A stretch of 64,000 nt of DNA from NCBI RefSeq assembly GCF_003201675.2, contig NZ_CP029287.2, forward strand, positions 248,001 through 312,000, read 5' to 3'. Made by a program: the position numbers and the translations under genes. This stretch comes from Metallosphaera hakonensis JCM 8857 = DSM 7519. GTDB lineage: Archaea > Thermoproteota > Thermoprotei_A > Sulfolobales > Sulfolobaceae. Below, piece by piece: positions 1-64,000 of this stretch. The notes under the pieces are model-generated. The model made no database searches. It was not told the origin of the DNA and was given only the letters and a program-made list of their open reading frames with translations. Within the stretch, counting starts at the first letter, position 1; every line of letters begins with the position of its first letter.

Positions 1-165
1 AGAGGACCACCGGATCTAGTTATCTCAAAGATAGCAGAGGAGGAGGACGTGGATCTCGTGGTTTTAGGGACTAGGGGTCATAGGGGGTTGAAGAAGGTAT
101 TTCTCGGGAGCGTAAGCTCCGCAGTAGCTGAGAGAACCAAAAAGCCCATATTGGTGGTAAAGTGA
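1..165 (+). CDS. Universal stress protein (UspA family), C-terminal part
   Basis: This is the 3' end of a gene that begins outside the window; 54 residues are visible in frame 1 up to the TGA. The segment reads DLVVLGTRGHRGLKKVFLGS followed by SSAVAERTKKPILVVK. The G-x2-G-x9-G(S/T) pattern is the nucleotide-binding loop of ATP-binding UspA proteins, and the last hydrophobic strand is typical of the fold's C-terminus. UspA proteins are small cytoplasmic stress-related proteins, often dimeric. The substrate or partner cannot be told from this fragment. Confidence 0.9.
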   Translation, partial: RGPPDLVISKIAEEEDVDLVVLGTRGHRGLKKVFLGSVSSAVAERTKKPILVVK

Positions 166-412
166 AATAGATTATATGAGTAAGAGATATAGGAATGACA
201 AGTGTGCTATTAACTGAAATTAAGGACTAAGGATATTGATTTTTAGAGGAAACTTAGTACTTGAGATGACTTGGTGAGCGAGCTCTGCTGAATACCATAA
301 TGGGATAACCGCATGAGGAACATGAAAAGATATCCCTTCAATCTTCGCGAATTCCAGGCGAGGATTGATATTGAATAGGAGAATTCTGATCTAGACCTCA
401 ATGTACTCACAC

Positions 413-1909
413 TTAAGTTTTGAGTGCTCTTCTTACAATCTTCCCGGAGCCAGTCTTGGGTATCTCGCTCACTATCCTGAACTCTCTAGGTACCTTGTAG
501 GGAGCCAACCTCGCCCTGCAGAACTCCCCCAACTGTTTCACTATCTCCTCACCGAACCCGGGCCTAAGTTTGACGAAGGCAACAACTCTCTCCCCTCTGT
601 ACTGATCCTCGATCCCCACTACAGCTGCCTCTTCCACTGCCGGGTGAAGATGTAACACTTCCTCAACTTCCCTGGGCATTACCTTGAAACCTGAGGTCAC
701 GATGATGTCCTTTTTCCTGTCCAGAACGTAAACCCAGCCATCCCTTATCTCTCCCAAATCTCCAGTGGGGAGCCAGCCTTCCACGAACTCCACCATCCCC
801 CAGTATCCCTTGACCACTTGAGGTCCCCTCACCTTTAGTTCCCCGTCTTCTGCTACAATTATCTCCGTGTTATAGACGGGAACTCCTGAACTCACCACGC
901 CCATTTCGTTCACTGGTAACTCCCCAGAGTAGGGATAAGGCCACAAGGTTGCAGGGGAAGTAGTCTCCGTGAGACCCCAAGCCATGTATATCCATTGACC
1001 AACTCTCCTTCTCCATTCCTCCTCCAGTACCCTGGGCATGGGCATCCCTCCAGAGGACCACAGTCTCATGGAGGATAGGTCCTGATCCGAGAGGGAATTA
1101 AGCATTGCCCTATACGCGGTTGCAACGCTCATGGTAACCGTAGTCCTCTCCTTCTCCGCCGTGTCTAAGGCCAAATTAGGGTCGAACCTGAACGTGGCAA
1201 CTATTTGACTTCCTGAAAGAATTGAGGCAGTGACGTGGAACACCTGGCCCGTAATGTGAAAGAACGGGGCGATACCGAGCACTCTCTCCTCCTGAAACTT
1301 GAACCACTTCACGTAAATTAGGGAGGATGCGAAGAGGTTGGCGTGGGTTATTGGTACGCCCTTAGGTGTACCTGTGGTGCCTGAAGTGTACATTAAAACT
1401 GCTAGATCCTCGGGGAGTGGGTGGATTAATTCCCCTTTTCCAGACCTTAAGTTGAGCTCCTCATTGCAGTCCTGAATACCCCATTTCTCCCTGAACTCCG
1501 ATAGGTCGTGAAAGGTCTCAGGGTTAGTCCTGATTACCGGAACCCCTTCTGGCACTGAGGACTCGCAGGAGGCAATGACCAGTTTGGCCTTGGAGTTCCT
1601 GGCGACAAGCTCAAGCTCCCTCTCACTGTAAGAAGGATTCACAGGGAGCACTACGCCCCCTTTCATCCAAATTGCGTACTCAGCGATCAGAAACTGGGGT
1701 ATATTCTGGGTTGAGAGGACAACCACATCTCCTTTGGATATGTTCAGCTGGGAGGAGACAGAACTAACCATTTCCTTAAGCCTCTCATATGTTATTCTCG
1801 TCCCCAGGTAGTTGATCGCCATCTTATCTTGCGGAGCGGAATCAAGTATCTGCGTCTGAGGCCTGGTAAACTCGATCTCCTGAAGGAAAGGTCCCTTAAC
1901 CACAGTCAC
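413..1909 (-). CDS. AMP-forming acyl-CoA synthetase (long-chain fatty-acid/medium-chain type)
   Basis: A 498-residue member of the ANL adenylate-forming superfamily, which activates a carboxylic acid to an acyl-adenylate and then to the CoA thioester. The P-loop YTSGTTGTPKG lies near residue 175, the GWLPTGDLGEI motif (A7/A8) near 395, and the C-terminal PKTGSGKIVRR with the catalytic lysine near 485. WGLTETTSPA is the A5 motif. Length is close to the usual 500-560, slightly short at the N-terminus. It is transcribed leftward, convergent with the upstream UspA gene, with no obvious operon partner. The acyl substrate cannot be assigned; fatty acid or a 3-hydroxypropionate-cycle acid are both possible. 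Confidence 0.92.
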   Translation of the reverse strand: MTVVKGPFLQEIEFTRPQTQILDSAPQDKMAINYLGTRITYERLKEMVSSVSSQLNISKGDVVVLSTQNIPQFLIAEYAIWMKGGVVLPVNPSYSERELELVARNSKAKLVIASCESSVPEGVPVIRTNPETFHDLSEFREKWGIQDCNEELNLRSGKGELIHPLPEDLAVLMYTSGTTGTPKGVPITHANLFASSLIYVKWFKFQEERVLGIAPFFHITGQVFHVTASILSGSQIVATFRFDPNLALDTAEKERTTVTMSVATAYRAMLNSLSDQDLSSMRLWSSGGMPMPRVLEEEWRRRVGQWIYMAWGLTETTSPATLWPYPYSGELPVNEMGVVSSGVPVYNTEIIVAEDGELKVRGPQVVKGYWGMVEFVEGWLPTGDLGEIRDGWVYVLDRKKDIIVTSGFKVMPREVEEVLHLHPAVEEAAVVGIEDQYRGERVVAFVKLRPGFGEEIVKQLGEFCRARLAPYKVPREFRIVSEIPKTGSGKIVRRALKT

Positions 1910-2022
1910 TTCTATTCGCGTTAGCTATTAAGGTTGATGACCTTACGGTTAACACGTCGCTAACTTCGTCTCAACGTTTTCATACCACGAATCCACACGA
2001 AATCTTCAGACAGGTTTGATGC

Positions 2023-2115
2023 GCTTCCTGAGACTTTAAAGGGCAACGTAACCTTCTCTTACACATCGAGGAGCTTTGGACGTTACATTGGGCTTTAAAC
2101 TATAGACTAAGTATA
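2023..2115. repeat. ~95-bp dispersed repeat, family R5, copy 1
   Basis: This copy starts GCTTCCTGAGACTTTAAAGG and ends CTATAGACTAAGTATA. Near-identical segments lie at 9963-10053, 26005-26099 (inverted) and 40855-40949. The ends are imperfect inverted repeats (ATACTT...CTTTAAA / TTTAAAC...AAGTAT), so it may be a tiny non-autonomous element or a structured RNA. All four copies lie between genes. Confidence 0.7.
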
Positions 2116-2167
2116 ACAGGTCTACGGCTCACTGAACGTTTTGCATGTTGAGTGAACTACCCCGCCC

Positions 2168-3611
2168 TCACGACGGGGCATCTCCACCTCGCGATGGAGA
2201 TTTCCTGCTTCTTCCAGGAAACTTACTATACACACCCTCAGAGAAGGGAATGTACAGCAGAGGTCTCCTGTCCACAGGCTCTAAGGGCAGTCCCGACCCC
2301 GTATGAAGAATATTTAGAGAAGCGTTATAATCACGATCTATGGACCAACCGCAGTTGGGACAAGCAAACACGCGGTCTGCTAGGGACAGATCTTTCTTCA
2401 CGTATCCACACCTAGCACACGTCTTCGAAGTGTACGCTGGGTTCACTTTCACCACCCTCCTACCGGCTCTTTCAGCCTTGTAGGAGAGGTAGCTCATGAA
2501 CCTGGAAAGGTTGGAGTGAAGGATATGCTTCCTCAAAGTTTTACTCTCGCTATCCTCTACCATCTCCTTCACGTGAGAATGTCCGGAATGTAAAAAATTC
2601 AATTTATATTGTGGAGAATATTCATGTTTTTATTATCTTTACAATGAATAATTCGAATCATCTATCTCGGGGAACGGAGTCTCACGAGAGACTGTTTACA
2701 GGTTATCCAGATATAACCTTATACCTAGAATAATTCTGGTTCTCATTTTAATATTTTCGCCGAAATATTTGCATTCCGGACACTGTCACGTCTAGATCTT
2801 CCACATAGACCTCGTCGTACTGTTCAACCAACCACGAAGTTACCTTATGAATGAAATCGCTCATCAGATTCTTCGCGTGCTCGTGTAGTTTAACCAATTT
2901 CTCTCTGACCTTCTCATAGTTCCTCGACCCCCTCTTCTTCCTCGATAATGACCTTTGCAGGATCTTCATCCCCCTCTCAACCTTGTCGAAAACCTTAGGG
3001 TTCTCTAGTACAACCCCGTCTGAAGTGGTTACTAGCTTATCAACTCCCAGATCTACCCCCACTACTTTCCCAGCCTTGTCAAGGTGTTTCTTCTCAACCT
3101 CAACCTGAAATACCGCATACCAACCAGTGACACTCTTCTTTATTATTACTCCCTTTACCTTACCTTCCAAAGGCCTGTGGAAGAGGACTCTCATCTCACC
3201 TATTTTTGAGAGGATTAGTTTGTCTCCCTCCACTTTGAAACCAGACTGGTTGTAATTGATGATCTTCATGATCTTCTTATGCCTCAATTTCCCAACTTTC
3301 TTCCCTTTCCTCTTCAGTTCGTGAAGAGCGTTGATGTTGTACCATAGCTGGTTGTTCACCATCTGAAGAGCTTTGGAGTAAACTAGGTCTTTCCCATCTA
3401 TTTTCAACCCTTTCAACATGTCCTGCGTGTCCTCAGGGGTTATCTTTCTTCCCTCCTTTCTTGCATTATTTACTGCATCTAACAACGCGTTGTATACTTT
3501 AGCTTCAATTTGCATGACCTTGAGGAGTTTTTCCTCTACTTCTTTCGTTGGGTAAATCCTGTACTTGAAGGAGAGTTGAATTACGTCACTCTTTCCCTTG
3601 GCTCTCCACAT
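2168..3611 (-). pseudogene. tnpB: tnpB (IS605 OrfB, RNA-guided nuclease) interrupted by a MITE
   Basis: The N-terminal part (2792-3611) holds the RuvC-I motif VGVDLGVDKLVTTS and the RuvC-II region YVEDLDV. The C-terminal part (2168-2570) holds the zinc ribbon CARCG...CPNCG and the last RuvC aspartate in DRDYNASLNIL. Removing the MITE at 2575-2787 plus one ACGT copy joins DLDV to KEMVEDSES in frame, restoring a normal ~400-residue TnpB. The 5' end overlaps tnpA by 26 bp. TnpB nicks donor DNA guided by an RNA from the element's right end; here it is inactivated. The damage is probably recent because both halves are otherwise open. Confidence 0.88.
2575..2787. mobile_element. 213-bp MITE, family R1, copy 1 (4-bp TSD ACGT)
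   Basis: Terminal inverted repeats read GAGAATGTCCGGAATG on the left and, reverse-complemented, GACAGTGTCCGGAATG on the right. It is flanked by ACGT at 2571-2574 and 2788-2791. No coding capacity. It differs from the copy at 6849-7061 by only about two bases, so it moved recently. Its left ~37 bp match the left end of the 1225-bp IS at 60082-61306, the likely source of transposase. Confidence 0.92.
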
Positions 3612-3981
3612 ACTTTCTCAACACCTCTAGCGTTACCTGTCCACTTGTCGCTAGGAAATATGATGGAGACCAGAAGTGTCCTTTCCACAATTTCTCCTTC
3701 ACTTGTGGGAATTTTCTCTGTATTTCCCTAGAGGTAATGGTCTTGATGGCGTTTACGTATCTGGGTATGTTCAGGGTTGGTTTTGCTTTGAATAACATGT
3801 GAAAGTGATCCTTATCTACTCCTATGTCTATGACCTCAACCTCGAATGTTTTGCTTATTTCCTGAATTTGTTCTTTTAGAAAATTGATTATTTCCTCGCT
3901 CTCGAACACCTTCCTGCGGTACTTCACCACTTGGACATAGTGATAGTAAAGAGCGTAAACCGAGTGCGACCCTCTGTCCAA
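3586..3981 (-). CDS. tnpA: IS200-type HUH/Y1 transposase TnpA
   Basis: A 131-residue single-domain Y1 transposase. The HUH metal site is in VDKDHFHMLFKAKP and the nucleophilic tyrosine in LRKYVESQ near the C-terminus. The start MDRGSHSVYALYYHYVQVVKYRRK matches this family except for length, and 131 residues is normal (130-150). It catalyses single-strand cut-and-paste of the element at subterminal hairpins. The 3' end overlaps tnpB. It appears intact, so this element may still move and can mobilise related tnpB-only elements in trans. Confidence 0.93.
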   Translation of the reverse strand: MDRGSHSVYALYYHYVQVVKYRRKVFESEEIINFLKEQIQEISKTFEVEVIDIGVDKDHFHMLFKAKPTLNIPRYVNAIKTITSREIQRKFPQVKEKLWKGHFWSPSYFLATSGQVTLEVLRKYVESQGKE

Positions 3982-4451
3982 TCTGTACCGCGTAATTACG
4001 CTTGTTTTTTGATAACTATAAAAAGATTTCTATAAGGGGGCTATCCATCCCTCACGGAAGGGGACTTTCGCCCCCTTAACCCCCGCAAAGTTAAAATGAG
4101 AAATATTATAATAATGATAGTTTTTATTCCATTTAACTCAAATAACGTCCCTCTTACCAGAGATGTTTCACGACTTATCCTAGATCGGAGAGGTAATTGA
4201 GGATGGGCAGTTCAAATTCTCCGAAGTCATGATCTAGATATTGCAGTGATGAATTTGAATGAGATGGGTTCTTAACCCGTATGTCCTCTGAAATGGTGCG
4301 CGAATCAAGAGGTAAGACATAACCGGCGTGGAGAGCCGAGCTGGTGTAGATGGTAAGTTACTGCAATCTTGTCAGTACACTGACAAGTCTTACGTGAAAC
4401 TTGTCAATGATATAGCAAATCTTAAATAAAACTTGTCAATCAATTATCAAG
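3982..4451. other. Intergenic: IS200 end hairpin, then ATPase promoter
   Basis: This holds the terminal hairpin of the IS200/IS605 element (to about 4090) and the operator-like palindrome and direct repeats upstream of the ATPase gene. Between 4090 and 4360 I see no gene, repeat or RNA. Confidence 0.6.
4368..4440 (+). promoter_or_regulatory. Operator-like palindrome and direct repeats before the DUF4143 ATPase gene
   Basis: A palindrome CTTGTCAGTACACTGACAAG (4368-4387, mismatched only at the centre) is followed by two direct repeats AAACTTGTCAAT at 4397-4408 and 4429-4440, 32 bp apart start to start. The ATG of the ATPase is at 4452. The same core TCAGTxxACTGA occurs twice before the second DUF4143 ATPase gene at 35246, which suggests a common regulator or autoregulation. 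Confidence 0.6.
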
Positions 4452-5759
4452 ATGTCCATAATTTCTCAGATAAATTTTCAGAATCCGTGGTGGACTGACA
4501 AGAACAAACTGTATGAAGATGAACAGATATCCAAGGTCCTCTCCCTGAGCCCCAAATTCATTCCACCTCCTTCAGATGAAAACCTTCTTATCCTCGGCCC
4601 CAGGCAAGTTGGTAAAACCACGTTCATGAAGACCACAATAATGAGTGCCGTGGAAAGAGGCGTTGAAAGCACCAAGATACTCTTTTTCTCGTGCGACTCG
4701 CTGAAGGAAAAGAACGACCTAATATCTCTGCTCTCACAATACAGGTCTCTAATTAACCCCGATGGTGGTTACATTCTCTTGGACGAAATAACTTTCGTGA
4801 AGGATTGGAACGTGGGACTACTCCATTTATTTAACGGTGGTTATCTTAAAAACTCCATTGTTTACGTCAGCGGATCCTCCTCCGTATCCTTAAAAAGAGA
4901 AACCCTACCCGGTAGACCCCTTAGAAAAGTGGCCTTTCTTCCCCTAAATTTTAGGATGTTTTTCGATATATATTTCAAAAAACTCGATGTGGTCTCCTCA
5001 TCTGTCATGAACGTGAGAGGTTTCTATGAGAGGGCGGTCAAGCTCGTTCCTCACATTGCAGAGCTCAATAGGGCCCTTTTGGAATACGTTAAGAGAGGGG
5101 GATTCTTCGCCACCAATTACGTTAAGGGCGATCCTCTGGATTCGTTCTACGAGACTTACAAGGACTCAGTACTCAGCGACATAGCTAAGCTCGGTAAGGA
5201 TGAGAGAACGTTTAGGGAAATAATTGAAAAAATAATCGAATCCTACGGTTCAAGAATATCCGAAAACACGATCTCCAAGGAAACGTCAATAGGCTCCCAT
5301 AACACGGTGGCCAGTTACCTGGACTTAGCTGAGAATCTGTTCCTGCTCAAAGTTTTCAGAAAAATTGAGAGTAATAAAATTAACAATAAATCGTTTAAAA
5401 AGATATATTTCGTAGATCCCTTCATTTATCGGGTTATGAAGAGGTACACGAAGGGATTGGGTACAGTGGAGGAGTCGGAGATCCCTCACATCATAGAAGG
5501 CATAGTGGGGGAGCATCTAGCGAGGGAATACGGGAGAGTGGGATACACTTTCTTCAAGGGCGGTAAGGAGGTGGATTTCGTGGTAGGGAACTTAGGGATA
5601 GAGGTTAAGTGGGGGAGAGGAGACTACAAGGACCTGAAAATGGATAGAGGATATGTTCTTACCTTCGATGATATGGAGTTGGGCGAAAACAAGGCTATAT
5701 TGCCGGTGTCAGTTTTCCTTTACCTGATGTCATCGAACAAGATATTTTACGAATTATGA
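4452..5759 (+). CDS. AAA_14/DUF4143 ATPase (archaeal ATPase, AAA+ superfamily)
   Basis: A 435-residue protein. Walker A GPRQVGKTT is near residues 49-57, Walker B YILLDEITFVKDW near 116, and a sensor-like VSGSSS follows. A winged-helix region lies near 270-300 (ISKETSIGSHNTVASYLDLA) and a C-terminal DUF4143 domain resembles PD-(D/E)XK folds (EVDFVVGNLGIEVKWG). Such proteins are abundant in Sulfolobales; their biological role is unsettled, and a link to mobile DNA or toxin-antitoxin-like behaviour has been suggested. It is monocistronic, with a striking palindrome upstream. A paralogue is at 35246-36457. Confidence 0.88.
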   Translation: MSIISQINFQNPWWTDKNKLYEDEQISKVLSLSPKFIPPPSDENLLILGPRQVGKTTFMKTTIMSAVERGVESTKILFFSCDSLKEKNDLISLLSQYRSLINPDGGYILLDEITFVKDWNVGLLHLFNGGYLKNSIVYVSGSSSVSLKRETLPGRPLRKVAFLPLNFRMFFDIYFKKLDVVSSSVMNVRGFYERAVKLVPHIAELNRALLEYVKRGGFFATNYVKGDPLDSFYETYKDSVLSDIAKLGKDERTFREIIEKIIESYGSRISENTISKETSIGSHNTVASYLDLAENLFLLKVFRKIESNKINNKSFKKIYFVDPFIYRVMKRYTKGLGTVEESEIPHIIEGIVGEHLAREYGRVGYTFFKGGKEVDFVVGNLGIEVKWGRGDYKDLKMDRGYVLTFDDMELGENKAILPVSVFLYLMSSNKIFYEL

Positions 5760-5853
5760 ACTCCCATGATGGTCGTAGCGTGGCGAGATCGTGATTAAAA
5801 CGACTCAGTCTTACTTTTAACCTAATGGGGTGGGGGATAATTTACCAAAAATT

Positions 5854-6708
5854 CTACCCTTCAATATTTTGTGGCCATACTACAGAGAGGTTCCAGTTAC
5901 TCACGAAGCTGGGCAATCCCTCTGAGGAAGCCAGCTGTTTCACCGTATTCCAGTACACGTCTCCAGGGGTATTAGCGTAACCTAGGGCCAGGACCGTCAA
6001 ATTATAGTCCTTGAGGACATGGGTCTCCTGTGTAACGCAAGTGGAGTTGGTAAAGGAGATCTGATCTGGTGAAGTTACCTGTGTACCGTAGTCCTCAAAT
6101 AGAACGAAGTTTATCATCCCTGACACGTTACCCACAACCGCAAATCCCCTATTTATCCCAATGATTGCGTGTGGGTAGTGACTTCGAGTCCAATTAATCA
6201 CGGATATGACTCCTTGAGCAGTGAAGGGATATTGCTCCACCACATCCACGTCGTCGAACATCACTCCCTGAAATCCCATGTTCATGACTACATTAACTTG
6301 CGACTCCACATATCTTTCCCAGGCTGGAGATGAAACGTTAACTATGTATTGACCCCACTGTTGATCGTAACCGATCGTCACGTTAGTGGGAGGGGTCAGG
6401 TTTCCCAGGCTCATGTTTGCAAGCTCCCCTAGATCCAGATAGGCTATCTTCACCGCCTTGATTTGCTCCAGTTGTGATGAGTTAACTTGTGTGGGATCTA
6501 TGATTACCCAGGAGAAGTTATTCAGTTCCTGTATAACGGTGGAGTTGATACAGCCGTAATATACTGCAAAGGAGGGACCTGTTACCTTGATGGCGTTTGT
6601 GGAGTTCACGTGATTCATTTGAAGGGGTCTAAGGTATGTGTAGGTGAGGGCTAGGGATACCAAGATTAGGGTAAAGACTGACAGATATAATGGGGTGGAC
6701 TTCTTCAT
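5854..6708 (-). CDS. Exported GH114/TM1410-like glycoside hydrolase
   Basis: A 284-residue protein with an N-terminal membrane anchor or signal (residues 4-26) followed by a TIM-barrel domain. Motifs typical of the GH114 (endo alpha-1,4-polygalactosaminidase-like, TM1410) family are FAVYYG at strand 1, IAYLDLGE, the W-x2-Y in SPAWERYVESQ, and GFQGVMFDDVDV with the acidic catalytic candidates. It contains many N-glycosylation sequons (NxS/T), consistent with an extracellular location. The real glycan substrate is unknown. It stands alone, convergent with the ATPase gene. Confidence 0.75.
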   Translation of the reverse strand: MKKSTPLYLSVFTLILVSLALTYTYLRPLQMNHVNSTNAIKVTGPSFAVYYGCINSTVIQELNNFSWVIIDPTQVNSSQLEQIKAVKIAYLDLGELANMSLGNLTPPTNVTIGYDQQWGQYIVNVSSPAWERYVESQVNVVMNMGFQGVMFDDVDVVEQYPFTAQGVISVINWTRSHYPHAIIGINRGFAVVGNVSGMINFVLFEDYGTQVTSPDQISFTNSTCVTQETHVLKDYNLTVLALGYANTPGDVYWNTVKQLASSEGLPSFVSNWNLSVVWPQNIEG

Positions 6709-6848
6709 AGGCGACTAGGGATGAAGTGAATAATAAACTTTTCATGATTAAAACTGACCTGGGAGTATTAACCATATCTCGTGGGGGTCTCCGCATATTG
6801 ATCCTTACGCCGTAGTTAAGAGTTGCTGATAAACCATGAAATTTACAT

Positions 6849-7061
6849 GACAGTGTCCGGAATGCAAATATTTCGGCGAAAATATTGAAATGAGAACCAG
6901 AATTATTCTAGGTATAAGGTTATATCTGGATAACCTGTAAACAGTCTATCGTGAGACTCCGTTCCCCGAGATAGATGATTCGAATTATTCATTGTAAAGA
7001 TAATAAAAACATGAATATTCTCCGCAATATAAATTGAATTTTTTACATTCCGGACATTCTC
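6849..7061. mobile_element. 213-bp MITE, family R1, copy 2 (4-bp TSD ACAT)
   Basis: Same length as the copy at 2575-2787 but in the opposite orientation. TIRs GACAGTGTCCGGAATG / GAGAATGTCCGGAATG are flanked by ACAT at 6845-6848 and 7062-7065. With the ACGT duplication of copy 1 this gives an ACRT target preference. Confidence 0.93.
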
Positions 7062-7074
7062 ACATGCTTTATGC

Positions 7075-7280
7075 CCAAACTATTTCATGAAAGCTTGCTA
7101 CCAGATGTGGATGTACTTTCCCGAAAGGTAGCAAGATATTACACAAGATGTGCAGGTTTCCCCACAGCCATGAACGGGTATGGGTTGAGGTTACCCTGCT
7201 AAAGGGACGGAGAGGGATGAACGGGCATCGCCCGTGACTTTGGTGAAGTTCAAGTGCCGAGGATTGGACACAAATTCATG
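7075..7280 (+). pseudogene. Decayed tnpB C-terminal fragment
   Basis: The segment is similar in DNA to 51320-51525 and more distantly to 31795-32045 (both minus strand). The copies encode broken versions of a TnpB tail: the 31.8-kb copy still reads RCGFTLDRQLNAFPDI and the 51-kb copy ILCKMCGFPHIHERVWVGV. Here the frame contains stops. I infer an old IS200/IS605-type element of which only the tail remains. Confidence 0.5.
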
Positions 7281-7453
7281 AAAATACAATGAAGCCCGAA
7301 CCACGTCGGCAACTCTCAAGTGAATCCTCATAGACATTTGGCTTAAATAGGAGAGATCCGCTTCCATTTCATCGATGGGGTATACTTTAATCTCGTACCT
7401 CAAATCCGTGAGATCGGCTCAATGTTTTAATTATAGCGGGATTCACATCTCAT

Positions 7454-7831
7454 ATGAGTTTCCTCAAGGATAGAGCAGAAGAGTTTCTCGATACCGCAAA
7501 ATACGATCTAAGCAAGGGATACTATAATCTCACACTCTTTAACGTGGAGCAATTCATCCAACTTTTTAGCAAATACATCCTGTACCTAAAATCGGGAGAT
7601 TTCCCCAAGACACATAACGTCTTAGACCTATTGAACAACGTTGTGCTACTGTACGGTGATAAATGTAATATAAAAGATTTTATAATAAAAAATAAAGATT
7701 TTCTATACATCATCTATTTCTCGTATACTCAAGGCAGATACTTCGGAACTCAATTTAGTAAAGAGGACGCGGAAAGGGCTATAAGGATAGCCGAGCTTTA
7801 CAGGGATGTGGGAAGATGTCTGATTACCTGA
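7454..7831 (+). CDS. HEPN-domain protein (HepT/antitoxin-toxin pair, with MNT)
   Basis: A 125-residue all-helical protein beginning FLKDRAEEFLDTAKYDLSKG, with YNLTLFNVEQFIQLFSKYIL, typical of archaeal HEPN domains paired with minimal nucleotidyltransferases. The catalytic R-x4-6-H motif is not evident here (only KTH remains near residue 54), so RNase activity may be lost or the site diverged. It overlaps the MNT gene by 16 bp, so the two are co-translated. In characterised HepT-MntA pairs the MNT enzyme AMPylates the HEPN toxin; by analogy this is a toxin-antitoxin or defence module. Confidence 0.78.
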   Translation: MSFLKDRAEEFLDTAKYDLSKGYYNLTLFNVEQFIQLFSKYILYLKSGDFPKTHNVLDLLNNVVLLYGDKCNIKDFIIKNKDFLYIIYFSYTQGRYFGTQFSKEDAERAIRIAELYRDVGRCLIT

Positions 7832-8154
7832 TTAGAAGGGCGAAGGAGAGAGAGGAGGCGTTTTCAAGGCTAGGCGAATATCTAGGGCAAATAAAGGAAA
7901 TGGTTAGATCCAAGGATCAAAGTGCGGAGGTTTTCCTCTTCGGTAGCGTTGCCCGTGGTAATTTTAAACCTGACAGCGACATAGATGTCCTAGTTATATC
8001 CGACGTCTTAGGTGCTGATCTGAAGAGCAAGGTTGAAACCATTGAAGAGGTCATGGAAAGCATCAAGAACAGTATCTTTGAAATTCATGTGATCTCTAGG
8101 GCGGAGTATGAAAATTGGTACAAGAAGTTCATCGACGTAATGATCAAGGTTTAG
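7816..8154 (+). CDS. Minimal nucleotidyltransferase (MNT, MntA-like)
   Basis: A 112-residue nucleotidyltransferase. The hallmark FLFGSVARGNFKPDSDIDVL gives GSxARG plus DxD, the metal- and NTP-binding site. The ATG lies inside the upstream HEPN gene (16-bp overlap), which fixes the pairing. By family knowledge it would transfer AMP to a Tyr of the HEPN partner. Two similar pairs occur at 20959-21713 and 36829-37573. Confidence 0.88.
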   Translation: MSDYLIRRAKEREEAFSRLGEYLGQIKEMVRSKDQSAEVFLFGSVARGNFKPDSDIDVLVISDVLGADLKSKVETIEEVMESIKNSIFEIHVISRAEYENWYKKFIDVMIKV

Positions 8155-8632
8155 CCATTGCGTCTCCTAATGAACTACCTCTTGAGGAAAAGTTTTGTTT
8201 ATGGTCACTACTGATTAAGGGTTGAAGACGGGGCTCTAGGCTTCAGGGTAGCCTTCCACGCGGAAGAGGTTTTCATCAATAGGTGTGTAAGAGACGTTAT
8301 TTTCAGGTAAGATATACAGCTATACTCAGTAGTCTGTGGAATTTGGCCATGTCCCAGGTGTATTGGAGGGAAATGGTTGATTGTGTAGGGGCTAGCCTAA
8401 GGTATTCATTAGGAATCTCACGACATCTACATCTTCACATCTTTCATGGGGATCATATTCCAGCGATCGATTTGAATGTAACGTAGTTGATACCATGTGA
8501 AACCAAGCTTCCTTTGGAACCTCAAATCTGTGGCATGCCCCAATCAAGGTCTTGAGAACGAACTGATCACGACCAAACTTAAGACGAGTGAACTTAGCGT
8601 TGTAGGTTTAATGAAGTAAAAAAAGGAAAGCA
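8155..8632. other. Intergenic with a relic of repeat family R3
   Basis: At about 8255-8352 the sequence (AGGTGTGTAAGAGACGTTAT, then TTTTCAGGTAAGATA) matches the interior of the 228-bp element at 28566-28793 and the relic at 31437-31613. I see no supportable gene here. Confidence 0.5.
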
Positions 8633-9190
8633 TTAGACACCCAACGGGAGTATCTTTTCGAAGACCTTCTCAAATACTTGATAAGCCTCTTCACCGAAGA
8701 GTACAACCATAACTTCATTGATGGATCTAGGTTTAAATTTCAGGAAAACATCACTCATGGTTTCTGCACATACATCGTAGGGCATACCGTATATACCCGT
8801 GGAGATTGCTGGAAAAGCTATGCTTCTCAGCCCCAATTTCTCAGCCATCTCTAGGGACTTCCTTATGGCCAATTCCAATTTCTCCCTACCCTCGATCCCG
8901 TATCTGGGGCCCACTGCATGTATGACGTACTTGGCTTTTAGGGAACCTGCACTAGTTACAGCGACGCCCCCAACGGGAACTGGACCGTACTTCCTCACGT
9001 ACTCTTCGCTTTCCCTCTGAATGATCTCACCTCCTCTCCTAACTATTGCCCAGGCTACTCCTCCGCCGTGAGAGAGATAGGGGTTTGCAGCGTTAACTAT
9101 GGCATCAGCTTCGATCTCAGTGATTTCCCCCTTCAAGAGAATGATCCTGTATCCGTGGAAAAAGGACCTCATAGTAAAAAAGACACACAA
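8633..9190 (-). CDS. Macro-domain protein (ADP-ribose binding/hydrolase)
   Basis: A 185-residue Appr-1''-p processing (macro) domain. Visible motifs: GEITEIEADAIVNAANPYL at the N-terminus, the loop HGGGVAWAI, PVGGVAVTSAG, YVIHAVGP and the second loop FPAISTGIYGMP. The N-x-N and G-rich loops match the O-acetyl-ADP-ribose deacetylase/MacroD class. The true start may be Met7 (9172) because the family usually starts just before the first strand. It would remove ADP-ribose or process its derivatives in the cytoplasm. It lies head to tail with the membrane protein gene to its right, separated by 6 bp. Confidence 0.93.
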   Translation of the reverse strand: MCVFFTMRSFFHGYRIILLKGEITEIEADAIVNAANPYLSHGGGVAWAIVRRGGEIIQRESEEYVRKYGPVPVGGVAVTSAGSLKAKYVIHAVGPRYGIEGREKLELAIRKSLEMAEKLGLRSIAFPAISTGIYGMPYDVCAETMSDVFLKFKPRSINEVMVVLFGEEAYQVFEKVFEKILPLGV

Positions 9191-9196
9191 CTTATT

Positions 9197-9730
9197 CTAA
9201 AAGCTTTTAGTACGTTGGCTGGTTTCAACATATTTGACCAATAGCATCACTATACCCGCCATTTTCACTATGTCCCCTAGGATTGAGACTATCCCTAGGC
9301 TGAAGAGATAGAGTGGCAGACCGAAAGTGAAAATTACCGCTCCCCAAAAGAACAAGGAGGAGAAAAGCTTGGAAACCTTGTTGGCCGTGAGGTAGATGGA
9401 TATCCCGGCAAAGGGTTCCAGAGTATATCCCAGAAGAATGACTTCAATACCCAGAAAATTGTGTTGAAAGGCTAAGATCAATCCCACAAGGGTGATAAGT
9501 ATGGCTGCCAAAGCTAGGTAAGTCATTAACCAGGGCCTCTCCAGTTGGCTTTTACTGTAACTCACGAAGGACGGGATTGCCATCACCCAGACCACAGCCA
9601 TGATGAGAAGGAAAGGAGTTGAAAGGGCGTAGGAGATACCGTTTTCCTCCAGCAGAACCAGGCCATACAGGATCACCAACGAGGCGATTAAGCTTATGAC
9701 GTTTCCTTGGAATAGGTATCGACCATTCAT
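9197..9730 (-). CDS. Polytopic membrane protein, unknown function
   Basis: A 177-residue protein with about six hydrophobic segments (residues ~10-30, 37-55, 68-90, 93-110, 120-140, 143-165). The length and layout resemble DUF996-type archaeal membrane proteins, but I cannot confirm that. It ends 6 bp before the macro-domain start, suggesting co-transcription. No catalytic motif is visible. Confidence 0.7.
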   Translation of the reverse strand: MNGRYLFQGNVISLIASLVILYGLVLLEENGISYALSTPFLLIMAVVWVMAIPSFVSYSKSQLERPWLMTYLALAAILITLVGLILAFQHNFLGIEVILLGYTLEPFAGISIYLTANKVSKLFSSLFFWGAVIFTFGLPLYLFSLGIVSILGDIVKMAGIVMLLVKYVETSQRTKSF

Positions 9731-10223
9731 AATTTCAAGTTAACATTCGCTGAAATAAACATTCATTAATCGAGATTTAAGATAGGGAACTTGAATTTTT
9801 TGTTTTATGTAATAACTGTTCATCTTTCCTGAGGTAAAACTGGTAGTCCATAACATGTGGGAGTTGCTGAACCTGTAATAGCCTTAAAAATACAGAACTG
9901 ACGTTGCATCTATTGAATATAGTTAGATTTATCGATAATAATGAAAGTCCATGATTAATATTATACTCCCCGACGCTTTAAAGGGTAACTTAACCTACTC
10001 TGATACACCAAGCGGTTCTGGAGCTACATTATACTTTAAACTATGACTAGATTAAAGCTGTTCTACTCAAGTTACGGATACATGAAAGTTCAGTATTGAA
10101 GGCCCGTGAATGTTAGGACATTGCTTAGCTTAAAAACTCCACATCAAAACTAAGTCTTACTTCTAAAACGTGAAAGCGACGTACTTTTCAGGTAATTTTC
10201 GCGACCATATCCTCTCCAAAAGC
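9731..10223. other. Intergenic with repeat R5 copy 2
   Basis: 9963-10053 is a ~90-bp copy of repeat R5 (CCCCGACGCTTTAAAGGGTA ... CTTTAAACTATGACTAG). The rest is AT-rich, with no gene that I can support. Confidence 0.6.
9963..10053. repeat. ~95-bp dispersed repeat, family R5, copy 2
   Basis: Same orientation as the copies at 2023 and 40855, and more diverged (about 75-80% by eye). The ends are again imperfect inverted repeats around CTTTAAA. Confidence 0.6.
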
Positions 10224-11054
10224 TCACACCGTCTTGCTCTCGTAGATGTTTCTATAATACATTCTATTAAATATTAGTAGCGAAATACTGAAGAGTAAGG
10301 CAATCCACACCACCAACGTCATAGAACCTATTCCCACAGAGAAGAGATCACCCGACGAGGAGGCCGTAACGCTATCAAGAGCCCGTAAATGAATTTGATG
10401 TCCGTAGTATCCTTCTACCAACAGATATTCCATATCCGCAAACGGCGAACCGTATACTAGGTTACCTAAATTAGTATATAATGAAGCGAATCCAAATGCA
10501 TATCCTAAAATTAATGGAACGAAACTCACGATTTGATTCGTAGCTAGATTGAAACCTAAGTATTTAATTACTAATAGTTGAAGGAAGAGTGAAAACGAAG
10601 TAAAGAAGATACCCGCAAATATGCCAGATATCAATATCAACGGTAAGTTTGCAGGCGATATTTGAAACCCAAAATGGTAAGAGAAAAACAAATCCACCAA
10701 CGCTAAAAGTATAAGGCTGTAAATTAAGGACGTAACTACGCCTGAAATTGTTAGCCCCAGTATATAATCCAAGGCCTTCATTTTACTAGATCTTAAAAGA
10801 TATGGAATGGAGCCCGTGTGATAAGCGACACTATACATCAATGAAACTCCTATCGATGAAAAGGAGAGAAGAATAAGTACTCCGTACCAACTCGAGGTGT
10901 AAAATTCGTAGGCTTCATTGGGTAGATGGGGTGGCAAAGACGCGCTCTCAACAAATGCTCCAATTATTGCCCAAAACACTATAAACAATAATCCCCAACC
11001 TACTAGGGCTGGGTTAGTTGAAAGTCTTCTAGTAAGATAAATTTCCAGTCTCAT
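10224..11054 (-). CDS. ABC-2-like transporter permease
   Basis: A 276-residue protein with six predicted membrane segments, a first one after a basic N-terminus (MRLEIYLTRRLSTNPALVGW), and a large loop before the last segment. This topology fits ABC-2-type export permeases. It is divergently transcribed, about 97 bp from an ABC ATPase gene (11151), which I take as its partner. The cargo is unknown. The shared intergenic region probably holds both promoters, and the wHTH gene at 12543 is a candidate regulator. Confidence 0.7.
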   Translation of the reverse strand: MRLEIYLTRRLSTNPALVGWGLLFIVFWAIIGAFVESASLPPHLPNEAYEFYTSSWYGVLILLSFSSIGVSLMYSVAYHTGSIPYLLRSSKMKALDYILGLTISGVVTSLIYSLILLALVDLFFSYHFGFQISPANLPLILISGIFAGIFFTSFSLFLQLLVIKYLGFNLATNQIVSFVPLILGYAFGFASLYTNLGNLVYGSPFADMEYLLVEGYYGHQIHLRALDSVTASSSGDLFSVGIGSMTLVVWIALLFSISLLIFNRMYYRNIYESKTV

Positions 11055-11150
11055 AATCTGGAAATAGGTAACCGGCTATTTAATTACTCCAAATAGTTCA
11101 GATACTGAACCGTCATTTCGCCTTATAAATTCCTTGGCATAGGTTATATT

Positions 11151-11942
11151 ATGATTGAACTGAAAAATGTGAGAATTACGCTATCTAGAAGGGGGTACGA
11201 AAGATTTGATTTGGAAAACATGAATTTGAAGGTCAATGGAGAAAAAGTCATAATACTGGGGCCCAACGGGAGCGGCAAAACCACATTGCTGAAGGCTATT
11301 TCCGGTTTATTACCATACTCTGGTAGTATATTAATAAATGGTATTGAGGTTAAGAAGATAAGGAATTGCATCGAATATTCCACGAATCTACCCGAGGCAT
11401 ATGAGATAGGCATAACTGTAAACGATATAGTTTATCTTTATGAAGAATTGAAAGGTCTAGATAGGAGCCTTTTCTTGGAAATGCTTAAGTCTTTAAACCT
11501 CGGTGAGGAAATTCTAAGAAGGAAGCTATACGTATTATCTGCAGGACAATCAGTTCTGGTAAGGACTTCCTTGGCGTTAGCTTCCCGGCCTGAGATATTC
11601 GGGTTGGATGTGCCCTTTGAAAACGTAGACGCAGCCAGGAGGTATGTGATATCGAGATACATCAAGGAGTACGGTAAAGAGGGGATCTTGGTGACTCATG
11701 AATTGGACATGTTAAGCTTATTCAAAGACTATAAGGCCTACTTCCTAGTGAGTAATAAACTGCAAGGTCCAGTTACTGTACTCGAACTGTTAGAGAGCTC
11801 TATCGTAGAAGGGGAGAGAGAAGACGCTTTGCTAACAATCGATGTCATGGGCAAGAAGATATCTCTAGTTAAGGGAGATTCAGGAATGAAGTTTGGGGCT
11901 TTGGGATCCCTTAACAGAAATTATGGCATAATAAATGTATAA
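11151..11942 (+). CDS. ABC transporter ATP-binding protein with altered Walker B
   Basis: A 263-residue ABC ATPase. Walker A GPNGSGKTTLLK is near residues 38-49, a signature VLSAGQSVLVRTSLAL near 130-145, and the H-loop in GILVTHELDML. The Walker B segment reads IFGLDVPFENVD: the aspartate is present but the following catalytic glutamate is Val (usual LDEPFENVD), so hydrolysis may be slow or depend on a partner. A C-terminal ~60-residue extension has no recognised domain. It is the first gene of a rightward group with a membrane protein and a wHTH regulator. Confidence 0.88.
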   Translation: MIELKNVRITLSRRGYERFDLENMNLKVNGEKVIILGPNGSGKTTLLKAISGLLPYSGSILINGIEVKKIRNCIEYSTNLPEAYEIGITVNDIVYLYEELKGLDRSLFLEMLKSLNLGEEILRRKLYVLSAGQSVLVRTSLALASRPEIFGLDVPFENVDAARRYVISRYIKEYGKEGILVTHELDMLSLFKDYKAYFLVSNKLQGPVTVLELLESSIVEGEREDALLTIDVMGKKISLVKGDSGMKFGALGSLNRNYGIINV

Positions 11943-11973
11943 ATTAATAATGACTTAACAAAAGTGTTTCCCT

Positions 11974-12550
11974 ATGAGTAGAACAATTGAAGAGGCAGAA
12001 AAACTAGCTAAGAGAATATTAACACATAAAATAAGAAAAACATTGGGGGGAGTACTACATTTTTTGGTCCACCTATATCGTAGTTGTTGGAATATTGTAC
12101 TCTATTCCTCAACTACGGTCCATTACTTCGTATTTATTGATACCTTTAGTATTAATATACATCGTCTATACCTCGGTGCTATTCCATAAGGCGTACACTA
12201 AAAGAGAGTTCCTAAATTCTTCTAAAAATAAGTTGAGATATGTCATATTCTCTGTATTTCTCGTGACTATTATTGGGATATGGATGTACTCTCTAATTTT
12301 ATTCAACGATTTTTCTTACTATGTTATTTCCATCGCCATGTATGTCTCCATAGTCTCTTTTCAAATATATAATATAGCTAGGGAGACGGGAAAAGTTAGA
12401 TACTATGACCATATTGCCGTGATATCATTCGTCCTCTCTATGCTGTTGGGACCGTTCAACTACCTTATGTATTACGTCTATTTCTTTCCTTGGATATATG
12501 CAGGAGTGAAATCAATCATTGAAAGTTACGAGGGAACTGACGATGAGTAG
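11974..12550 (+). pseudogene. Membrane protein gene with a frameshift in a G6 run
   Basis: The reading frame opens at 11974 with a soluble helix (MSRTIEEAEKLAKRILTHK) and continues after a shift at the run of six G (12045-12050) into a frame encoding EYYIFWSTYIVVVGILYSIP and four more membrane segments to the TAG at 12550. Removing one G gives one uninterrupted ~191-residue protein. Either a real mutation, a sequencing error in the homopolymer, or programmed slippage explains this. It sits between the ABC ATPase and the wHTH gene, so it may be an additional transporter subunit. Confidence 0.65.
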
Positions 12551-12869
12551 TGGCGAAAAGGATCTCAAAGAACTAATGGAGTTATTAAATAATAAGGCGT
12601 TCTCCAACTCAGCTAGGTTAGGAATCATGATCGCCCTCTATTACGAGAATAGGATGAGTTTTACGGAATTACTCAACTTCAGTTCTTTACCGAAAAGTTC
12701 CCTCTCGTTCCATTTGCAAGTTTTAGAGGATGAAGGTTTCATAAAAACGTATAAGGTGTTTTCCATAGGTGGAATCAGGACTGAAATAAAAATTACTGAT
12801 AATGGTAAACAAATAATAAAGAAATATCTTAGCTATATTAAGAATTTAAAAGAGGAGAACAAAAAATAG
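12543..12869 (+). CDS. Winged-helix transcriptional regulator (ArsR/MarR-like)
   Basis: A 108-residue protein counted from the ATG at 12543, which overlaps the preceding gene by 8 bp (ATGAGTAG); an upstream start at 12519 is less likely. The wHTH reads MIALYYENRMSFTELLNFSS then LPKSSLSFHLQVLEDEGFI, the DNA-recognition helix, and a wing GGIRTEIKITDNG. It is similar to HTH_DUF4364/ArsR-like one-wing regulators. Translational coupling with the membrane protein gene suggests it controls the ABC locus. Confidence 0.85.
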   Translation: MSSGEKDLKELMELLNNKAFSNSARLGIMIALYYENRMSFTELLNFSSLPKSSLSFHLQVLEDEGFIKTYKVFSIGGIRTEIKITDNGKQIIKKYLSYIKNLKEENKK

Positions 12870-12895
12870 GAAAGTTCTTAAATTAAATCGGTTGG

Positions 12896-14461
12896 TTATT
12901 CGCTCTCTCTTTCTCCAAAGGCTTCCTTGTGCACTTCGAAGTTCCTCTGCTTGAGACCTTGGACTATCCCTAAGGGGTAGAATACTAAGATGGAGACTAC
13001 AGCGACGATCACCGTGGACAAATCGAAAGATATTAGGTTAAGGGCACCGTCTGATCCAATGTAAGTCATGACAGTCAAGAAAGCTATGTAAGCCATATAC
13101 CATAGGGACTCCATAAATCCCTCCTTCACTTTACCTATCACCCCTAGCACCCCACTCACTGCAGCCAGGATTATCACAGAATAAGGTACAGCTGGCCATC
13201 CGCTCCAGAAAACTATGAGTCCAGAGGCTATGAACGCTATGGGCGCTATCACCGAGCCAGTTACCACTCTGTAGTTCGTTGCTTCCTGTTTCCTCAACAC
13301 CATTAATGCCACTGGATTGGTCGCGAAACCTATATATCCCGCCACAGTGGCGTCATCAATAAGCCCGTAAATTGAGGGTACTGGCGCGAATAGGAAAGCT
13401 ATTACTGAACCTATCGCAGCGAAGACTATTAACGCCCAGTAAGGTATCGCGTACTTTTCATGAAGTTGCATCATCTTGCTATTGACGAAGCCAGAACGGG
13501 CGCTGGCGAAGAGCACTCTGGCCCCCGATCCCATGTAAACGTAGCCCGTTAAGAAAGGTCCCACTATCCCTCCTATGAGTAGGAGTATTAGCGCTACTTG
13601 GGCGTCGTGGGCCGAAGCAAGGTCTATGAATGGGTTTCCCTGCACGTTACTTAGACCGGCCCAATCCCCTACCGCAACCCCAAATTTGCTCCAGTCCAGG
13701 TTAGTGAGGAACACGAAGTTGAAGAACATGTAAATTATTCCCTCGATTATCACGGTAATAATTAGGGCGTAGATCAGGTAAGTCTTGTTCTTTACTTCCT
13801 CAGCTAGATCTGGAATTACCCTCGCACCTCCGAAGGCGAACATTGCATAGGGCATGGCCGCAAATATTCCTCCCACGCCGTAGGGTAAAATTCCGTGATA
13901 GGCGGTGAGATTTGAGGGGTTGTAGTATATCAAAAGCAGCAGGAACGCAGGCAGTAGGTAAATGATGTACTTTATGGTACCGAAACCTGAGGTCACTCTA
14001 GCGAAGGTCTTGATCCCGTAATAGTTGAAAGGTATGTATGCAAGCATGATGAGTACTCCCACCAATGCCCCCTCAAGGGTAGGAATTCCATCATGAAGCA
14101 AGGAGGGGAATATGAAGGAGAGACCTTCTATGGTGGCAAATGCCTCTATGGGTGGGATGAATATATACCAGACGAGATCTGCCATCGCGTTTATCAGGTT
14201 TGTTACTGCTCCATGACTATAAATGGAAAATCTAGAAGGCCCCCCAGCCTCAGGAAAGTTCTGAGACAGCTCTATGTAAGTCACCGATATGGTCGTGTAG
14301 AAGATTATTCCAAGGAGCCAGGAAAACATGCTTCCAGGACCTGCAACCGCAGACATCTCCAGCGGGCTGAAGAATATGGCAGTAGCGACGGCAGAGGATA
14401 TTCCTATTATTATTAGTGATTTGAGACCTATTTCTTTCTTTAAACCTTTATCACCGGACAT
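12896..14461 (-). CDS. APC-family amino acid permease
   Basis: A 521-residue polytopic transporter with about 12 membrane helices. The start is placed at the ATG at 14461 ([20 protein letters not shown]), since residues upstream in the longer frame (from 14509) are not family-like. [19 protein letters not shown] corresponds to APC helix 1 with its unwound GxG-like region; EAGGPSRFS is the conserved motif after helix 2-3. It imports amino acids or related amines by proton symport. Substrate unknown. It is convergent with the wHTH gene. Confidence 0.88.
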
Positions 14462-14938
14462 ACCAAGTCTTGTGCATTCATAAAATATAAGATTGTTTAT
14501 TATATTCAATGATTTAGGTTATATAAATCGACTTTACTGATATAAAGTCTCAAATATTTTGTATATCTATTTAAACATGTTTCTGATGGTTTGAGTTTAA
14601 GTGATCCATATAGAGATCGTGGCAGAGCTGTCCTCCAGCTATGACCAACTGTAGATAGAGATTTGATTTTCAAATGCGTGCTATCACGAATATATTACCA
14701 CTCTATCTGTTAAAAGGGCCTCAACATTTGGGGGTTCGGTGCGAATAGTTCATTTATTGACGAGATTCGTTTTATTTAAAGAATTATAACAATCTTCATG
14801 AATATCATTACCACTTTCATATATTTCCAGGCTTCTACCATACTAAATTCCTTGTAGTAAACTCCACCATAATATGCATGCTTCGAAATGATCCTAATAA
14901 TGTCATATCAGCGTTGTTCATGCATAGGCCAAGAATTA
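14462..14938. other. Intergenic, no feature recognised
   Basis: AT-rich sequence with the permease promoter near 14500-14530 (TATATAAATCG on the plus strand near 14519). No repeat family or open frame of interest. Confidence 0.5.
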
Positions 14939-15439
14939 TTAAGTTACCTTACGAAAATTTGTTTTCTTGGAGATATCTGATAATCCTTTGCTTCCATTTG
15001 CCTCAAAGAACTTGGCGAACATCTCGTTCTCTTTACTACCCTTAGTTAAAATCCTCAACAATGTTCCCATCTCTTCACCGGGATTTGACTCAATCAGCGG
15101 GGATTTCACTTCCGTTGGCCCACCTTCAAACACCTCCACGTTATCTCCCTTGACATTCACGTAAACTCCCTTGCTCTCAATCATGTAAAGCCCTTGTTCA
15201 TCCTTATCTCCAATTACCCTATACATGTAAAGGGTGATCATCAACGATCCATCGTCTCTCTGAGTTACTGTCGCTGTTACCTTCATATCACCCAATGAAC
15301 TCTTTACCTTGTGAACTAGGCTGTGGGAGGTTGAGACGTTCCTGTCCTCCATTGCGTAATATCCATCTTTGAGCTGAACTTCCTTTAACACCTTGACGCT
15401 TGATTTCTCAAGTAATTCCTTTAAGCTCTCCTTCGCCAT
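14939..15439 (-). CDS. Conserved hypothetical protein (beta-rich, 166 aa)
   Basis: I do not recognise the family. The 166-residue protein starts MAKESLKELLEKSSVKVLKE, has no signal or membrane segment, and alternates short beta-like stretches (VTATVTQRDDGSLMITLYMY, YVNVKGDNVEVFEGG) with a helical C-terminus. Codon use resembles its neighbours and the ATG follows an AT-rich leader, so it is likely real. It stands alone between the permease and the nuclease-helicase gene. Confidence 0.65.
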   Translation of the reverse strand: MAKESLKELLEKSSVKVLKEVQLKDGYYAMEDRNVSTSHSLVHKVKSSLGDMKVTATVTQRDDGSLMITLYMYRVIGDKDEQGLYMIESKGVYVNVKGDNVEVFEGGPTEVKSPLIESNPGEEMGTLLRILTKGSKENEMFAKFFEANGSKGLSDISKKTNFRKVT

Positions 15440-15726
15440 ATGATCACTAAATTACTTTTCGCGAGTAACCTTTTATTTGTTGTCCTAAATATTAGATAAT
15501 CAGGGATTAACTGTGGACTACAACTACGAGTAAGATAGATCCAAGAGAACCACAGTCAAACCTGAATACCTACTCGGTCACTGCTATGATGTTCAATTAG
15601 GTTCGTTCTATTGCCTTAAAAAATAAACCTAATTTATTAAGGACATATGAACAGACTTCAAGATAAGTTTCAAACTTTTTTATTAGAGATCAAACAAAAA
15701 ATAAAGCAACGATGAGGTAGGCATCA

Positions 15727-17523
15727 ATGCCACTACCCGTAATATTACAGGAAATCACTCAAAATTCCTTTGGCGACCTGGTTACTTCGTATAAGGAAAC
15801 GTTTAAGGAAGATCCTTCAATTGAACAGAAAAACGCGTGGAAAAAACTCCTAGAGATTTTCAATACTCTTAACACCCCTCACCCTATTATTATGGAATAT
15901 CCCATATTTACGGATAGAGTTGACGCTATTTTTGTAGATGAGAGCAAAGCTTTGATACTTGAGGCCAAGGGATGGAAACAAGCGAGACGTAAAGATGATA
16001 TCACTGTGGAATCCGATGGGGAACTACGGCTGGATCCATGCTATCAATTGAATAACTACGTAACCAAGATGAACACATTCCATTCCTCTGGGATAAGATT
16101 TGAAGGAGCTCTCTTCCTTTATAATACCAATGATTACTCCTCCTCGGAGTGCGAAGTATTAAGAAACCCCAACGATTTGAAGGTTAAACTAAAAAACTAC
16201 TCACCGAGGAGTAGACAGGACGTTGACAAAATAGTAAACGGCAAATTCGTATTAACGACGGATTTCGTCAAGTTTCTCGCTGAGACTAAGAACTTTTTAC
16301 AGCAGAGCATAGCCAAGGCAATTTTACCCTATGGTTACGGTCTAACAGAGGAGCAGGGGTTAATCTTGAGTAAAGTTTTGAATGTCCTTGAAGATAGAGC
16401 ATCCAATAAGAACTTCCTTGTGAGAGGCGGTAGTGGTTCAGGCAAAAGTCTATTGGCTATAACTCTATTTCTCGAGACCTTAAGTAGAGGTTATTTTACA
16501 ATTCTATCGTACAAGAATCAAAGGTTATTAAATTCTATAAAATTATCCTTAACTGGACTTTCATTAAATAAAACAAATGATAGAGATAAAGTGCAGGCAT
16601 TATCCCAATTTATTATGTTTTACTCAACGGGGTTTGGTTTTGGAGTGGGAGAAAGTAATTTCTCAGATTGGTTTAAGGAAAAATTCGGAGACGAAAAAAT
16701 AGACTTAGTCGTCTATGACGAGGCTCAGAGGATGACTACTAACGTAATAAAAAATTCTCCCAGGGGAAGAGTAAACGTGTATTTCTTCGATGACTTTCAG
16801 ACGTTAATAGGGAATGAGGAGGGAACTGAAGAGAACTTTAGGAGGCATTTAATCAACGTGGAGGAATATCAGTTGTCCTCATCCATAAGAGTACCTAATG
16901 ATTACCTTAATGCGGTAAAAAGCATACTTGACGGTAAGATGGTCAGGATAAAGGATTACGATCTTAGATTGTTTGATGACATTATCTCCATGCTCAACGA
17001 ATTGAGGAAGAGGAAAGAAGAAGGTAGGAAGGTTGCGTTGATTTGCAGTTTTACAGAGTCGGAGGGAGACACGAAAAATAAGACTGAGTGGAACCTGAAA
17101 AACATGAGGATAGGTTACCCATTACAATCTGGATTTGATCTTTACAAGAACGTTAATATAAGGATTAAGTGGCTTATGGACGAGAAGGTCGAATATCCTA
17201 AGTACTGGAGAGGGGAATTGGATCCTCTAGGCTACTGTGCCTCAGTATATGGTGCACAAGGTTTTGAGGCAGATTACGTTGGAGTTGTATGGGGAAGGGA
17301 TATGATTTGGAGGGATTCTTGGACTGTTGATCCGAGTCCAATTACAGATTACGTAGGTGGGGGGAACTCCTTGAGTAAAATAGCGAAAAGAGATAAGGAC
17401 AGAGCACTAAAACTACTGAAGAACAGATATTACGTCATGTTAACAAGGGGTATTAGAGGAGTCTATATCTTCTTCGAGGATTATCAGACCGGAGAAAAAA
17501 TGAAGCAGTTAATCAACGTTTAG
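15727..17523 (+). CDS. Nuclease-helicase fusion: PD-(D/E)XK-like N-terminus with DUF2075 helicase
   Basis: A 598-residue protein. Residues ~55-85 (TDRVDAIFVDESKALILEAKG) look like a PD-(D/E)XK core: D66, then E79-A-K81. Residues ~205-598 are a DUF2075-type SF1 helicase: Walker A GGSGSGKS (234-241), Walker B VVYDEAQ (~328-334), motif V VYGAQGFEADYVGVVWGRDM and motif VI YVMLTRGIRGVYIFFED. Similar fusions are known in bacterial defence loci. It converges with the Csx1 gene 344 bp downstream, with one small frame between. I infer nucleic-acid degradation in anti-mobile-element defence; a DNA-repair role is the alternative. Confidence 0.8.
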   Translation: MPLPVILQEITQNSFGDLVTSYKETFKEDPSIEQKNAWKKLLEIFNTLNTPHPIIMEYPIFTDRVDAIFVDESKALILEAKGWKQARRKDDITVESDGELRLDPCYQLNNYVTKMNTFHSSGIRFEGALFLYNTNDYSSSECEVLRNPNDLKVKLKNYSPRSRQDVDKIVNGKFVLTTDFVKFLAETKNFLQQSIAKAILPYGYGLTEEQGLILSKVLNVLEDRASNKNFLVRGGSGSGKSLLAITLFLETLSRGYFTILSYKNQRLLNSIKLSLTGLSLNKTNDRDKVQALSQFIMFYSTGFGFGVGESNFSDWFKEKFGDEKIDLVVYDEAQRMTTNVIKNSPRGRVNVYFFDDFQTLIGNEEGTEENFRRHLINVEEYQLSSSIRVPNDYLNAVKSILDGKMVRIKDYDLRLFDDIISMLNELRKRKEEGRKVALICSFTESEGDTKNKTEWNLKNMRIGYPLQSGFDLYKNVNIRIKWLMDEKVEYPKYWRGELDPLGYCASVYGAQGFEADYVGVVWGRDMIWRDSWTVDPSPITDYVGGGNSLSKIAKRDKDRALKLLKNRYYVMLTRGIRGVYIFFEDYQTGEKMKQLINV

Positions 17524-17549
17524 TTTCGGCCACATGGGTCTTTTTCAGA

Positions 17550-17681
17550 ATGCTTTCAATGACCATGATAGTATTGGAGTACAAGGGTCTTAAAATATAT
17601 CTTAAAGACGTAGAAAGCCTCAATGCTTTCCTAATAAAATACGGTATTAGTAGAGATGAAGTAACGATTATTTATGGTTAG
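17550..17681 (+). CDS. Possible small protein (43 aa)
   Basis: The frame MLSMTMIVLEYKGLKIYLKD continues to DEVTIIYG. It begins 26 bp after the helicase stop; Met at 17550, 17559 or 17565 are all possible. The alternating hydrophobic pattern and lysine/aspartate content look protein-like. It could be a small partner of the helicase. No family recognised. Confidence 0.35.
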   Translation: MLSMTMIVLEYKGLKIYLKDVESLNAFLIKYGISRDEVTIIYG

Positions 17682-17867
17682 AATTTCCAGAAAATGCAGA
17701 GGCTGTCAAGAAGCCTGGACCAAGTGGCTCTCTCAGTTAATTATAGTCGAAGACAAGGGTCCAATGAATCACACTACAGAACCTAGATCCTTAATAAACT
17801 GTCGATAATATTCGAGTAAAATTGTTAATTTATTTAAACAAATTGATATCCATAACTCGGTTCCTTG

Positions 17868-19352
17868 TCATTTTCCATGTTCTAAAATTTTCTTCACGCT
17901 CTCCCAGTTGTCGTAACTAAGACTTATCTCGAGCTCCTCGTCCTTGAGTTTATGGCACTCGACACAAACATAATCCCTTAAAAGTCCAGCATGTGCTCTC
18001 ATGTTCCGCTCAGCCTTATCAAGATTTTCGTCTTTCCCCTCTGTCGTTTCTTGGTTTCCTCCATATTTAATTATCTCAGTGTATTTAAATTTGTATACTT
18101 CCCGTATTTTGTCTCCTTTTTCCATAAGCTCTTTGATCTTTAAAGATACGCCGCGATACAAATTATTTAGCTCATATTCAATAATGTCCTTCGCCGTTTC
18201 AGAGACCAGGCCGTATACCTCATCTTTCAATCTCAGAAGGACTTCGTAACTTACTGGGAAAACCAAGCTCTTTCCAAATTTCTCCATCAAGACGTCAATT
18301 AGGAAAGCCATGTAAGTACTATCAAGCTTTTTGTAATCTTGTTGCTCAAGATTATATTTTATTTCTAAACCATTAGCTTGTAATAACTTGATTCTCTTAT
18401 ATGCAGAACGGGCATCTAGGGTCCATGAGTTGTTGGAGTTCCTCAATTCCGACATGACGTATATTAGGGCCAAGGGGGAGTTTAGGCTTAACGCTCTATA
18501 AACAGGTCTCTGACCCTTATTAAATACCTTAACATCTCTTATACCAACTCTGTCCCAAGTGGCCACCTTAGTAACTAGATACTCCTCGGTAGATTTCATT
18601 ATGGCGTTCCAAAACTCCACGTTTACTCTACCTCCGATCTTTATGGATAAAAATCCAGCGAGGTCTCTGGCCAACTCGGTTGTCATAATTGCAAAGTAAT
18701 TGATTCCATGGGTGGTGTCCACAACAATCTTCACGGGTCTATTATTTGAGTTATTGCTTTCAGCGGGTTCCCGGCTCCCGTTCTTCACCGCATTTTCGTA
18801 CAGGGACATCAATGCCATTGAATACATAAAATCGTAATTGGATGAGGACGAAAACCTGAGATAAGATCCATCTTGAGATGACTTCCTAATTACCGTGATG
18901 TTTGAAGGTACGACAATTACCTGCGTTTTCCTCCTTATCCCCTGGCCTCTTAAGATACACTGGACATAATCCTGAATTGTTTTCACAAGGTCTTCGTATG
19001 TTGATGGGGGTTCTTGAAGCCAGATTAACTTTCCGCTGTCATGAGTTTCATATGCCTTAACCTGTTGGGCGCAATTAACAACGATACCATCAATGTCTCT
19101 CTTGGGATTTGTGAAAAGAACCGAGTCCTGAACTAATATATAGAACGTTTCTATGTCATTTTGGTTATCATTTTTGTTATTATAATGCTTGTCAAAGAAA
19201 CTCACGGAACTCAGGGATCTTATTTTCTTCTCTTCATCCTGATAATGTATATAATCTACTGGTCTCCAACCAGATGGATCCCCCCAAGAGGCAATGTATA
19301 TTCTCATAATATTAAGTTCAGAAAATTGATTATAAAAATTTTGTAGTTCCAT
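17868..19352 (-). CDS. csx1: Csx1-like CARF-HEPN ribonuclease
   Basis: A 494-residue protein; the start may instead be Met16 (19307), where the first CARF strand MRIYIASWGDPSGW begins. The N-terminal half is a CARF domain with the ligand-loop motif VDTTHGINYF (residues 211-220). The C-terminal HEPN domain has the R-x4-H active site RNMRAH (449-454). Csx1 enzymes are activated by cyclic tetra-adenylate from type III CRISPR Cas10 and cut RNA non-specifically. No CRISPR array or cas gene is in view, so it must respond to a second messenger made elsewhere. It converges with the nuclease-helicase gene. Confidence 0.9.
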   Translation of the reverse strand: MELQNFYNQFSELNIMRIYIASWGDPSGWRPVDYIHYQDEEKKIRSLSSVSFFDKHYNNKNDNQNDIETFYILVQDSVLFTNPKRDIDGIVVNCAQQVKAYETHDSGKLIWLQEPPSTYEDLVKTIQDYVQCILRGQGIRRKTQVIVVPSNITVIRKSSQDGSYLRFSSSSNYDFMYSMALMSLYENAVKNGSREPAESNNSNNRPVKIVVDTTHGINYFAIMTTELARDLAGFLSIKIGGRVNVEFWNAIMKSTEEYLVTKVATWDRVGIRDVKVFNKGQRPVYRALSLNSPLALIYVMSELRNSNNSWTLDARSAYKRIKLLQANGLEIKYNLEQQDYKKLDSTYMAFLIDVLMEKFGKSLVFPVSYEVLLRLKDEVYGLVSETAKDIIEYELNNLYRGVSLKIKELMEKGDKIREVYKFKYTEIIKYGGNQETTEGKDENLDKAERNMRAHAGLLRDYVCVECHKLKDEELEISLSYDNWESVKKILEHGK

Positions 19353-19767
19353 AATAAGTTGATTTGGCCGGAGAGGGAGATTTAGGTCTCTTTTATAAAT
19401 TACAACTTATAAACGAGATTCATTTAATAAATTAAATTATTAACTATACTAATCTGACCAGTCAACATTAAATCTTTAAGTAACTTTGATATAACCTTTT
19501 TAATAAATTTAATCTATACCGAAAATATGAACTACCCAAACTGAAGGAGCTTTGAACCGTGAAAAGTAAAGCCAATAAGGATTTAAGATCGACAATGAGG
19601 AAAGTCGGAAATTTTCCATCCCCTTGTAGGTTAAAATCAGTTCATAACTCTGATATCACTTCAGTGGTTCCGATAGACGCTTACTTCAAATTACTCCTAC
19701 TCTTACATCAACTACTCATCAACTACTCAGTTTGGATTACTACTTTCAATCCAAACAAATCTTTTGT
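19353..19767. other. Intergenic, AT-rich
   Basis: The csx1 promoter side has a segment (GAGAGGGAGATTTAGGTCTC, then TATAAATTACAAC at ~19395) resembling the left end of repeat R4. No gene supported between csx1 and the UDG gene. Confidence 0.4.
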
Positions 19768-20415
19768 TTACCTCATCTCGGCCAACTTCCTTGCCCTCTC
19801 CACAACATTGTACAACATGTCCAGCGTCATGCGTCCAGTATTAACGTTTCTGGGACTCGGGTGGTAAGAGCCCAAGAGCCACATTTCCTTCCCCTTCCCT
19901 TTGACCTTAACCTCTGCTCCATGATGAAATCTTTCCCTCTCCACCTCAAATCCAAGAGAGGAGAAGTTCTCTACTAAAGTATCCCACGCTATCTTCCCAA
20001 GAGCAATGTATACCCTGGCCTTAGTCATCATGGTAATCTCCTCTGCGAGAAAAGTGGAGCAATTAACGATTTCCTCACGGGTTGGTTTGTTCTGGGGAGG
20101 AGCACATTTAACCGCAGAGGTAATGTAAACTTCCACAACTAGACCGTCGTCCCTAGAGACAGATGTTGCCTTGTTGGCCAGTCCCGCTTTATGAAGCGCC
20201 CACATGAGATTGTTGGCGCTTCTGTCCCCTGTGAACATCCTTCCCGTCCTATTTCCTCCGTGACCTGCCGGAGCTAGGCCTACAACTACTATTTTAGACG
20301 AGATGTCACCGTTCGGAGGTACGGGTTTCCTCCAATATCCCTCTGGGAACGATTGTCGATATTGAACAAGTCTAGGACAGAGAGTGCAAGAGGTTAACCT
20401 TGAGAGGAAGTCCAT
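19768..20415 (-). CDS. Family-5 uracil-DNA glycosylase (UDGb)
   Basis: A 215-residue UDG. The N-terminal CTLCPRL begins the four-Cys iron-sulfur site; motif 1 is VGLAPAGHGGNRTGRMFTGD, where the family-5 loop lacks the catalytic Asp of family 4; motif 2 is HPSPRNVNTG. It excises uracil and other deaminated bases, essential at high temperature. Length is normal (200-230). It is monocistronic. Confidence 0.93.
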   Translation of the reverse strand: MDFLSRLTSCTLCPRLVQYRQSFPEGYWRKPVPPNGDISSKIVVVGLAPAGHGGNRTGRMFTGDRSANNLMWALHKAGLANKATSVSRDDGLVVEVYITSAVKCAPPQNKPTREEIVNCSTFLAEEITMMTKARVYIALGKIAWDTLVENFSSLGFEVERERFHHGAEVKVKGKGKEMWLLGSYHPSPRNVNTGRMTLDMLYNVVERARKLAEMR

Positions 20416-20958
20416 AATCTAGAATATGTTTTGGGATATTTAGCGTTAAGGAAACGGAGCGGGCGATTTAGATCTCCTTGTGAGTTGTAATTCAGTGGTG
20501 TTTCACTAATTAAGTTCATCCAGATGATATATAATTTGTACTTTTAATCATTGATTGATATAGAGTAAATATTGACTAAACATAATGAAACATAACATGT
20601 TTAACTATTTTTGGACATATTTAGCCAGTATATTCGATAGTGGCAGGTGGATTCTGAATTTTTCTCACTTGGTTGGGAGGGCGTGCATGGCCCGTCCTAC
20701 ACTCCTCTGTTTTCAGAGGAGATCGATGAAGGAGTAGAAGGAGACGGACTTCCTCCCCTCTGAGAACTTCCTCCTCGACTATACAGTCAGTGTTACGTCA
20801 CCCTAGGAAACTGGTCTCCTCTCCTCAACTTCGTGGTTAATTCAATCTTCCTTATCTCTTCCATCAAAAGTTAGACTAATTTCCTTCACTTTAGGAGAGA
20901 TATACCCATGTTTAAGAAATTTCATCCTCAAGAGTAAAATTGGTGAAACACCACTGGC
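20416..20958. other. Intergenic: 464-bp inverted-repeat-bounded segment
   Basis: Almost all of this gap is the element-like segment 20493-20956. It holds short GGAG/CTCC hairpins near 20700-20780 (CTCCTCTG ... CAGAGGAG) but no reading frame that I can support. Confidence 0.5.
20493..20956. repeat. Candidate non-autonomous element with perfect 14-bp terminal inverted repeats
   Basis: CAGTGGTGTTTCAC at 20493-20506 is exactly inverted as GTGAAACACCACTG at 20943-20956, with weaker similarity continuing inward. No clear target duplication and no gene inside. It abuts the stop of the MNT gene at 20959. Confidence 0.5.
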
Positions 20959-21321
20959 TCAATTGACGCACTTTATATTATACTTCTCGCAAAGTTTGAG
21001 ATCATCTCTCAACACGACTCCGCTTTTAACGTCCCAGGTGATAGGGTTGTTCTTCTTTAAAGCCCTATCAAACTCCTCTTCCGTCAGGGGTATTACTTCA
21101 AAGCCCGGAGGGAAATCTAACTTCAATAACCTTTCCACGGGATTCCCTTGGAATTCACCTATTAGAAGAACGTCTATATCGCTCCAGACGTTAAAGTCTC
21201 CCCTCGCATATGAGCCGATCAGGAATGAGGAATATCTCCCCTTTAACGAGTTAACGTAACTCCTGGCCTTCTCTATCACTTCCCTCCTCTTTCTTTCTCT
21301 TTCTGCAATAATATCCTCCAA
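20959..21321 (-). CDS. Minimal nucleotidyltransferase (MntA-like)
   Basis: A 120-residue MNT. The motif SSFLIGSYARGDFNVWSDID gives GSxARG and DxD. It overlaps the upstream HEPN gene by 46 bp, so the shorter start MEDIIAERERKRREVIEKAR within the HEPN end is plausible. It forms a HEPN-MNT pair with 21276-21713. By family knowledge the MNT modifies and silences the HEPN RNase. Confidence 0.88.
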   Translation of the reverse strand: MEDIIAERERKRREVIEKARSYVNSLKGRYSSFLIGSYARGDFNVWSDIDVLLIGEFQGNPVERLLKLDFPPGFEVIPLTEEEFDRALKKNNPITWDVKSGVVLRDDLKLCEKYNIKCVN

Positions 21322-21713
21322 AGCCCCTCCACGTAATTGATTATATCCTCAGCATATATAATAGCTTCCTCTGCCTCCCTCCTGGTGTAGTAGTACTGTG
21401 GGGTTTCGCTCTGCCACGCATCCGGGTATCTGGTGGGGATGTAGAGTTTATCAAGGTATTTGGCTTTATCCACGAGCTCTTGAGGGGCACCAAGCAAGGT
21501 CAACAGATATGAGACTGTGTGTCCAGATTTAGGCTGTCCTACACCATAAAAGTAGGCCTTAACAGCGAGTTCTGTAGACTGCTGGGCCTTAAAGCATGCC
21601 CAGTTATAGAACCCACCACTTAGGTCATGTTTCGCACTATCTAAGGTGAGTTTCGCGGATTTAAACCACCTGTCGAACTCTTCTGTATCTAGCACGAGGT
21701 TCTTTGGATTCAC
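21276..21713 (-). CDS. HEPN-domain protein
   Basis: A 145-residue HEPN protein: WFKSAKLTLDSAKHDLSGGF, then YNWACFKAQQSTELAVKAYF is the signature of archaeal/bacterial HEPN domains, with GHTVSYLLTLLG after it. YIPTRYPDAW is a typical C-terminal motif of this HEPN branch; the same motif (YIPSRYPDVY) occurs in the damaged copy at 36829. It is first in a two-gene leftward operon with the MNT gene. Likely the toxin or effector of the pair. Confidence 0.87.
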   Translation of the reverse strand: MNPKNLVLDTEEFDRWFKSAKLTLDSAKHDLSGGFYNWACFKAQQSTELAVKAYFYGVGQPKSGHTVSYLLTLLGAPQELVDKAKYLDKLYIPTRYPDAWQSETPQYYYTRREAEEAIIYAEDIINYVEGLWRILLQKEKERGGK

Positions 21714-22407
21714 AGGATTAAAACCTTCTTCAAGTATTGTTTATAACGACGTGATGGATAGAGGGTATCCTACAAAATTGTGGGGGGTATTCATGGAGTG
21801 CACGAAGTGATGAAGGAGAAATCAATGTAAGAATTGTTTATTAACAATCTTCATTGCAAAATACATGGATATATTTGATGGTGAAGATCTAGTTCGACTA
21901 GTATTCGTTTGCCTGGGAAGAATTGAGTTCCCATGACCACGTTGGGATTGGGGAATTCAAGAGCTCCATAACCGGGTTAACGAAAAGAGGTGTAGAGTCT
22001 TGAAACCAGGTCCACCTCTTGGAAACCCAGCCTATGACATGGGGCATGTTGAGGCCAGTAGATTTTCTTTGTTATCATCGAAGAATTCTATGAGACACGC
22101 ATATTTCCACTTGGACTTTACCTCCTCCATATCTTCACACTTCTCCTAGGCGATTTTAATGTATAGGGGACCCAAACAAGAGTATACTATCGCAATCATG
22201 CAATCATCTAATTGATTTAATGATCTAATGACTAAAAACTTTACCTCAATCTATCCATTGTTCTTCTCATCTGCACACTTTGACAGTGAACGCAGAAGAA
22301 ACGCCAAAACCCAAATATATAGAGAGAACCTAACCTCTCCTCACGACTCAACAATACAACTTCTGATTTGGGTAAAACCTTTTTTAAAAAAATCAGAAAC
22401 CCATCTC
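21714..22407. other. Intergenic, no gene supported
   Basis: About 690 bp. An in-frame extension upstream of the Tat signal of the next gene (22228-22407) is open but lacks protein-like sequence, and I treat it as leader. No repeat family was recognised. Confidence 0.5.
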
Positions 22408-23031
22408 ATGAAAAGGCGGGATTTCCTGAAGGCCCTGTTCATCTCCACTTCGCTTCTTGTCCTGGGCAGGTTATCAGTGAATGAGTTTAGCAACTATCAG
22501 CATGCTCAGGGTGCCCTGACTCCGTTCGGGTCTTGGTATGTGGTTCAAATATCCGGAACTCCTGAGATACCTAAAAACTACGTTTTAACAGTGGACGGGG
22601 AGGTTGAAAATCCTCTACAACTAACCTATCAGGATATTCTGGACATGCCTTCGGTTCAGGTAAAGGACACGATTCAATGCGTCTCCGATCCCTATTTCTT
22701 AAGGGCCAACGTAGTATGGACTGGAGTTCCCTTGAAGTATATTATTGAAATGGTAAAACCTTCACAGAACACTATCAAGGTAGTAGGTTACGGAGCAGAC
22801 GGATACACCGCCGATCTCCCCATTTCAAAAGCCATGGAGCCGGACGTGATCTTAGCCTATTTGGCTGACGGGAATCCCTTACCTATACAACACGGTTATC
22901 CGGTGAGACTCGCGGTACCGGGATGGTGGGGGTACAGTTACCCCAAGTGGTTGGTGAGACTTCACTTCACATCAAGAAACGTTTTAGGTTATTGGGAATC
23001 CAGGGGGTATCCAGACTATGCGAAGAAGTAA
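22408..23031 (+). CDS. Tat-exported molybdopterin oxidoreductase, sulfite-oxidase fold
   Basis: A 207-residue protein from the ATG at 22408, chosen because MKRRDFLKALFISTSLLVLG is a canonical twin-arginine signal. The mature part is the molybdopterin-binding domain of the sulfite oxidase/MsrP family: DGEVENPLQLTYQDILDMPS, then TIQCVSDP, whose Cys would ligate Mo, and AVPGWWGYSYPKWL. It is shorter than sulfite oxidases (no dimerisation domain), like YedY/MsrP-type. It overlaps the next membrane gene by 14 bp, so the pair probably forms an extracytoplasmic Mo enzyme with a membrane electron carrier. Sulfite oxidation or methionine-sulfoxide reduction are both possible. Confidence 0.85.
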   Translation: MKRRDFLKALFISTSLLVLGRLSVNEFSNYQHAQGALTPFGSWYVVQISGTPEIPKNYVLTVDGEVENPLQLTYQDILDMPSVQVKDTIQCVSDPYFLRANVVWTGVPLKYIIEMVKPSQNTIKVVGYGADGYTADLPISKAMEPDVILAYLADGNPLPIQHGYPVRLAVPGWWGYSYPKWLVRLHFTSRNVLGYWESRGYPDYAKK

Positions 23032-23491
23032 CTGGGTAGCAATCTCAGCTATACTACCGTTACTCTCCTTCGTATTTCAACCAGCCTGGATAATAGGCCT
23101 AGGGATTTCCATGGCCTCCTCGAAGTCCTTCGATCCCTACTTTAAGGACTCCGTGTATACGCCTGCTTTTAGAAGGAAGACGTCGGTGGGGTTACTGATA
23201 CTTTCAATCTTGGAAGGGATCACGGGATTCGGAAGCGGGCCAACTACTTCAAGTTTCGTGAGCGAGATAACCTTCGACCTTCTAAATAGGGGTCTCTCCC
23301 TGGAGCTACATCTGGCATTGATAATTCCATTAGCGCTTTTATTTGTATTGCACACGGTCTCGGGCCTCGGGTCTTTACTTCTTTCCAAGGGGGTGAAGAA
23401 CGTGGTCTTATACAGATATGTTATCCCCGCCATTTGGTTGGTCATGTATCTGGTCGCAGTATACCTAGACTTAAGCTACTTTATACCTTAA
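23018..23491 (+). CDS. Four-helix membrane protein, putative haem b electron carrier for the Mo enzyme
   Basis: A 157-residue protein with four hydrophobic helices. The third carries H98 and H112 (LELHLALIIPLALLFVLHTV), a His-x13-His spacing seen in membrane b-type cytochromes. It overlaps the Mo-oxidoreductase gene by 14 bp. The arrangement parallels MsrP-MsrQ, though sequence similarity is not obvious. I infer a quinone-linked membrane partner. Confidence 0.68.
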   Translation: MRRSNWVAISAILPLLSFVFQPAWIIGLGISMASSKSFDPYFKDSVYTPAFRRKTSVGLLILSILEGITGFGSGPTTSSFVSEITFDLLNRGLSLELHLALIIPLALLFVLHTVSGLGSLLLSKGVKNVVLYRYVIPAIWLVMYLVAVYLDLSYFIP

Positions 23492-23832
23492 GGAACAATC
23501 TTATTATGCTCATAAAGAAATGCACAACTATTATTAATAAAAACTTTTCTATAATATATTAGAGAGTAATAGGGCGATTCAGATTTCTATCGCGAATTGC
23601 AGTTATAGCTAAGGAAGCTCAAATAGTGCGAATTGAAAGAACTTAAATCCCTGCCTTAAATGAGACAAATGTTCAATTAAATTCATGCTAACTCTTTAAA
23701 TAAACTGAATTTACAATGAAGACGTGAATCGGCCCCCTTATCAGAATATGGTTCGCTCATCTCTCCACAAGTTAGATAATACTAACTATTCGTAGGGTAT
23801 AGTTAATTACCCAAGATGGCAATGGTAATTAT
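23492..23832. other. Intergenic with repeat R4 copy
   Basis: Contains repeat R4 at 23572-23736 and the nreA promoter region. No gene supported. Confidence 0.6.
23572..23736. repeat. ~165-bp dispersed repeat, family R4, best copy
   Basis: Begins GGGCGATTCAGATTTC and ends GACGTGAATCGGCCCC, so the ends are imperfect inverted repeats (GGGCGATTCA / GGCCGATTCA). The interior has GCGAATTGCAGTTATAGC and TTCAATTAAATTCATG, then CTTTAAATAAACTGAATT. Related copies: 33109-33271, 37795-37938, and partial or inverted ones near 48500, 49800, 53060 and 54112. Confidence 0.65.
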
Positions 23833-25035
23833 ATGAACATTGATCCCCACCTCTGTATATCCTGTAGAGGTACCAAGTACCTTTGCGGACTAAACTACTG
23901 TCCCGTTATCCTGAAAAACCTATCCTTTAAGGTAAGGGAAATGGGAACAGAGGTTAGCGGGAGCTCTCCACCCTCGATTTTCGTGGGCAGGTTCGGTTAC
24001 CCCAAGATAACAGTTTACCCCTCTACTCCTCCCGAATTTGGCGATACTTCCTCATACGAGAACCCAAGACGATGGTTGGAGATGGACACGACCTCTTTTC
24101 TGGCCATGAGGTTGAACATGATCCGGGGAGGACTGGAATTCAGGGTTACCGAAGCCTCATCTCCAGGAAGGAATCTCTTCGACGTTCAGGTTATCTCCCT
24201 GTCCCCCAGACCGGTGGAGATGGAACTGGACCTCGTTAATGTGCCAAGGGGGAAAATCCTGAGTGAAACCGTTCCTCCTCTGGGACCTTCAGCGCCCCTT
24301 AGATCCATGAAGTTAGGCACTTTACCGCCTCCGGAGAGAGTGGTGGAGAAAGTGTTTCAGGACAGGGACATGAAGGCGGTGGAGGCCATGGAGAGACTAC
24401 GATCCAACGGTGTTCCGGTGGAAAGGATCAGTAAGCTCCTGAGCGTGGGCAATCTGGGAAGGGACAGGAGACTTGTTCCCACCAGGTGGAGTATAACTGC
24501 AGTGGACAAGACCCTTTCGGATAAACTGGTGTCTAAGGTCAAGGAGTTCCCACACCTTGGGGAAATTGAAGTTTACGTGAGGAAGTTCAATCTGAATACC
24601 TTCGTGGGTATCCTAGTTCCCGGAAATTGGTCCTTCGAATGGGGAGAGGCCTGGTTCCCTTCCACCACGTGGAACATGTGGGGAGCTTACCCTCAAGTCG
24701 AGATTGACTATGAAGGTTACTTCGGAAGGAAGACCTACCCCGAGATAGGGGGATGTTATTACTCATCTAGACTAGCGGTGGCGGAATTCTTGGAAGCCAG
24801 GGGTAGACAGGCAATCCCCATCCTTTGGAGAGAGATCTATCCAGGTTTCTATTTCCCTGTGGGTGTGTGGTTTGTACGGGAGAACGTCAGGGAGCTATTT
24901 AAGGGGAAACCCGAGAAGTTCCCTGAACTTGATGATGCCTTGAAATACGTGGATCAGGTATTGAAGGTCAAGTCCTCAACCTGGATCAAACACTCCAAAG
25001 TCATCCCTATGATAAGATCGAGGCTTTTTCCATGA
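23833..25035 (+). CDS. nreA: Archaeal DNA-repair protein NreA
   Basis: A 400-residue Nre family protein. The N-terminal CISCRGTKYLCGLNYCP is the zinc motif of NreA; PSIFVGRFGYPKI and SMKLGTLPPPERVVEK are family blocks. The C-terminus ends in IRSRLFP, where many NreA proteins carry a PCNA-binding tail. NreA takes part in archaeal DNA-damage response. It overlaps the following radical SAM gene by 4 bp, suggesting a repair-related operon. Confidence 0.93.
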   Translation: MNIDPHLCISCRGTKYLCGLNYCPVILKNLSFKVREMGTEVSGSSPPSIFVGRFGYPKITVYPSTPPEFGDTSSYENPRRWLEMDTTSFLAMRLNMIRGGLEFRVTEASSPGRNLFDVQVISLSPRPVEMELDLVNVPRGKILSETVPPLGPSAPLRSMKLGTLPPPERVVEKVFQDRDMKAVEAMERLRSNGVPVERISKLLSVGNLGRDRRLVPTRWSITAVDKTLSDKLVSKVKEFPHLGEIEVYVRKFNLNTFVGILVPGNWSFEWGEAWFPSTTWNMWGAYPQVEIDYEGYFGRKTYPEIGGCYYSSRLAVAEFLEARGRQAIPILWREIYPGFYFPVGVWFVRENVRELFKGKPEKFPELDDALKYVDQVLKVKSSTWIKHSKVIPMIRSRLFP

Positions 25036-25811
25036 TTGAGATCAAGGTTAAGACCGCTCTCAGCAAATCTGGTCTCAAGGAACTGGATTACGCCCTCAAT
25101 CCGTATCTAGGGTGTAGGTTTTCCTGTGTCTATTGTTACGCCAGGTATTTCTCCCCCACGGAGGTTAAGGAAAGATGGGGAGAAGTGGTCGTTGTCAAGT
25201 CCAATCTCTTGGAGGTGTTGAGGAGAGAGGTGGCAATAAAGAGGAAGGGAGTAGTAGGGGTCTCCACGATCACCGACCCCTATCAGCCCATTGAGTCGGA
25301 GAGGAAACTGACGAGGGGATCCCTCAAGATACTTCTGGAGAGCGGATTTAGGGTCTCCATTCAGACTAAGTCGCCTCTTGTTTTGAGAGACCTGGACCTC
25401 CTCCTGTCTCACAAGGAGAAAGTGGATGTTGGCCTCACCATAACGACCGCCAATCGTGACCTTTCCAAGACCCTGGAGCCTTTAGCTCCTCTACCCGATG
25501 CGAGATTCAGCGCGGTACAGAAGCTGAAGACTCGGGGAATAGATACGTGGATTTTCTTGGGACCCATAATTCCAGGTTTAAACGAAGATTTCAGACAGGT
25601 CCTGGAAAGGGCCAAGGAGATGGATGTTAGGGTCATATATGACGTTTTCAACTACTACCCAGGACTGCCCTTTCCTAAGGTCTCCTCTCGAGAGATTGCA
25701 CGGATTGAGGAGGAGGTAAAAAGGGAGTGTGACAGGATTGGGGCGACATGTCACTCAGAGGAGGAGGACTGGCTATATGAGAAGAGGAGGAGATTTAAGC
25801 CCCTCTTTTGA
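25032..25811 (+). CDS. Radical SAM protein (SPL-like)
   Basis: A 259-residue radical SAM enzyme. The [4Fe-4S] motif CRFSCVYCYARYF is near residue 28; VGVSTITDPYQPIE and SIQTKSPLVLRDLDLL are family blocks shared with spore-photoproduct-lyase-like proteins (COG1533). The ATG lies in the end of nreA (ATGA overlap). COG1533 members are common beside DNA-repair genes; the substrate is unknown. The C-terminus is rich in basic and acidic residues. Confidence 0.9.
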   Translation: MIEIKVKTALSKSGLKELDYALNPYLGCRFSCVYCYARYFSPTEVKERWGEVVVVKSNLLEVLRREVAIKRKGVVGVSTITDPYQPIESERKLTRGSLKILLESGFRVSIQTKSPLVLRDLDLLLSHKEKVDVGLTITTANRDLSKTLEPLAPLPDARFSAVQKLKTRGIDTWIFLGPIIPGLNEDFRQVLERAKEMDVRVIYDVFNYYPGLPFPKVSSREIARIEEEVKRECDRIGATCHSEEEDWLYEKRRRFKPLF

Positions 25812-26125
25812 GACGTGACATACTTTACTTCTAACAAGTGAGAGTAATCCCCAGTCTGAGGGAGAGGTATTAGGTAACTGCATTTTTCTAGACCCGCATG
25901 ATTTGCAAGACTTTATTTCACTTTAATTTATCATTTTTATTAACTTATTCGCATTCAAGATAACCTCTTCAATTTAGTGAGGATCTCAAGTCATGAAGAA
26001 GAAATATACTTAGTCATAGTCTAAAGCGCAATGTAGTATCCAAAGCCACTCGATGCACCAGAGAAGGTTATGTTGCCCTTTAAGGTCTCAGGAAGTATAA
26101 TAAACTCCTGCTCCCTCTATTCTCT
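25812..26125. other. Intergenic with repeat R5 copy 3 (inverted)
   Basis: Holds the R5 copy at 26005-26099; otherwise AT-rich with no gene. The MBL gene starts right after the repeat, so the repeat lies in or near its promoter. Confidence 0.6.
26005..26099. repeat. ~95-bp dispersed repeat, family R5, copy 3
   Basis: Inverted relative to other copies: ATACTTAGTCATAGTCTAAA at the left and GGTCTCAGGAAGTATA at the right. It ends 26 bp before the ATG of the disrupted MBL gene. Confidence 0.7.
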
Positions 26126-26324
26126 ATGATCCTTGAGTTAAACCTTAGGTTCGTTAAGTCATTCCTGGTGGAAACAAGGGGAAATCAGTTCTTGGTCGAT
26201 TCAGGAGTAGTTGGGAGTGGAAGGAAAATCATTTCAATGATTGAGAAAAGCGGGAAGAATCCCTCCTCTATCAAGACAGTGGCCTACACGCACTCACACG
26301 GAGCTGACCCACTCTCTGCCTAAA

Positions 26325-27551
26325 CGGTAGACCCAAAATCGTTTTACGAAAAATAATTCTGGTTGGGTAGTATCAGATTCGTAAAAAGTAATAGAATTTA
26401 TTGCTTTGTCAAGAGCGCAACAAATTGAAGAAAGGTTTAAGGCGAGGAACCCGGTATTATCACGTGGTGAACCTAAGGTGGTAACACCGGGTCTTCCTCA
26501 CCAAAATAATCTACAACAAATAGGATATAAATTACTTTCCATGTTAACCTTCAAGGGGAGAAGGGCGGAGGAGGTAGCGAGAGTTCTGGTCTCCGCGTGC
26601 TTGTGGAAGGACTCCGTGGAGGGCAGGTCCAACGGGTACAACGTGTCACCTCAGACCGTGAGGAACTACGTGGAGGAGCAGGGAAACGAGGTTGTGGAGA
26701 AGCTCCTGGAATCCATGAGGAGGATTTCCATGGAGATGCTCAAGGGAGTGAAGGAGGTCGACGTTTCCATAGATTGGACCACGAAGACGTGGTACGGTAA
26801 GCCGGTGAACGGGTTGGGTAGTTCGGCCAAGGGGAGCTCGTGGAACTACGCCACCGCGACCACGAAGTATCAGGGAATGGTGCTCCTCCTGGCCTTCGTT
26901 CCCCAAGTTAACGGGATGACCAAGGACGAGATCGTGAAGTTCCTCGTGGAGCAAATTGCGGGAATGGGCTTCAAGGTGAGGCTCGTAACCCTGGACGCGG
27001 GCTTCTACACCGTGGAAGTCCTCAGGTTCATATCGCAGTTCAAGTACGTGATGGGAGTCCCCGTGGGGGACGTGAAGATATACGAGGAGTTCGACGGGGA
27101 GTACGCGACCAATAGCAAGAGACGTAAGAAGGAAGAGCAGGTCAACTTCAGACTTCTGGTGTATGGTAAGGAAATCGTTAAGAAGAAGAGGAAGACCGTG
27201 GTGTACTTCGCGAGGGCGACCAACCTCAACCTAACCAAGAGGGAAGTGCTGAAGCTGTACAACAAGGTTAGGGGTCCCATTGAGACGTCTTACAGGAACA
27301 TCAAGGCCTTCCTTCCCTTCACGAGCTCCACCAAGTTCGTCTTCCGCGAGTTGATCTTCGTGCTGGCCATGGTCTTCTACTCGCTTTACACCGTGTTCAA
27401 GGACGTCATGAGAAGGGAGGAGTTCAGGTTGCTGCTCATCCTCTGCTTTCTAGACGATCTATCGGATCTCAAGGATTTTATATTTACTCTTGAGAAAACA
27501 CTTAATAACAAGATAGATTTATTTTTACGGAGGTGATTTTGGGGTCTACCG
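26325..27551 (+). mobile_element. 1227-bp IS4/ISH3-like insertion sequence, copy 1 (TSD TAAA)
   Basis: The TIR CGGTAGACCC-AAAATC opens it, and the right end is its complement with one extra G. It is flanked by TAAA at 26321-26324 and 27552-27555. It sits in the loop of the terminal hairpin of the tnpB element. Copy 2 at 58757-59973 (1217 bp) has the same TIRs, the same TAAA and the same hairpin context. The 1217-bp length matches the naming of known Sulfolobus ISC elements, but the identity is not verified. Confidence 0.9.
26406..27536 (+). CDS. DDE transposase of the IS4/ISH3-like element (copy 1)
   Basis: A 376-residue transposase, TTG start. Catalytic candidates: first D in VDVSIDWTTKTWYG, second in RLVTLDAGFY, and E in GPIETSYRNIKAF, the Y-x2-K context of IS4-superfamily enzymes. 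Compared with the copy at 58771-59892 it has three extra single codons (Ala in SSAKGSS, Ser in TNSKRR, Leu in EVLKLY) and otherwise nearly identical DNA. Probably functional. Confidence 0.92.
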   Translation: MSRAQQIEERFKARNPVLSRGEPKVVTPGLPHQNNLQQIGYKLLSMLTFKGRRAEEVARVLVSACLWKDSVEGRSNGYNVSPQTVRNYVEEQGNEVVEKLLESMRRISMEMLKGVKEVDVSIDWTTKTWYGKPVNGLGSSAKGSSWNYATATTKYQGMVLLLAFVPQVNGMTKDEIVKFLVEQIAGMGFKVRLVTLDAGFYTVEVLRFISQFKYVMGVPVGDVKIYEEFDGEYATNSKRRKKEEQVNFRLLVYGKEIVKKKRKTVVYFARATNLNLTKREVLKLYNKVRGPIETSYRNIKAFLPFTSSTKFVFRELIFVLAMVFYSLYTVFKDVMRREEFRLLLILCFLDDLSDLKDFIFTLEKTLNNKIDLFLRR

Positions 27552-29188
27552 TAAAGGGCGGAGGTTCTACTAGGGTCTTGGGAGTTACTCCCCTTTACGG
27601 GAGCTATACCGTTATGGAGGACTAGGAAAGACACGGGCTTCTTTACTACGTTCACTACTCTGCCTGTGTTCTTCTTCAGGATGTTCAAGGCACCGTTTAG
27701 GTCGCTGTGCAACTTGTGATTGAGGGGACATCTGATTACTCCCCTCGGTCCCCTCTTCGCCTCCACGCCGTGATAAACACAGAACCTGGACGTGTTGTAC
27801 TCCACGACTTCGTACACGTTCATACCGTATTCTTGCGCCTTCATCTCTATCGCTTGAATTAGCTTACGATATGACCAGACGTTCACGGTGTACTTGTTGC
27901 CCTTATCTTGAGAGATGTTGTAGGGGTAGCCCAGGTAGATGGTGGAGACACCAAGCTTGTGAAGTTCCTCAACGAGGCCTTTCGCCAGTGTTCTGTACAG
28001 GTGGAGGAACCTCCTACCCAACTTCCCGAAGAGCCTCCTCTTCTCCCGCGAAGATTCAGAACTAGCTTGATCCTCTCCTAGATTCTTTGCCTTGTCCTCG
28101 AGTGACTGCGCCTCGCCTATCCTCTTCTCGAAGTGGAAGTAGTCCTCCTTAGCCCTAACCCCCTTGTACATGATCCAAGTACCGTCGCTCACCACGACGC
28201 TCGCCAACACGTTTATACCGAGGTCGATTGATGCCGCCTTGTTACCTCGCGGCGTGGCGATCCGTATCGACTTCCTCTCACCGCGTACAACGTGTTTTGA
28301 CTTTTTCCCTTTCTTCGTGGTCTCAACTCCCACGTCCACGGGGATGTGGGCGTACCACCTCCCCGTGATCTCGTCATACACGATCTCCAACCTACCTTGC
28401 TTACCGTACCACCTCAACCTACCTTCAAAGTGCACCTCCAGGTTGAAGTCCTTCAGCACGATCTTCCTCTCGTCCTCGTCCACCTCATATCTGTCCTGCC
28501 TTATCACGAGGATCTTCTTCCTCTTCTTGTTTTCCCTGTCCTTCCAGTACCTCGGGGGTGATACGCTAGTATTTCCGGAAAGTTATGAACACTCAATTTT
28601 ATCCAGCCCCAAGTATTTTGGGACTATCAATTATAGTTGCGTATTTTACCTGAAAACGACATTTCTTACACATCTATAAACGGAAGCCTCATTCTCCCTC
28701 ACCTTAACGTCCTTTTCCATCTCGCAAGCCCCTACTAAATTTTCCATTCTTCTAGATCATTACAGAACGTTTTAAACTTTTCGGAAGTACTAGCGGACCA
28801 TATGGGGCGGCAGCCTTCCCTTCTTCTTCAATTTCAGAAGGGAGAAGAAGGACGACCACGCCTCGTTGTTCTTCTGCATCACCGCCTGCGCATTAACTCC
28901 CAGTATGTCCTTGTACTTCCCGTAGTACTTGTTCCACGTCCCCTTGAAGTCCACCCTCCTTTCGCGGAAGAACTGCTGCCTCCTCTCGTAGTTCAGCTCG
29001 TTGAACAACTTGACAGAAACGTCCGCTAACTTCAGCAACTTCCTGTGTTGCGACCCGTTGGGCAGGAGACGAACCGTGTTCGTCCTCCTGTTCTTGAACT
29101 CAACTTCGTAGACACCCCCTGGTATTGCGGGAGTAGGAGTCGGCTCCCGCCCCTCATCCTCAGTAAGTTGACCAGAGGGAAGTGCCAT
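27386..29188 (-). pseudogene. tnpB: tnpB of the tnpB-only element, interrupted by a 228-bp MITE and fused to IS sequence at its 3' end
   Basis: The N-terminal part (28794-29188) runs to RLPPHMVR. Removing exactly 28566-28793 continues in frame into VSPPRYWKDR. The RuvC-I motif ASIDLGINVLASVV and the final RuvC site HSDLNGALNILKK are present, with a reduced zinc ribbon (FCVYHG...CPLNH). The original 3' end is near 27560; beyond it the frame runs antisense into the neighbouring IS transposase, adding ~55 spurious residues. TnpB is an RNA-guided nuclease; this copy is inactive. Confidence 0.85.
28566..28793. mobile_element. 228-bp MITE, family R3, inserted in tnpB (no TSD)
   Basis: TIRs CTAGTATTTCCGGAAAGTT and (right, complemented) CTAGTACTTCCGAAAAGTT match at 17 of 19 positions. 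Deleting all 228 bp, with both CTAG ends, restores the tnpB frame; keeping one CTAG would leave a stop, so there is no target duplication. The interior (GATGTGTAAGAAATGTCG on the minus strand) recurs at 31437-31613 and 8255-8352, with shorter matches at 44700, 51583 and 54245. Confidence 0.8.
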
Positions 29189-29709
29189 AAGGGAACGGTC
29201 GTTAAGTTTGTTAAAAAAGCTTACCCCGCCTTAAAAAGGCGAGGTTTATCGCTCTTCTTTATCATATCGGTGGAGCAAGCGAATCGAAAATGTCCCATAA
29301 CCTCATTCACGAGAAGGGAATCAGTTTCCTCAAGAACGGAATTCCCAGGAAGCCAGTCCTCCATTCGGCTCCCCTAAAACTGTTGTTTTCCCTCGGATCT
29401 CCGTTCTTCGCAAGGAGATTTGAGCCCATCTTCAATGTTGAGAAGTTAACCGAGGGGGAGCTTTTTCCTGGTGTCCAACTCATATTCACGCCTGGACATA
29501 CCGAGGATTCGGTATCGATCTATGTAGAGGACGAGAAGGCGCTAATCGTGGGCGATATGTTACAAGGAACCAAGACGGGTTTGAAGATTCCGTCGATTTA
29601 TGAGGATATAAATCAGTTGAGAAGGAGCATAGAGAAAGTTAAGGAGTTCAAGGTGGAGAAAGTCTACGTCTCCCACGGTTTAAGTGGACCGCCGAGATGG
29701 CCTCTCTAG

Positions 29710-29914
29710 GAATGAGGATTTTCTTCCATTTAATTAATATCACGATTGTCCCTAACCTAAACGTCTTCGTTATGTTCCACCCTGAAATAGGTCATAAGAT
29801 ACAAGACTCATGATTACTATTTTATGGACTCGTTTTATTACATTTGATCATAAATGCTATAATACTGAGTTAATAAAGATAAACTTTATTATATGAATAA
29901 TCGAAGATCGATCT
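29710..29914. other. Intergenic, promoter region of the RHH-protease operon
   Basis: AT-rich; a TATA-like TTTATTATATG is at ~29885-29895, about 20-25 bp before the ATG at 29915, consistent with a leaderless or short-leader transcript. Confidence 0.45.
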
Positions 29915-30280
29915 ATGACAACTAAAGTTCTCATAAAAAATATGGACGAACAACTTTACAAAATGTTGAAGGCTAAGGCTGCAATACTTGGGATTAACGT
30001 TTCCGAAGCCATACAGCAAGCTATCTCTTTATGGCTCAATGTTGCGGATAGTGTTTCCGACCAAAATTACGCAATACTTAAAACTACTCCCGAGGCAATA
30101 AAGGCTTTCAACGAAGGAAATTACGTTTTAGCGTGTGATGGTAAATACGTGGGTTTCTTTGAAGATGAGAAGAAGGCACTTGAGAAGGCGAAAGAGTACA
30201 ATAAATGTATGATAAGTAATAAAAATTATCCAAGACAGGAAGTAGGAGAGTGGGGATGGTCGTCGATTGCTTTAGAATAG
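29915..30280 (+). CDS. Ribbon-helix-helix protein with a DUF5678-like C-terminal domain
   Basis: A 121-residue protein. Residues 1-45 (MTTKVLIKNMDEQLYKMLKA, then GINVSEAIQQAISLWL) form a ribbon-helix-helix DNA-binding unit like that of antitoxins. Residues ~55-95 (YVLACDGKYVGFFEDEKKAL) resemble DUF5678, a small domain often encoded beside retropepsin-like proteases. The gene overlaps the protease gene by 25-31 bp. I infer a two-gene operon with autoregulation by the RHH part. Confidence 0.75.
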   Translation: MTTKVLIKNMDEQLYKMLKAKAAILGINVSEAIQQAISLWLNVADSVSDQNYAILKTTPEAIKAFNEGNYVLACDGKYVGFFEDEKKALEKAKEYNKCMISNKNYPRQEVGEWGWSSIALE

Positions 30281-30636
30281 GTGACAGACCTGAGGTTCCC
30301 ATAACAGTTATGGATATAGTCAAAGACATATCTATTCAGGTAAATGCCTTGATAGACACGGGATTCTCAGGTTACTTGCTTTTAGCAAACTCATTATATT
30401 CAAAAATCAACAGCGTGGAGTTAGATGAAAGCCACTGGAGAACTTACGCCACCCTAAACGGAATTGTTAGAACTAAAGTCGCCAGGGCGAGAATTAAAAT
30501 AGGAAAAATGGAGTTGGAAAGCTTCGTAGAAAGTCCGATTTTAGGTAGGGACATTGCGTTAATGGGCAGAGAACTATTAAGGAAGTTTAGTATAGAAATT
30601 AAGAAAGGAGAGAAAATATGTATAGACGATCCTTAG
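30250..30636 (+). CDS. Retropepsin-like aspartyl protease
   Basis: A 128-residue clan AA single-domain aspartic protease. The active-site motif LIDTGFSGYLLL (D36-T-G) is followed by the flap region and ILGRDIALMGRELLRKFSI, equivalent to the ILGxD-x-L block. Such a protein must dimerise to be active. GTG 30250 or ATG 30256 start, both inside the preceding gene. Paired with an RHH/DUF5678 protein, it may be a toxin-antitoxin-like or regulated proteolysis module; targets are unknown. Confidence 0.82.
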   Translation: MGMVVDCFRIGDRPEVPITVMDIVKDISIQVNALIDTGFSGYLLLANSLYSKINSVELDESHWRTYATLNGIVRTKVARARIKIGKMELESFVESPILGRDIALMGRELLRKFSIEIKKGEKICIDDP

Positions 30637-30791
30637 GGACGATTCGTGTATTTTTGTGAGTTATAACGTTTCATCTATCCTGATATAATTAATTAAAATA
30701 ATGTCAGGAATAAATTCGATTAAATTGAACTCCTATTCTCACGTGAATTTTAGATTGAAACCTTTTATACCAGGTGGAGAAAGTAGAAATT

Positions 30792-31025
30792 ATGGAAACA
30801 ATAAAAGTTAACGCGGAGACTAAGAAACGGCTTACGAAAATTGCGGGTATTTTGGAAAAAAAGACCGGAAAGAGGGTTTCGTATGATGACGTCATAAATT
30901 ACCTTATTGACAGAAGAGAAGTGAACAAAAAATACGCAAGAAAGCTATTTGGAATAGCGAAAGGACTTGATCTATATGACGAGTTAATTAAAGGGCGTAC
31001 CGAGGATGAAAAAGGTAGTCCTTGA
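30792..31025 (+). CDS. vapB: VapB-like antitoxin
   Basis: A 77-residue protein from the ATG at 30792 (an upstream GTG at 30774 is also possible). METIKVNAETKKRLTKIAGI and KRVSYDDVINYLIDR form a CopG/RHH-like N-terminal DNA-binding unit; the C-terminus (ELIKGRTEDEKGSP) would wrap the toxin. It overlaps vapC by 20 bp. It binds and neutralises the partner PIN RNase and likely represses the operon. Confidence 0.85.
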   Translation: METIKVNAETKKRLTKIAGILEKKTGKRVSYDDVINYLIDRREVNKKYARKLFGIAKGLDLYDELIKGRTEDEKGSP

Positions 31026-31392
31026 CAGTGGAGTTGTTTTGTCTTTCCTTGAGGGAAAATTCGGTGATTACTATCAGAGGATCCTCAATGAGGAACTCGA
31101 ACCCTATATAAGTACAATGAATCTCACAGAAATCTATTACGTACTTTGTAGAAAAATGGGAGGAGAAAAAGCGGAGAAATTGATGAAGATGTTAGTTAAA
31201 TCAGGTCTGAGGATAGTAGGAGTGAAACCAAGGATCATGAAGTATGCGGCGGAATGTAAGTGCCATAATTCGATCTCCATGGGAGATTGCTTCTCAATAG
31301 CTACGGCAAAGTATCTAAAAACGACAGCAGTATTTAAGAGAGAAAAGGAACTAGAAGATAAAAAGATAGGAAACGTAGAGTTTATAGATTAA
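31006..31392 (+). CDS. vapC: VapC-like PIN-domain toxin RNase
   Basis: A 128-residue PIN protein. Acidic active-site residues: D7 in VVLDSGVVLSF, E in NLTEIYYVL, D in ISMGDCFSIATAK and the C-terminal acidic residues near KREKELED. Family members cut tRNA or rRNA. It overlaps the antitoxin by 20 bp. Length is normal. Confidence 0.9.
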   Translation: MKKVVLDSGVVLSFLEGKFGDYYQRILNEELEPYISTMNLTEIYYVLCRKMGGEKAEKLMKMLVKSGLRIVGVKPRIMKYAAECKCHNSISMGDCFSIATAKYLKTTAVFKREKELEDKKIGNVEFID

Positions 31393-31436
31393 TTTTCTAC
31401 TCAAAAGTATGTTATAGGTTTAATAATAATATAATT

Positions 31437-31613
31437 TGAAGTAATCCTTTTACTTTAAACAGCGTCATGACGCGAGTATAGATAGCCTGTTCAGAGGCTT
31501 CAATATATAGATGTGTAAGAAACGTCATTCTCAGGTAAAATACAAAACTATAGAAGATAGTCTTGACTATAGGCTACGACTCTCCCGTTCTTGAGATTCC
31601 GGAGAATTTAGAC
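31437..31613. repeat. Degenerate copy of the 228-bp R3 element
   Basis: GAGGCTTCAATATATAGATG then TGTAAGAAACGTCATTCTCA align with the minus strand of 28566-28793, and the right end GATTCCGGAGAATTTAG corresponds to the TIR TTTCCGGAAATACTAG. The left end GAAGTAATCCTTTTACTTTA is a decayed CTAGTACTTCCGAAAAGTTT. Confidence 0.55.
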
Positions 31614-31794
31614 CATGACCAATTTCATCATTGAGGTGGAATTTGCAACATAATTGAACCAGTTTTTAGATTTAATGATATTATTTCGATTTCTCCATAA
31701 TAGTGTTGACTTCGAAATATGAATCAATTACTTCGATCCCCATGCAGAGGATAAGTGGAGATGAAGTTAGGGCTTTAAGGGATTTCATGATACT

Positions 31795-32045
31795 TTATCT
31801 CGATCCTCGGCCGTAGGACTTCGCCGAAGTCGCAGGGCATGGCTCCGCTCGTCCCTCTCCATCCCTTTGGAGGAGTAACGCAACCCACGTCCAAGGTATT
31901 TCAGAGATAAGGGAAAACTCGCACACCTTGAGATGTCCGGGAAGGCGTTGAGTTGCCTATCTAGGGTGAACCCGCATCTCTCATACCTGAAGGTCCGACC
32001 TTTGGAAATCCGTTCATATCTGGAGACTTCAAGGTGAGACGAGGG
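31795..32045 (-). pseudogene. Decayed tnpB C-terminal fragment
   Basis: On the minus strand the sequence reads RCGFTLDRQLNAFPDI, the zinc-ribbon/last-RuvC block of TnpB (normally CGFTLDRQLNASLNIY), followed by frames rich in the family tail KGMERDERSHAL and a RLRRSPTAEDR end. Several shifts and stops. Same fragment type as at 7075 and 51320. Confidence 0.6.
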
Positions 32046-32047
32046 TT

Positions 32048-32389
32048 GGGACTATTCTCATGCAGTCGTCTTATTCGAAATATATCTGCAAAATTATATC
32101 ATATTATCCCAATATGCTGTAACCCCTCAAGTGAGGGCTAGTTGAAGGGAGCTCTCCCCAATAAAAACGGCACACCCTTAATACTTTTAAACTCCGTAAC
32201 TATAACAAAATACAACAACATATGTGCCAAGTCTCCTCGTCCTTACCAGTAAGCGTTCATTGAATTGCGTTTATCCCACTTCGTTCCTAGATCTTTTGGT
32301 TTAACTACCGTTAAAGGAATAATTTTCGCCATATTCCAAATATTTTTAATGCCTATTATCGAACGAGATGACTGCGTGAGAACAGTCCC
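32048..32389. mobile_element. 342-bp internal-deletion derivative of the IS1-family element
   Basis: The left end GGGACTATTCTCATGCAGTC and right end GACTGCGTGAGAACAGTCCC are diverged versions of the TIRs of the 1174-bp element at 38498-39671, and the first ~110 bp also match its left subterminal region (AATATGCTGTA, then GGGAG). No transposase is left. No clear TSD. Confidence 0.7.
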
Positions 32390-32557
32390 TTTGAATATGG
32401 TAGACCAAATATATGTTCTGAGGCATGCTTCTCCTAAATTCCGGTATTCGGAAATCAATTCATAGATATTTCGCTTTACGTAATGTGGAATATAGAAATG
32501 ACATACTAAGGGAAAGTATTTAAAGGAAACTTTGAAGAGTATAAAGTAATGAGATAA

Positions 32558-32707
32558 ATGGCTAAAGTTGAGGAAGGAGAAATAATCTTAGAGACTGGTG
32601 AGGAAGTTAATAACTTAATCGAGGCTATAAGGAAAGAGAAGGTCGATTATGAGTTGATCAAAAAAGCATTAAGGTTTAGAGGAAAAAGTATTGTATCTAA
32701 TCTCTAG
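32558..32707 (+). CDS. Small protein (49 aa), possible partner of the GNAT gene
   Basis: MAKVEEGEIILETGEEVNNL continues to a basic end (KALRFRGKSIVSNL). Strong charged, helical character and a good AT-rich promoter region (AAAGTATTTAAAGG near 32515). It converges with the GNAT gene and overlaps its 3' end by 39 bp. No family recognised. Confidence 0.45.
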   Translation: MAKVEEGEIILETGEEVNNLIEAIRKEKVDYELIKKALRFRGKSIVSNL

Positions 32708-33040
32708 AACGTTTTTATAAAGTGAATAGAAATAATTTGCACCTCCGAACTTATCCTCATAAATTAGTTGAAAACCGAATTTTCTATAGAAATCTTTTGC
32801 ACTCCTAGTATAGACTAAGATCCCAATACAGCTGTTCTCAGCACAGTAGTTTAAAGAGTAGGGAATCACGAATTCTTTAACTAAACTACTTCCTATCCCC
32901 TTACCTTGATATCTTTTATCTATACCTACCTGTCCTAAAAGTATCACGGGAAGTTTTTTGAAATTTATTAATTCTCCTACTGCCCTTAGGACTCCCGTAA
33001 AATTAGCGCCACTTTCATCTACTACTTTCGAAACAAACAT
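32669..33040 (-). CDS. GNAT-family N-acetyltransferase (N-terminally short)
   Basis: A 123-residue GNAT protein. The acetyl-CoA loop is in LGQVGIDKRYQGKGIGSSLV (R/Q-x2-G-x-G/A), and the C-terminal strand is DFYRKFGFQLIYED. It is shorter than typical TacT-like or other GNATs (~160), and the expected first strand and helices are missing, so the 5' end may be truncated near 33040-33060. A toxin of the GNAT-RHH type, or a housekeeping acetyltransferase fragment, are both possible. Confidence 0.7.
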   Translation of the reverse strand: MFVSKVVDESGANFTGVLRAVGELINFKKLPVILLGQVGIDKRYQGKGIGSSLVKEFVIPYSLNYCAENSCIGILVYTRSAKDFYRKFGFQLIYEDKFGGANYFYSLYKNVLEIRYNTFSSKP

Positions 33041-33376
33041 GTACCGGGACTGTGGGATTGTTGTATTTTGTTACCCTTTCGGAGTTTAAAATCTCGAGCG
33101 AGGGCTGTGGGGCCATTCAAGGTTCCATTGCGAATTGTAATTACAGCAAAAATCGATCAAATAAAGGAAATTGTTAAGCGTGAATACTTCCATAGTCCAT
33201 ACGAGAGCATTCAATTAAATTCATTCCATTTCTTTAAATGAACTGAATTAGTAAAGGGGACGTGAATCACCGAGGCCGTGTTGATTGGAGAGAACTCCCT
33301 CAAACGAGCCCTCACTTTAGGGATTACAACATATAGAGAAAGAGTGATATAATTTTACAAATATATTTCAAATAAC
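33041..33376. other. Intergenic with repeat R4 and an IS1 TIR relic
   Basis: 33109-33271 is an R4 copy. From about 33372 the sequence AACATGACTGCACGAGAACG then CTCCCCC matches the right TIR of the IS1-family element (GATGACTGCATGAGAACACT then CCCC), so the next gene opens inside, or just after, an IS end. Confidence 0.6.
33109..33271. repeat. Dispersed repeat, family R4, copy 2
   Basis: GGGGCCATTCAAGGTTCC at the left and GGACGTGAATCACCG at the right. Interior GCGAATTGTAATTACAGC and CATTCAATTAAATTCATT match the copy at 23572-23736. Confidence 0.6.
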
Positions 33377-34678
33377 ATGACTGCACGAGAACGCTCCCCC
33401 AACAGGCCCCATATTTATAATTCTTTTTCCTTAACTCTACCCATGATCTTAGCTACAATGGGTTCCAACAAATCCGTGACCACAATGAACGCTATCATGA
33501 CTGAGGTTTTCACGGGTTTGAAACCCGAAAAAATCAGAATTTACAGGGAAGATTCCAACCTACTTGGAGAGAGTAAGAAAACCTTGGAGAAGGCTCTCTC
33601 CATCCTGGGCATCCGAGCGGAAGTGGAGGAGAAGGTGGTGGGGGAAGACCTCAGGACATGGAAGGAAGTCCTCTCCAGGGACCAAGTTGACGTTTTCGAT
33701 GTGACTCCGGGGAGGAAATACATGGCCATAGCAGGGACTTACTCTCACGGGAACTCAGTTAGATACGTCTACATTAAGGAAGAGGTTGAGGGATATCGCA
33801 TTTTCGGATACATACCTTTCTCTAGGGTAAAGGTTCTCGACGTGAGGAGTGGGGAGAAGGTTGAATTGGATAGGCTTTCGACCCTAGACGCGGATCCCCA
33901 CTCTAGGCTAGAAAGGGACTCTTTGACGGCCCTCTATAATATCCTGGCAATTCATGGTAAAGTAGAAGTTGATGAAGGAGCTTCTAAAGATGATCGTGAA
34001 GACTACGTAGAGCTATGTAAAATGAGGGCCGGAGGGATCAGGTTCAGAGAGGAGGAGGAAATTAGGAAATTTAGGGGAAGTCTGTTCATCGCCGATACCA
34101 ACACCTACATAAACATCGGCCCTAGATTGAGGGATCTGGTTAACTCCAGGAAAATTAACTTACTTGCCTCGAAGACAGTCTTCGACGAGTTGGTGGGGAA
34201 AGTGGTGTCGGGAAGTAAGGATCCCAAGTTATGGAAGTTCTCGCTGGGGGTCGAGAGTTATCGAGATATCCATAAGATTCCCTTTACGAAAGGAGGACAG
34301 AGTTACGGCGATAGGAGCCTTATCGAGGAAATAAGGAACATTAAGTCTAACGTCCAGGATCAGGTCATCCTTTTAACAGGGGACAGGGAGTTGAGCACTA
34401 AGGCCTCCACCTTGGGGATAAAGACTATCTTCCTGTCACAGGAAACGCAGGGCCACATGGATTACGGGGAATATATCTATTGCTTAAGTAGAAGTGGGAG
34501 AGGACTACGTAAACCGACAATTTCCGTTGACGGAAAGGATGTGGTGGAGATCAGGGAAAATCCGGGTACTGAGCTAGGGATTACCCAGGTCGTGACCAAG
34601 GATATGAGATACAACTTCGCTAAAGTCCTGGAGTTACTGCAGGAGATCATGAGAAGAGATCAGGGAACCTCATCCTAG
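33377..34678 (+). CDS. CARF-PIN protein: ligand-sensing domain fused to a PIN nuclease
   Basis: A 433-residue frame. Residues 22-116 (MILATMGSNKSV ... VDVFDVTPGRKYMAIAG) look like a CARF/Rossmann sensor; D-x-T-x-G-x-K is the hallmark loop. Residues ~236-355 are a PIN domain: SLFIADTNTYINIG (D240), FDELVG (E271), SYGDRSL (D312) and ILLTGDRELSTKA (D336). CARF-PIN fusions are known as type III CRISPR ancillary proteins; here none of the other parts is in view. The first ~16 residues come from an IS1-TIR-like sequence, so the true start may be Met23 (33443) or Met28 (33458). Expected action: RNA cleavage on cyclic oligonucleotide binding. Confidence 0.75.
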   Translation: MTARERSPNRPHIYNSFSLTLPMILATMGSNKSVTTMNAIMTEVFTGLKPEKIRIYREDSNLLGESKKTLEKALSILGIRAEVEEKVVGEDLRTWKEVLSRDQVDVFDVTPGRKYMAIAGTYSHGNSVRYVYIKEEVEGYRIFGYIPFSRVKVLDVRSGEKVELDRLSTLDADPHSRLERDSLTALYNILAIHGKVEVDEGASKDDREDYVELCKMRAGGIRFREEEEIRKFRGSLFIADTNTYINIGPRLRDLVNSRKINLLASKTVFDELVGKVVSGSKDPKLWKFSLGVESYRDIHKIPFTKGGQSYGDRSLIEEIRNIKSNVQDQVILLTGDRELSTKASTLGIKTIFLSQETQGHMDYGEYIYCLSRSGRGLRKPTISVDGKDVVEIRENPGTELGITQVVTKDMRYNFAKVLELLQEIMRRDQGTSS

Positions 34679-35245
34679 GGAGTATAGACGAGGTGATCTT
34701 GACTGATAATCAAGAACGTCCAGGAACCAGGAGATTTACGATTCGAGTAAGATGGGGAATTGGCCTATTTCGATCCTCTTTTCCGTGTTCCGTCTCTACG
34801 CCCTAAGCCCTACCCAAGTTCTCACTCTCACATTCTTTCCATCAATGTATTACATAGTCCTCTCGTCGTGCTATCGCACCCTGCAAGTCCTTGCGCATAA
34901 AGGAAACCCTTGACCTCTCCCTGGATCTCAGGTGTGAAAACTTCGTCATATTTCGTCTTAGGTGTGGCAATCATTAAGTCATCATAATCCTTAGTCCCTG
35001 AATTGGTCATATGATCTTGAGTGATCCAATGAACATACTGGGGAGCTTCACCTAGCCTGTCTAACGTGAAACTTAATAGATCTCACAATGTAAATTGTGT
35101 TCTATTGCATAATTTTTATATCAGTTAAATCAATAATATTCAGTTTTATATCGTATTTTTATCTTTCAGTGTACTGAGGTACTCTCTCGTTGATCTTTAT
35201 CAGTATACTGATAAAGGTTTTTAAACACATAGCGAACGTAATCTC
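34679..35245. other. Intergenic before the second DUF4143 ATPase
   Basis: 34679-35100 shows no gene that I can support. The last ~100 bp is AT-rich, with a TATA-like AAGGTTTTTAAACAC just after the palindrome, and leads into the GTG start at 35246. Confidence 0.55.
35166..35215 (+). promoter_or_regulatory. Two operator-like palindromes before the second DUF4143 ATPase gene
   Basis: TCAGTGTACTGA at 35166-35177 and the perfect 20-bp palindrome TTTATCAGTATACTGATAAA at 35196-35215. The core TCAGTxxACTGA is shared with 4372-4383, upstream of the paralogous ATPase. The second palindrome directly precedes the TATA-like box, so a bound protein would block initiation. Confidence 0.65.
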
Positions 35246-36457
35246 GTGAGTGAAATAAAACAGATTCTGCTGGATCAGAGAACGAGGATTGAGAGGAAAT
35301 TTGAAAAAGAAAAGATCATAGAGAGAGACATTCCTGATCTAAACAAGTACATCTCGCATCCCAACGTCCTGGCCATATTGGGGGTCAGGAGATGCGGTAA
35401 ATCTACCCTCGCGGAAACGTTGTTGAGAGGGAGGAACTTCGGCTACGTCAACTTCGACGACGATAGGTTGGCGGGCATTAAATTGGAGGACCTATCTCGG
35501 ATCGAAAAGGCAATCTATGAGCTATTTGGTGAGGTAGAATACTTCCTCCTGGACGAGATCCACAACGTTGATGGTTGGGAGCTCTTCGTAAACAGACTCA
35601 GGGAGGAGGGGAAAAAGGTCGTAGTCACAGGGAGTAATTCCAAATTGCTCTCAGGGGAGTTAGCTACAGCGTTGACGGGAAGGCACATTGACTTCACTCT
35701 CTATCCTTTCTCCTTCTTAGAATATTTGAGGTTCAAAGGGATTAAGGTTGAGATGAGCAACGACGTTTACACTACCACGTCGGAGACAAACATCAAGAGG
35801 GAGTTAGAAAACTACATGAAGATTGGAGGCTTCCCCGAGGCATTGAAAATCTCGGAGGACATGGTTTTCTCCATTTTCTCAGACATAGTGTACAAGGACG
35901 TCGTTTCGAGACTGAAGATAAAGAGGATGGAACTTTTTAAGTTGTTCGCAGTAAACCTGCTGAAATACTACTCCAATGAAGTTTCCCTATCTAAACTCTC
36001 CAAGACTTTGAAAGTGAGCATCAACACCGTGGAGGAGTGGTTCCACGGATTAGTCAACTCTTACGCAGTGATAACTTCAGAGAGGTACACTCAAAAGCCC
36101 AGAGAGGCCATGGTCTCCCCAAAGAAGATTTACGTCGTAGATCCCTCGTTCATATCTTCCATCGCCTTGGATAGCTCCGTGGGAAGGACCATGGAGAACC
36201 TAGTGGCGCTACGCCTTGCGATGAGAGGGGAGAAGTTGTTCTACATCAAGGGGAGTAACTACGAAGTGGATTTCCTAACGCATGGTACTGCGATTCAGGT
36301 TACCTACGCCTCAGGTAAAGACGAAGTCCCGAGGAGGGAAATTGATGGACTAAACAACGTGAGAGCCAAGGAAAGGATCGTGATTTCGTGGGACTATGAG
36401 GACGTGGTAAATAAGGTGAAGTTTATCCCCATTTGGAAATTCTTACTTCACCCTTAG
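35246..36457 (+). CDS. AAA_14/DUF4143 ATPase, paralogue 2
   Basis: A 403-residue protein, GTG start. Walker A LGVRRCGKSTLAE is near residues 45-57, Walker B FLLDEIHNVDGWE near 98, sensor VVTGSNSKLLSG, then TGRHIDFTLYPFSFLEYLRF, the classic AAA_14 block. A wHTH-like region follows (VSLSKLSKTLKVSINTVEEW), and the C-terminal DUF4143 reads EVDFLTHGTAIQVTYASG, a degenerate nuclease-like core. Clear paralogue of 4452-5759 by architecture and by upstream palindromes. Role unproven. Confidence 0.88.
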   Translation: MSEIKQILLDQRTRIERKFEKEKIIERDIPDLNKYISHPNVLAILGVRRCGKSTLAETLLRGRNFGYVNFDDDRLAGIKLEDLSRIEKAIYELFGEVEYFLLDEIHNVDGWELFVNRLREEGKKVVVTGSNSKLLSGELATALTGRHIDFTLYPFSFLEYLRFKGIKVEMSNDVYTTTSETNIKRELENYMKIGGFPEALKISEDMVFSIFSDIVYKDVVSRLKIKRMELFKLFAVNLLKYYSNEVSLSKLSKTLKVSINTVEEWFHGLVNSYAVITSERYTQKPREAMVSPKKIYVVDPSFISSIALDSSVGRTMENLVALRLAMRGEKLFYIKGSNYEVDFLTHGTAIQVTYASGKDEVPRREIDGLNNVRAKERIVISWDYEDVVNKVKFIPIWKFLLHP

Positions 36458-36828
36458 CAGTCACGAAAAGCTACCGACGGGTCATTCGCATCCTTATAGG
36501 AAACTTGAATCGTCTTAACGACTAGGCCTCTCATATTAGAGCAGTAAGGAGTAAGAAATGGAGAGCCCAGACTCGGTCACTATCTAATCTACGAGTCCTA
36601 TTCAAACCGATTAATATCTTTCATTTTCTCAAATTCCAATATTCCCAACTCACTGGCGTTTCTGATAAGTTCTTAGCTAGCGACCGGAGATACTTAGGGT
36701 AAATATTTGCTGGAAATACTAACTTAAGCGGTCACTCCGAGAAAGATCCGTCCCTAAACTACAAACAAGGACGAGCTTCAGTATTTCCTATCCTAAAATA
36801 TTTTTAGATACTCTGGAATAGATATATT
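36458..36828. other. Intergenic with repeat R6 copy
   Basis: Contains the R6 copy at 36656-36720. A TATA-like AAATATTTTTAGATA at ~36797 precedes the HEPN gene. No other gene. Confidence 0.55.
36656..36720. repeat. ~67-bp miniature repeat, family R6, copy 1 (most diverged)
   Basis: GCGTTTCTGATAAGTTCTTA ... GCTGGAAATACT. The other copies, at 40020-40087, 40687-40752 and 43873-43939, have ends AGTGTTTC / GAAACACT. Confidence 0.6.
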
Positions 36829-37221
36829 ATGCAAAGATATAACGACCGGCTACGACAAGCTGAGAGGAATTTAAAGTCGGCTGAAGTAAACATGGAGACA
36901 CGTCTTTATGAGGAAGTTTGTTACGAATCTCAACAAACAGCTGAGAAGGCTGTTAAGGCTCTTCTTAACTTTCATCACAAGGAGGAGAGGAGTCATTCAA
37001 TTACTCTCCTACTACAACGTTCAACAGTGTCAGTGCCTAAGGACGTTGAAGTTTGCTGACAAGAGTTGGACAAAGAATATATCCCCTCTCGTTATCCCGA
37101 TGTATATGATGAAGGGGCACCGGTAGATTATTACAATGAAACGTCGGCCAAACGGTGTCTTGAATGCGGTAAGAGAATTTTGGAGTGGGTGAAGGGGGTT
37201 ATTGGTGGATCTTTGCAATAA
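36829..37221 (+). pseudogene. HEPN-domain gene with an in-frame TGA
   Basis: The frame MQRYNDRLRQAERNLKSAEV ... SQQTAEKAVKALL is a HEPN domain, but a TGA at 37057-37059 (codon 77) interrupts it. After the stop the same frame continues with QELDKEYIPSRYPDVYDEG and ends at 37221, matching the C-terminus of the intact HEPN at 21276-21713 (YIPTRYPDAW). So a single nonsense change, with no frameshift, broke a 130-residue protein. The MNT partner follows with a 20-bp overlap and is intact. Confidence 0.8.
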
Positions 37222-37573
37222 ATATTCCAGGTTAAGTCCAAAAGCAGTGATACTCTTCGGTTCCTATGCGAGGGGAGATTACACAAATGAGAGCGACATA
37301 GACGTTCTAGTGGTATCAGATTTCTTGCCTAGAGACCCCAGGGAAGGTTTCGGGACGGTGTTCGATCCCAAAGAGCCTAAAATTGAGCCCGTCGCACTTA
37401 ATACGGAGGTATTCATAAGAAAGCTTAGGAACGGCTCCACATTCATTCTGGAGATAATTGAGGACGGGAAAATACTCTGTGGAGATGAAAAGTTCATATC
37501 TGAAATGGGGAAAATTTACGCTGAAGTGAGGAAGAGGTTTAGGAGAGTGGGAAAGACCTGGATGTGGGAGTGA
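37202..37573 (+). CDS. Minimal nucleotidyltransferase (MntA-like)
   Basis: A 123-residue MNT with AVILFGSYARGDYTNESDID (GSxARG, DxD). TTG 37202 or GTG 37205 start within the end of the HEPN frame. If the HEPN partner is truncated, the enzyme has no intact target here. Third HEPN-MNT locus of the window. Confidence 0.87.
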   Translation: MVDLCNKYSRLSPKAVILFGSYARGDYTNESDIDVLVVSDFLPRDPREGFGTVFDPKEPKIEPVALNTEVFIRKLRNGSTFILEIIEDGKILCGDEKFISEMGKIYAEVRKRFRRVGKTWMWE

Positions 37574-37627
37574 ACCAAGTTGCAAACGCGTTCAGTATTA
37601 AACGTTCCAGGTGAATTGCTTGGACGA

Positions 37628-37758
37628 TGCTTTGTGGATTACTTCAATTTTTATCAAGCTCAACGTGAAACCTGTTTTTTTAACTTAACGTATGATTTAG
37701 AATTTAAGAAAAATCTATAAGCTTAACACCTGAGAAAATTGAAGCGATCCACAAAGCA
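37628..37758. mobile_element. 131-bp MITE, family R2, copy 1 (9-bp TSD)
   Basis: TIRs TGCTTTGTGGATTACTTCAA and (complemented right) TGCTTTGTGGATCGCTTCAA. Flanked by CTTGGACGA at 37619-37627 and 37759-37767. The size and 9-bp duplication resemble Sulfolobus SM3-type MITEs linked to ISC1058, but that match is not verified. Confidence 0.9.
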
Positions 37759-37794
37759 CTTGGACGATTAGAGTTTAAAGAATCGGATGTTAAC

Positions 37795-37938
37795 TACAAA
37801 TTGTAATTATGGCTGGGACAGCTTGGTTAAGGAAATTGTAAGGCTTGAATTCCTGGGTTAAACGTGAGGAGTGTTCGACTAAATTTGCTCTTTCCTTTAA
37901 ATGAACTGAATTCTTGATGAGGAAGTAGATCGCCCCGT
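37795..37938. repeat. Dispersed repeat, family R4, copy 3 (left end decayed)
   Basis: ACAAATTGTAATTATGGC, GAAATTGTAAGGCTTGAATT, CTTTAAATGAACTGAATT and the right end AGTAGATCGCCCCG match the copies at 23572 and 33109. Confidence 0.55.
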
Positions 37939-37954
37939 TCATAAGTTAAGATCC

Positions 37955-38482
37955 TCACTCACTGCCCTCCATTAATTCCTTAATTAATCTTTCTATCTTT
38001 TCCGATATCTCCTTAATCTCATATTTTGGGAAATATGTGTACATGATGTTTCTAGTCTCCCTTACGACGGTAATTAGGTCACTAAATACGTCCTCTTTCC
38101 TATTATAAATGCTAAAGCCCGGCTCAAAGCCATTGTACTGATACTGGTGAAGGTCCAATACCATCCTCACAAGGTTTACAATATCAACTCCAATCTTCCT
38201 CAGTATTTGTGCTAACGCATACATGCTTTGGGTTGGTACAATGTGGGCTTTCTTCTTAATCCATTCTTTCTCTTCATCACTCTTAGCTAGATTAACCAAC
38301 TTCTCTTCATTAATAACTACTAGAGCACTTAATAACGCCCTTACAGCACTGAAGGCCTTTCCTGCGGAATTCCTAGTATATCCCCATTTCCACAAAGTAA
38401 GTGAAAGGAGGAGATCAGACAAACTCTCAACAACTCTAGCCTCGACGTACTCCTCTCCCACCGTGTAAAGATCCTTCTCCAT
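37955..38482 (-). CDS. PaREP1-like helical protein
   Basis: A 175-residue all-alpha protein. Residues ~20-75 (LSLTLWKWGYTRNSAGKAFS, AVRALLSALVV) resemble the PaREP1 family of crenarchaea, thought to be HEPN-related. No R-x4-6-H site is clear. The start is 7 bp from the TSD of the IS1-family element, so the IS landed in its promoter. Function unknown. Confidence 0.55.
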   Translation of the reverse strand: MEKDLYTVGEEYVEARVVESLSDLLLSLTLWKWGYTRNSAGKAFSAVRALLSALVVINEEKLVNLAKSDEEKEWIKKKAHIVPTQSMYALAQILRKIGVDIVNLVRMVLDLHQYQYNGFEPGFSIYNRKEDVFSDLITVVRETRNIMYTYFPKYEIKEISEKIERLIKELMEGSE

Positions 38483-38497
38483 AACTATTCATTTCCT

Positions 38498-39671
38498 GGG
38501 AGTGTTCTCATGCAGTCATCTTATTCGATAACTACCTGTAAAATTATATCAGATGTTCTCTAATATGCTGTACTCCCCTCAAATAGGCCAGGTTCAAGGG
38601 AGTCTCCTCGTCCGAGAAAACATGCGGGTTCATGACGTTCAACAGGGCCAGGCTGTAGTCCGTCATCCCTCTGCTCCTGTTGACGGCCTTCGTGTCCCTG
38701 GCTAGCCGAGCTAAGTGCGACCTACAGAACGAGTTGTAACTCTCCGCGGTGTGGGTGTACTTCTTGCCCACGACGTGGTGATCTAGGACTTGATAGATTG
38801 AGTAGGCGTCGGTGTAGTGGACCTCGCACTTGGGAAGAGAACTCCAGAGGAAGCGGAAGGTGTTGTAGTCCCTGTCGCCGGTGACGAAGAAGGGAACTCC
38901 GTCGACCAGGGCGTTCCAGATCCAGAGGTTCTGTCGTCTAGGACCGCGTCTCACGTGTACGTAAGTCCAGCTCTCGTCTAGAACCGCGAACTTCGCCCTG
39001 AAGGCCTTCAATTGGGCTTGCAGGATCAACAGGTTAACGTAGGCCTTCAAGCCGGCCCTCTTCACTAAGCTGTAGACCGTGGTCAAGGGCCTTCCCTCAA
39101 CCTTGGATATTCCCCTCAAGCTCATCCTGTTGGTGTACTCCTTCAAGATTCTCTCCCTCTGCTCCCTGCTCATCCTGTGACTCGCAGTTCCGTAAAAGGT
39201 CCTCCCGCAGACCTTACACCTGTACTTGCTCTTCCCTCTTGACGAACCGTTCCTGACCACGCGGTCCGAGTTGCAGGACGGACATCTCGGCCTCGCGTCC
39301 TTCCTCCTCTTGATCCCGAGTTTCTTGATGTAATAATACAAAGTGGAGGGCGGTATCTTGAGCTTGGTGACCTGCACTCCCATCACGTAAGCCGCGAGGG
39401 CGAAGGCGATTTCCTCTGGTCTGTGCTTTCGGGGCTTAAGGTTTAAATTTCTTAGAACGAGAAGTATAAGTTGTGCGAGGGCTACGAGGTTCATGGCATA
39501 CACCTAAAGAACCTCGAGGTCCTCGCACATAAGTCTTTTCGATCCCACGCGTCCTCAAGTATTCAAGTCCACTCGTTGTAAGGACCACAAAAGCCCTTGA
39601 AGAGATTTCTGCCTCGCATTAATATTTTTACAGGTACTTATCGAATAAGATGACTGCATGAGAACACTCCC
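38498..39671 (-). mobile_element. IS1-family element, 1174 bp (8-bp TSD CATTTCCT)
   Basis: Near-perfect long TIRs (GGGAGTGTTCTCATGCAGTC, then ATCTTATTCGATAA). Flanked by CATTTCCT at 38490-38497 and 39672-39679. The length matches the ISC1173 type of Sulfolobales, inferred from length and transposase family only. It inserted directly upstream of the PaREP1-like gene. Confidence 0.9.
38544..39503 (-). CDS. IS1-family transposase
   Basis: A 319-residue DDE transposase; Met4 is an alternative start. An N-terminal zinc-binding InsA-like region reads CPSCNSDRVVRNGSSRGKSK then YRCKVCGRTF, followed by an HTH (GISKVEGRPLTTVYSLVKRA) and a catalytic InsB-like domain: D in FAVLDESWTYVHVR, D in EVHYTDAYSIYQ, and E in KYTHTAESYNSFCR. 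Archaeal IS1 elements encode this as one frame without the bacterial frameshift, as here. It appears intact. Confidence 0.92.
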   Translation of the reverse strand: MYAMNLVALAQLILLVLRNLNLKPRKHRPEEIAFALAAYVMGVQVTKLKIPPSTLYYYIKKLGIKRRKDARPRCPSCNSDRVVRNGSSRGKSKYRCKVCGRTFYGTASHRMSREQRERILKEYTNRMSLRGISKVEGRPLTTVYSLVKRAGLKAYVNLLILQAQLKAFRAKFAVLDESWTYVHVRRGPRRQNLWIWNALVDGVPFFVTGDRDYNTFRFLWSSLPKCEVHYTDAYSIYQVLDHHVVGKKYTHTAESYNSFCRSHLARLARDTKAVNRSRGMTDYSLALLNVMNPHVFSDEETPLNLAYLRGVQHIREHLI

Positions 39672-39769
39672 CATTTCCTGAATACACTTAAAACTATTAT
39701 TCTTATTAATGCTTTGTGAGTACTTCAATTTATTTCAAGGGAATAATATGCTATAAATAGATTTTTTAA

Positions 39770-40640
39770 TCATTGTATTATAACTTGGTAGTTATGTCTT
39801 GACCTTGATTCCTGGAGCCCTGCCCACGATCAGTTTGACCATGTGGATCATCCATGAGAAAGCCCAAAACTTGAGCACGGCTCCCACTATCAGACGAAAA
39901 CTTGTGGTCTTTACGCTCCCCAAAGATGCGTTTCTCGAGAAGAGGGGCTCCATGAGGCATCTCACCCCGTAGCCCTTCTCATACCTCTAACTCTCGTAAT
40001 CCATCTTCCTGAACTTGCTAATGTTTCTGACAAGTTCTTAGGTAGGGACAAGAGATGTCTAGGTCAAATACTTACTAGAAACACTACCGTACATTACTTC
40101 TGGATATGCTTATTTGATGGGCGTTCTTCACGGGGCAACGGCCTCGACCCGTAGACCTTGTTGGCGTCGTAGGTCTTATCGTAAAGCTTCTTCGCTTCCT
40201 TACCCTGGACCTTTAGGTCCTCTACGGTCTCGATCGCAACCTCATTTGTAGCGGCCTCAGCGTTAACCATGTAGAACTCTCCCTTGTCCATGCCCACCTG
40301 GTGCTTGAGGAACTTGGAGTACTCCTTCTTGATACTCTGTGCGACCACGTATTGGCCTCCCATCTGTGATACCCGGGCCGTCAATGACCTCAAGTTCCTC
40401 GTCGGCCTCAGGGAAGGCCAACTTCATTTCTGAGACCCTCTTCCCTATTGTGGACTAGTCCAGACTTGTGGGACGATTTTCGCCCTCTTCAAGGCCCTGA
40501 GCACTCCCTTCCCTGTAAGAACAGGTATAGGAGGCTAGGAAGTCGCTGAACTCCTTGGACTTGTACTTGACCTTAACGTACCTGTTCTCCTCCTGAAGTT
40601 CTCACCAGTGGTTTAAGACTTCGAAGGAAAACATCAACTC
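39770..40640 (-). pseudogene. Decayed DDE transposase fragments (IS5-like)
   Basis: On the minus strand, shifting frames read YVKVKYKSKEFSDFLASYTC, then IGKRVSEMKLAFPEADEELE, GGQYVVAQSIKKEYSKFLK, VEDLKVQGKEAKKLYDKTYD, and farther left KTTSFRLIVGAVLKFWAFS. The KLYxDKxYDA block and the order suit an IS5-like transposase. Multiple frameshifts and stops; no intact termini. R6 repeats lie at 40020 and 40687, within or beside it. Confidence 0.55.
40020..40087. repeat. ~67-bp miniature repeat, family R6, copy 2
   Basis: AATGTTTCTGACAAGTTCTT ... CTTACTAGAAACACTA; near-identical to 43873-43939 (inverted) and 40687-40752. The central block ACAAGAGATGTCTAGGTCAA is invariant in three copies. Confidence 0.75.
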
Positions 40641-40686
40641 GTATCTAGTCACCACTTTCTCGTCGTACTTGCTTCAGTTCCTTGTT

Positions 40687-40752
40687 AGTATTTCTGACAA
40701 GTCCTTAGTTAGGGACAAGAGATGTCTAGGTCAAATACTTACTGGAACTACT
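40687..40752. repeat. ~67-bp miniature repeat, family R6, copy 3
   Basis: AGTATTTCTGACAAGTCCTT ... CTTACTGGAACTACTA. Same orientation as copy 2, 667 bp away. Confidence 0.75.
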
Positions 40753-40854
40753 AGTGCACTTACTCCTCTCCATGAGTAATACTCTACCCAGTTATTTAAA
40801 AATTCTGTATAATTCTGATGCGATTCACAAGTCAAAACAAAAAGAAGGCGCAAC

Positions 40855-40949
40855 TATACTTCCTGAGACTTTGAAGGGCAACGTAACTTTCTCTGATATA
40901 TCGAGTGACTTTGGATGTTATAGTGCGCTTTAGACTAAGACTAAGTATA
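40855..40949. repeat. ~95-bp dispersed repeat, family R5, copy 4
   Basis: ATACTTCCTGAGACTTTGAA ... GACTAAGTATA; the most complete copy, with visible inverted ends ATACTT / AAGTAT. It lies 48 bp before the ATPase start and may overlap its promoter. Confidence 0.75.
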
Positions 40950-40996
40950 ACGACGACCTTGCAACTTTTTAAAGCTAGGGGAAAATAGTTTGAGTA

Positions 40997-42025
40997 ATGG
41001 AAAGAGAAGAGACGAAATCTACATATGTTAATGAGATAGGGATTACGAATCTTAGAGGAAGGAAAGTTTTGGATCATGACAATTTGAAAAATCCCATACT
41101 CCACCCAAAGAAGATTAATGTGATTACGGGATGTAACAGCTCCTTCAAGACTACCTTCCTCGAAACACTTACAGTTGCATTATATATGAGCTCATCCAGT
41201 ACCCCCAATTCACGGCTCATAATGAACTTATCTTCTACCTTGAGGATGGACAATTTATGGTTCTACTTTCTCGCGAGGGACGGGTTTGAGCTTACACTTA
41301 ACGATTACAATGTAAGTAATGCGTTAGGTGAAGAGTTTAAGACCTTAATGCCACCATTTAATCCAGTTACAAAACCAGTGGGATTTAAGTTATATGAAGG
41401 GGGTAAGACTCTCAGGATTTTAAGGATTGATGTACAACCTATTCCTTCTGGTATTAACATATCTCTTGTTGATAGTGTTCTAGATCAATCAACTCCCCTG
41501 CCAAAATACTCGTTTATATCCTTTTCAATTCCCAATCCCTTGACGCAAGAATTTGTTACAGCCTTCATGCCTTTGACGAACTTTTCGAAAATAAAAGAGA
41601 TTATAAAAAAGGTCCTGGACTACGATTTAATAGGTTCAAAGTTTGACGAATTCGGTAGACCTACTATCATAATCTCTGACGGCAACAGAGACATCGAAAT
41701 ACAATTTTTGGGAAGCGGTATTGCTTCCCTAATACTCTTAACTATGGCTTCGAGTAACGACGTTGTGATCTTTGATAATATTGAAAATCACCTTCACCCC
41801 CAGCTTATGTTAAAGGCCATAGACCTAATGAAGGAGAGTAGTTCCCAGTGGTTCATAACTACCCAAAGCGCTGAGTTCCTTAACTACTTACTGAATGAGG
41901 ATCCGCGAGAAGTTATGGTCTACGAGTTCCTCAGGAGAGGTGACATACATATTCGCCAAATAGACGGAGAAAACGCCAAGGAGTTGATCAATGAGCTATA
42001 TGAAGACCTAAGAGGAAACTGCTAA
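40997..42025 (+). CDS. ABC/SMC-like (AAA_15/21, OLD-type) ATPase with altered motifs
   Basis: A 342-residue ATPase. Walker A is NVITGCNSSFKTTFLET (G45-x4-F50-K-T: Phe replaces the usual Gly before Lys). A signature-like FLGSGIASLILLT is at ~238-248, Walker B VVIFDNIENHLHPQL at ~256-270 (Asn261 in place of Glu), and a switch FITTQSAEFL with Gln for the usual His. The overall order is that of OLD-family ATPases (TTHS, DExENxLHP). It ends at the base before the TOPRIM gene's ATG. I infer a two-component ATPase-TOPRIM system comparable in layout, not proven in homology, to PARIS or split OLD defence systems. Confidence 0.82.
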   Translation: MEREETKSTYVNEIGITNLRGRKVLDHDNLKNPILHPKKINVITGCNSSFKTTFLETLTVALYMSSSSTPNSRLIMNLSSTLRMDNLWFYFLARDGFELTLNDYNVSNALGEEFKTLMPPFNPVTKPVGFKLYEGGKTLRILRIDVQPIPSGINISLVDSVLDQSTPLPKYSFISFSIPNPLTQEFVTAFMPLTNFSKIKEIIKKVLDYDLIGSKFDEFGRPTIIISDGNRDIEIQFLGSGIASLILLTMASSNDVVIFDNIENHLHPQLMLKAIDLMKESSSQWFITTQSAEFLNYLLNEDPREVMVYEFLRRGDIHIRQIDGENAKELINELYEDLRGNC

Positions 42026-42607
42026 ATGATGGTAATTCTCGTTGAGGGTATAACAGATGTTGAATTCGTTGCTGGACTATTAAGAATTGATAATTTTGAA
42101 CAAGCTGGATCTAGAGCGAAGAGAATCGTATCTAAGTACAGATGCTATCAAGGCGATGACATACTTATTTGTGAAGGTGGAGGGAAAAATAACATATGCA
42201 GAAGAAGTAAGGAAATAAGTGAAATATTAGAAAATAGAGGAATTAGATTTAAGCTTTGCCATTTATTGGACGGAGATGCTAAGGGTATGAAATGTGATAC
42301 TGGAAACACATTTCATCTACAAAATAGGAATTTAGACGAACTAATATTTTCCATCACAATGAAGCTCTTATCAAATGAGGAATATGCGAGAGAGCTAATG
42401 GAGAAAGAAAAGGATAATCCAGATTCTAAGCTTAAAGCATGTCTAGCCATGTACCTATTCAAAAAGTATAAAGCACAAGATAAGAAGTGGATACATTTGG
42501 GTTCGTTCTACCACTATGTTGCAATGAATTACGAAAATCTGTTGCTACAGAATGATAGTGGTCTCGATCAGATGATAAGTAGCTGTACACATGGGCCTAT
42601 ACATTGA
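42026..42607 (+). CDS. TOPRIM-like protein, partner of the ATPase
   Basis: A 193-residue protein. VILVEGITDVEFVAGLL gives the TOPRIM first glutamate, GDDILICEGGGKNNICRR a middle block, and CHLLDGDAKG the D-x-D. TOPRIM domains nick or cut DNA or RNA with Mg2+. The ATG follows the ATPase TAA with no gap, so the two are co-translated. The C-terminal half (KWIHLGSFYHYVAMNYENL) is unassigned. It may be the effector released by or activated through the ATPase. Confidence 0.75.
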   Translation: MMVILVEGITDVEFVAGLLRIDNFEQAGSRAKRIVSKYRCYQGDDILICEGGGKNNICRRSKEISEILENRGIRFKLCHLLDGDAKGMKCDTGNTFHLQNRNLDELIFSITMKLLSNEEYARELMEKEKDNPDSKLKACLAMYLFKKYKAQDKKWIHLGSFYHYVAMNYENLLLQNDSGLDQMISSCTHGPIH

Positions 42608-42939
42608 TTTTTAGACCGCTAGTCAGTCCAAAAAGTGTTTATCCTGAGCACCTTTAATCTTACGTTAAGAACCTGTCAGAAACAGTAGCTCTTACTGGAT
42701 CAATGATAACATTGGTCAGCAGTTGTTATTTTTATGTGGCTAAACATCTTCATCAGCCTGAGGTTTTTCTTAAACTTATTTCAGTAAACCTGGGAGTTCC
42801 ACCATGATTTTAACTCAGACAATACCAAAAACTCTCTTGGCAATACTGGGGATCATGTATTACCAGGGAAATTAGAACAACTGCTAACCATTCCCCAAAC
42901 TTGGTTTCGAAGGCTTCACAATGATAGCTCTCATTACCT
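42608..42939. other. Intergenic, nothing recognised
   Basis: Convergent gap between the TOPRIM and amidohydrolase genes; a fragment AACCTGTCAGAAACAGTAG at 42668-42686 resembles an R6 end, too short to call. Confidence 0.4.
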
Positions 42940-43740
42940 TCACTCCAATCTGAGAATTTTCCTCGCATTATGGGCCATAATCTTCTCGCTCCCAACCTGC
43001 TGATAAACCTCCCTTGCGTAAAGAGCAAGGTCCTGTCCCGGGAAGGCAGGGAAATCGCTCCCGTACATGACTTTGTCCTCAATTTCCAACAATCTTGGTA
43101 GGACCTTCATTATGTTCCTCGGAGGGATCGATGAGATCTCCAAGAAGACGTTGGAGTAATTCCTAGCTAAGTAAAAGGCCTCACTATACCATATGGGTCT
43201 ACCAGCGTGGGCTAAGATCAGGGTTACGTCGAAGTCCTTAATCACATCGTCAACAAGGATCGGGTTCCCGTACTTGTTCCTGCTCTTCACCCCAACACTG
43301 GTCCCAGTGTGAATAAGGATAGGTAATTTCTTTTCTTCGGCGAACCTGTAAATGGTCTCCAAGTTTTCGTTTCCACCCTCTTCAGGCCTATACGCATTAG
43401 GGGAGAAACCGTGATGGACGGGATGGAGCTTAATCCCCACTATCCCCAGGGAGTACTGCCTGTTTAACTCCTCCTCCACGTTACAGGTGATGGGGTTAAC
43501 TTCGCCCCATTGACTGAAAACTGGGTTCTCCTTCCTGACTTGATAGTCTAGATCGAAACCGTCGGAACAATCTTGGCTCCAACATGGATGTGAGGGAACT
43601 AACAAGACTCTAGTGATCTCTACATCCTCGTACTTTAAGGTGAACCTGGTGCCATCCACGTTTTTGAGGAAAGACTCACAGTGACTGGGGATTTGCCTTA
43701 GAAAAATGTGGTAGTGTACGTGAACATCCACTACGTCCAT
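42940..43740 (-). CDS. Metal-dependent amidohydrolase (TIM barrel)
   Basis: A 266-residue protein from the ATG at 43740 (MDVVDVHVHYH), chosen since four extra residues upstream are not conserved-looking. VDVHVHYH is the N-terminal HxH metal site, GIVGIKLHPVHHG and LPILIHTGTS give the next ligands, TLILAHAGRP the fourth, and KVMYGSDFPAF the catalytic Asp. It fits Amidohydrolase_2 (decarboxylase/hydrolase, ACMSD-like). Substrate unknown. Confidence 0.88.
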   Translation of the reverse strand: MDVVDVHVHYHIFLRQIPSHCESFLKNVDGTRFTLKYEDVEITRVLLVPSHPCWSQDCSDGFDLDYQVRKENPVFSQWGEVNPITCNVEEELNRQYSLGIVGIKLHPVHHGFSPNAYRPEEGGNENLETIYRFAEEKKLPILIHTGTSVGVKSRNKYGNPILVDDVIKDFDVTLILAHAGRPIWYSEAFYLARNYSNVFLEISSIPPRNIMKVLPRLLEIEDKVMYGSDFPAFPGQDLALYAREVYQQVGSEKIMAHNARKILRLE

Positions 43741-43872
43741 GGGATACAACATGGAATCTAATATAAAGATTTGAGGTATTGAGCTCAGACCCGTCTCTCA
43801 CGGAGTCAGGGACAGTTAGGAATATCTCCTTAACTAACTCAATATTGGACCGTCTGATGCTTTTTTGTCGGT

Positions 43873-43939
43873 AGTGTTTCCAGTAAGTATTTGACCTAGA
43901 CATCTCTTGTCCCTAGCTGAGAACTTGTCAGAAACACTA
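43873..43939. repeat. ~67-bp miniature repeat, family R6, copy 4 (inverted)
   Basis: AGTGTTTCCAGTAAGTATTT ... TTGTCAGAAACACTA. The terminal 9 bp TAGTGTTTC / GAAACACTA are perfect inverted repeats; no transposase accompanies it. Confidence 0.8.
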
Positions 43940-44259
43940 GGGGAAATAGCATTGCTCAGTTATTAGGATTTCTCCTTCCTTAGAGATGAGCTGGTCAGTT
44001 CAAGTGGATCGTTAAGGCGGGAAAAGGGAACATGAGTAACGTCAGGCACTCACCCTACGCGTTAATAGCTCCCAACTATCGCCTGAACTTCCTGGTCCCG
44101 TGTAAGACCCTGTAAAATACCTCAATGTAATGGAGGCGATTTCCAGTCATTAACACTTCCACGCATCATGGATTTCCTCATCTCAAAAGTTACGTTACTT
44201 AAAGATTTCTTAACCCCAATAAAATAAGGCATTTAAGAAAGTTGATTAAAGTCGGACTC
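43940..44259. other. Intergenic upstream of the Rieske gene
   Basis: No gene supported. A short frame at 44034 (MSNVRHSPYALIAPNYRL) faintly recalls the start of an IS200 TnpA but stops at once. A TATA-like TTACTTAAAG lies at ~44190. Confidence 0.4.
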
Positions 44260-44589
44260 ATGACCTGGAAAAGAACCATAAGTTCAAAAGCCTTGGAGAA
44301 GGCGGTTCATGCCTCAGTTAAGGTAGACGATAAGGTAATATTCATAGCTAACGTCAATGGAATCCTCTACGGCATGGACGCGGTGTGCTCCCACGCTAGA
44401 TGTATCATAGGGGAGTTGAACCCCAACGAACTAACTGTAAAGTGCCCATGTCATCACGCAGTTTTTGACCTCAAGAGCGGAGCAATGTTGGAACCCCCCT
44501 ATGTCGCCAAGGACGCTCCTAAGGACAAACTGGGATTAAGGACTTATCAAGTGAGGGATAACAACGGTTGGATTGAGGTGGACGTGTAG
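44260..44589 (+). CDS. Rieske [2Fe-2S] ferredoxin
   Basis: A 109-residue protein; ATG 44260 chosen over a TTG at 44242. CSHARC and CPCHHAVFDLKSG form the C-x-H ... C-x2-H cluster-binding boxes, 18 residues apart, with the low-potential ferredoxin-type pattern. No membrane anchor, so it is a soluble electron carrier. It faces the diiron-oxygenase-like operon (44750-45948, convergent), to which it could supply electrons. Confidence 0.9.
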   Translation: MTWKRTISSKALEKAVHASVKVDDKVIFIANVNGILYGMDAVCSHARCIIGELNPNELTVKCPCHHAVFDLKSGAMLEPPYVAKDAPKDKLGLRTYQVRDNNGWIEVDV

Positions 44590-44749
44590 GTCCCTGACCC
44601 TGTGAAGAGGATTAAAGATAGGTTTTTAACGGATCTCCGGTTCCTCACACTTCTGGTTTTAGGGGCGTTGCCAGATATTGTGCATTTCCTGGATGAAGTT
44701 TCTTACACATCTATACAGGGGTGTCTAAAGTTAATCATTTTAATCTTCA

Positions 44750-45070
44750 CTAGCTCTCCACCCTGAAAGTCGAGACTTCGGCGTCCTCTCCGAACTTTAC
44801 GTAATATCTCAGTGACTTCCCTCCGGATTTAGCCTCACAGTTCCTTCCCCTGTAATAATCGCCCTCGATCACCAGCTCATCAACCTTCTTCCATCCAGTG
44901 ATCTCCTTCACCTTGTCGATCATGTTGACGAACTCCTTTGCACATATGTCGCAACAGAAGAAGAGCCTCTCTCCGTCAACCTCCTGATACCAATTACCCC
45001 AAGTTCCACCACAGAGGGCGCAACCCTGCTCCTTGGTTCCAGCCAACTTCCCGTTGACCACGATCCTCAT
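44750..45070 (-). CDS. Small Cys-rich zinc protein (TA0938-like)
   Basis: A 106-residue protein from the ATG at 45070. [15 protein letters not shown] and [11 protein letters not shown] give a four-Cys metal site resembling the TA0938/TRASH type. It overlaps the upstream haem-oxygenase-like gene by 4 bp (ATGA), so co-translated. Candidate roles: metallochaperone or partner of the diiron enzyme. Confidence 0.75.
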
Positions 45071-45948
45071 GCTATCACCCCCTGGGCCTCCAGGAGCCAA
45101 GCCCTCTCCAACCTAGAGTGAAGGTACTTGGAGAAGGCGTCAAAGGACCTCAGCACCGTGATCTTAACCCTCTCCTGATCTTGGGCGTACTTCTCCACCA
45201 GGTCCAGCGCCATCTCCGCGTGATATTGATCTGCTTCGTATCCTTCCCTTAAGAAGTCCCTGACCGCGGTTGGAAACTCATCTGATTCCAGGATCCTCTC
45301 GTTGAAGTAGTGGATTTTAGCTCCATACCTTCTGATGTTCTTATCTGCAACCAACTCCAGCGAGTGCATGGCAGCCATGACCTCAGTCCAGTGTCTATTG
45401 GATATCTCCCTCCAGGTCTTAATTGCCTCCGTCGTCCCCTTCAAGGGTGGGGTTGAAAGGATTCTCTCCCTTCTCATTCCCAGGCTCTCCCCCATTCTCA
45501 AGAGAAGTTCGTAGTGGGCGGGGGAACTCTCAGTCCCAACGAACTCAGTGGTGATGTTCTCCAGTTCGTACCTTATTATCTCGATCTCGTTCGTATCATA
45601 TATGATCTTAGAGAGGACCTTAACCCAATTGACCAGGAAGTGCTGATGCTCTATTACGTAGCCCAGGAGGAGTTCTTTGGTGGGTTTCTGCATAGCCATC
45701 ATGAAGGGGTGAGGGGTCTCTCCGTAAAATTTTTCAATAAACTTGGTTATTATCCAGGCCTTAAGACTGCCTGAGAAGAAGGTCTCAAGTCTCTTGCCTA
45801 ATTCCGAGGGAGTAAGCTCTTGAAGGGATATGTTCCTGTTCAACCACATAACATGGGAAGGGTTACTCTTCTCGGCCATGGAGACCATGTGAGATGCGAC
45901 CTGGTCCCAGGTTTCAAATCTGGTTTCGCAGGATGGACATAGTGGCAT
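45067..45948 (-). CDS. Haem-oxygenase-like diiron protein with an N-terminal C2H2-like finger
   Basis: A 293-residue protein. The N-terminal [17 protein letters not shown] is a zinc-finger-like start. From ~60 on the sequence is all-alpha, with metal-ligand candidates E100/H103 in YVIEHQHF, H145 in [13 protein letters not shown], and E/D/H in [14 protein letters not shown] (~236-243), as in the HDO/TenA/PqqC-like fold. HDO enzymes use O2 for fragmentation, desaturation or N-oxidation. First gene of a two-gene operon with a small Cys-rich protein; substrate unknown. Confidence 0.72.
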
Positions 45949-46739
45949 GGGAAAATGTTGATTCTTAAGAATATAAGGAAATGTTCAAGAATAAAGTAGT
46001 TCTTCATAACAATGTGGATTGAACTGATAAATAAAAGGTGGATATGGTTCAAAATTAGAGGTCCTTTTACTTTATGGCTCGTGGAATAATTATCTTGTTA
46101 AAAATATATAACTTAAAAAATCTTTCTAGTCTAGATGTTTTGAACATGGCTCATTAGGATTATGAGTAACTAAGATTTCAGCAAAACGCGGATTGGGGTA
46201 ATATAAGGGGTAAAATCTACTGGGTTTAGATTTCCGCCATGATATTCAAGGTAGATTTCAGTGAAAATGCTTGACGGTCTTTGCAGATTTATTCCACGGT
46301 TTTAATACATAAGATGTCTGGTAGTCGAAGGTTTTGACCCTAGACATCAATAGATGCGAGTTAGTATACATGGCTTAAAATGTCGAGAGAACACATATAT
46401 ATGAAATATTGATCTAAATATAATTTAATTAAGTAATCTTCTTTTGTAATCTAATTTTAGGGAAAAGTTGTAACTTTAAGTATGAACCAATAACCCCGTT
46501 TCCTCTAATGTAGAGGATCTGAGGCTTTGGTTAGATATTCTATTGGAAAAAGATTGCTGTTCATGTTTTAGTAATCCTAAGGTCCTCTAACTTCATGTGG
46601 TTTATTAGAATGCATGCCAGAATACGGCCTATAAAGCACTTCCCTAAATCTAAAGGAGCTCAGCTGTAGAAACACAAAATTATAACAAAATTATATCAAA
46701 AAGTTAAATAAAAATTATTTATAGATTTACTTAAGCTAT
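45949..46739. other. Long gene-poor stretch
   Basis: About 790 bp, AT-rich, without a supportable gene or a match to the repeat families. It may hold the terminator region of the pilin gene and the diiron gene's promoter (TATA-like AAATAAAAGG on the plus strand near 46030). Confidence 0.5.
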
Positions 46740-47255
46740 TTAGGCTAACTTCTGTAGGACTGCGTTAATGGTCAGAGTTGGTGATAGAGTTCCCTCTGTT
46801 ATGGATATGGAAACTGGTATAGTGCCTCCTACATTGGCTTGTGTAAGGCCAGCTATAGGCGTACCATTGTCGACGTAAATTATTATTTGACCAGAAAATC
46901 CAGCTGGTATCTGGTTGCTACCCGTACTCACGTTAAATTCACCGCCTGAATTTACCTTTCCATTTGTTGCTTGACTTGCTGTGTAATTCCCTATGGTTAT
47001 AGCATTTATAGAAGCAGGGTTAGATGAAGGATTCTTAACTGTCATAGTTACCTGTACCATGCTATTACCTAAATAGTTTAGATATGTAGTACCTACAACT
47101 TGTAGATTTCCGGATGAGCCGAAACTTCCGAATAGTCCGAACGCGAAAACAGCAACCGCCAGAGCTAGGGCTACGCTCACAATCACCAAGATTAGAGCTG
47201 TTACTGCACCAGATATAGCCCTTTTAGATTTAAGATACCTCCTACCTAATTTCAT
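46740..47255 (-). CDS. Type IV pilin (Aap-like adhesive pilin), copy 1
   Basis: A 171-residue class III signal-peptide protein. KSKRAISGAVTALILVIVSV: the archaeal prepilin peptidase would cut before the hydrophobic helix, after KSKR or RA. The first ~55 residues are almost identical to the pilin at 47796-48320, the rest diverged but collinear (SITEGTLSP near the end). Ser/Thr/Asn-rich beta C-terminal domain, many glycosylation sequons. It assembles into extracellular filaments for adhesion or virus attachment. The pair is divergent, with no assembly ATPase nearby. Confidence 0.87.
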   Translation of the reverse strand: MKLGRRYLKSKRAISGAVTALILVIVSVALALAVAVFAFGLFGSFGSSGNLQVVGTTYLNYLGNSMVQVTMTVKNPSSNPASINAITIGNYTASQATNGKVNSGGEFNVSTGSNQIPAGFSGQIIIYVDNGTPIAGLTQANVGGTIPVSISITEGTLSPTLTINAVLQKLA

Positions 47256-47285
47256 ATTAGATCTAAATCTTAGAAGGATTTAAAT

Positions 47286-47297
47286 CTATATAAAGTT
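47286..47297 (-). promoter_or_regulatory. Putative TATA box of pilin copy 1
   Basis: TTTATATAGA on the minus strand about 31-40 bp upstream of the ATG at 47255, consistent with a short-leader archaeal transcript. Confidence 0.5.
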
Positions 47298-47309
47298 ATC
47301 CATACGACT

Positions 47310-47438
47310 TGCTTTGTGGATTGCTTCAATTTTTATCAAGGTCCACGTGAAACCTTCTTTTAAATTAACGAATGATTTAGAATTTAAGAAAAATCTATAA
47401 GCTTAACACCTGAGAAAATTTAAGCAATACGCAGAGCA
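47310..47438. mobile_element. 129-bp MITE, family R2, copy 2 (9-bp TSD)
   Basis: Starts TGCTTTGTGGATTGCTTCAA; flanked by CATACGACT at 47301-47309 and 47439-47447. Very similar to the copy at 37628-37758. It lies just upstream of the pilin TATA box. Confidence 0.9.
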
Positions 47439-47503
47439 CATACGACTGTGTGTGAGACAAACTTGTTTAGCCAGTCTAAACTATGTATAATGTTTCGTGA
47501 TTT

Positions 47504-47707
47504 TTAATCTAATTCTTTAGAGCAATCTAGGTCGTGAATAACGACTATGGTGAGCAACGTTAGGTGAATCCTCCCCACCTCGCTTTCTTCACGATTCTCC
47601 TTGCACAGCTTACTCTCCTTGAAAAACTTGATCAGGTCCCATACGACCTCCTTGAAGTCGTTGAAGTCCTTCTGAGTTAACTTCTTATTCATTGGTTCAT
47701 AATACAA
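47504..47707 (-). CDS. Possible small acidic protein (67 aa)
   Basis: MNKKLTQKDFNDFKEVVWDL then IKFFKESKLCKENREESEVG; the amphipathic first 35 residues look coded, the tail (LTIVVIHDLDCSKELD) less so. It lies between the two pilin genes. Could be a remnant. No family recognised. Confidence 0.3.
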   Translation of the reverse strand: MYYEPMNKKLTQKDFNDFKEVVWDLIKFFKESKLCKENREESEVGRIHLTLLTIVVIHDLDCSKELD

Positions 47708-47752
47708 AACAAGAGGTATCTAAGTTTTTTGTCCCATACTCATAGGAAAGCA

Positions 47753-47765
47753 AAAATTTATATAG
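47753..47765 (+). promoter_or_regulatory. Putative BRE/TATA of pilin copy 2
   Basis: AAAATTTATATAG, 31-43 bp upstream of the ATG at 47796. Similar to the TATA box of the divergent pilin. Confidence 0.5.
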
Positions 47766-47795
47766 ACAAATGTTTTAAGATATCTAGGATAGAAA

Positions 47796-48320
47796 ATGAA
47801 ACTAGGTAAAAGGTACCTAAAGTCAAAGAGAGCGATCTCAGGTGCAGTAACGGCCTTAATTCTGGTTATAGTGAGCGTTGCCTTGGCGCTGGCGGTAGCT
47901 GTATTTGCTTTCGGGCTCTTCGGTAGTTTCGGCTCGTCGGGGAACCTACAAGTGGTGGGGACGACGCATGTTTATGCTTACAATTTATCTACTAGTACTA
48001 GTAAAGAAAAATATGTGATAAATATAACATTAACTGTGAAGAATCCATCATCTAATCCTGCTACCATAAATAGCGTAAGTGTAGGTAATCTCACGTTCAC
48101 AAACTTCAACGTTAGCGGGATAACGAAAACACCTGAAATTCCTGCGGGGGCATCAGGTCAAATCACAATTAATATAGATTATAATAATTATGTGCCCATT
48201 GCTGGTCTAAATCCAGGGAATGTGGGAGGTACAGTTCCAATATCTCTATCGATAACTGAAGGAACGTTATCTCCCACAATTACCGTTACTGCAGTATATG
48301 AAGGAAATTATAGTGCATAA
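47796..48320 (+). CDS. Type IV pilin (Aap-like adhesive pilin), copy 2
   Basis: A 174-residue pilin. The N-terminal KSKRAISGAVTALILVIVSV and the rest of the helix to GNLQVVGTT are nearly identical in protein to copy 1 (46740-47255), while the DNA differs at many synonymous sites. The C-terminal beta domain keeps landmark blocks (VKNPSSNPA, PISLSITEGTLSP) with variable loops. Likely a second subunit or an alternative pilin. Confidence 0.88.
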   Translation: MKLGKRYLKSKRAISGAVTALILVIVSVALALAVAVFAFGLFGSFGSSGNLQVVGTTHVYAYNLSTSTSKEKYVINITLTVKNPSSNPATINSVSVGNLTFTNFNVSGITKTPEIPAGASGQITINIDYNNYVPIAGLNPGNVGGTVPISLSITEGTLSPTITVTAVYEGNYSA

Positions 48321-48707
48321 ATAGACGAGATCTAATTTATCTAATATATTATTTGAAGATTTTTATTCGATTCTTTTAAGCTAATTTATTTTTGGTTATA
48401 TATTATTATACTGTGTGAAGGGAGATTAAGATCTTTTGAGGACCATATGGCATGAACAAGACGGATAAAATGAAATGGAATATAGGCTGTTGCTCTCTGC
48501 CTAATCGATTCAATAGCATTCAATAAAATTCGTCATAGTTCTTTAAGTCAACTGAGTCTGCATAGTATTAGTGAAAGGTCTTAAGTGATTTGCCAGAGCA
48601 TGATTTATGTCCAGATATGAAGTCTAGTTTTACTAGATTTTATTTTAATAATATTCAATATTAAATAATAAACCAATCTAGATAAAATAATTACAGAAAA
48701 TTTTTCT
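48321..48707. other. Intergenic with a partial R4 repeat
   Basis: 48497-48585 (CATTCAATAAAATTCGTCAT, TTCTTTAAGTCAACTGAG) is a decayed R4 right half. No gene. Confidence 0.5.
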
Positions 48708-49661
48708 CTAGTGATTATCGATATTCTTAACCTCAATCTCGTAGTCCTGGGCTTTTTCACTTTTATCAAAAGCTAGGGTCAGGGTTCCGTTAACGAGTTT
48801 AGCTGACCTAGGTTTCACGGTTCCAGGCAAATTCAGTTCCACGATCCTCTTTCCAGCCCTCACCGTGAGGTGACCGTCACCTCGGAGGAAGACCTTAACA
48901 TCCTCTTTCCTCACGTCACTTAGGGCCATGACGACCATTATCGTGTTCCCGTTCGTGATAATCTCAGGTTCCTCATCGTCGTTAGGATTAAATCTCTTGT
49001 CCAGACTCTCCAAAGTGTGCCTGTAGTTGTCAAGCTCAAGGATGAGTTCGTAAACCTTGTTCCCGATCTCACTATATTCCCCCTTCACGGCTCTCAGGTT
49101 CTCATTAATGCTCCCGAGTTCCACGATCACGTTATCAAGCTTGCCTTCAATCTCCTTCCCCTCACTCAAGGTCCTGAACCTCTGGTTATCCTTTTCCTCC
49201 ATGGCCTCAAGAACACCTGCGTATCTTTCAATGACATACCTGACCTGTTCCATAACCATCAAGTTCCTAGATTGGATCCCCGTTAACTTCTCCGAGATCG
49301 CCCCGTTCCTCTCCATGAGAGAATTGAGAATCTCCCTGATCTGAGAGCTCTTCTTTCCTATGTAGTCCATTTGAAGCTTGAACTCCTGAAACTGGCGTAC
49401 GTCCTCCTCCCTTATCTGAACCTTGAACTTTAGGCCAAAGCCCTCAATCAAGGAATTCACTTTACTTAAGTAATGATCGTTCTGCCTTAGGAGTTCGTTC
49501 GCTTTCTCAAGTCTCTCGTTGAGCTCATTGAGGACCCCTGTAATATCCCTCATCACTACCTCGTTATCTGCCAGAAGGTTCAAGAGCTTCTTGTACTTCT
49601 GAAGAACACTTGTAAACAGGTTAGGATCGCCCTCAGGTTCTTTCTTCTTTCTCCAGAACAC
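48708..49661 (-). CDS. Coiled-coil protein with a C-terminal Hsp20/alpha-crystallin-like domain
   Basis: A 317-residue protein. A basic start (MFWRKKKEPEGD) is followed by ~200 residues of heptad-like helix (LLNLLADNEVVMRDITGVLN, LEKANELLRQNDHYLSKVNS). From ~243 (TIMVVMALSDVRKEDVKVFL) the sequence matches the alpha-crystallin fold, including GDGHLTVRAGKR and NGTLTLAFDKSE. Hsp20s are normally ~120-170 residues without such coils. No membrane segment. I infer a scaffold or chaperone; the partner is unknown. Confidence 0.78.
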   Translation of the reverse strand: MFWRKKKEPEGDPNLFTSVLQKYKKLLNLLADNEVVMRDITGVLNELNERLEKANELLRQNDHYLSKVNSLIEGFGLKFKVQIREEDVRQFQEFKLQMDYIGKKSSQIREILNSLMERNGAISEKLTGIQSRNLMVMEQVRYVIERYAGVLEAMEEKDNQRFRTLSEGKEIEGKLDNVIVELGSINENLRAVKGEYSEIGNKVYELILELDNYRHTLESLDKRFNPNDDEEPEIITNGNTIMVVMALSDVRKEDVKVFLRGDGHLTVRAGKRIVELNLPGTVKPRSAKLVNGTLTLAFDKSEKAQDYEIEVKNIDNH

Positions 49662-50147
49662 ATGAAAATTAGAATCAGAAGAGTAATAAGGATTTAGTAG
49701 GGGAACTTGCGGTGAATGAAGCTGGGATTCAGCCTTCCTGGTCGATTATATTTCATGAGTGACATGTCCAGAAAAAGTAAACTCCCGAACATGGTCCTTA
49801 CTTAGTCAATTTGGTTGTGTTCAATTAAATTCGCCATGATCTTTTAAATAAAACAAGTTCACAACGGACTTGGGGATGACCCTATTGCCAAAGCGATCTA
49901 GAACGAGCATGATCAACTTGTCACTTGCGGATTATCCAGAGATTGTCCCCTAACTCACTCCTTATTTACACTAACTAGGCGATATGGATCTCGCTCTTGT
50001 CCATCATCTACCGATTCTAGCTCAAGACCTCAAGGTTCCCGTTCCCAAATGAATGATTTCCCATTTGGATCATCCTCCCTATCATAGCTACTTTCCCACA
50101 ACTCGTGTATTTCCCACAAATAAAAAAGAAAATTCTTGAATGAAAAA
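49662..50147. other. Intergenic with a partial R4 repeat
   Basis: 49808-49875 (GTTCAATTAAATTCGCCATG, TCTTTTAAATAAAACAAGTT) is a decayed R4 segment. The rest has no gene I can support. Confidence 0.5.
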
Positions 50148-50522
50148 TTATTTCCTTGTTATGTAGACGAGTGTAGTCACAATTATCAAGATCGCGTCCA
50201 GGGCTAGACTCTCATAGACGTAGACGTTGAAGGCAGGCAACGGATGACCTAACACGGGTGCTGGAAATATCCTGGATTCTGTCAACAGCAGGTAGTTAAT
50301 CCAGTAGAAGACAACGGTCGGGAGAAACATTATCCTTATTCCCCCTATTAACACCGCTGCAGCTATGAGGGCTAGGATTGAGTCGGCTATGAAGAACTGG
50401 CCCACCAAAGGCAGTCGAGACAGTAGTCCCACCGAGAGATAGAGGTGTAGGATTGCCCACAGCACTGACAGCGCTCCTCCCAAGTACCTCACGGGAGTAT
50501 GGATTGATGATATGGAGCTCAT
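50148..50522 (-). CDS. Small membrane protein (four helices)
   Basis: A 124-residue protein with four hydrophobic segments (~14-32, 40-60, 64-82, 98-120) and a short N-terminus. I do not recognise the family. It has a divergent neighbour at 50737 (secreted Ser/Gly-rich protein). Confidence 0.65.
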   Translation of the reverse strand: MSSISSIHTPVRYLGGALSVLWAILHLYLSVGLLSRLPLVGQFFIADSILALIAAAVLIGGIRIMFLPTVVFYWINYLLLTESRIFPAPVLGHPLPAFNVYVYESLALDAILIIVTTLVYITRK

Positions 50523-50736
50523 TGAGGTCGATGATGCCCCTGTATAAAAATAGTTTTTCCCAAATTAACGAACCTGATACTTGATAAGAGTGTCTGATAT
50601 GGGAGATGGAGATTCCTGATCCCCTGAACCTTACCACAGGAACTTTATCAAAACGCCAACTAATCACGATTCCTAAAAGTCCTTGTGAAGGAAATTTGGG
50701 TAAAAGCATTTTAATCACAACGATCTATCGCAATTA

Positions 50737-50976
50737 ATGAAGGGACTTTCAGCATCAAGTCTAATTGTACTAGCCCTAAGCCTAGTGGTTCTAATAGTGG
50801 GAGGTGCAATAATGGGTCTTGCTATGACTTCTCACCACGTAGTGCACAAGACAACTACCTCAAGTTACATGACCAATTCCACTATGTCTGGATCGAGCTC
50901 AGGATCATCAAGTTCCGGCTCTCAGGGGTCAAGTTCATCTAGCTCAGGAAGTTCAGGATCCTATAGTTGGGGATAA
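50737..50976 (+). CDS. Small membrane-anchored Ser/Gly-rich protein
   Basis: A 79-residue protein with one N-terminal transmembrane/signal helix (LSASSLIVLALSLVVLIVGG) followed by a His pair (SHHVVHK) and a 30-residue low-complexity tail of Ser, Gly and Gln ending YSWG. It likely faces the exterior. The tail could be an O-glycosylated or adhesive segment. No family recognised. Clean TATA region upstream. Confidence 0.65.
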   Translation: MKGLSASSLIVLALSLVVLIVGGAIMGLAMTSHHVVHKTTTSSYMTNSTMSGSSSGSSSSGSQGSSSSSSGSSGSYSWG

Positions 50977-51812
50977 GTTAATTCAGTTTTTTTGTTACTT
51001 TTTAAACATTCTCTAAAATAAGAGCTCATGCTAATCGTCACGAGGCTCCTTAAGATTACCTAGAGATCATCAAATAACTCGGTTCAAGAGATCGAGGGTT
51101 GACCTTCGAGGCGAATGAGGGAACAGGCCGAAGTCGGGAGACGAGGAGGAGAGGACAGCTAGGTGCAGGTTCCAAAAGAGGTTAAGGAAAAGTAGGAGAC
51201 CTCATACACCTTGCCTCTAACAAAGCGAAGCGTGGTAGATAGTGACTTTTCTGCCACAGTCGTAGGTATTTCACGCCTCTCACAAACCATGGGGTTCGGG
51301 CTTCATTGAATTTTCATGAATTTCTATTTAATCCTCAGCCCTTGGACTTCACCTAAGTCGCGGGACATCGCCCCGTTCATCCCTCTCCGTCCCATTACGG
51401 TAGACCCCAACCCACACCCGTTCATGAATGTGGGGAAACCCGCACATCTTGCATAATATCTTGCTACCTTTCTGGAAAGTCCATCCACATCTGGTAGCAA
51501 GCTTTCTTAGAAATATTTTACGTACAAAGTATATAAATTTCACGGTTTATTGGTAACTGTTAGCGACGGCGTTTTAGGACTCTCATAGATGTATAAATAA
51601 CGTCACTTTAACGTAAACTACCATCCTGATATCATCAAGTCTCTATGAGGTATTCTCCTGGTAAGTCTCACAAAGGATTATCTAGCCTTGAAGTATTTAA
51701 CAACCATGACAAAGCTATCCCCCCACCAATGATGACTAAGCCCTCATGAAACCTCTTTAAACTAAAGCAAGGTTGTGAGTCAATGACCTTGGCCTCAAAG
51801 AACTAGCTGGGT
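50977..51812. other. Gene-free stretch with a tnpB relic
   Basis: 840 bp. 51320-51525 is a decayed tnpB tail. 51583-51632 (CTCATAGATGTATAAATAAC) is a short R3-like fragment. The rest shows nothing. Confidence 0.5.
51320..51525 (-). pseudogene. Decayed tnpB C-terminal fragment
   Basis: On the minus strand reads RCGWTFQKGSKILCKMCGFP and HIHERVWVGVYRNGTERDER, a broken zinc-ribbon and tail like the relics at 7075-7280 (about 85% identical DNA, opposite orientation) and 31795-32045. Confidence 0.55.
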
Positions 51813-52790
51813 TCAGTGAACTACCAACACCCTCAGGGAGAGGCCGTTGGAGAATGTTATGTCCACGTTGTAGGTACCCTTGGGAAGGGGTGAGGTATCA
51901 AAGGTCATCTCAACGTTGTTGTACCCAGGTGAGAGGCTCAGGGTGAGGGACCTCGCGACCCTAGGTCCACTCTGGGTGTAAAGGATAGCTGAAACCAAAG
52001 TCATTGGAGAGGCTGAATACAGGGTTAACCTAGTAACTCCGTTATCGTCTAAACTCCCAACTCCCACCTGATAGACCTGAGGTCCCCTTCCGGGAGATTG
52101 CCCGGGGAATTGGGGAGGCGTTAGAGGACCTGTGGATTGACCAGAATATCCTCCTTGAACCTTCCTTATGGCGTTACCCAATCCGAAGATGAGAAGGAAA
52201 GGAGCCACGAGATTCAAGTAAGGAATTATGGTGAGGATAGCCCCGACCTTGATTAGGCCTTCCCCGTAGATCGAGCCCACCTTGAAAAGTCCTATGATTA
52301 CCATTATGGCTCCAACTAAGGCTATCAGTGCCCCAATCAGGATTAATATGACTCCTCCCACCAAGGGGCCCACGAGCGTGGGAGGAACAGGAGGATTTTG
52401 AAAAGCGGGAAGGGATCTAATTACGAAGAGCAGGATCGCCAAGGCCCCTATCACGAGTACGGGTAATGACACGATGTATAGCGTGGTTCCTGTAACTCCA
52501 ACACCAACGTCTCTCCTTACCTGAAGTAGGTCTTTGAAGCCCGATCTCAGGATGATTAGGCTTGCCAACTGCAGGATAGCTCCAACAATTAGGAAGGGGA
52601 TGATTAAACCGAATAATCTCGCTAACTCCCTCAACGGAGCTGTTGGAGGAGCGCCAGGTTGCTGTTGAATTGTGAGGGGAGTAATTTGTAAGAAAAAGTT
52701 AAGCGAGAGGGAGATCAAAATCGAGATCAAAGCAATTAGAGCGTAAATTCTCAACTTCCTGAGACCGCTTATCTCCAACTGAGACGACAT
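51813..52790 (-). CDS. DUF973 membrane protein
   Basis: A 325-residue protein with about five to six membrane helices in residues 10-210, starting SGLRKLRIYALIALISILIS, typical of Sulfolobales DUF973 proteins, then a proline/glycine linker (PGQSPGRGPQVYQVG) and a C-terminal beta domain (GTYNVDITFSNGLSLRVLVV). Function unknown. Confidence 0.82.
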   Translation of the reverse strand: MSSQLEISGLRKLRIYALIALISILISLSLNFFLQITPLTIQQQPGAPPTAPLRELARLFGLIIPFLIVGAILQLASLIILRSGFKDLLQVRRDVGVGVTGTTLYIVSLPVLVIGALAILLFVIRSLPAFQNPPVPPTLVGPLVGGVILILIGALIALVGAIMVIIGLFKVGSIYGEGLIKVGAILTIIPYLNLVAPFLLIFGLGNAIRKVQGGYSGQSTGPLTPPQFPGQSPGRGPQVYQVGVGSLDDNGVTRLTLYSASPMTLVSAILYTQSGPRVARSLTLSLSPGYNNVEMTFDTSPLPKGTYNVDITFSNGLSLRVLVVH

Positions 52791-53306
52791 ATGTTTAATC
52801 GAAAACGACGTTCAAAAACTTTATCGTAATACAAAATGCGATCCCGTCAAATCACTTGATAACTGGGATAGAGACCGGATTCAAAGTTTCGGGTGATTCG
52901 GATTCTTCGTAAATTATAATTTAACAATAGTATAGATATAAAATGCTTACTTAGCAATTCCTCGTAAGCCATTTTAAATTTAGTCGGGATAAGGTTAAAC
53001 TTACATTTAAATTAACATTTCATTAAACTAAGGAGAATATAATGAGATTAACGGGCATGTGAATTGGGGTTAGGATAGTCCTTCGTCTATTATAAATTCA
53101 GTTTATTTAAAGGATTATATGAATTTGATTGAATATTGTGGGATGGACTGTACGGGGATGCGGTCTTGGCAGACTACCTTCTTAGACCTGATTTATTCAT
53201 AAATCACAAATTTATGAGAATCTTAATCGACATACAATCGGATTAGATGTGTCCCTTCCTTAATTACTTGAAATATTTATTTTACTGTTTGAAAGTGTGA
53301 CACAGG
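52791..53306. other. Intergenic with inverted R4 copies
   Basis: 52889-52930 (GGGTGATTCGGATTCTTCGT) resembles an R4 left end and 53053-53150 (CAGTTTATTTAAAGGATTAT, GAATTTGATTGAATATTG) an inverted R4 right half. No gene. Confidence 0.5.
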
Positions 53307-53564
53307 ATGGACAAGAAAATCTACGATGAAATAATCAAGCCCTTCGGTTCTTATGAAAGGTTTAGGAAAAGGGTAGACGACATTAAGGCTGAAATTGAAA
53401 TCAGAAAGAGGACAGGTAAAACATCTGAAGAAATATTCTTGGAACTTTACGAGATATGGGAGATGGAGTACCTTAAGGCATTTAACGGGGATATAAAGAA
53501 AGCCAGGGAACATTTGATGAAGGTGAGGGAATGGAGGAGATCGCTGAGGCCTTACAGAGGTTAA
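53307..53564 (+). CDS. Small protein (85 aa), partner of the nucleotidyltransferase
   Basis: MDKKIYDEIIKPFGSYERFR followed by highly charged helices (VDDIKAEIEIRKRTGKTSEE). It overlaps the next gene by 34 bp. No HEPN signature. Likely the antitoxin-like or accessory half of a two-gene module. Confidence 0.75.
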   Translation: MDKKIYDEIIKPFGSYERFRKRVDDIKAEIEIRKRTGKTSEEIFLELYEIWEMEYLKAFNGDIKKAREHLMKVREWRRSLRPYRG

Positions 53565-54073
53565 TAAAGGCGTTAGAGAAGGCCAATTGCATGTACGTGA
53601 TAGTGGGTGGTTTAGTTGCAATTCACTATGGGAGGAATAGATTAACCCAAGATATCGACGTAGTCATAGATATTCAAGAGATGAGTCGGCTGGCCTCAGC
53701 ACTTAAAAGTGAAGGTTTTGAATTTTCGGATCGCGATATATTGGAGGCTTTCAAGGAGAGGAGTAGGATTACCTTGTTTCTCCCTGAAGACGTCTTTTTC
53801 CATGTGGACTTGAAGTTTGCCGAGGATGAACTCGATTACGAAGTACTCAAGGGAAGGATTAGAGGAGAGCTACTGGGAGTTCCTTGCTGGATTGAGAGCG
53901 TGGAGGACATTGTATCGGCTAAACTTGTTTACGGTAGCAGTCAGGATGAAGAAGATGTGATCGCCATACTTTTAAATCATGGTTTAAATGAAATATTGAA
54001 AGAGAAGGTCAAGAGGTTTGGAGTTTACGAGAAGTTATGTGGAATAGCGGAAATGATCGGACTAAAATGCTGA
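53531..54073 (+). CDS. Nucleotidyltransferase (AbiEii/DUF6036-like)
   Basis: A 180-residue nucleotidyltransferase. YVIVGGLVAIHYGRNRLTQD then IDVVID gives GG-x-A and TxDIDVV, the metal-binding motif of AbiEii and related toxins. EDIVSAKLVYGSSQDEEDVI is the conserved C-terminal K/D block. In AbiEii-type systems it pyrimidylates or otherwise modifies tRNA; here paired with an 85-residue partner, so a TA or defence module is likely. Confidence 0.8.
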   Translation: MEEIAEALQRLIKALEKANCMYVIVGGLVAIHYGRNRLTQDIDVVIDIQEMSRLASALKSEGFEFSDRDILEAFKERSRITLFLPEDVFFHVDLKFAEDELDYEVLKGRIRGELLGVPCWIESVEDIVSAKLVYGSSQDEEDVIAILLNHGLNEILKEKVKRFGVYEKLCGIAEMIGLKC

Positions 54074-54586
54074 TCATTAGAGTGAGAAGATAGCCTTAAT
54101 TAACCCAATGAAATGAATTTATCGGACATCTATCGTGAATTCAGTTTATTTAAAAATCCTTAACGAATTTGATTGAATGTTGTCACGCTTTGAGTAGGGT
54201 GTCTGAAACGGGAGCGTGTCATGTCCTTAAGCAACGCTTTCCATACATCTATACGGGAAGGTCACTACTAATCGGGATCAAAGAAATTAGGACATAATCA
54301 TGACCTCTAGAGGCCACTGGTCTCCAATCGAAATGATATATCACTTTTGATATGACCTAAATTGGTCAAGATATACAATTTAAACAATGCCTAACTCTTC
54401 TAATATCCAGGCTAAAACCGAATTGAAGATCTCCTCCCCTAAATCAAGTCTATAACTATCTCATCGTTAGATTTCTTGTAAATCCCTGGGACGATTTTGG
54501 ACCAATTATTATAAACATGGTTAAATGTCCATTTGCACTTCTTATATAGAAAATAAATTATAATCTTCTATGTTAGTAATCTCAGA
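54074..54586. other. Intergenic with R4 and R3 fragments
   Basis: 54112-54200 is an inverted R4 right half (GTGAATTCAGTTTATTTAAA), and 54241-54290 (CATCTATACGGGAAGGTCAC) resembles an R3 fragment. TATA-like AAAATAAATTATAATC at ~54550 precedes the next gene. No other gene. Confidence 0.5.
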
Positions 54587-55324
54587 ATGAAAAGCTTAGT
54601 ACTCAGTTCAACTGTCCCATCTGGGGAAGCTGCTTTATCCGTGGTGAGAGATCCCAACAACGTTGTCTCGGTCCTGCCTGGTGTGGTTTCCATTCAAGGA
54701 AATCGGGTCAGGCTGAAGTTCAAGAGGTTTCTCCTCTCCCACGACTCGACCTATGAGGTCTCACTCTTCACCCATGGTAGCAGAATTGTGGAGTACAAGC
54801 TGGAGGATCAACGAGGGAACACGTTGAAGATCATGTTCTCGCTCTCTGATAATGAACTATCAATATCCGTCAGCTACTCTGGGGAGAGGGAGTGGGTCAT
54901 GAAGCCGGCGTTGGAGGCCATCATTGAACAAATTGGTGAGGGATTGAGAAAGGAGATGGAGAGGAAGAGCGCTCCAACAAGTGGGGACTACTCTCAGCTG
55001 ATATCCAAGTTGTCCTCTTTAACCAAGATCATCATGAAGTCCAAGATCGTGAAATCTGAGGTAATTAACTTGAAGGAAGGCGAGCTAATAGACTATCTTC
55101 ATCAAATAATAATTGAGTTCCAACACTATCCGGTTATATACGTCTCAGGTACTGGAGACGCTACCTTCAGGCTCCTCTTAGTCAACGGTGAAGTGAAGGG
55201 AGTTTACGTTCTGAAAGACGGAAAGGAGCATCTGGGGGAAGACTTGCTTAACCTGCTGAACGGCGATTACAAGGTTCACGTTTACGTCTCGCTTAATCCA
55301 AAGGTTTTGGAGGTTGGAACATGA
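54587..55324 (+). CDS. Unknown protein, SRPBCC-like N-terminus and DUF2226-like C-terminus
   Basis: A 245-residue protein. The first half (VVRDPNNVVSVLPGVVSIQG, RLKFKRFLLSHDSTYEVSLF) resembles a START/SRPBCC beta-grasp pattern; the second (VIYVSGTGDATFRLLLVNGE, VKGVYVLKDGKEHLGEDL) resembles a small archaeal domain of unknown function. It overlaps the downstream MBL/ODP gene by 4 bp, so the pair is an operon. Assignments are tentative. Confidence 0.6.
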   Translation: MKSLVLSSTVPSGEAALSVVRDPNNVVSVLPGVVSIQGNRVRLKFKRFLLSHDSTYEVSLFTHGSRIVEYKLEDQRGNTLKIMFSLSDNELSISVSYSGEREWVMKPALEAIIEQIGEGLRKEMERKSAPTSGDYSQLISKLSSLTKIIMKSKIVKSEVINLKEGELIDYLHQIIIEFQHYPVIYVSGTGDATFRLLLVNGEVKGVYVLKDGKEHLGEDLLNLLNGDYKVHVYVSLNPKVLEVGT

Positions 55325-56076
55325 GGGTTCACAAGCCGTATGTGATACATGAGGAAGGGGATAGATCCTTCATCTGGCTCGGTTTAGATGAGTCCGATAG
55401 GGAGAAAGGTGTGTTGACCAATCAATATCTATTGAGGGATGGGGACAGGGGAGCTCTCCTGGACGCGGGAGGATACTTCGTTTTTGAAAGGGTTCTGAAT
55501 TCGATCCAAGAGTTCGTTAAGCCGGAGAAGGTCGAACTTCTGCTGTACAGCCATCAAGATCCAGACGTTGTGGGTGCGCTTAATCTATGGGTGGACATGG
55601 TACCCAACGCAAAGATCTACGTATCGGAATTATGGGAGAGGTTTCTTCCCCACCTTGGATATGACCTCGGCGGTGTAATAAATGACATACCCGACTCTGG
55701 GATGAGAATACCCTTTGGGAAGAGTTATATTGAGGCTATACCTGCTCACTTCCTTCACTCCCCAGGTAACTTCCACTTTTATGATCCAATAACGAGAGTA
55801 TACTTCTCGGGCGACATGGGAGCTGCCATATTTCCCAAGGACAGGTGGTACTTGATGGTAGATAACTTCGATGAGCACTCGAAATACATGGAGGCCTTTC
55901 ATAGGAGATACATTCCGTGCAAGAGGGCTTTAGATCAGTGGCTCAAGAGAATTGAGCTACTAGACATCAAGATCATAGCCCCTCAACATGGTTCCGTATT
56001 TGCCGACGATAACGTTCCCAAGTTCCTAAACTGGCTTAGGTCTCTGGATAGGGTTGGACTTGATCTCCTTGATTGA
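55321..56076 (+). CDS. MBL-fold protein of the ODP/flavodiiron type
   Basis: A 251-residue MBL-fold protein. Metal motifs: YSHQDPDVVGAL (HxDxD, variant of HxExD), HFLHSPGNFHFYD, VYFSGDMGA, and APQHGSVF. These match the oxygen-binding diiron (ODP) domain used in flavodiiron proteins and in Tm14-like sensors, but no flavodoxin domain follows. It probably senses or reduces O2/NO. Co-translated with the preceding SRPBCC-like gene. Confidence 0.85.
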   Translation: MRVHKPYVIHEEGDRSFIWLGLDESDREKGVLTNQYLLRDGDRGALLDAGGYFVFERVLNSIQEFVKPEKVELLLYSHQDPDVVGALNLWVDMVPNAKIYVSELWERFLPHLGYDLGGVINDIPDSGMRIPFGKSYIEAIPAHFLHSPGNFHFYDPITRVYFSGDMGAAIFPKDRWYLMVDNFDEHSKYMEAFHRRYIPCKRALDQWLKRIELLDIKIIAPQHGSVFADDNVPKFLNWLRSLDRVGLDLLD

Positions 56077-56175
56077 GGAGAGGAAGATGAGCAGTTAACC
56101 CAATTTCAATTTCACTGTATTTTTGAATAATAGGACTCGTGAGAGCTCTCACGACGTGTTCACTAAATCGGGACG

Positions 56176-56577
56176 TCAAGTTAGATGAGTTTTTACGAAG
56201 TCCTCCAATGAAGTTGCTCCCGCTTTCTCTATCAGGTCTCGATCCCTGGAAATTAAGGTCAGACCAAAAGACCCAGCTACGTAAGCGTAGGACGCGTCAT
56301 AATAAGTCAAACCTCTCTCCACAGCGACTTTCATTACACCATCAAGGGGAGGGTTATCTACCACGTTAAATTTTCTCATGAGCCTACGGAAAAGATTTGC
56401 TAGAGCTACTGGGTCCTTAATTTTCTTGTGTAAATAGTGACTCTTCCAGATCGCGTTCCCCACCTCATAGAAGGTTAAAGTTAGTACGTAAGATTTCTTG
56501 AAGTCCACCCTATCCACGTAATCCATGAGAGAGTATAGAGCCGATGCGTCGAAAAGGAATCCCGATGAATGGGACAT
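56176..56577 (-). CDS. vapC: VapC-like PIN toxin
   Basis: A 133-residue PIN protein: FLFDASALYSLMD (D), TFYEVGNAIWK (E), TYYDASYAYVA (D), LTLISRDRDLIEKA (final acidic). RNase toxin, paired with the antitoxin 4 bp upstream (56582-56806). Confidence 0.9.
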   Translation of the reverse strand: MSHSSGFLFDASALYSLMDYVDRVDFKKSYVLTLTFYEVGNAIWKSHYLHKKIKDPVALANLFRRLMRKFNVVDNPPLDGVMKVAVERGLTYYDASYAYVAGSFGLTLISRDRDLIEKAGATSLEDFVKTHLT

Positions 56578-56581
56578 CGGC

Positions 56582-56806
56582 CTATCTCTCCTCCCTGCTC
56601 TCTCTGATGTCCCTTACCCAATCTTCCTCGCTTACGTCCTTCATTAGTTCCTTGATCTTCGTAGCGATTTCCCTAGTCTCCTCCATCTCCTTTTCTCTTA
56701 TGGCATCGTCCAAAGCTTTTTCGATTACATCCCTAAAGTTGATCCCGAGCTCCTCAGCCTTCCTCTTGAGCTCCCTTGACACCCTTACGCTTATCACGTC
56801 AGACAT
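56582..56806 (-). CDS. vapB: VapB-like antitoxin
   Basis: A 74-residue RHH protein: MSDVISVRVSRELKRKAEEL then FRDVIEKALDDAIREKEMEE, the classic RHH followed by an acidic C-terminus. It precedes vapC by 4 bp. Confidence 0.9.
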   Translation of the reverse strand: MSDVISVRVSRELKRKAEELGINFRDVIEKALDDAIREKEMEETREIATKIKELMKDVSEEDWVRDIRESREER

Positions 56807-57056
56807 AATTATGTATACGTTATGCTCGTATATAAGGATGATTCACATGTTGACCTCACTTACATGGTAGACCTCAATGGATCGTGATCCCACGGAAGAC
56901 GAAAATTTTTCATGAGTTTTAGATAAACCAATCACAACAAACCGCCGTGAGTCCCTGGAAGGAGTTCGACCTTGATCCTTGTGAAACCTGAAATGTCCCG
57001 CGATGGGACTCTTCTCATAAAGTTTTAATACATGTTCCCAAAAAGAGCCCGAGACA

Positions 57057-58496
57057 ATGAGACAAACAATAGGTTCAATAATCGTGGGATTGTTAATCGC
57101 GTCGTTTGGCGTAGCTATCTTTTCAAGTCCCATCACTGCATCCACCCAAACTTACACCGTCACTTTCATGGAACATGGACTTCCCAACGGGACCGCATGG
57201 TCAGTGAAATTTGGAGGACAGGTCAAGAACTCCACTACGGATCAGATAAGCTTCCAAGTTAAGGGTACCTCATACCTCAACTACTCGATTCCTGACGTGG
57301 GGAAGTACATACCCACACCGTCGCAGGGTAGTTTTCTCGTGGACAACTCAACTACGATTAACGTTACCTTTGCCCTTCCATTCGTAAAGATAGTCATAAC
57401 CAAGCTGATTGTGGTGGATCAGAGCACGGGTACTTCGGTTACTCAGTTGGAACCAGGTAACACATATCAGGTCGGGGTAAGTCTCCAGAATCAGGGCAAC
57501 ACGGGAACTTTCGTAGAAATCAATGAGACCGTCCTCATGAACGGAAAAGTGGTGGAGTCTGACGTCCCAATCCTCAGCATAGGTCCTGGGAGCACGGCGT
57601 CGGCAACTTTCCTATGGACGCCCAACACTGCTGGAGTTTACACTTTCCTGGTACACGTCCAAGCATCTCCCAACATTAGTGAATCAGCCTCTTACCCGCT
57701 ATATGTGGGTGTCTCACCCGTCAAGACTTATAACGTAACTTTCACGGAAATGGGATTACCTGCGGGTACTCAATGGAGCGTGGAATTTAACGGGGAAGTA
57801 GAGTCCTCCATGACCCCCACAATAACCTTCCAGGTAAGCAACGGTACGTATACCTATTACGTGAACAACGTGAGTGGCTTCCTTCCCAACGTAACCTCAG
57901 GTAAGGTGAAAGTGAACGGAACTACGAACGTGATGATATCGTTCTTACCCTTGATATTTAAGCCGGTCTCGAAGCTCTTGCTTAGCTATGATGGGGAACC
58001 AATTTCACAGCTGGAGACCAACACCACGTATAGCGTCATTGCTAGCGTCACTAATGTAGGGAACACGTCAGGCCAGGGTTACCTCCTGTTACTTGGGAGA
58101 CAAGGAACGGTTAACGTGATCGATCAGAAGTTCAATTACACCTTGAGACCTGGGCAGACGGAGAACTTCACGGAGGAATTCATGGTTAACTCCACGACTC
58201 CCTTAACCATCACTTTGACCCTGTACACCTTGACTCCACAAGGAGCTAAGGCGGTGTATAACTCGACCTCCCAACTCCCAGTTATTCAAAAGGTAACCAA
58301 CACCACCAAGAGTCAAACAAGTAACACCACAACTACCACAACCACTACTCCCAACACAACTAAACCAACTACAACCACGAACGTGAGCACTCCTTCTATC
58401 CCTACCCAGAAGTCGTCTAATACCTTATTATATGTAGCAATAGCTGTTGTTGTAGTAGTGATCATAGCCATTGTCCTCTTGGTAAGAAGAAGATAA
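57057..58496 (+). CDS. Secreted or cell-surface protein with repeated Ig-like domains and a C-terminal anchor
   Basis: A 479-residue protein with an N-terminal signal (GSIIVGLLIASFGVAIFSSP), two copies of a ~70-residue module starting YTVTFMEHGLPNGTAWSV and YNVTFTEMGLPAGTQWSV, each followed by a CARDB-like segment (QLEPGNTYQVGVSLQNQGNT, QLETNTTYSVIASVTNVGNT), a Thr-rich glycosylation stalk and a C-terminal membrane helix with VRRR stop. The YTVTFxExGLPxGTxW module is frequent in thermopsin-like and S-layer proteins of Sulfolobales. Probably a cell-envelope protein. Confidence 0.85.
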   Translation: MRQTIGSIIVGLLIASFGVAIFSSPITASTQTYTVTFMEHGLPNGTAWSVKFGGQVKNSTTDQISFQVKGTSYLNYSIPDVGKYIPTPSQGSFLVDNSTTINVTFALPFVKIVITKLIVVDQSTGTSVTQLEPGNTYQVGVSLQNQGNTGTFVEINETVLMNGKVVESDVPILSIGPGSTASATFLWTPNTAGVYTFLVHVQASPNISESASYPLYVGVSPVKTYNVTFTEMGLPAGTQWSVEFNGEVESSMTPTITFQVSNGTYTYYVNNVSGFLPNVTSGKVKVNGTTNVMISFLPLIFKPVSKLLLSYDGEPISQLETNTTYSVIASVTNVGNTSGQGYLLLLGRQGTVNVIDQKFNYTLRPGQTENFTEEFMVNSTTPLTITLTLYTLTPQGAKAVYNSTSQLPVIQKVTNTTKSQTSNTTTTTTTTPNTTKPTTTTNVSTPSIPTQKSSNTLLYVAIAVVVVVIIAIVLLVRRR

Positions 58497-58756
58497 TTTT
58501 TTACTCTCTCACATTTAGGATACGTTTACACAACTTTTAAGAGTTAGTTTACGTAGATTACCCACAACATTTATGGGAAAATCTTCACACACCATAATCT
58601 AGATGTAATTTACATGGATGATTTATTCTATGTTTACTCTCTCACTGTAAGGTAATAATCCGTCGAAAAGGGAGTTTTAACTAAGGGAAGGAAGAGCCAA
58701 GGTTTCCTACTAAAAGCGTGGAAAACGTACTCACCTGACTTCCTCCCCGCCCTAAA

Positions 58757-59973
58757 CGGTAGACCCAAAATCACCTCCGTAAAAATAAATCTATCTTGTT
58801 ATTAAGTGTTTTCTCAAGAGTAAATATAAAATCCTTGAGACCCGATAGATCGTCTAGAAAGCAGAGGATGAGCAGCAACCTGAACTCCTCCCTTCTCATG
58901 ACGTCCTTGAACACGGTGTAAAGCGAGTAGAAGACCATGGCCAGCACGAAGATCAACTCGCGGAAGACGAACTTGGTGGAGCTCGTGAAGGGAAGGAAGG
59001 CCTTGATGTTCCTGTAAGACGTCTCAATGGGACCCCTAACCTTGTTGTACAGCTTCACTTCCCTCTTGGTTAGGTTGAGGTTGGTCGCCCTCGCGAAGTA
59101 CACCACGGTCTTCCTCTTCTTCTTAACGATTTCCTTACCATACACCAGAAGTCTGAAGTTGACCTGCTCTTCCTTCTTACGTCTCTTATTGGTCGCGTAC
59201 TCCCCGTCGAACTCCTCGTATATCTTCACGTCCCCCACGGGGACTCCCATCACGTACTTGAACTGCGATATGAACCTGAGGACTTCCACGGTGTAGAAGC
59301 CCGCGTCCAGGGTTACGAGCCTCACCTTGAAGCCCATTCCCGCAATTTGCTCCACGAGGAACTTCACGATCTCGTCCTTGGTCATCCCGTTAACTTGGGG
59401 AACGAAGGCCAGGAGGAGCACCATTCCCTGATACTTCGTGGTCGCGGTGGCGTAGTTCCACGAGCTCCCCTTGGAACTACCCAACCCGTTCACCGGCTTA
59501 CCGTACCACGTCTTCGTGGTCCAATCTATGGAGACGTCGACCTCCTTCACTCCCTTGAGCATCTCCATGGAAATCCTCCTCATGGACTCCAGGAGCTTCT
59601 CCACAACCTCGTTTCCCTGCTCCTCCACGTAGTTCCTCACGGTCTGAGGTGACACGTTGTACCCGTTGGACCTGCCCTCCACGGAGTCCTTCCACAAGCA
59701 CGCGGAGACCAGAACTCTCGCTACCTCCTCCGCCCTTCTCCCCTTGAAGGTTAACATGGAAAGTAATTTATATCCTATTTGTTGTAGATTATTTTGGTGA
59801 GGAAGACCCGGTGTTACCACCTTAGGTTCACCACGTGATAATACCGGGTTCCTCGCCTTAAACCTTTCTTCAACTTGTTGCGCTCTTGACAAAGATATAA
59901 ATTCTATTACTTTTTACGAATCTGATACTACCCAACCAGAATTATTTTTCGTAAAATGATTTTGGGTCTACCG
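58757..59973 (-). mobile_element. 1217-bp IS4/ISH3-like insertion sequence, copy 2 (TSD TAAA)
   Basis: Same TIRs as copy 1 at 26325-27551. Flanked by TAAA at 58753-58756 and 59974-59977, in the loop of the tnpB element's terminal hairpin. Confidence 0.92.
58771..59892 (-). CDS. DDE transposase of the IS4/ISH3-like element (copy 2)
   Basis: A 373-residue transposase nearly identical to 26406-27536 but lacking three single codons (SSKGSS, TNKRR, EVKLY). DDE candidates as in copy 1 (SIDWTTKTWYG, TLDAGFY, IETSYRNIK). Start TTG. Both copies could encode an active enzyme; the indels may tell which lineage is older. Confidence 0.92.
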   Translation of the reverse strand: MSRAQQVEERFKARNPVLSRGEPKVVTPGLPHQNNLQQIGYKLLSMLTFKGRRAEEVARVLVSACLWKDSVEGRSNGYNVSPQTVRNYVEEQGNEVVEKLLESMRRISMEMLKGVKEVDVSIDWTTKTWYGKPVNGLGSSKGSSWNYATATTKYQGMVLLLAFVPQVNGMTKDEIVKFLVEQIAGMGFKVRLVTLDAGFYTVEVLRFISQFKYVMGVPVGDVKIYEEFDGEYATNKRRKKEEQVNFRLLVYGKEIVKKKRKTVVYFARATNLNLTKREVKLYNKVRGPIETSYRNIKAFLPFTSSTKFVFRELIFVLAMVFYSLYTVFKDVMRREEFRLLLILCFLDDLSGLKDFIFTLEKTLNNKIDLFLRR

Positions 59974-60018
59974 TAAAGGGCGAAGGTTCCCCTCATCGAT
60001 TCGGGCTTACATCTCTCA

Positions 60019-60057
<39 letters not shown>

Positions 60058-60081
60058 TGAGGTTCATAACTGCAATAACGT

Positions 60082-61306
60082 GAGACTGTCCGGAATGTAA
60101 AAAATTGAATTTTTATTGGCGAGAATAAGTTGGTTCTTAGCGTTGATCTAGATTAAATTGAAGTAACACTTAAGTCAGAGGAGGAGAGGGTAGTACCATG
60201 GCGCGGACTTTAAGAGGAGTCCCAGACTTGATGTACTACCCTCTTCCCCCAAGGGAGGATATGCCGTGGAGGGAAAAATGGTTAACGGAGATCAAACCCG
60301 TGCTGGACGCCATGGATTTGGAGAGGTTTCTGGGAGAGGGCGAGCTGGTTTACCTGAAGTTGTTGATCGTCATGGTGCTCTACTCCTGTTCCTATAGGGA
60401 CGCGGTGAAGATGGTCAACGTGAACGTGGTCGTGGCGTGGTTCGTGGGGAAGGTGGGGAAGAGCACGCTGCACGACTTCGTGGAGAGGGTCTACGCGGTT
60501 AGGAAGAGGTTGCTGGAGGTCTCGTTCAGGCTGGAGGAGAGGTGCCTGCCCAGCTACTTGCCCGCCAGCGCCCACGTCCTGAACTTCACGACGTGGCTCG
60601 TGGACTCCTTCCTCCTGGACTTACCTCCTGGGAAGAGGAGCGCGGAGACCTTCCGGGAGAAGGCGGAGCTGGAGAGGAGGGAAGGTAACTTGAGGAGGGC
60701 CTTGAAGCTGCTCTCCCTTGGGAGGACCAAGAGGAGGTTCAAGGGAAGGTGGACCTAGGAGAGGGGAGTCTCGCACTACGGGCTCAAGGCGGTGGCCGTG
60801 ATCTCCGCCTCCCTCTTCGTGAGGTCCATCACGGTGAAGCTGGCCAACTTCTCGGACAAGAGGTTCAAGTCACCGCTCAAGGGGGTTAAGATCGCGGACA
60901 GGGGATTCTCGCCCTCCCCGACACAGCTCATCGCGCGGGAGAAGCCCTTCACTACCCTGAGAGCCCACGTGGAGTTCTTCGGCACCTACCTGGACGCGTT
61001 CTGGAGGCCCTACGGGACCACGACCTGGAGGAACGACGTCTTCCTTCACGTCCTTGGAGTGATCTACAACATCAAGATGTTCCTCGCTATCCAACGGAGG
61101 ACTCCTCCAGGACGTAGAGTCCTTCAGCTCTGAGACGCGCCCCCACGCAATCAGGCAACACTATGCGCGATAGATAAATCCTCTCGTCTTGATATTTTTC
61201 CATGATCCAGTTTTTCTCGATGATCCAGGTTTCACCCTTCTGGCAATATTAATATTTATCATTCTGTTTATCTATTCGTTCAGATAATTACATTCCGGAC
61301 ACACTC
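60082..61306 (+). mobile_element. 1225-bp IS5-like element (TSD ACGT)
   Basis: TIRs GAGACTGTCCGGAATG / GAGTGTGTCCGGAATG, flanked by ACGT at 60078-60081 and 61307-61310. The first 37 bp match MITE R1. It has one transposase gene with an internal TAG. Length coincides with the ISC1225 name, but this is not verified. Confidence 0.9.
60198..61133 (+). pseudogene. IS5-like transposase with an in-frame TAG
   Basis: The frame starts MARTLRGVPDLMYYPLPPRE and stops at TAG 60756-60758 (after RRFKGRWT), then continues in the same frame with ERGVSHYGLKAVAVISASLF to 61133. The intact relative at 61636-62640 has a Lys where the TAG is (RRFKGQFTKKRNRSYFGFK), so AAG to TAG is a likely cause. D (WLVDSFLLDLP), D (KIADRGFS) and E (HVEFFGTYLDAFW) are all present. 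311 residues if read through. Confidence 0.85.
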
Positions 61307-61559
61307 ACGTCACGATCGTTCGCATAACCGCATGAAGGACAAGAAAAATACCTATGAGAGACCTCCTTCATCCTTTTACCACATCTAGGGCAGGAAACGG
61401 AAGAGTACTTTGGATTAACAAACTCAACTAGAACACCGTGTTTCTTAGCTTGCCACTCAATCCAGTACTGAACCCTACGATACTGCATCAAGTAGAGTTT
61501 GTCACGAAACTCCTTAGGGAGTTTGCCCACGTTCTTGATGAGGTTCTTGAGACCCTCGA

Positions 61560-62844
61560 GAGAGTGTCCCGAACGCAAATAATTGAATAAATCTATGTAC
61601 AAGTTCATGGAGAATTATTCAAAAGAGAAGGTAAATTGGTGAGAAATTTTGAATTTTCTTTTGACGTTAAAGGTCGCGTAATACTTATAGGGAACCGGGA
61701 CGTTGTAATACCGATAGATATGAAACCGTGGATACAATACTACAACGGTCCGGTTCCCTACGAATACTTGTCATCGTGGCATAAAACTCTTGTGAAGATG
61801 AACTACATGTTGGTCACGTCGGAGGTGTTGTCGCGTCTAGATGACTTCGTGTTGAGGGCGTTGATAGTCATGGTCGTGTGGAGGTGTTCCTACAGGAACG
61901 TGCGGAGCTTCTACATGACTGACGTGGTGGTAAGGTGGTTCCTAGGGGAGTGCAAGTCCAAGTCGGAGATCCACAGGAGGGCCAAGGGATTTAGGGAAGT
62001 GTTCAAGGAGGCCTTCAAGGAACATGTAAAGGAGTTGGAGGGGAAGTTGAGCGCGCTAACTGACTACCTGCCCAGCAGCGCGTTATATGGGAAGGTCTGG
62101 AAACTTTGGGCTGTGGACTCCTTCATAATCGAGGTCCCCTTCGGGAAGAGGAACAGGGAGACCTTGAAGAAGAAGTTCGAGCTCGAACTGAGGCAGGGGA
62201 AGTTGAGGGACGCAGCTGACCGGCTCTACCAATTCATGAAGTGCAAGATAAGGAGGAGGTTTAAGGGACAGTTCACCAAGAAGAGGAATCGAAGTTACTT
62301 CGGCTTCAAGGTATTCATAGCCATATCGCCCACAATGTTGATCCACGAGATTCAGGTTGAATTGGCCAACTTCCCTGACAACGAGGTCGACTTCTTCCTA
62401 AGCGGTTACAAGGTAGTGGACAGAGGATTCGTGGGGAAGTCCTCGACCTGGTTGATCGGCTTCCCCAGTTTCAGGAGGCACGTGGAGTTCTTCGGGACCT
62501 TCTTGAAGAACTACTGGAGACCCTACGCGGTTGACAGGGAGATGACCGAACTCTTCGTCTACGTCATCGCGTTGATCTACAACTCCTCGATGTACACCTC
62601 GGTCCTGTCTCGGGTCCCCGAGACTCAGCTCGCCCATTGACTTCTCGAGCGAGCAAGTCGAGTGGGGTAGTGAGGGGTATGTTGAAAATTCTGTTTTTCT
62701 CCACAATTGGTTAATTTGTCTTACAGTATAAGATCGATCTTCAGTTACACTGAAAGATATAACTGTATTTCATCCTTGAAATCTTATAATATTATATTTC
62801 TCTCTTGATATTTTTATTCAATTATTTGCGTTCGGGACACTCTC
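61560..62844 (+). mobile_element. 1285-bp IS5-like element (TSD TCGA)
   Basis: Perfect inverted repeats of at least 31 bp beginning GAGAGTGTCCCGAACGCAAA. Flanked by TCGA at 61556-61559 and 62845-62848. A relative of the 60082 element (similar transposase and GAGxxTGTCC ends). Confidence 0.93.
61636..62640 (+). CDS. IS5-like DDE transposase
   Basis: A 334-residue transposase (GTG start). DDE candidates: D in WAVDSFIIEVP, D in YKVVDRGFVG, E in RRHVEFFGTFLKNYW. The N-terminal region has the HTH-like SEIHRRAKGFREVFKEA. Related along its length to 60198-61133. Appears complete and could act on MITE R1-type ends only if end specificity is relaxed. Confidence 0.88.
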   Translation: MVRNFEFSFDVKGRVILIGNRDVVIPIDMKPWIQYYNGPVPYEYLSSWHKTLVKMNYMLVTSEVLSRLDDFVLRALIVMVVWRCSYRNVRSFYMTDVVVRWFLGECKSKSEIHRRAKGFREVFKEAFKEHVKELEGKLSALTDYLPSSALYGKVWKLWAVDSFIIEVPFGKRNRETLKKKFELELRQGKLRDAADRLYQFMKCKIRRRFKGQFTKKRNRSYFGFKVFIAISPTMLIHEIQVELANFPDNEVDFFLSGYKVVDRGFVGKSSTWLIGFPSFRRHVEFFGTFLKNYWRPYAVDREMTELFVYVIALIYNSSMYTSVLSRVPETQLAH

Positions 62845-63767
62845 TCGAGCTTGATTACTTTTGCACCCATCCTCTCAGCCTCTTCAACTACCCACTTCCC
62901 GACCTTTCTGGCGAAGTCCTCCATAATACGCCTAGCCTTTTGATGGAGGGAGTGGATCCTATTCACTATCCTCCTATTCTCTCTCCACCTTCTTGAGTAT
63001 TTCATCTGAAGATTTTCAGCTAAAGACTTCCAGTGGTGGACTTCCTCAATGCGGGTCGGGATCCTGACGTAGTGTTTATCGTCCTTCCCTACTACGACCT
63101 CGCTCATGTTAATATCAACAGCGACGCTGGACTTAGCTTCGACTTTCTCCAACGGTCTCTCAAAAACGACCTTGAGGAAAGCCTTCCCATCCTTGATCAA
63201 TAACCTAGCCTCCTTCATCTTCCAGCTCATGTAGTCCTTCAAGTTTCTAGGATAACCTAGAATTGGTAGTTCGCCAACCCCAGCAATCCTAACAGTCATG
63301 TTATCTAAGTCCACATTATAACTTGCTTTAGGAGTTAGCCAAACTGTTGGCTTGTATACCCTAGGGAAACGGCCCCTCTTGGGATTATTGTACCAACCCT
63401 TGTACGTCGCGAGGGCATCCCTATAACAATCCTCAGCAATTCTTGGTGGTAGATTATATTCCTCCCTTAACCTCGTGTATAATTCCTCGTGTATTCTTCC
63501 CAATACTCCCTTTTCATTGGGATTTGGAACATTCTCTTTCAACCAGAATAGGGTGAAATGCAGTGCTTTAACATGGTTATTTACGAGGGTTAGGAGGGAA
63601 TCGGATAGGGCGATCTTCATAGAAACGGTAGCTCTGATCGCTTTAACCCTCCTAGCCATCAGAGAAATCTCGAAAAAGACGTATTTAAATTTCCATCCCC
63701 GCCCCTAGGCGAGGCTTTCATCCTTTTGTAAAATAACTGCTCTACATTATCGGCTAGACCACTTCAG

Positions 63768-64000
63768 TCACCTTAAGTTCTCTTCCAAAGCTCCATATCC
63801 TCCTCCACCCGGAGTCTCCACAATGACTTCCTCTCCTGGACTCACTTTCACTGTGAACTTACTGGGCATTTCCTTTCCTCCTACGATAACCCTCCCCGGT
63901 TTACCGTTCTCTCCTCCCCTCAATCCCCAAGGCCCCATCAGGAACCTATCAGCCAGCACTGAGAGAGTTCCCCCCTGAACTAAAATGAAGGACCTGATGA
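63768..64000 (-). CDS. Hydantoinase B/oxoprolinase family, C-terminal part
   Basis: The gene enters from the right edge; 76 residues are visible up to the stop at 63768. [34 protein letters not shown] and the end [14 protein letters not shown] are signature blocks of HyuB (N-methylhydantoinase B, ATP-dependent). The partner HyuA would be expected beside it outside the window. Confidence 0.92.

Follow-up and report, generated by a model that had tools for sequence, protein, structure and literature searches.

The window analysed here, a 64-kb stretch that covers positions 248001-312000 of the complete 2.54-Mb genome of Metallosphaera hakonensis (G000), carries a gene whose product is an ordinary and well-conserved representative of an archaeal family, the CARF-PIN nucleases, that is already known and structurally characterized. 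We consider it very probable that this chromosomally encoded protein of the SiRe_0806 family acts in trans as an effector of type III CRISPR immunity and is produced from its own promoter and from the ATG at 33443. The analysis assigns the protein to a family for which there is a structure in complex with cyclic tetra-adenylate (cA4), corrects the start site, and removes a previously claimed fusion of the gene to an insertion sequence (IS). The window copy is unusual only in its distance from CRISPR loci and in the IS remnant that precedes it. The gene and the relevant parts of its product, numbered from ATG 33443, are the following.

33443-34678, + strand: CARF-PIN effector gene with the corrected start, 411 aa (profile match, PDB homologue, common start among homologues)
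33443-33877, + strand: CARF domain, residues 1-145 (VIA-align rows over model residues 1-144)
33704-33727, + strand: CARF motif TPGRKYMA, residues 88-95 (in 28 sequences, T88, P89, R91, K92, M94 and A95 are invariant, and G90 and Y93 nearly so)
34073-34486, + strand: PIN domain, approximately residues 211-348 (structure matches and a weak Pfam PIN_4 hit)
34094-34096, + strand: PIN acidic residue D218, invariant (28/28)
34187-34189, + strand: PIN acidic residue E249, invariant (28/28)
34310-34312, + strand: PIN acidic residue D290, invariant (28/28)
34382-34384, + strand: PIN acidic residue D314, invariant (28/28)

The protein matched the PADLOC profile CARF_m3--CARF_PIN (PDLC01982) over its full extent from position 1 with an E-value of 3.1e-159, and the profile CARF_PIN (PDLC01068) with an E-value of 5.8e-63; no structural difference from these families was found. 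Its homologue in the PDB, aligned over residues 1-405 with an E-value of 7.2e-101, is SiRe_0806 of Sulfolobus islandicus, which has been solved both in the apo form (9JXW) and with cA4 (9JXX). An AlphaFold2 model (mean pLDDT 88.8) matched these structures with Z-scores of 45-48 (best 47.6) at 44% identity. The two proteins agree in whole length, in the order of an N-terminal CARF and a C-terminal PIN domain, in the complete set of four acidic residues and in the CARF motif, whereas the window copy differs in its setting, since it resides in Metallosphaera, has no Crn1-like gene within 140 kb and is preceded by an IS1 remnant. Each domain was also recognizable by itself in the model. Residues 1-144 matched CARF proteins with Z-scores of 9-13, including Can2 (7bdv, 12.7), the ring nuclease Sis0455 (7z55, 11.8) and Card1 (6wxw, 11.7), with Crn1 and Csa3 also among the matches, and residues 210-338 matched PIN domains, among them those of AF0591 (1o4w, 9.4) and human SMG6 (2hww, 9.8). 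Pfam gave only sub-threshold PIN hits (PIN_4, a weak match with an E-value of 0.0016), and none of the NCBIfam models matched. Across the 28 sequences compared, the invariant positions are S8, K10, D86, T88, P89, R91, K92, M94, A95, D218, E249, D290 and D314. The initial annotation, which had recognized a DVTPGRKYM loop and a PIN domain with four acidic positions, was thus correct on both domains.

Three groups of known CARF proteins invite comparison. Csx1 and Csm6 (CARF-HEPN) are likewise ancillary type III effectors that combine a CARF sensor with a predicted ribonuclease, but their effector domain is HEPN instead of PIN. The CARF domains of Can2 and Card1 (CARF-PD-D/ExK) are among the nearest matches outside the family (Z-scores of 11-13), but their effector domain has a restriction-nuclease fold instead of PIN. 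The Crn1 ring nucleases (Sso2081, Sis0455) have the CARF fold in common with our protein (Z-scores of 11-12); however, they are standalone enzymes that destroy cA4, whereas the window protein bears a PIN effector.

The open reading frame of 433 codons from which the gene had been described is indeed present at 33377-34678, but its 5' end is not the start of the gene. The true start is almost certainly the ATG at 33443, which gives the product of 411 aa. Position 1 of the PDLC01982 profile aligns with residue 23 of the 433-aa frame, which corresponds to this ATG, and full-length homologues open with the same MILATLGS-like stretch as the reading from 33443. In most of them the frame is closed by a stop 3-20 codons before that start, and the 22-residue N-terminal extension is absent from the homologues. 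When the upstream regions of the homologues were aligned on this start, positions −28 to −25 were found to be 91-100% A+T, a composition that fits an archaeal TATA box combined with a leaderless mRNA. Judged from the sequence, the start at 33443 is probably leaderless and driven by the gene's own TATA-like box, located between the IS remnant and the ATG. Given the profile start, the homologue starts and the upstream A+T pattern, 33377 was most likely called as the start because it opens the longest ORF. This leaves two further features upstream of the gene.

33377-33442, + strand: spurious 5' extension of 22 codons, partly IS-derived and outside the gene (absent from homologues)
33414-33421, + strand: TTTATAAT, probably the native TATA box, its centre some 26 nt upstream of ATG 33443

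The gene was described initially as standalone with no CRISPR locus nearby, and this holds: neither a CRISPR array nor a cas gene, hidden or otherwise, was found in the 64-kb window, and the nearest type III module is approximately 140 kb away. Genome-wide, there are three type III modules, two Crn1-like CARF5 proteins and one Csx1. At 2.516 Mb, a Cas10 with an HD and an intact GGDD motif is accompanied by a CRISPR array and one of the Crn1-like CARF5 genes; the other CARF5 gene accompanies a Cas10 with a GGDE motif at 0.428 Mb. The third Cas10, of type III-G, is encoded near 0.14 Mb. Neither Crn1-like gene is closer than 140 kb to the CARF-PIN gene. As a separate observation, the substitution of GGDE for GGDD in the palm motif characterizes the Metallosphaera Cas10 proteins of one type III variant (L052 at G000:C1:427-430 kb, L054 and L055) and is conserved in three species. 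The Csx1 gene, which had been overlooked in the initial annotation, lies in the window itself, 14 kb from the CARF-PIN gene.

17868-19352, − strand: gene for Csx1 (CARF-HEPN), likewise a standalone effector of type III (Pfam Csx1_CARF, E-value 2e-20; Csx1_HEPN, 2.6e-5; PADLOC Csx1/Csm6, 1.4e-35)

This Csx1 would sense the same signal as the CARF-PIN protein. It is adjoined by a gene for a Schlafen-group-3 helicase (15727-17523).

Type III complexes of the Sulfolobales make cA4, which activates CARF nucleases and is degraded by Crn1 enzymes (PMC7213978, PMC7694759), and PIN RNases are listed among the effectors activated by cyclic oligoadenylates (PMC12669027). Among the papers searched, none dealt with SiRe_0806 or CARF-PIN. 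We propose that a type III Cas10 encoded elsewhere in the genome would make cA4 on meeting viral RNA, and that cA4 would bind the CARF domains of a putative CARF-PIN dimer, translated from ATG 33443 on a leaderless transcript. Binding would switch on the metal-dependent PIN active site formed by D218, E249, D290 and D314, which would then cut nucleic acid, and Crn1-like CARF proteins would presumably remove cA4 and thereby reset the response. Going by the title of entry 9JXX, members of the family would bind cA4; the PIN fold suggests that the substrate is RNA, most likely single-stranded. The profile match and the homologue solved with cA4 accordingly favour the original suggestion of a nuclease activated by a second messenger, with cA4-dependent cleavage, and its action on RNA, expected in M. 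hakonensis by analogy.

Removal of the signal could also be a task of the protein itself. Were its CARF domain to degrade cA4, a property of certain Csm6 and Csx1 proteins, the effector would act as its own timer. Some CARF nucleases do cut their own activator (PMC7694759), and the CARF-loop residues S8, K10, R91 and K92 are invariant, but these residues may serve binding only. Moreover, 29 of the 31 Sulfolobaceae genomes that we searched encode dedicated Crn1-like proteins, so that self-limitation is not needed, and we regard it as possible, though rather doubtful.

The same 31 genomes were used to establish how widespread the CARF-PIN gene is. A match was found in 29 of them, the gene being full-length in 27 and broken in only two (a fragment in G012 and a split gene in G029); the remaining two have none. 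Plasmids, phages and viral contigs contained no match. Next to the CARF-PIN gene there are cas genes in six genomes of relatives, which is not so in the genome of the window. The neighbour is a type III operon in G008, Cas6 with cas genes judged by eye to be of type I-A in G006, G009 and G019, Cas6 with a CRISPR array of 101 repeats in M. javensis (G007), and Cas1 with presumed Cas4, Cas2 and Cas6 in G329. In the protein tree the window copy is joined (98/93) with those of G006, G007 and G008, all three at CRISPR loci. Since these closest relatives, all other Metallosphaera, are found at such loci, the window copy has probably moved from a CRISPR locus; from sequence comparison, a relocation within Metallosphaera appears plausible, and nothing ties it to the IS1 remnant.

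Nearness to other genes was assessed in 23 closed genomes, which are related, so that the counts given here are not independent of each other. A Crn1-like CARF5 lies within 10 kb of the CARF-PIN gene in 5 genomes where 0.3 would be expected, and Cas6 is near it in 4 versus an expected 0.4, but for Cas10 there is no clear excess (1 versus 0.3), and its presence within 20 kb in 2 of the 23 genomes is not significant. Four genomes of genus g11 have the Crn1-like CARF5 at a distance of 2-3 kb. In most genomes the CARF-PIN gene is located away from Cas10, which, like the case of M. javensis below, counts against the proposed type III role. As the gene is near-universal in the Sulfolobaceae and yet often far from CRISPR loci, searches restricted to cas neighbourhoods will miss it.

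At least one species keeps the gene while having no detectable type III Cas10. The complete genome of M. javensis AS-7 (G007; L056, L087) has both the CARF-PIN gene and a Crn1-like gene, intact, beside the 101-repeat array. It also encodes type I-D cas genes and additional Cas6 proteins, but three models for Cas10 and one for Csm3 detected no type III system in it. Similarly, G018 has an intact copy, and a truncated Cas5 and Csm3 were all that was found of type III. Such genomes are what would be expected if the protein were an orphan nuclease that responds to a signal other than cA4 made by a Cas10; it could then be, for example, a PIN toxin triggered by another nucleotide or by a stress. Nevertheless, the homologue was crystallised with cA4, the gene is statistically near to Cas6 and Crn1-like genes, and the window's own genome encodes both Csx1 and a Cas10 with GGDD, which makes an orphan nuclease unlikely. 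For M. javensis itself, either the type III pathway was lost recently or there is another source of the signal. An extension of the latter idea, to which we give very little credence, is that CARF-PIN together with Crn1-like proteins constitutes a module for responding to cA4, which the Sulfolobaceae keep for its own sake and which in some species, such as M. javensis, receives cyclic oligoadenylate from elsewhere than a type III Cas10, for example from Cas10d of type I-D or from an unknown synthase.

We finally return to the region upstream of the gene. An IS1-family end does overlap the 5' end of the frame as originally called.

33275-33399, + strand: decayed right-end remnant of an IS1-family element, ending 44 nt upstream of ATG 33443
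33386-33388, + strand: CGA codon in place of the TGA of other IS-end copies (comparison of 16 copies that keep the ATG)

About 30 further copies of the same right end occur elsewhere in the genome. The remnant shares 81% identity with other IS ends of this genome and 80% with the end of the intact IS1 at 38498-39671, an element with 50-bp inverted repeats and a transposase. Read outward, the ends of this family carry ATG ACT GCA followed by TGA. Sixteen of the copies checked keep the ATG, and in 14 of these the fourth codon is a stop; the remnant is one of the two exceptions. The 22-codon extension is therefore open by an accident of decay, from TGA to CGA, and since the ATG borne by the IS is normally closed, the remnant is no supplier of a start codon. 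It also leaves the native TATA-like box intact. The idea that an IS end had moved the gene, or had been fused to it and provided its start, finds no support: the start lies 44 nt outside the remnant, which by all indications of the sequence is an incidental bystander. The corresponding reading, in which the IS end provides promoter and start codon for a 433-aa fusion with a 22-residue extension, can point to the ATG at 33377, inside the remnant and in frame with the gene, and to the A+T-rich, TATA-like stretch GATATAATTTTA approximately 26 nt upstream of it within the IS end, but is highly improbable in view of the unshared extension, the profile start, the native TATA-like box and the TGA that normally follows MTA. 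At most, this stretch may give rise to a minor longer transcript.

The IS1 at 38498-39671 and other IS1-family ends show the same arrangement: a TATA-like stretch is followed some 26 nt further out by an outward ATG, with TGA at the fourth codon. They are perhaps outward promoters whose translation stops at once. A composite transposon that would carry the gene between the remnant end at 33399 and the IS1 at 38498 was considered but found no support. This IS1 copy (38490-39679 including flanks) is bounded by an 8-bp target duplication of its own, CATTTCCT, and decay has gone much further in the remnant, with 80% identity to the IS1 end versus 96% between the two arms of the IS1 itself. A diverged direct repeat of approximately 105 nt occurs beside the remnant (33164-33271) and beside a PaREP1-family gene at 37955-38482 (37829-37934). 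The window also contains a VapBC-like pair of an antitoxin and a PIN toxin (30774-31392) and two AAA_14/DUF4143 ATPases (4452-5759 and 35246-36457) that match the PADLOC candidate PDC-S01.
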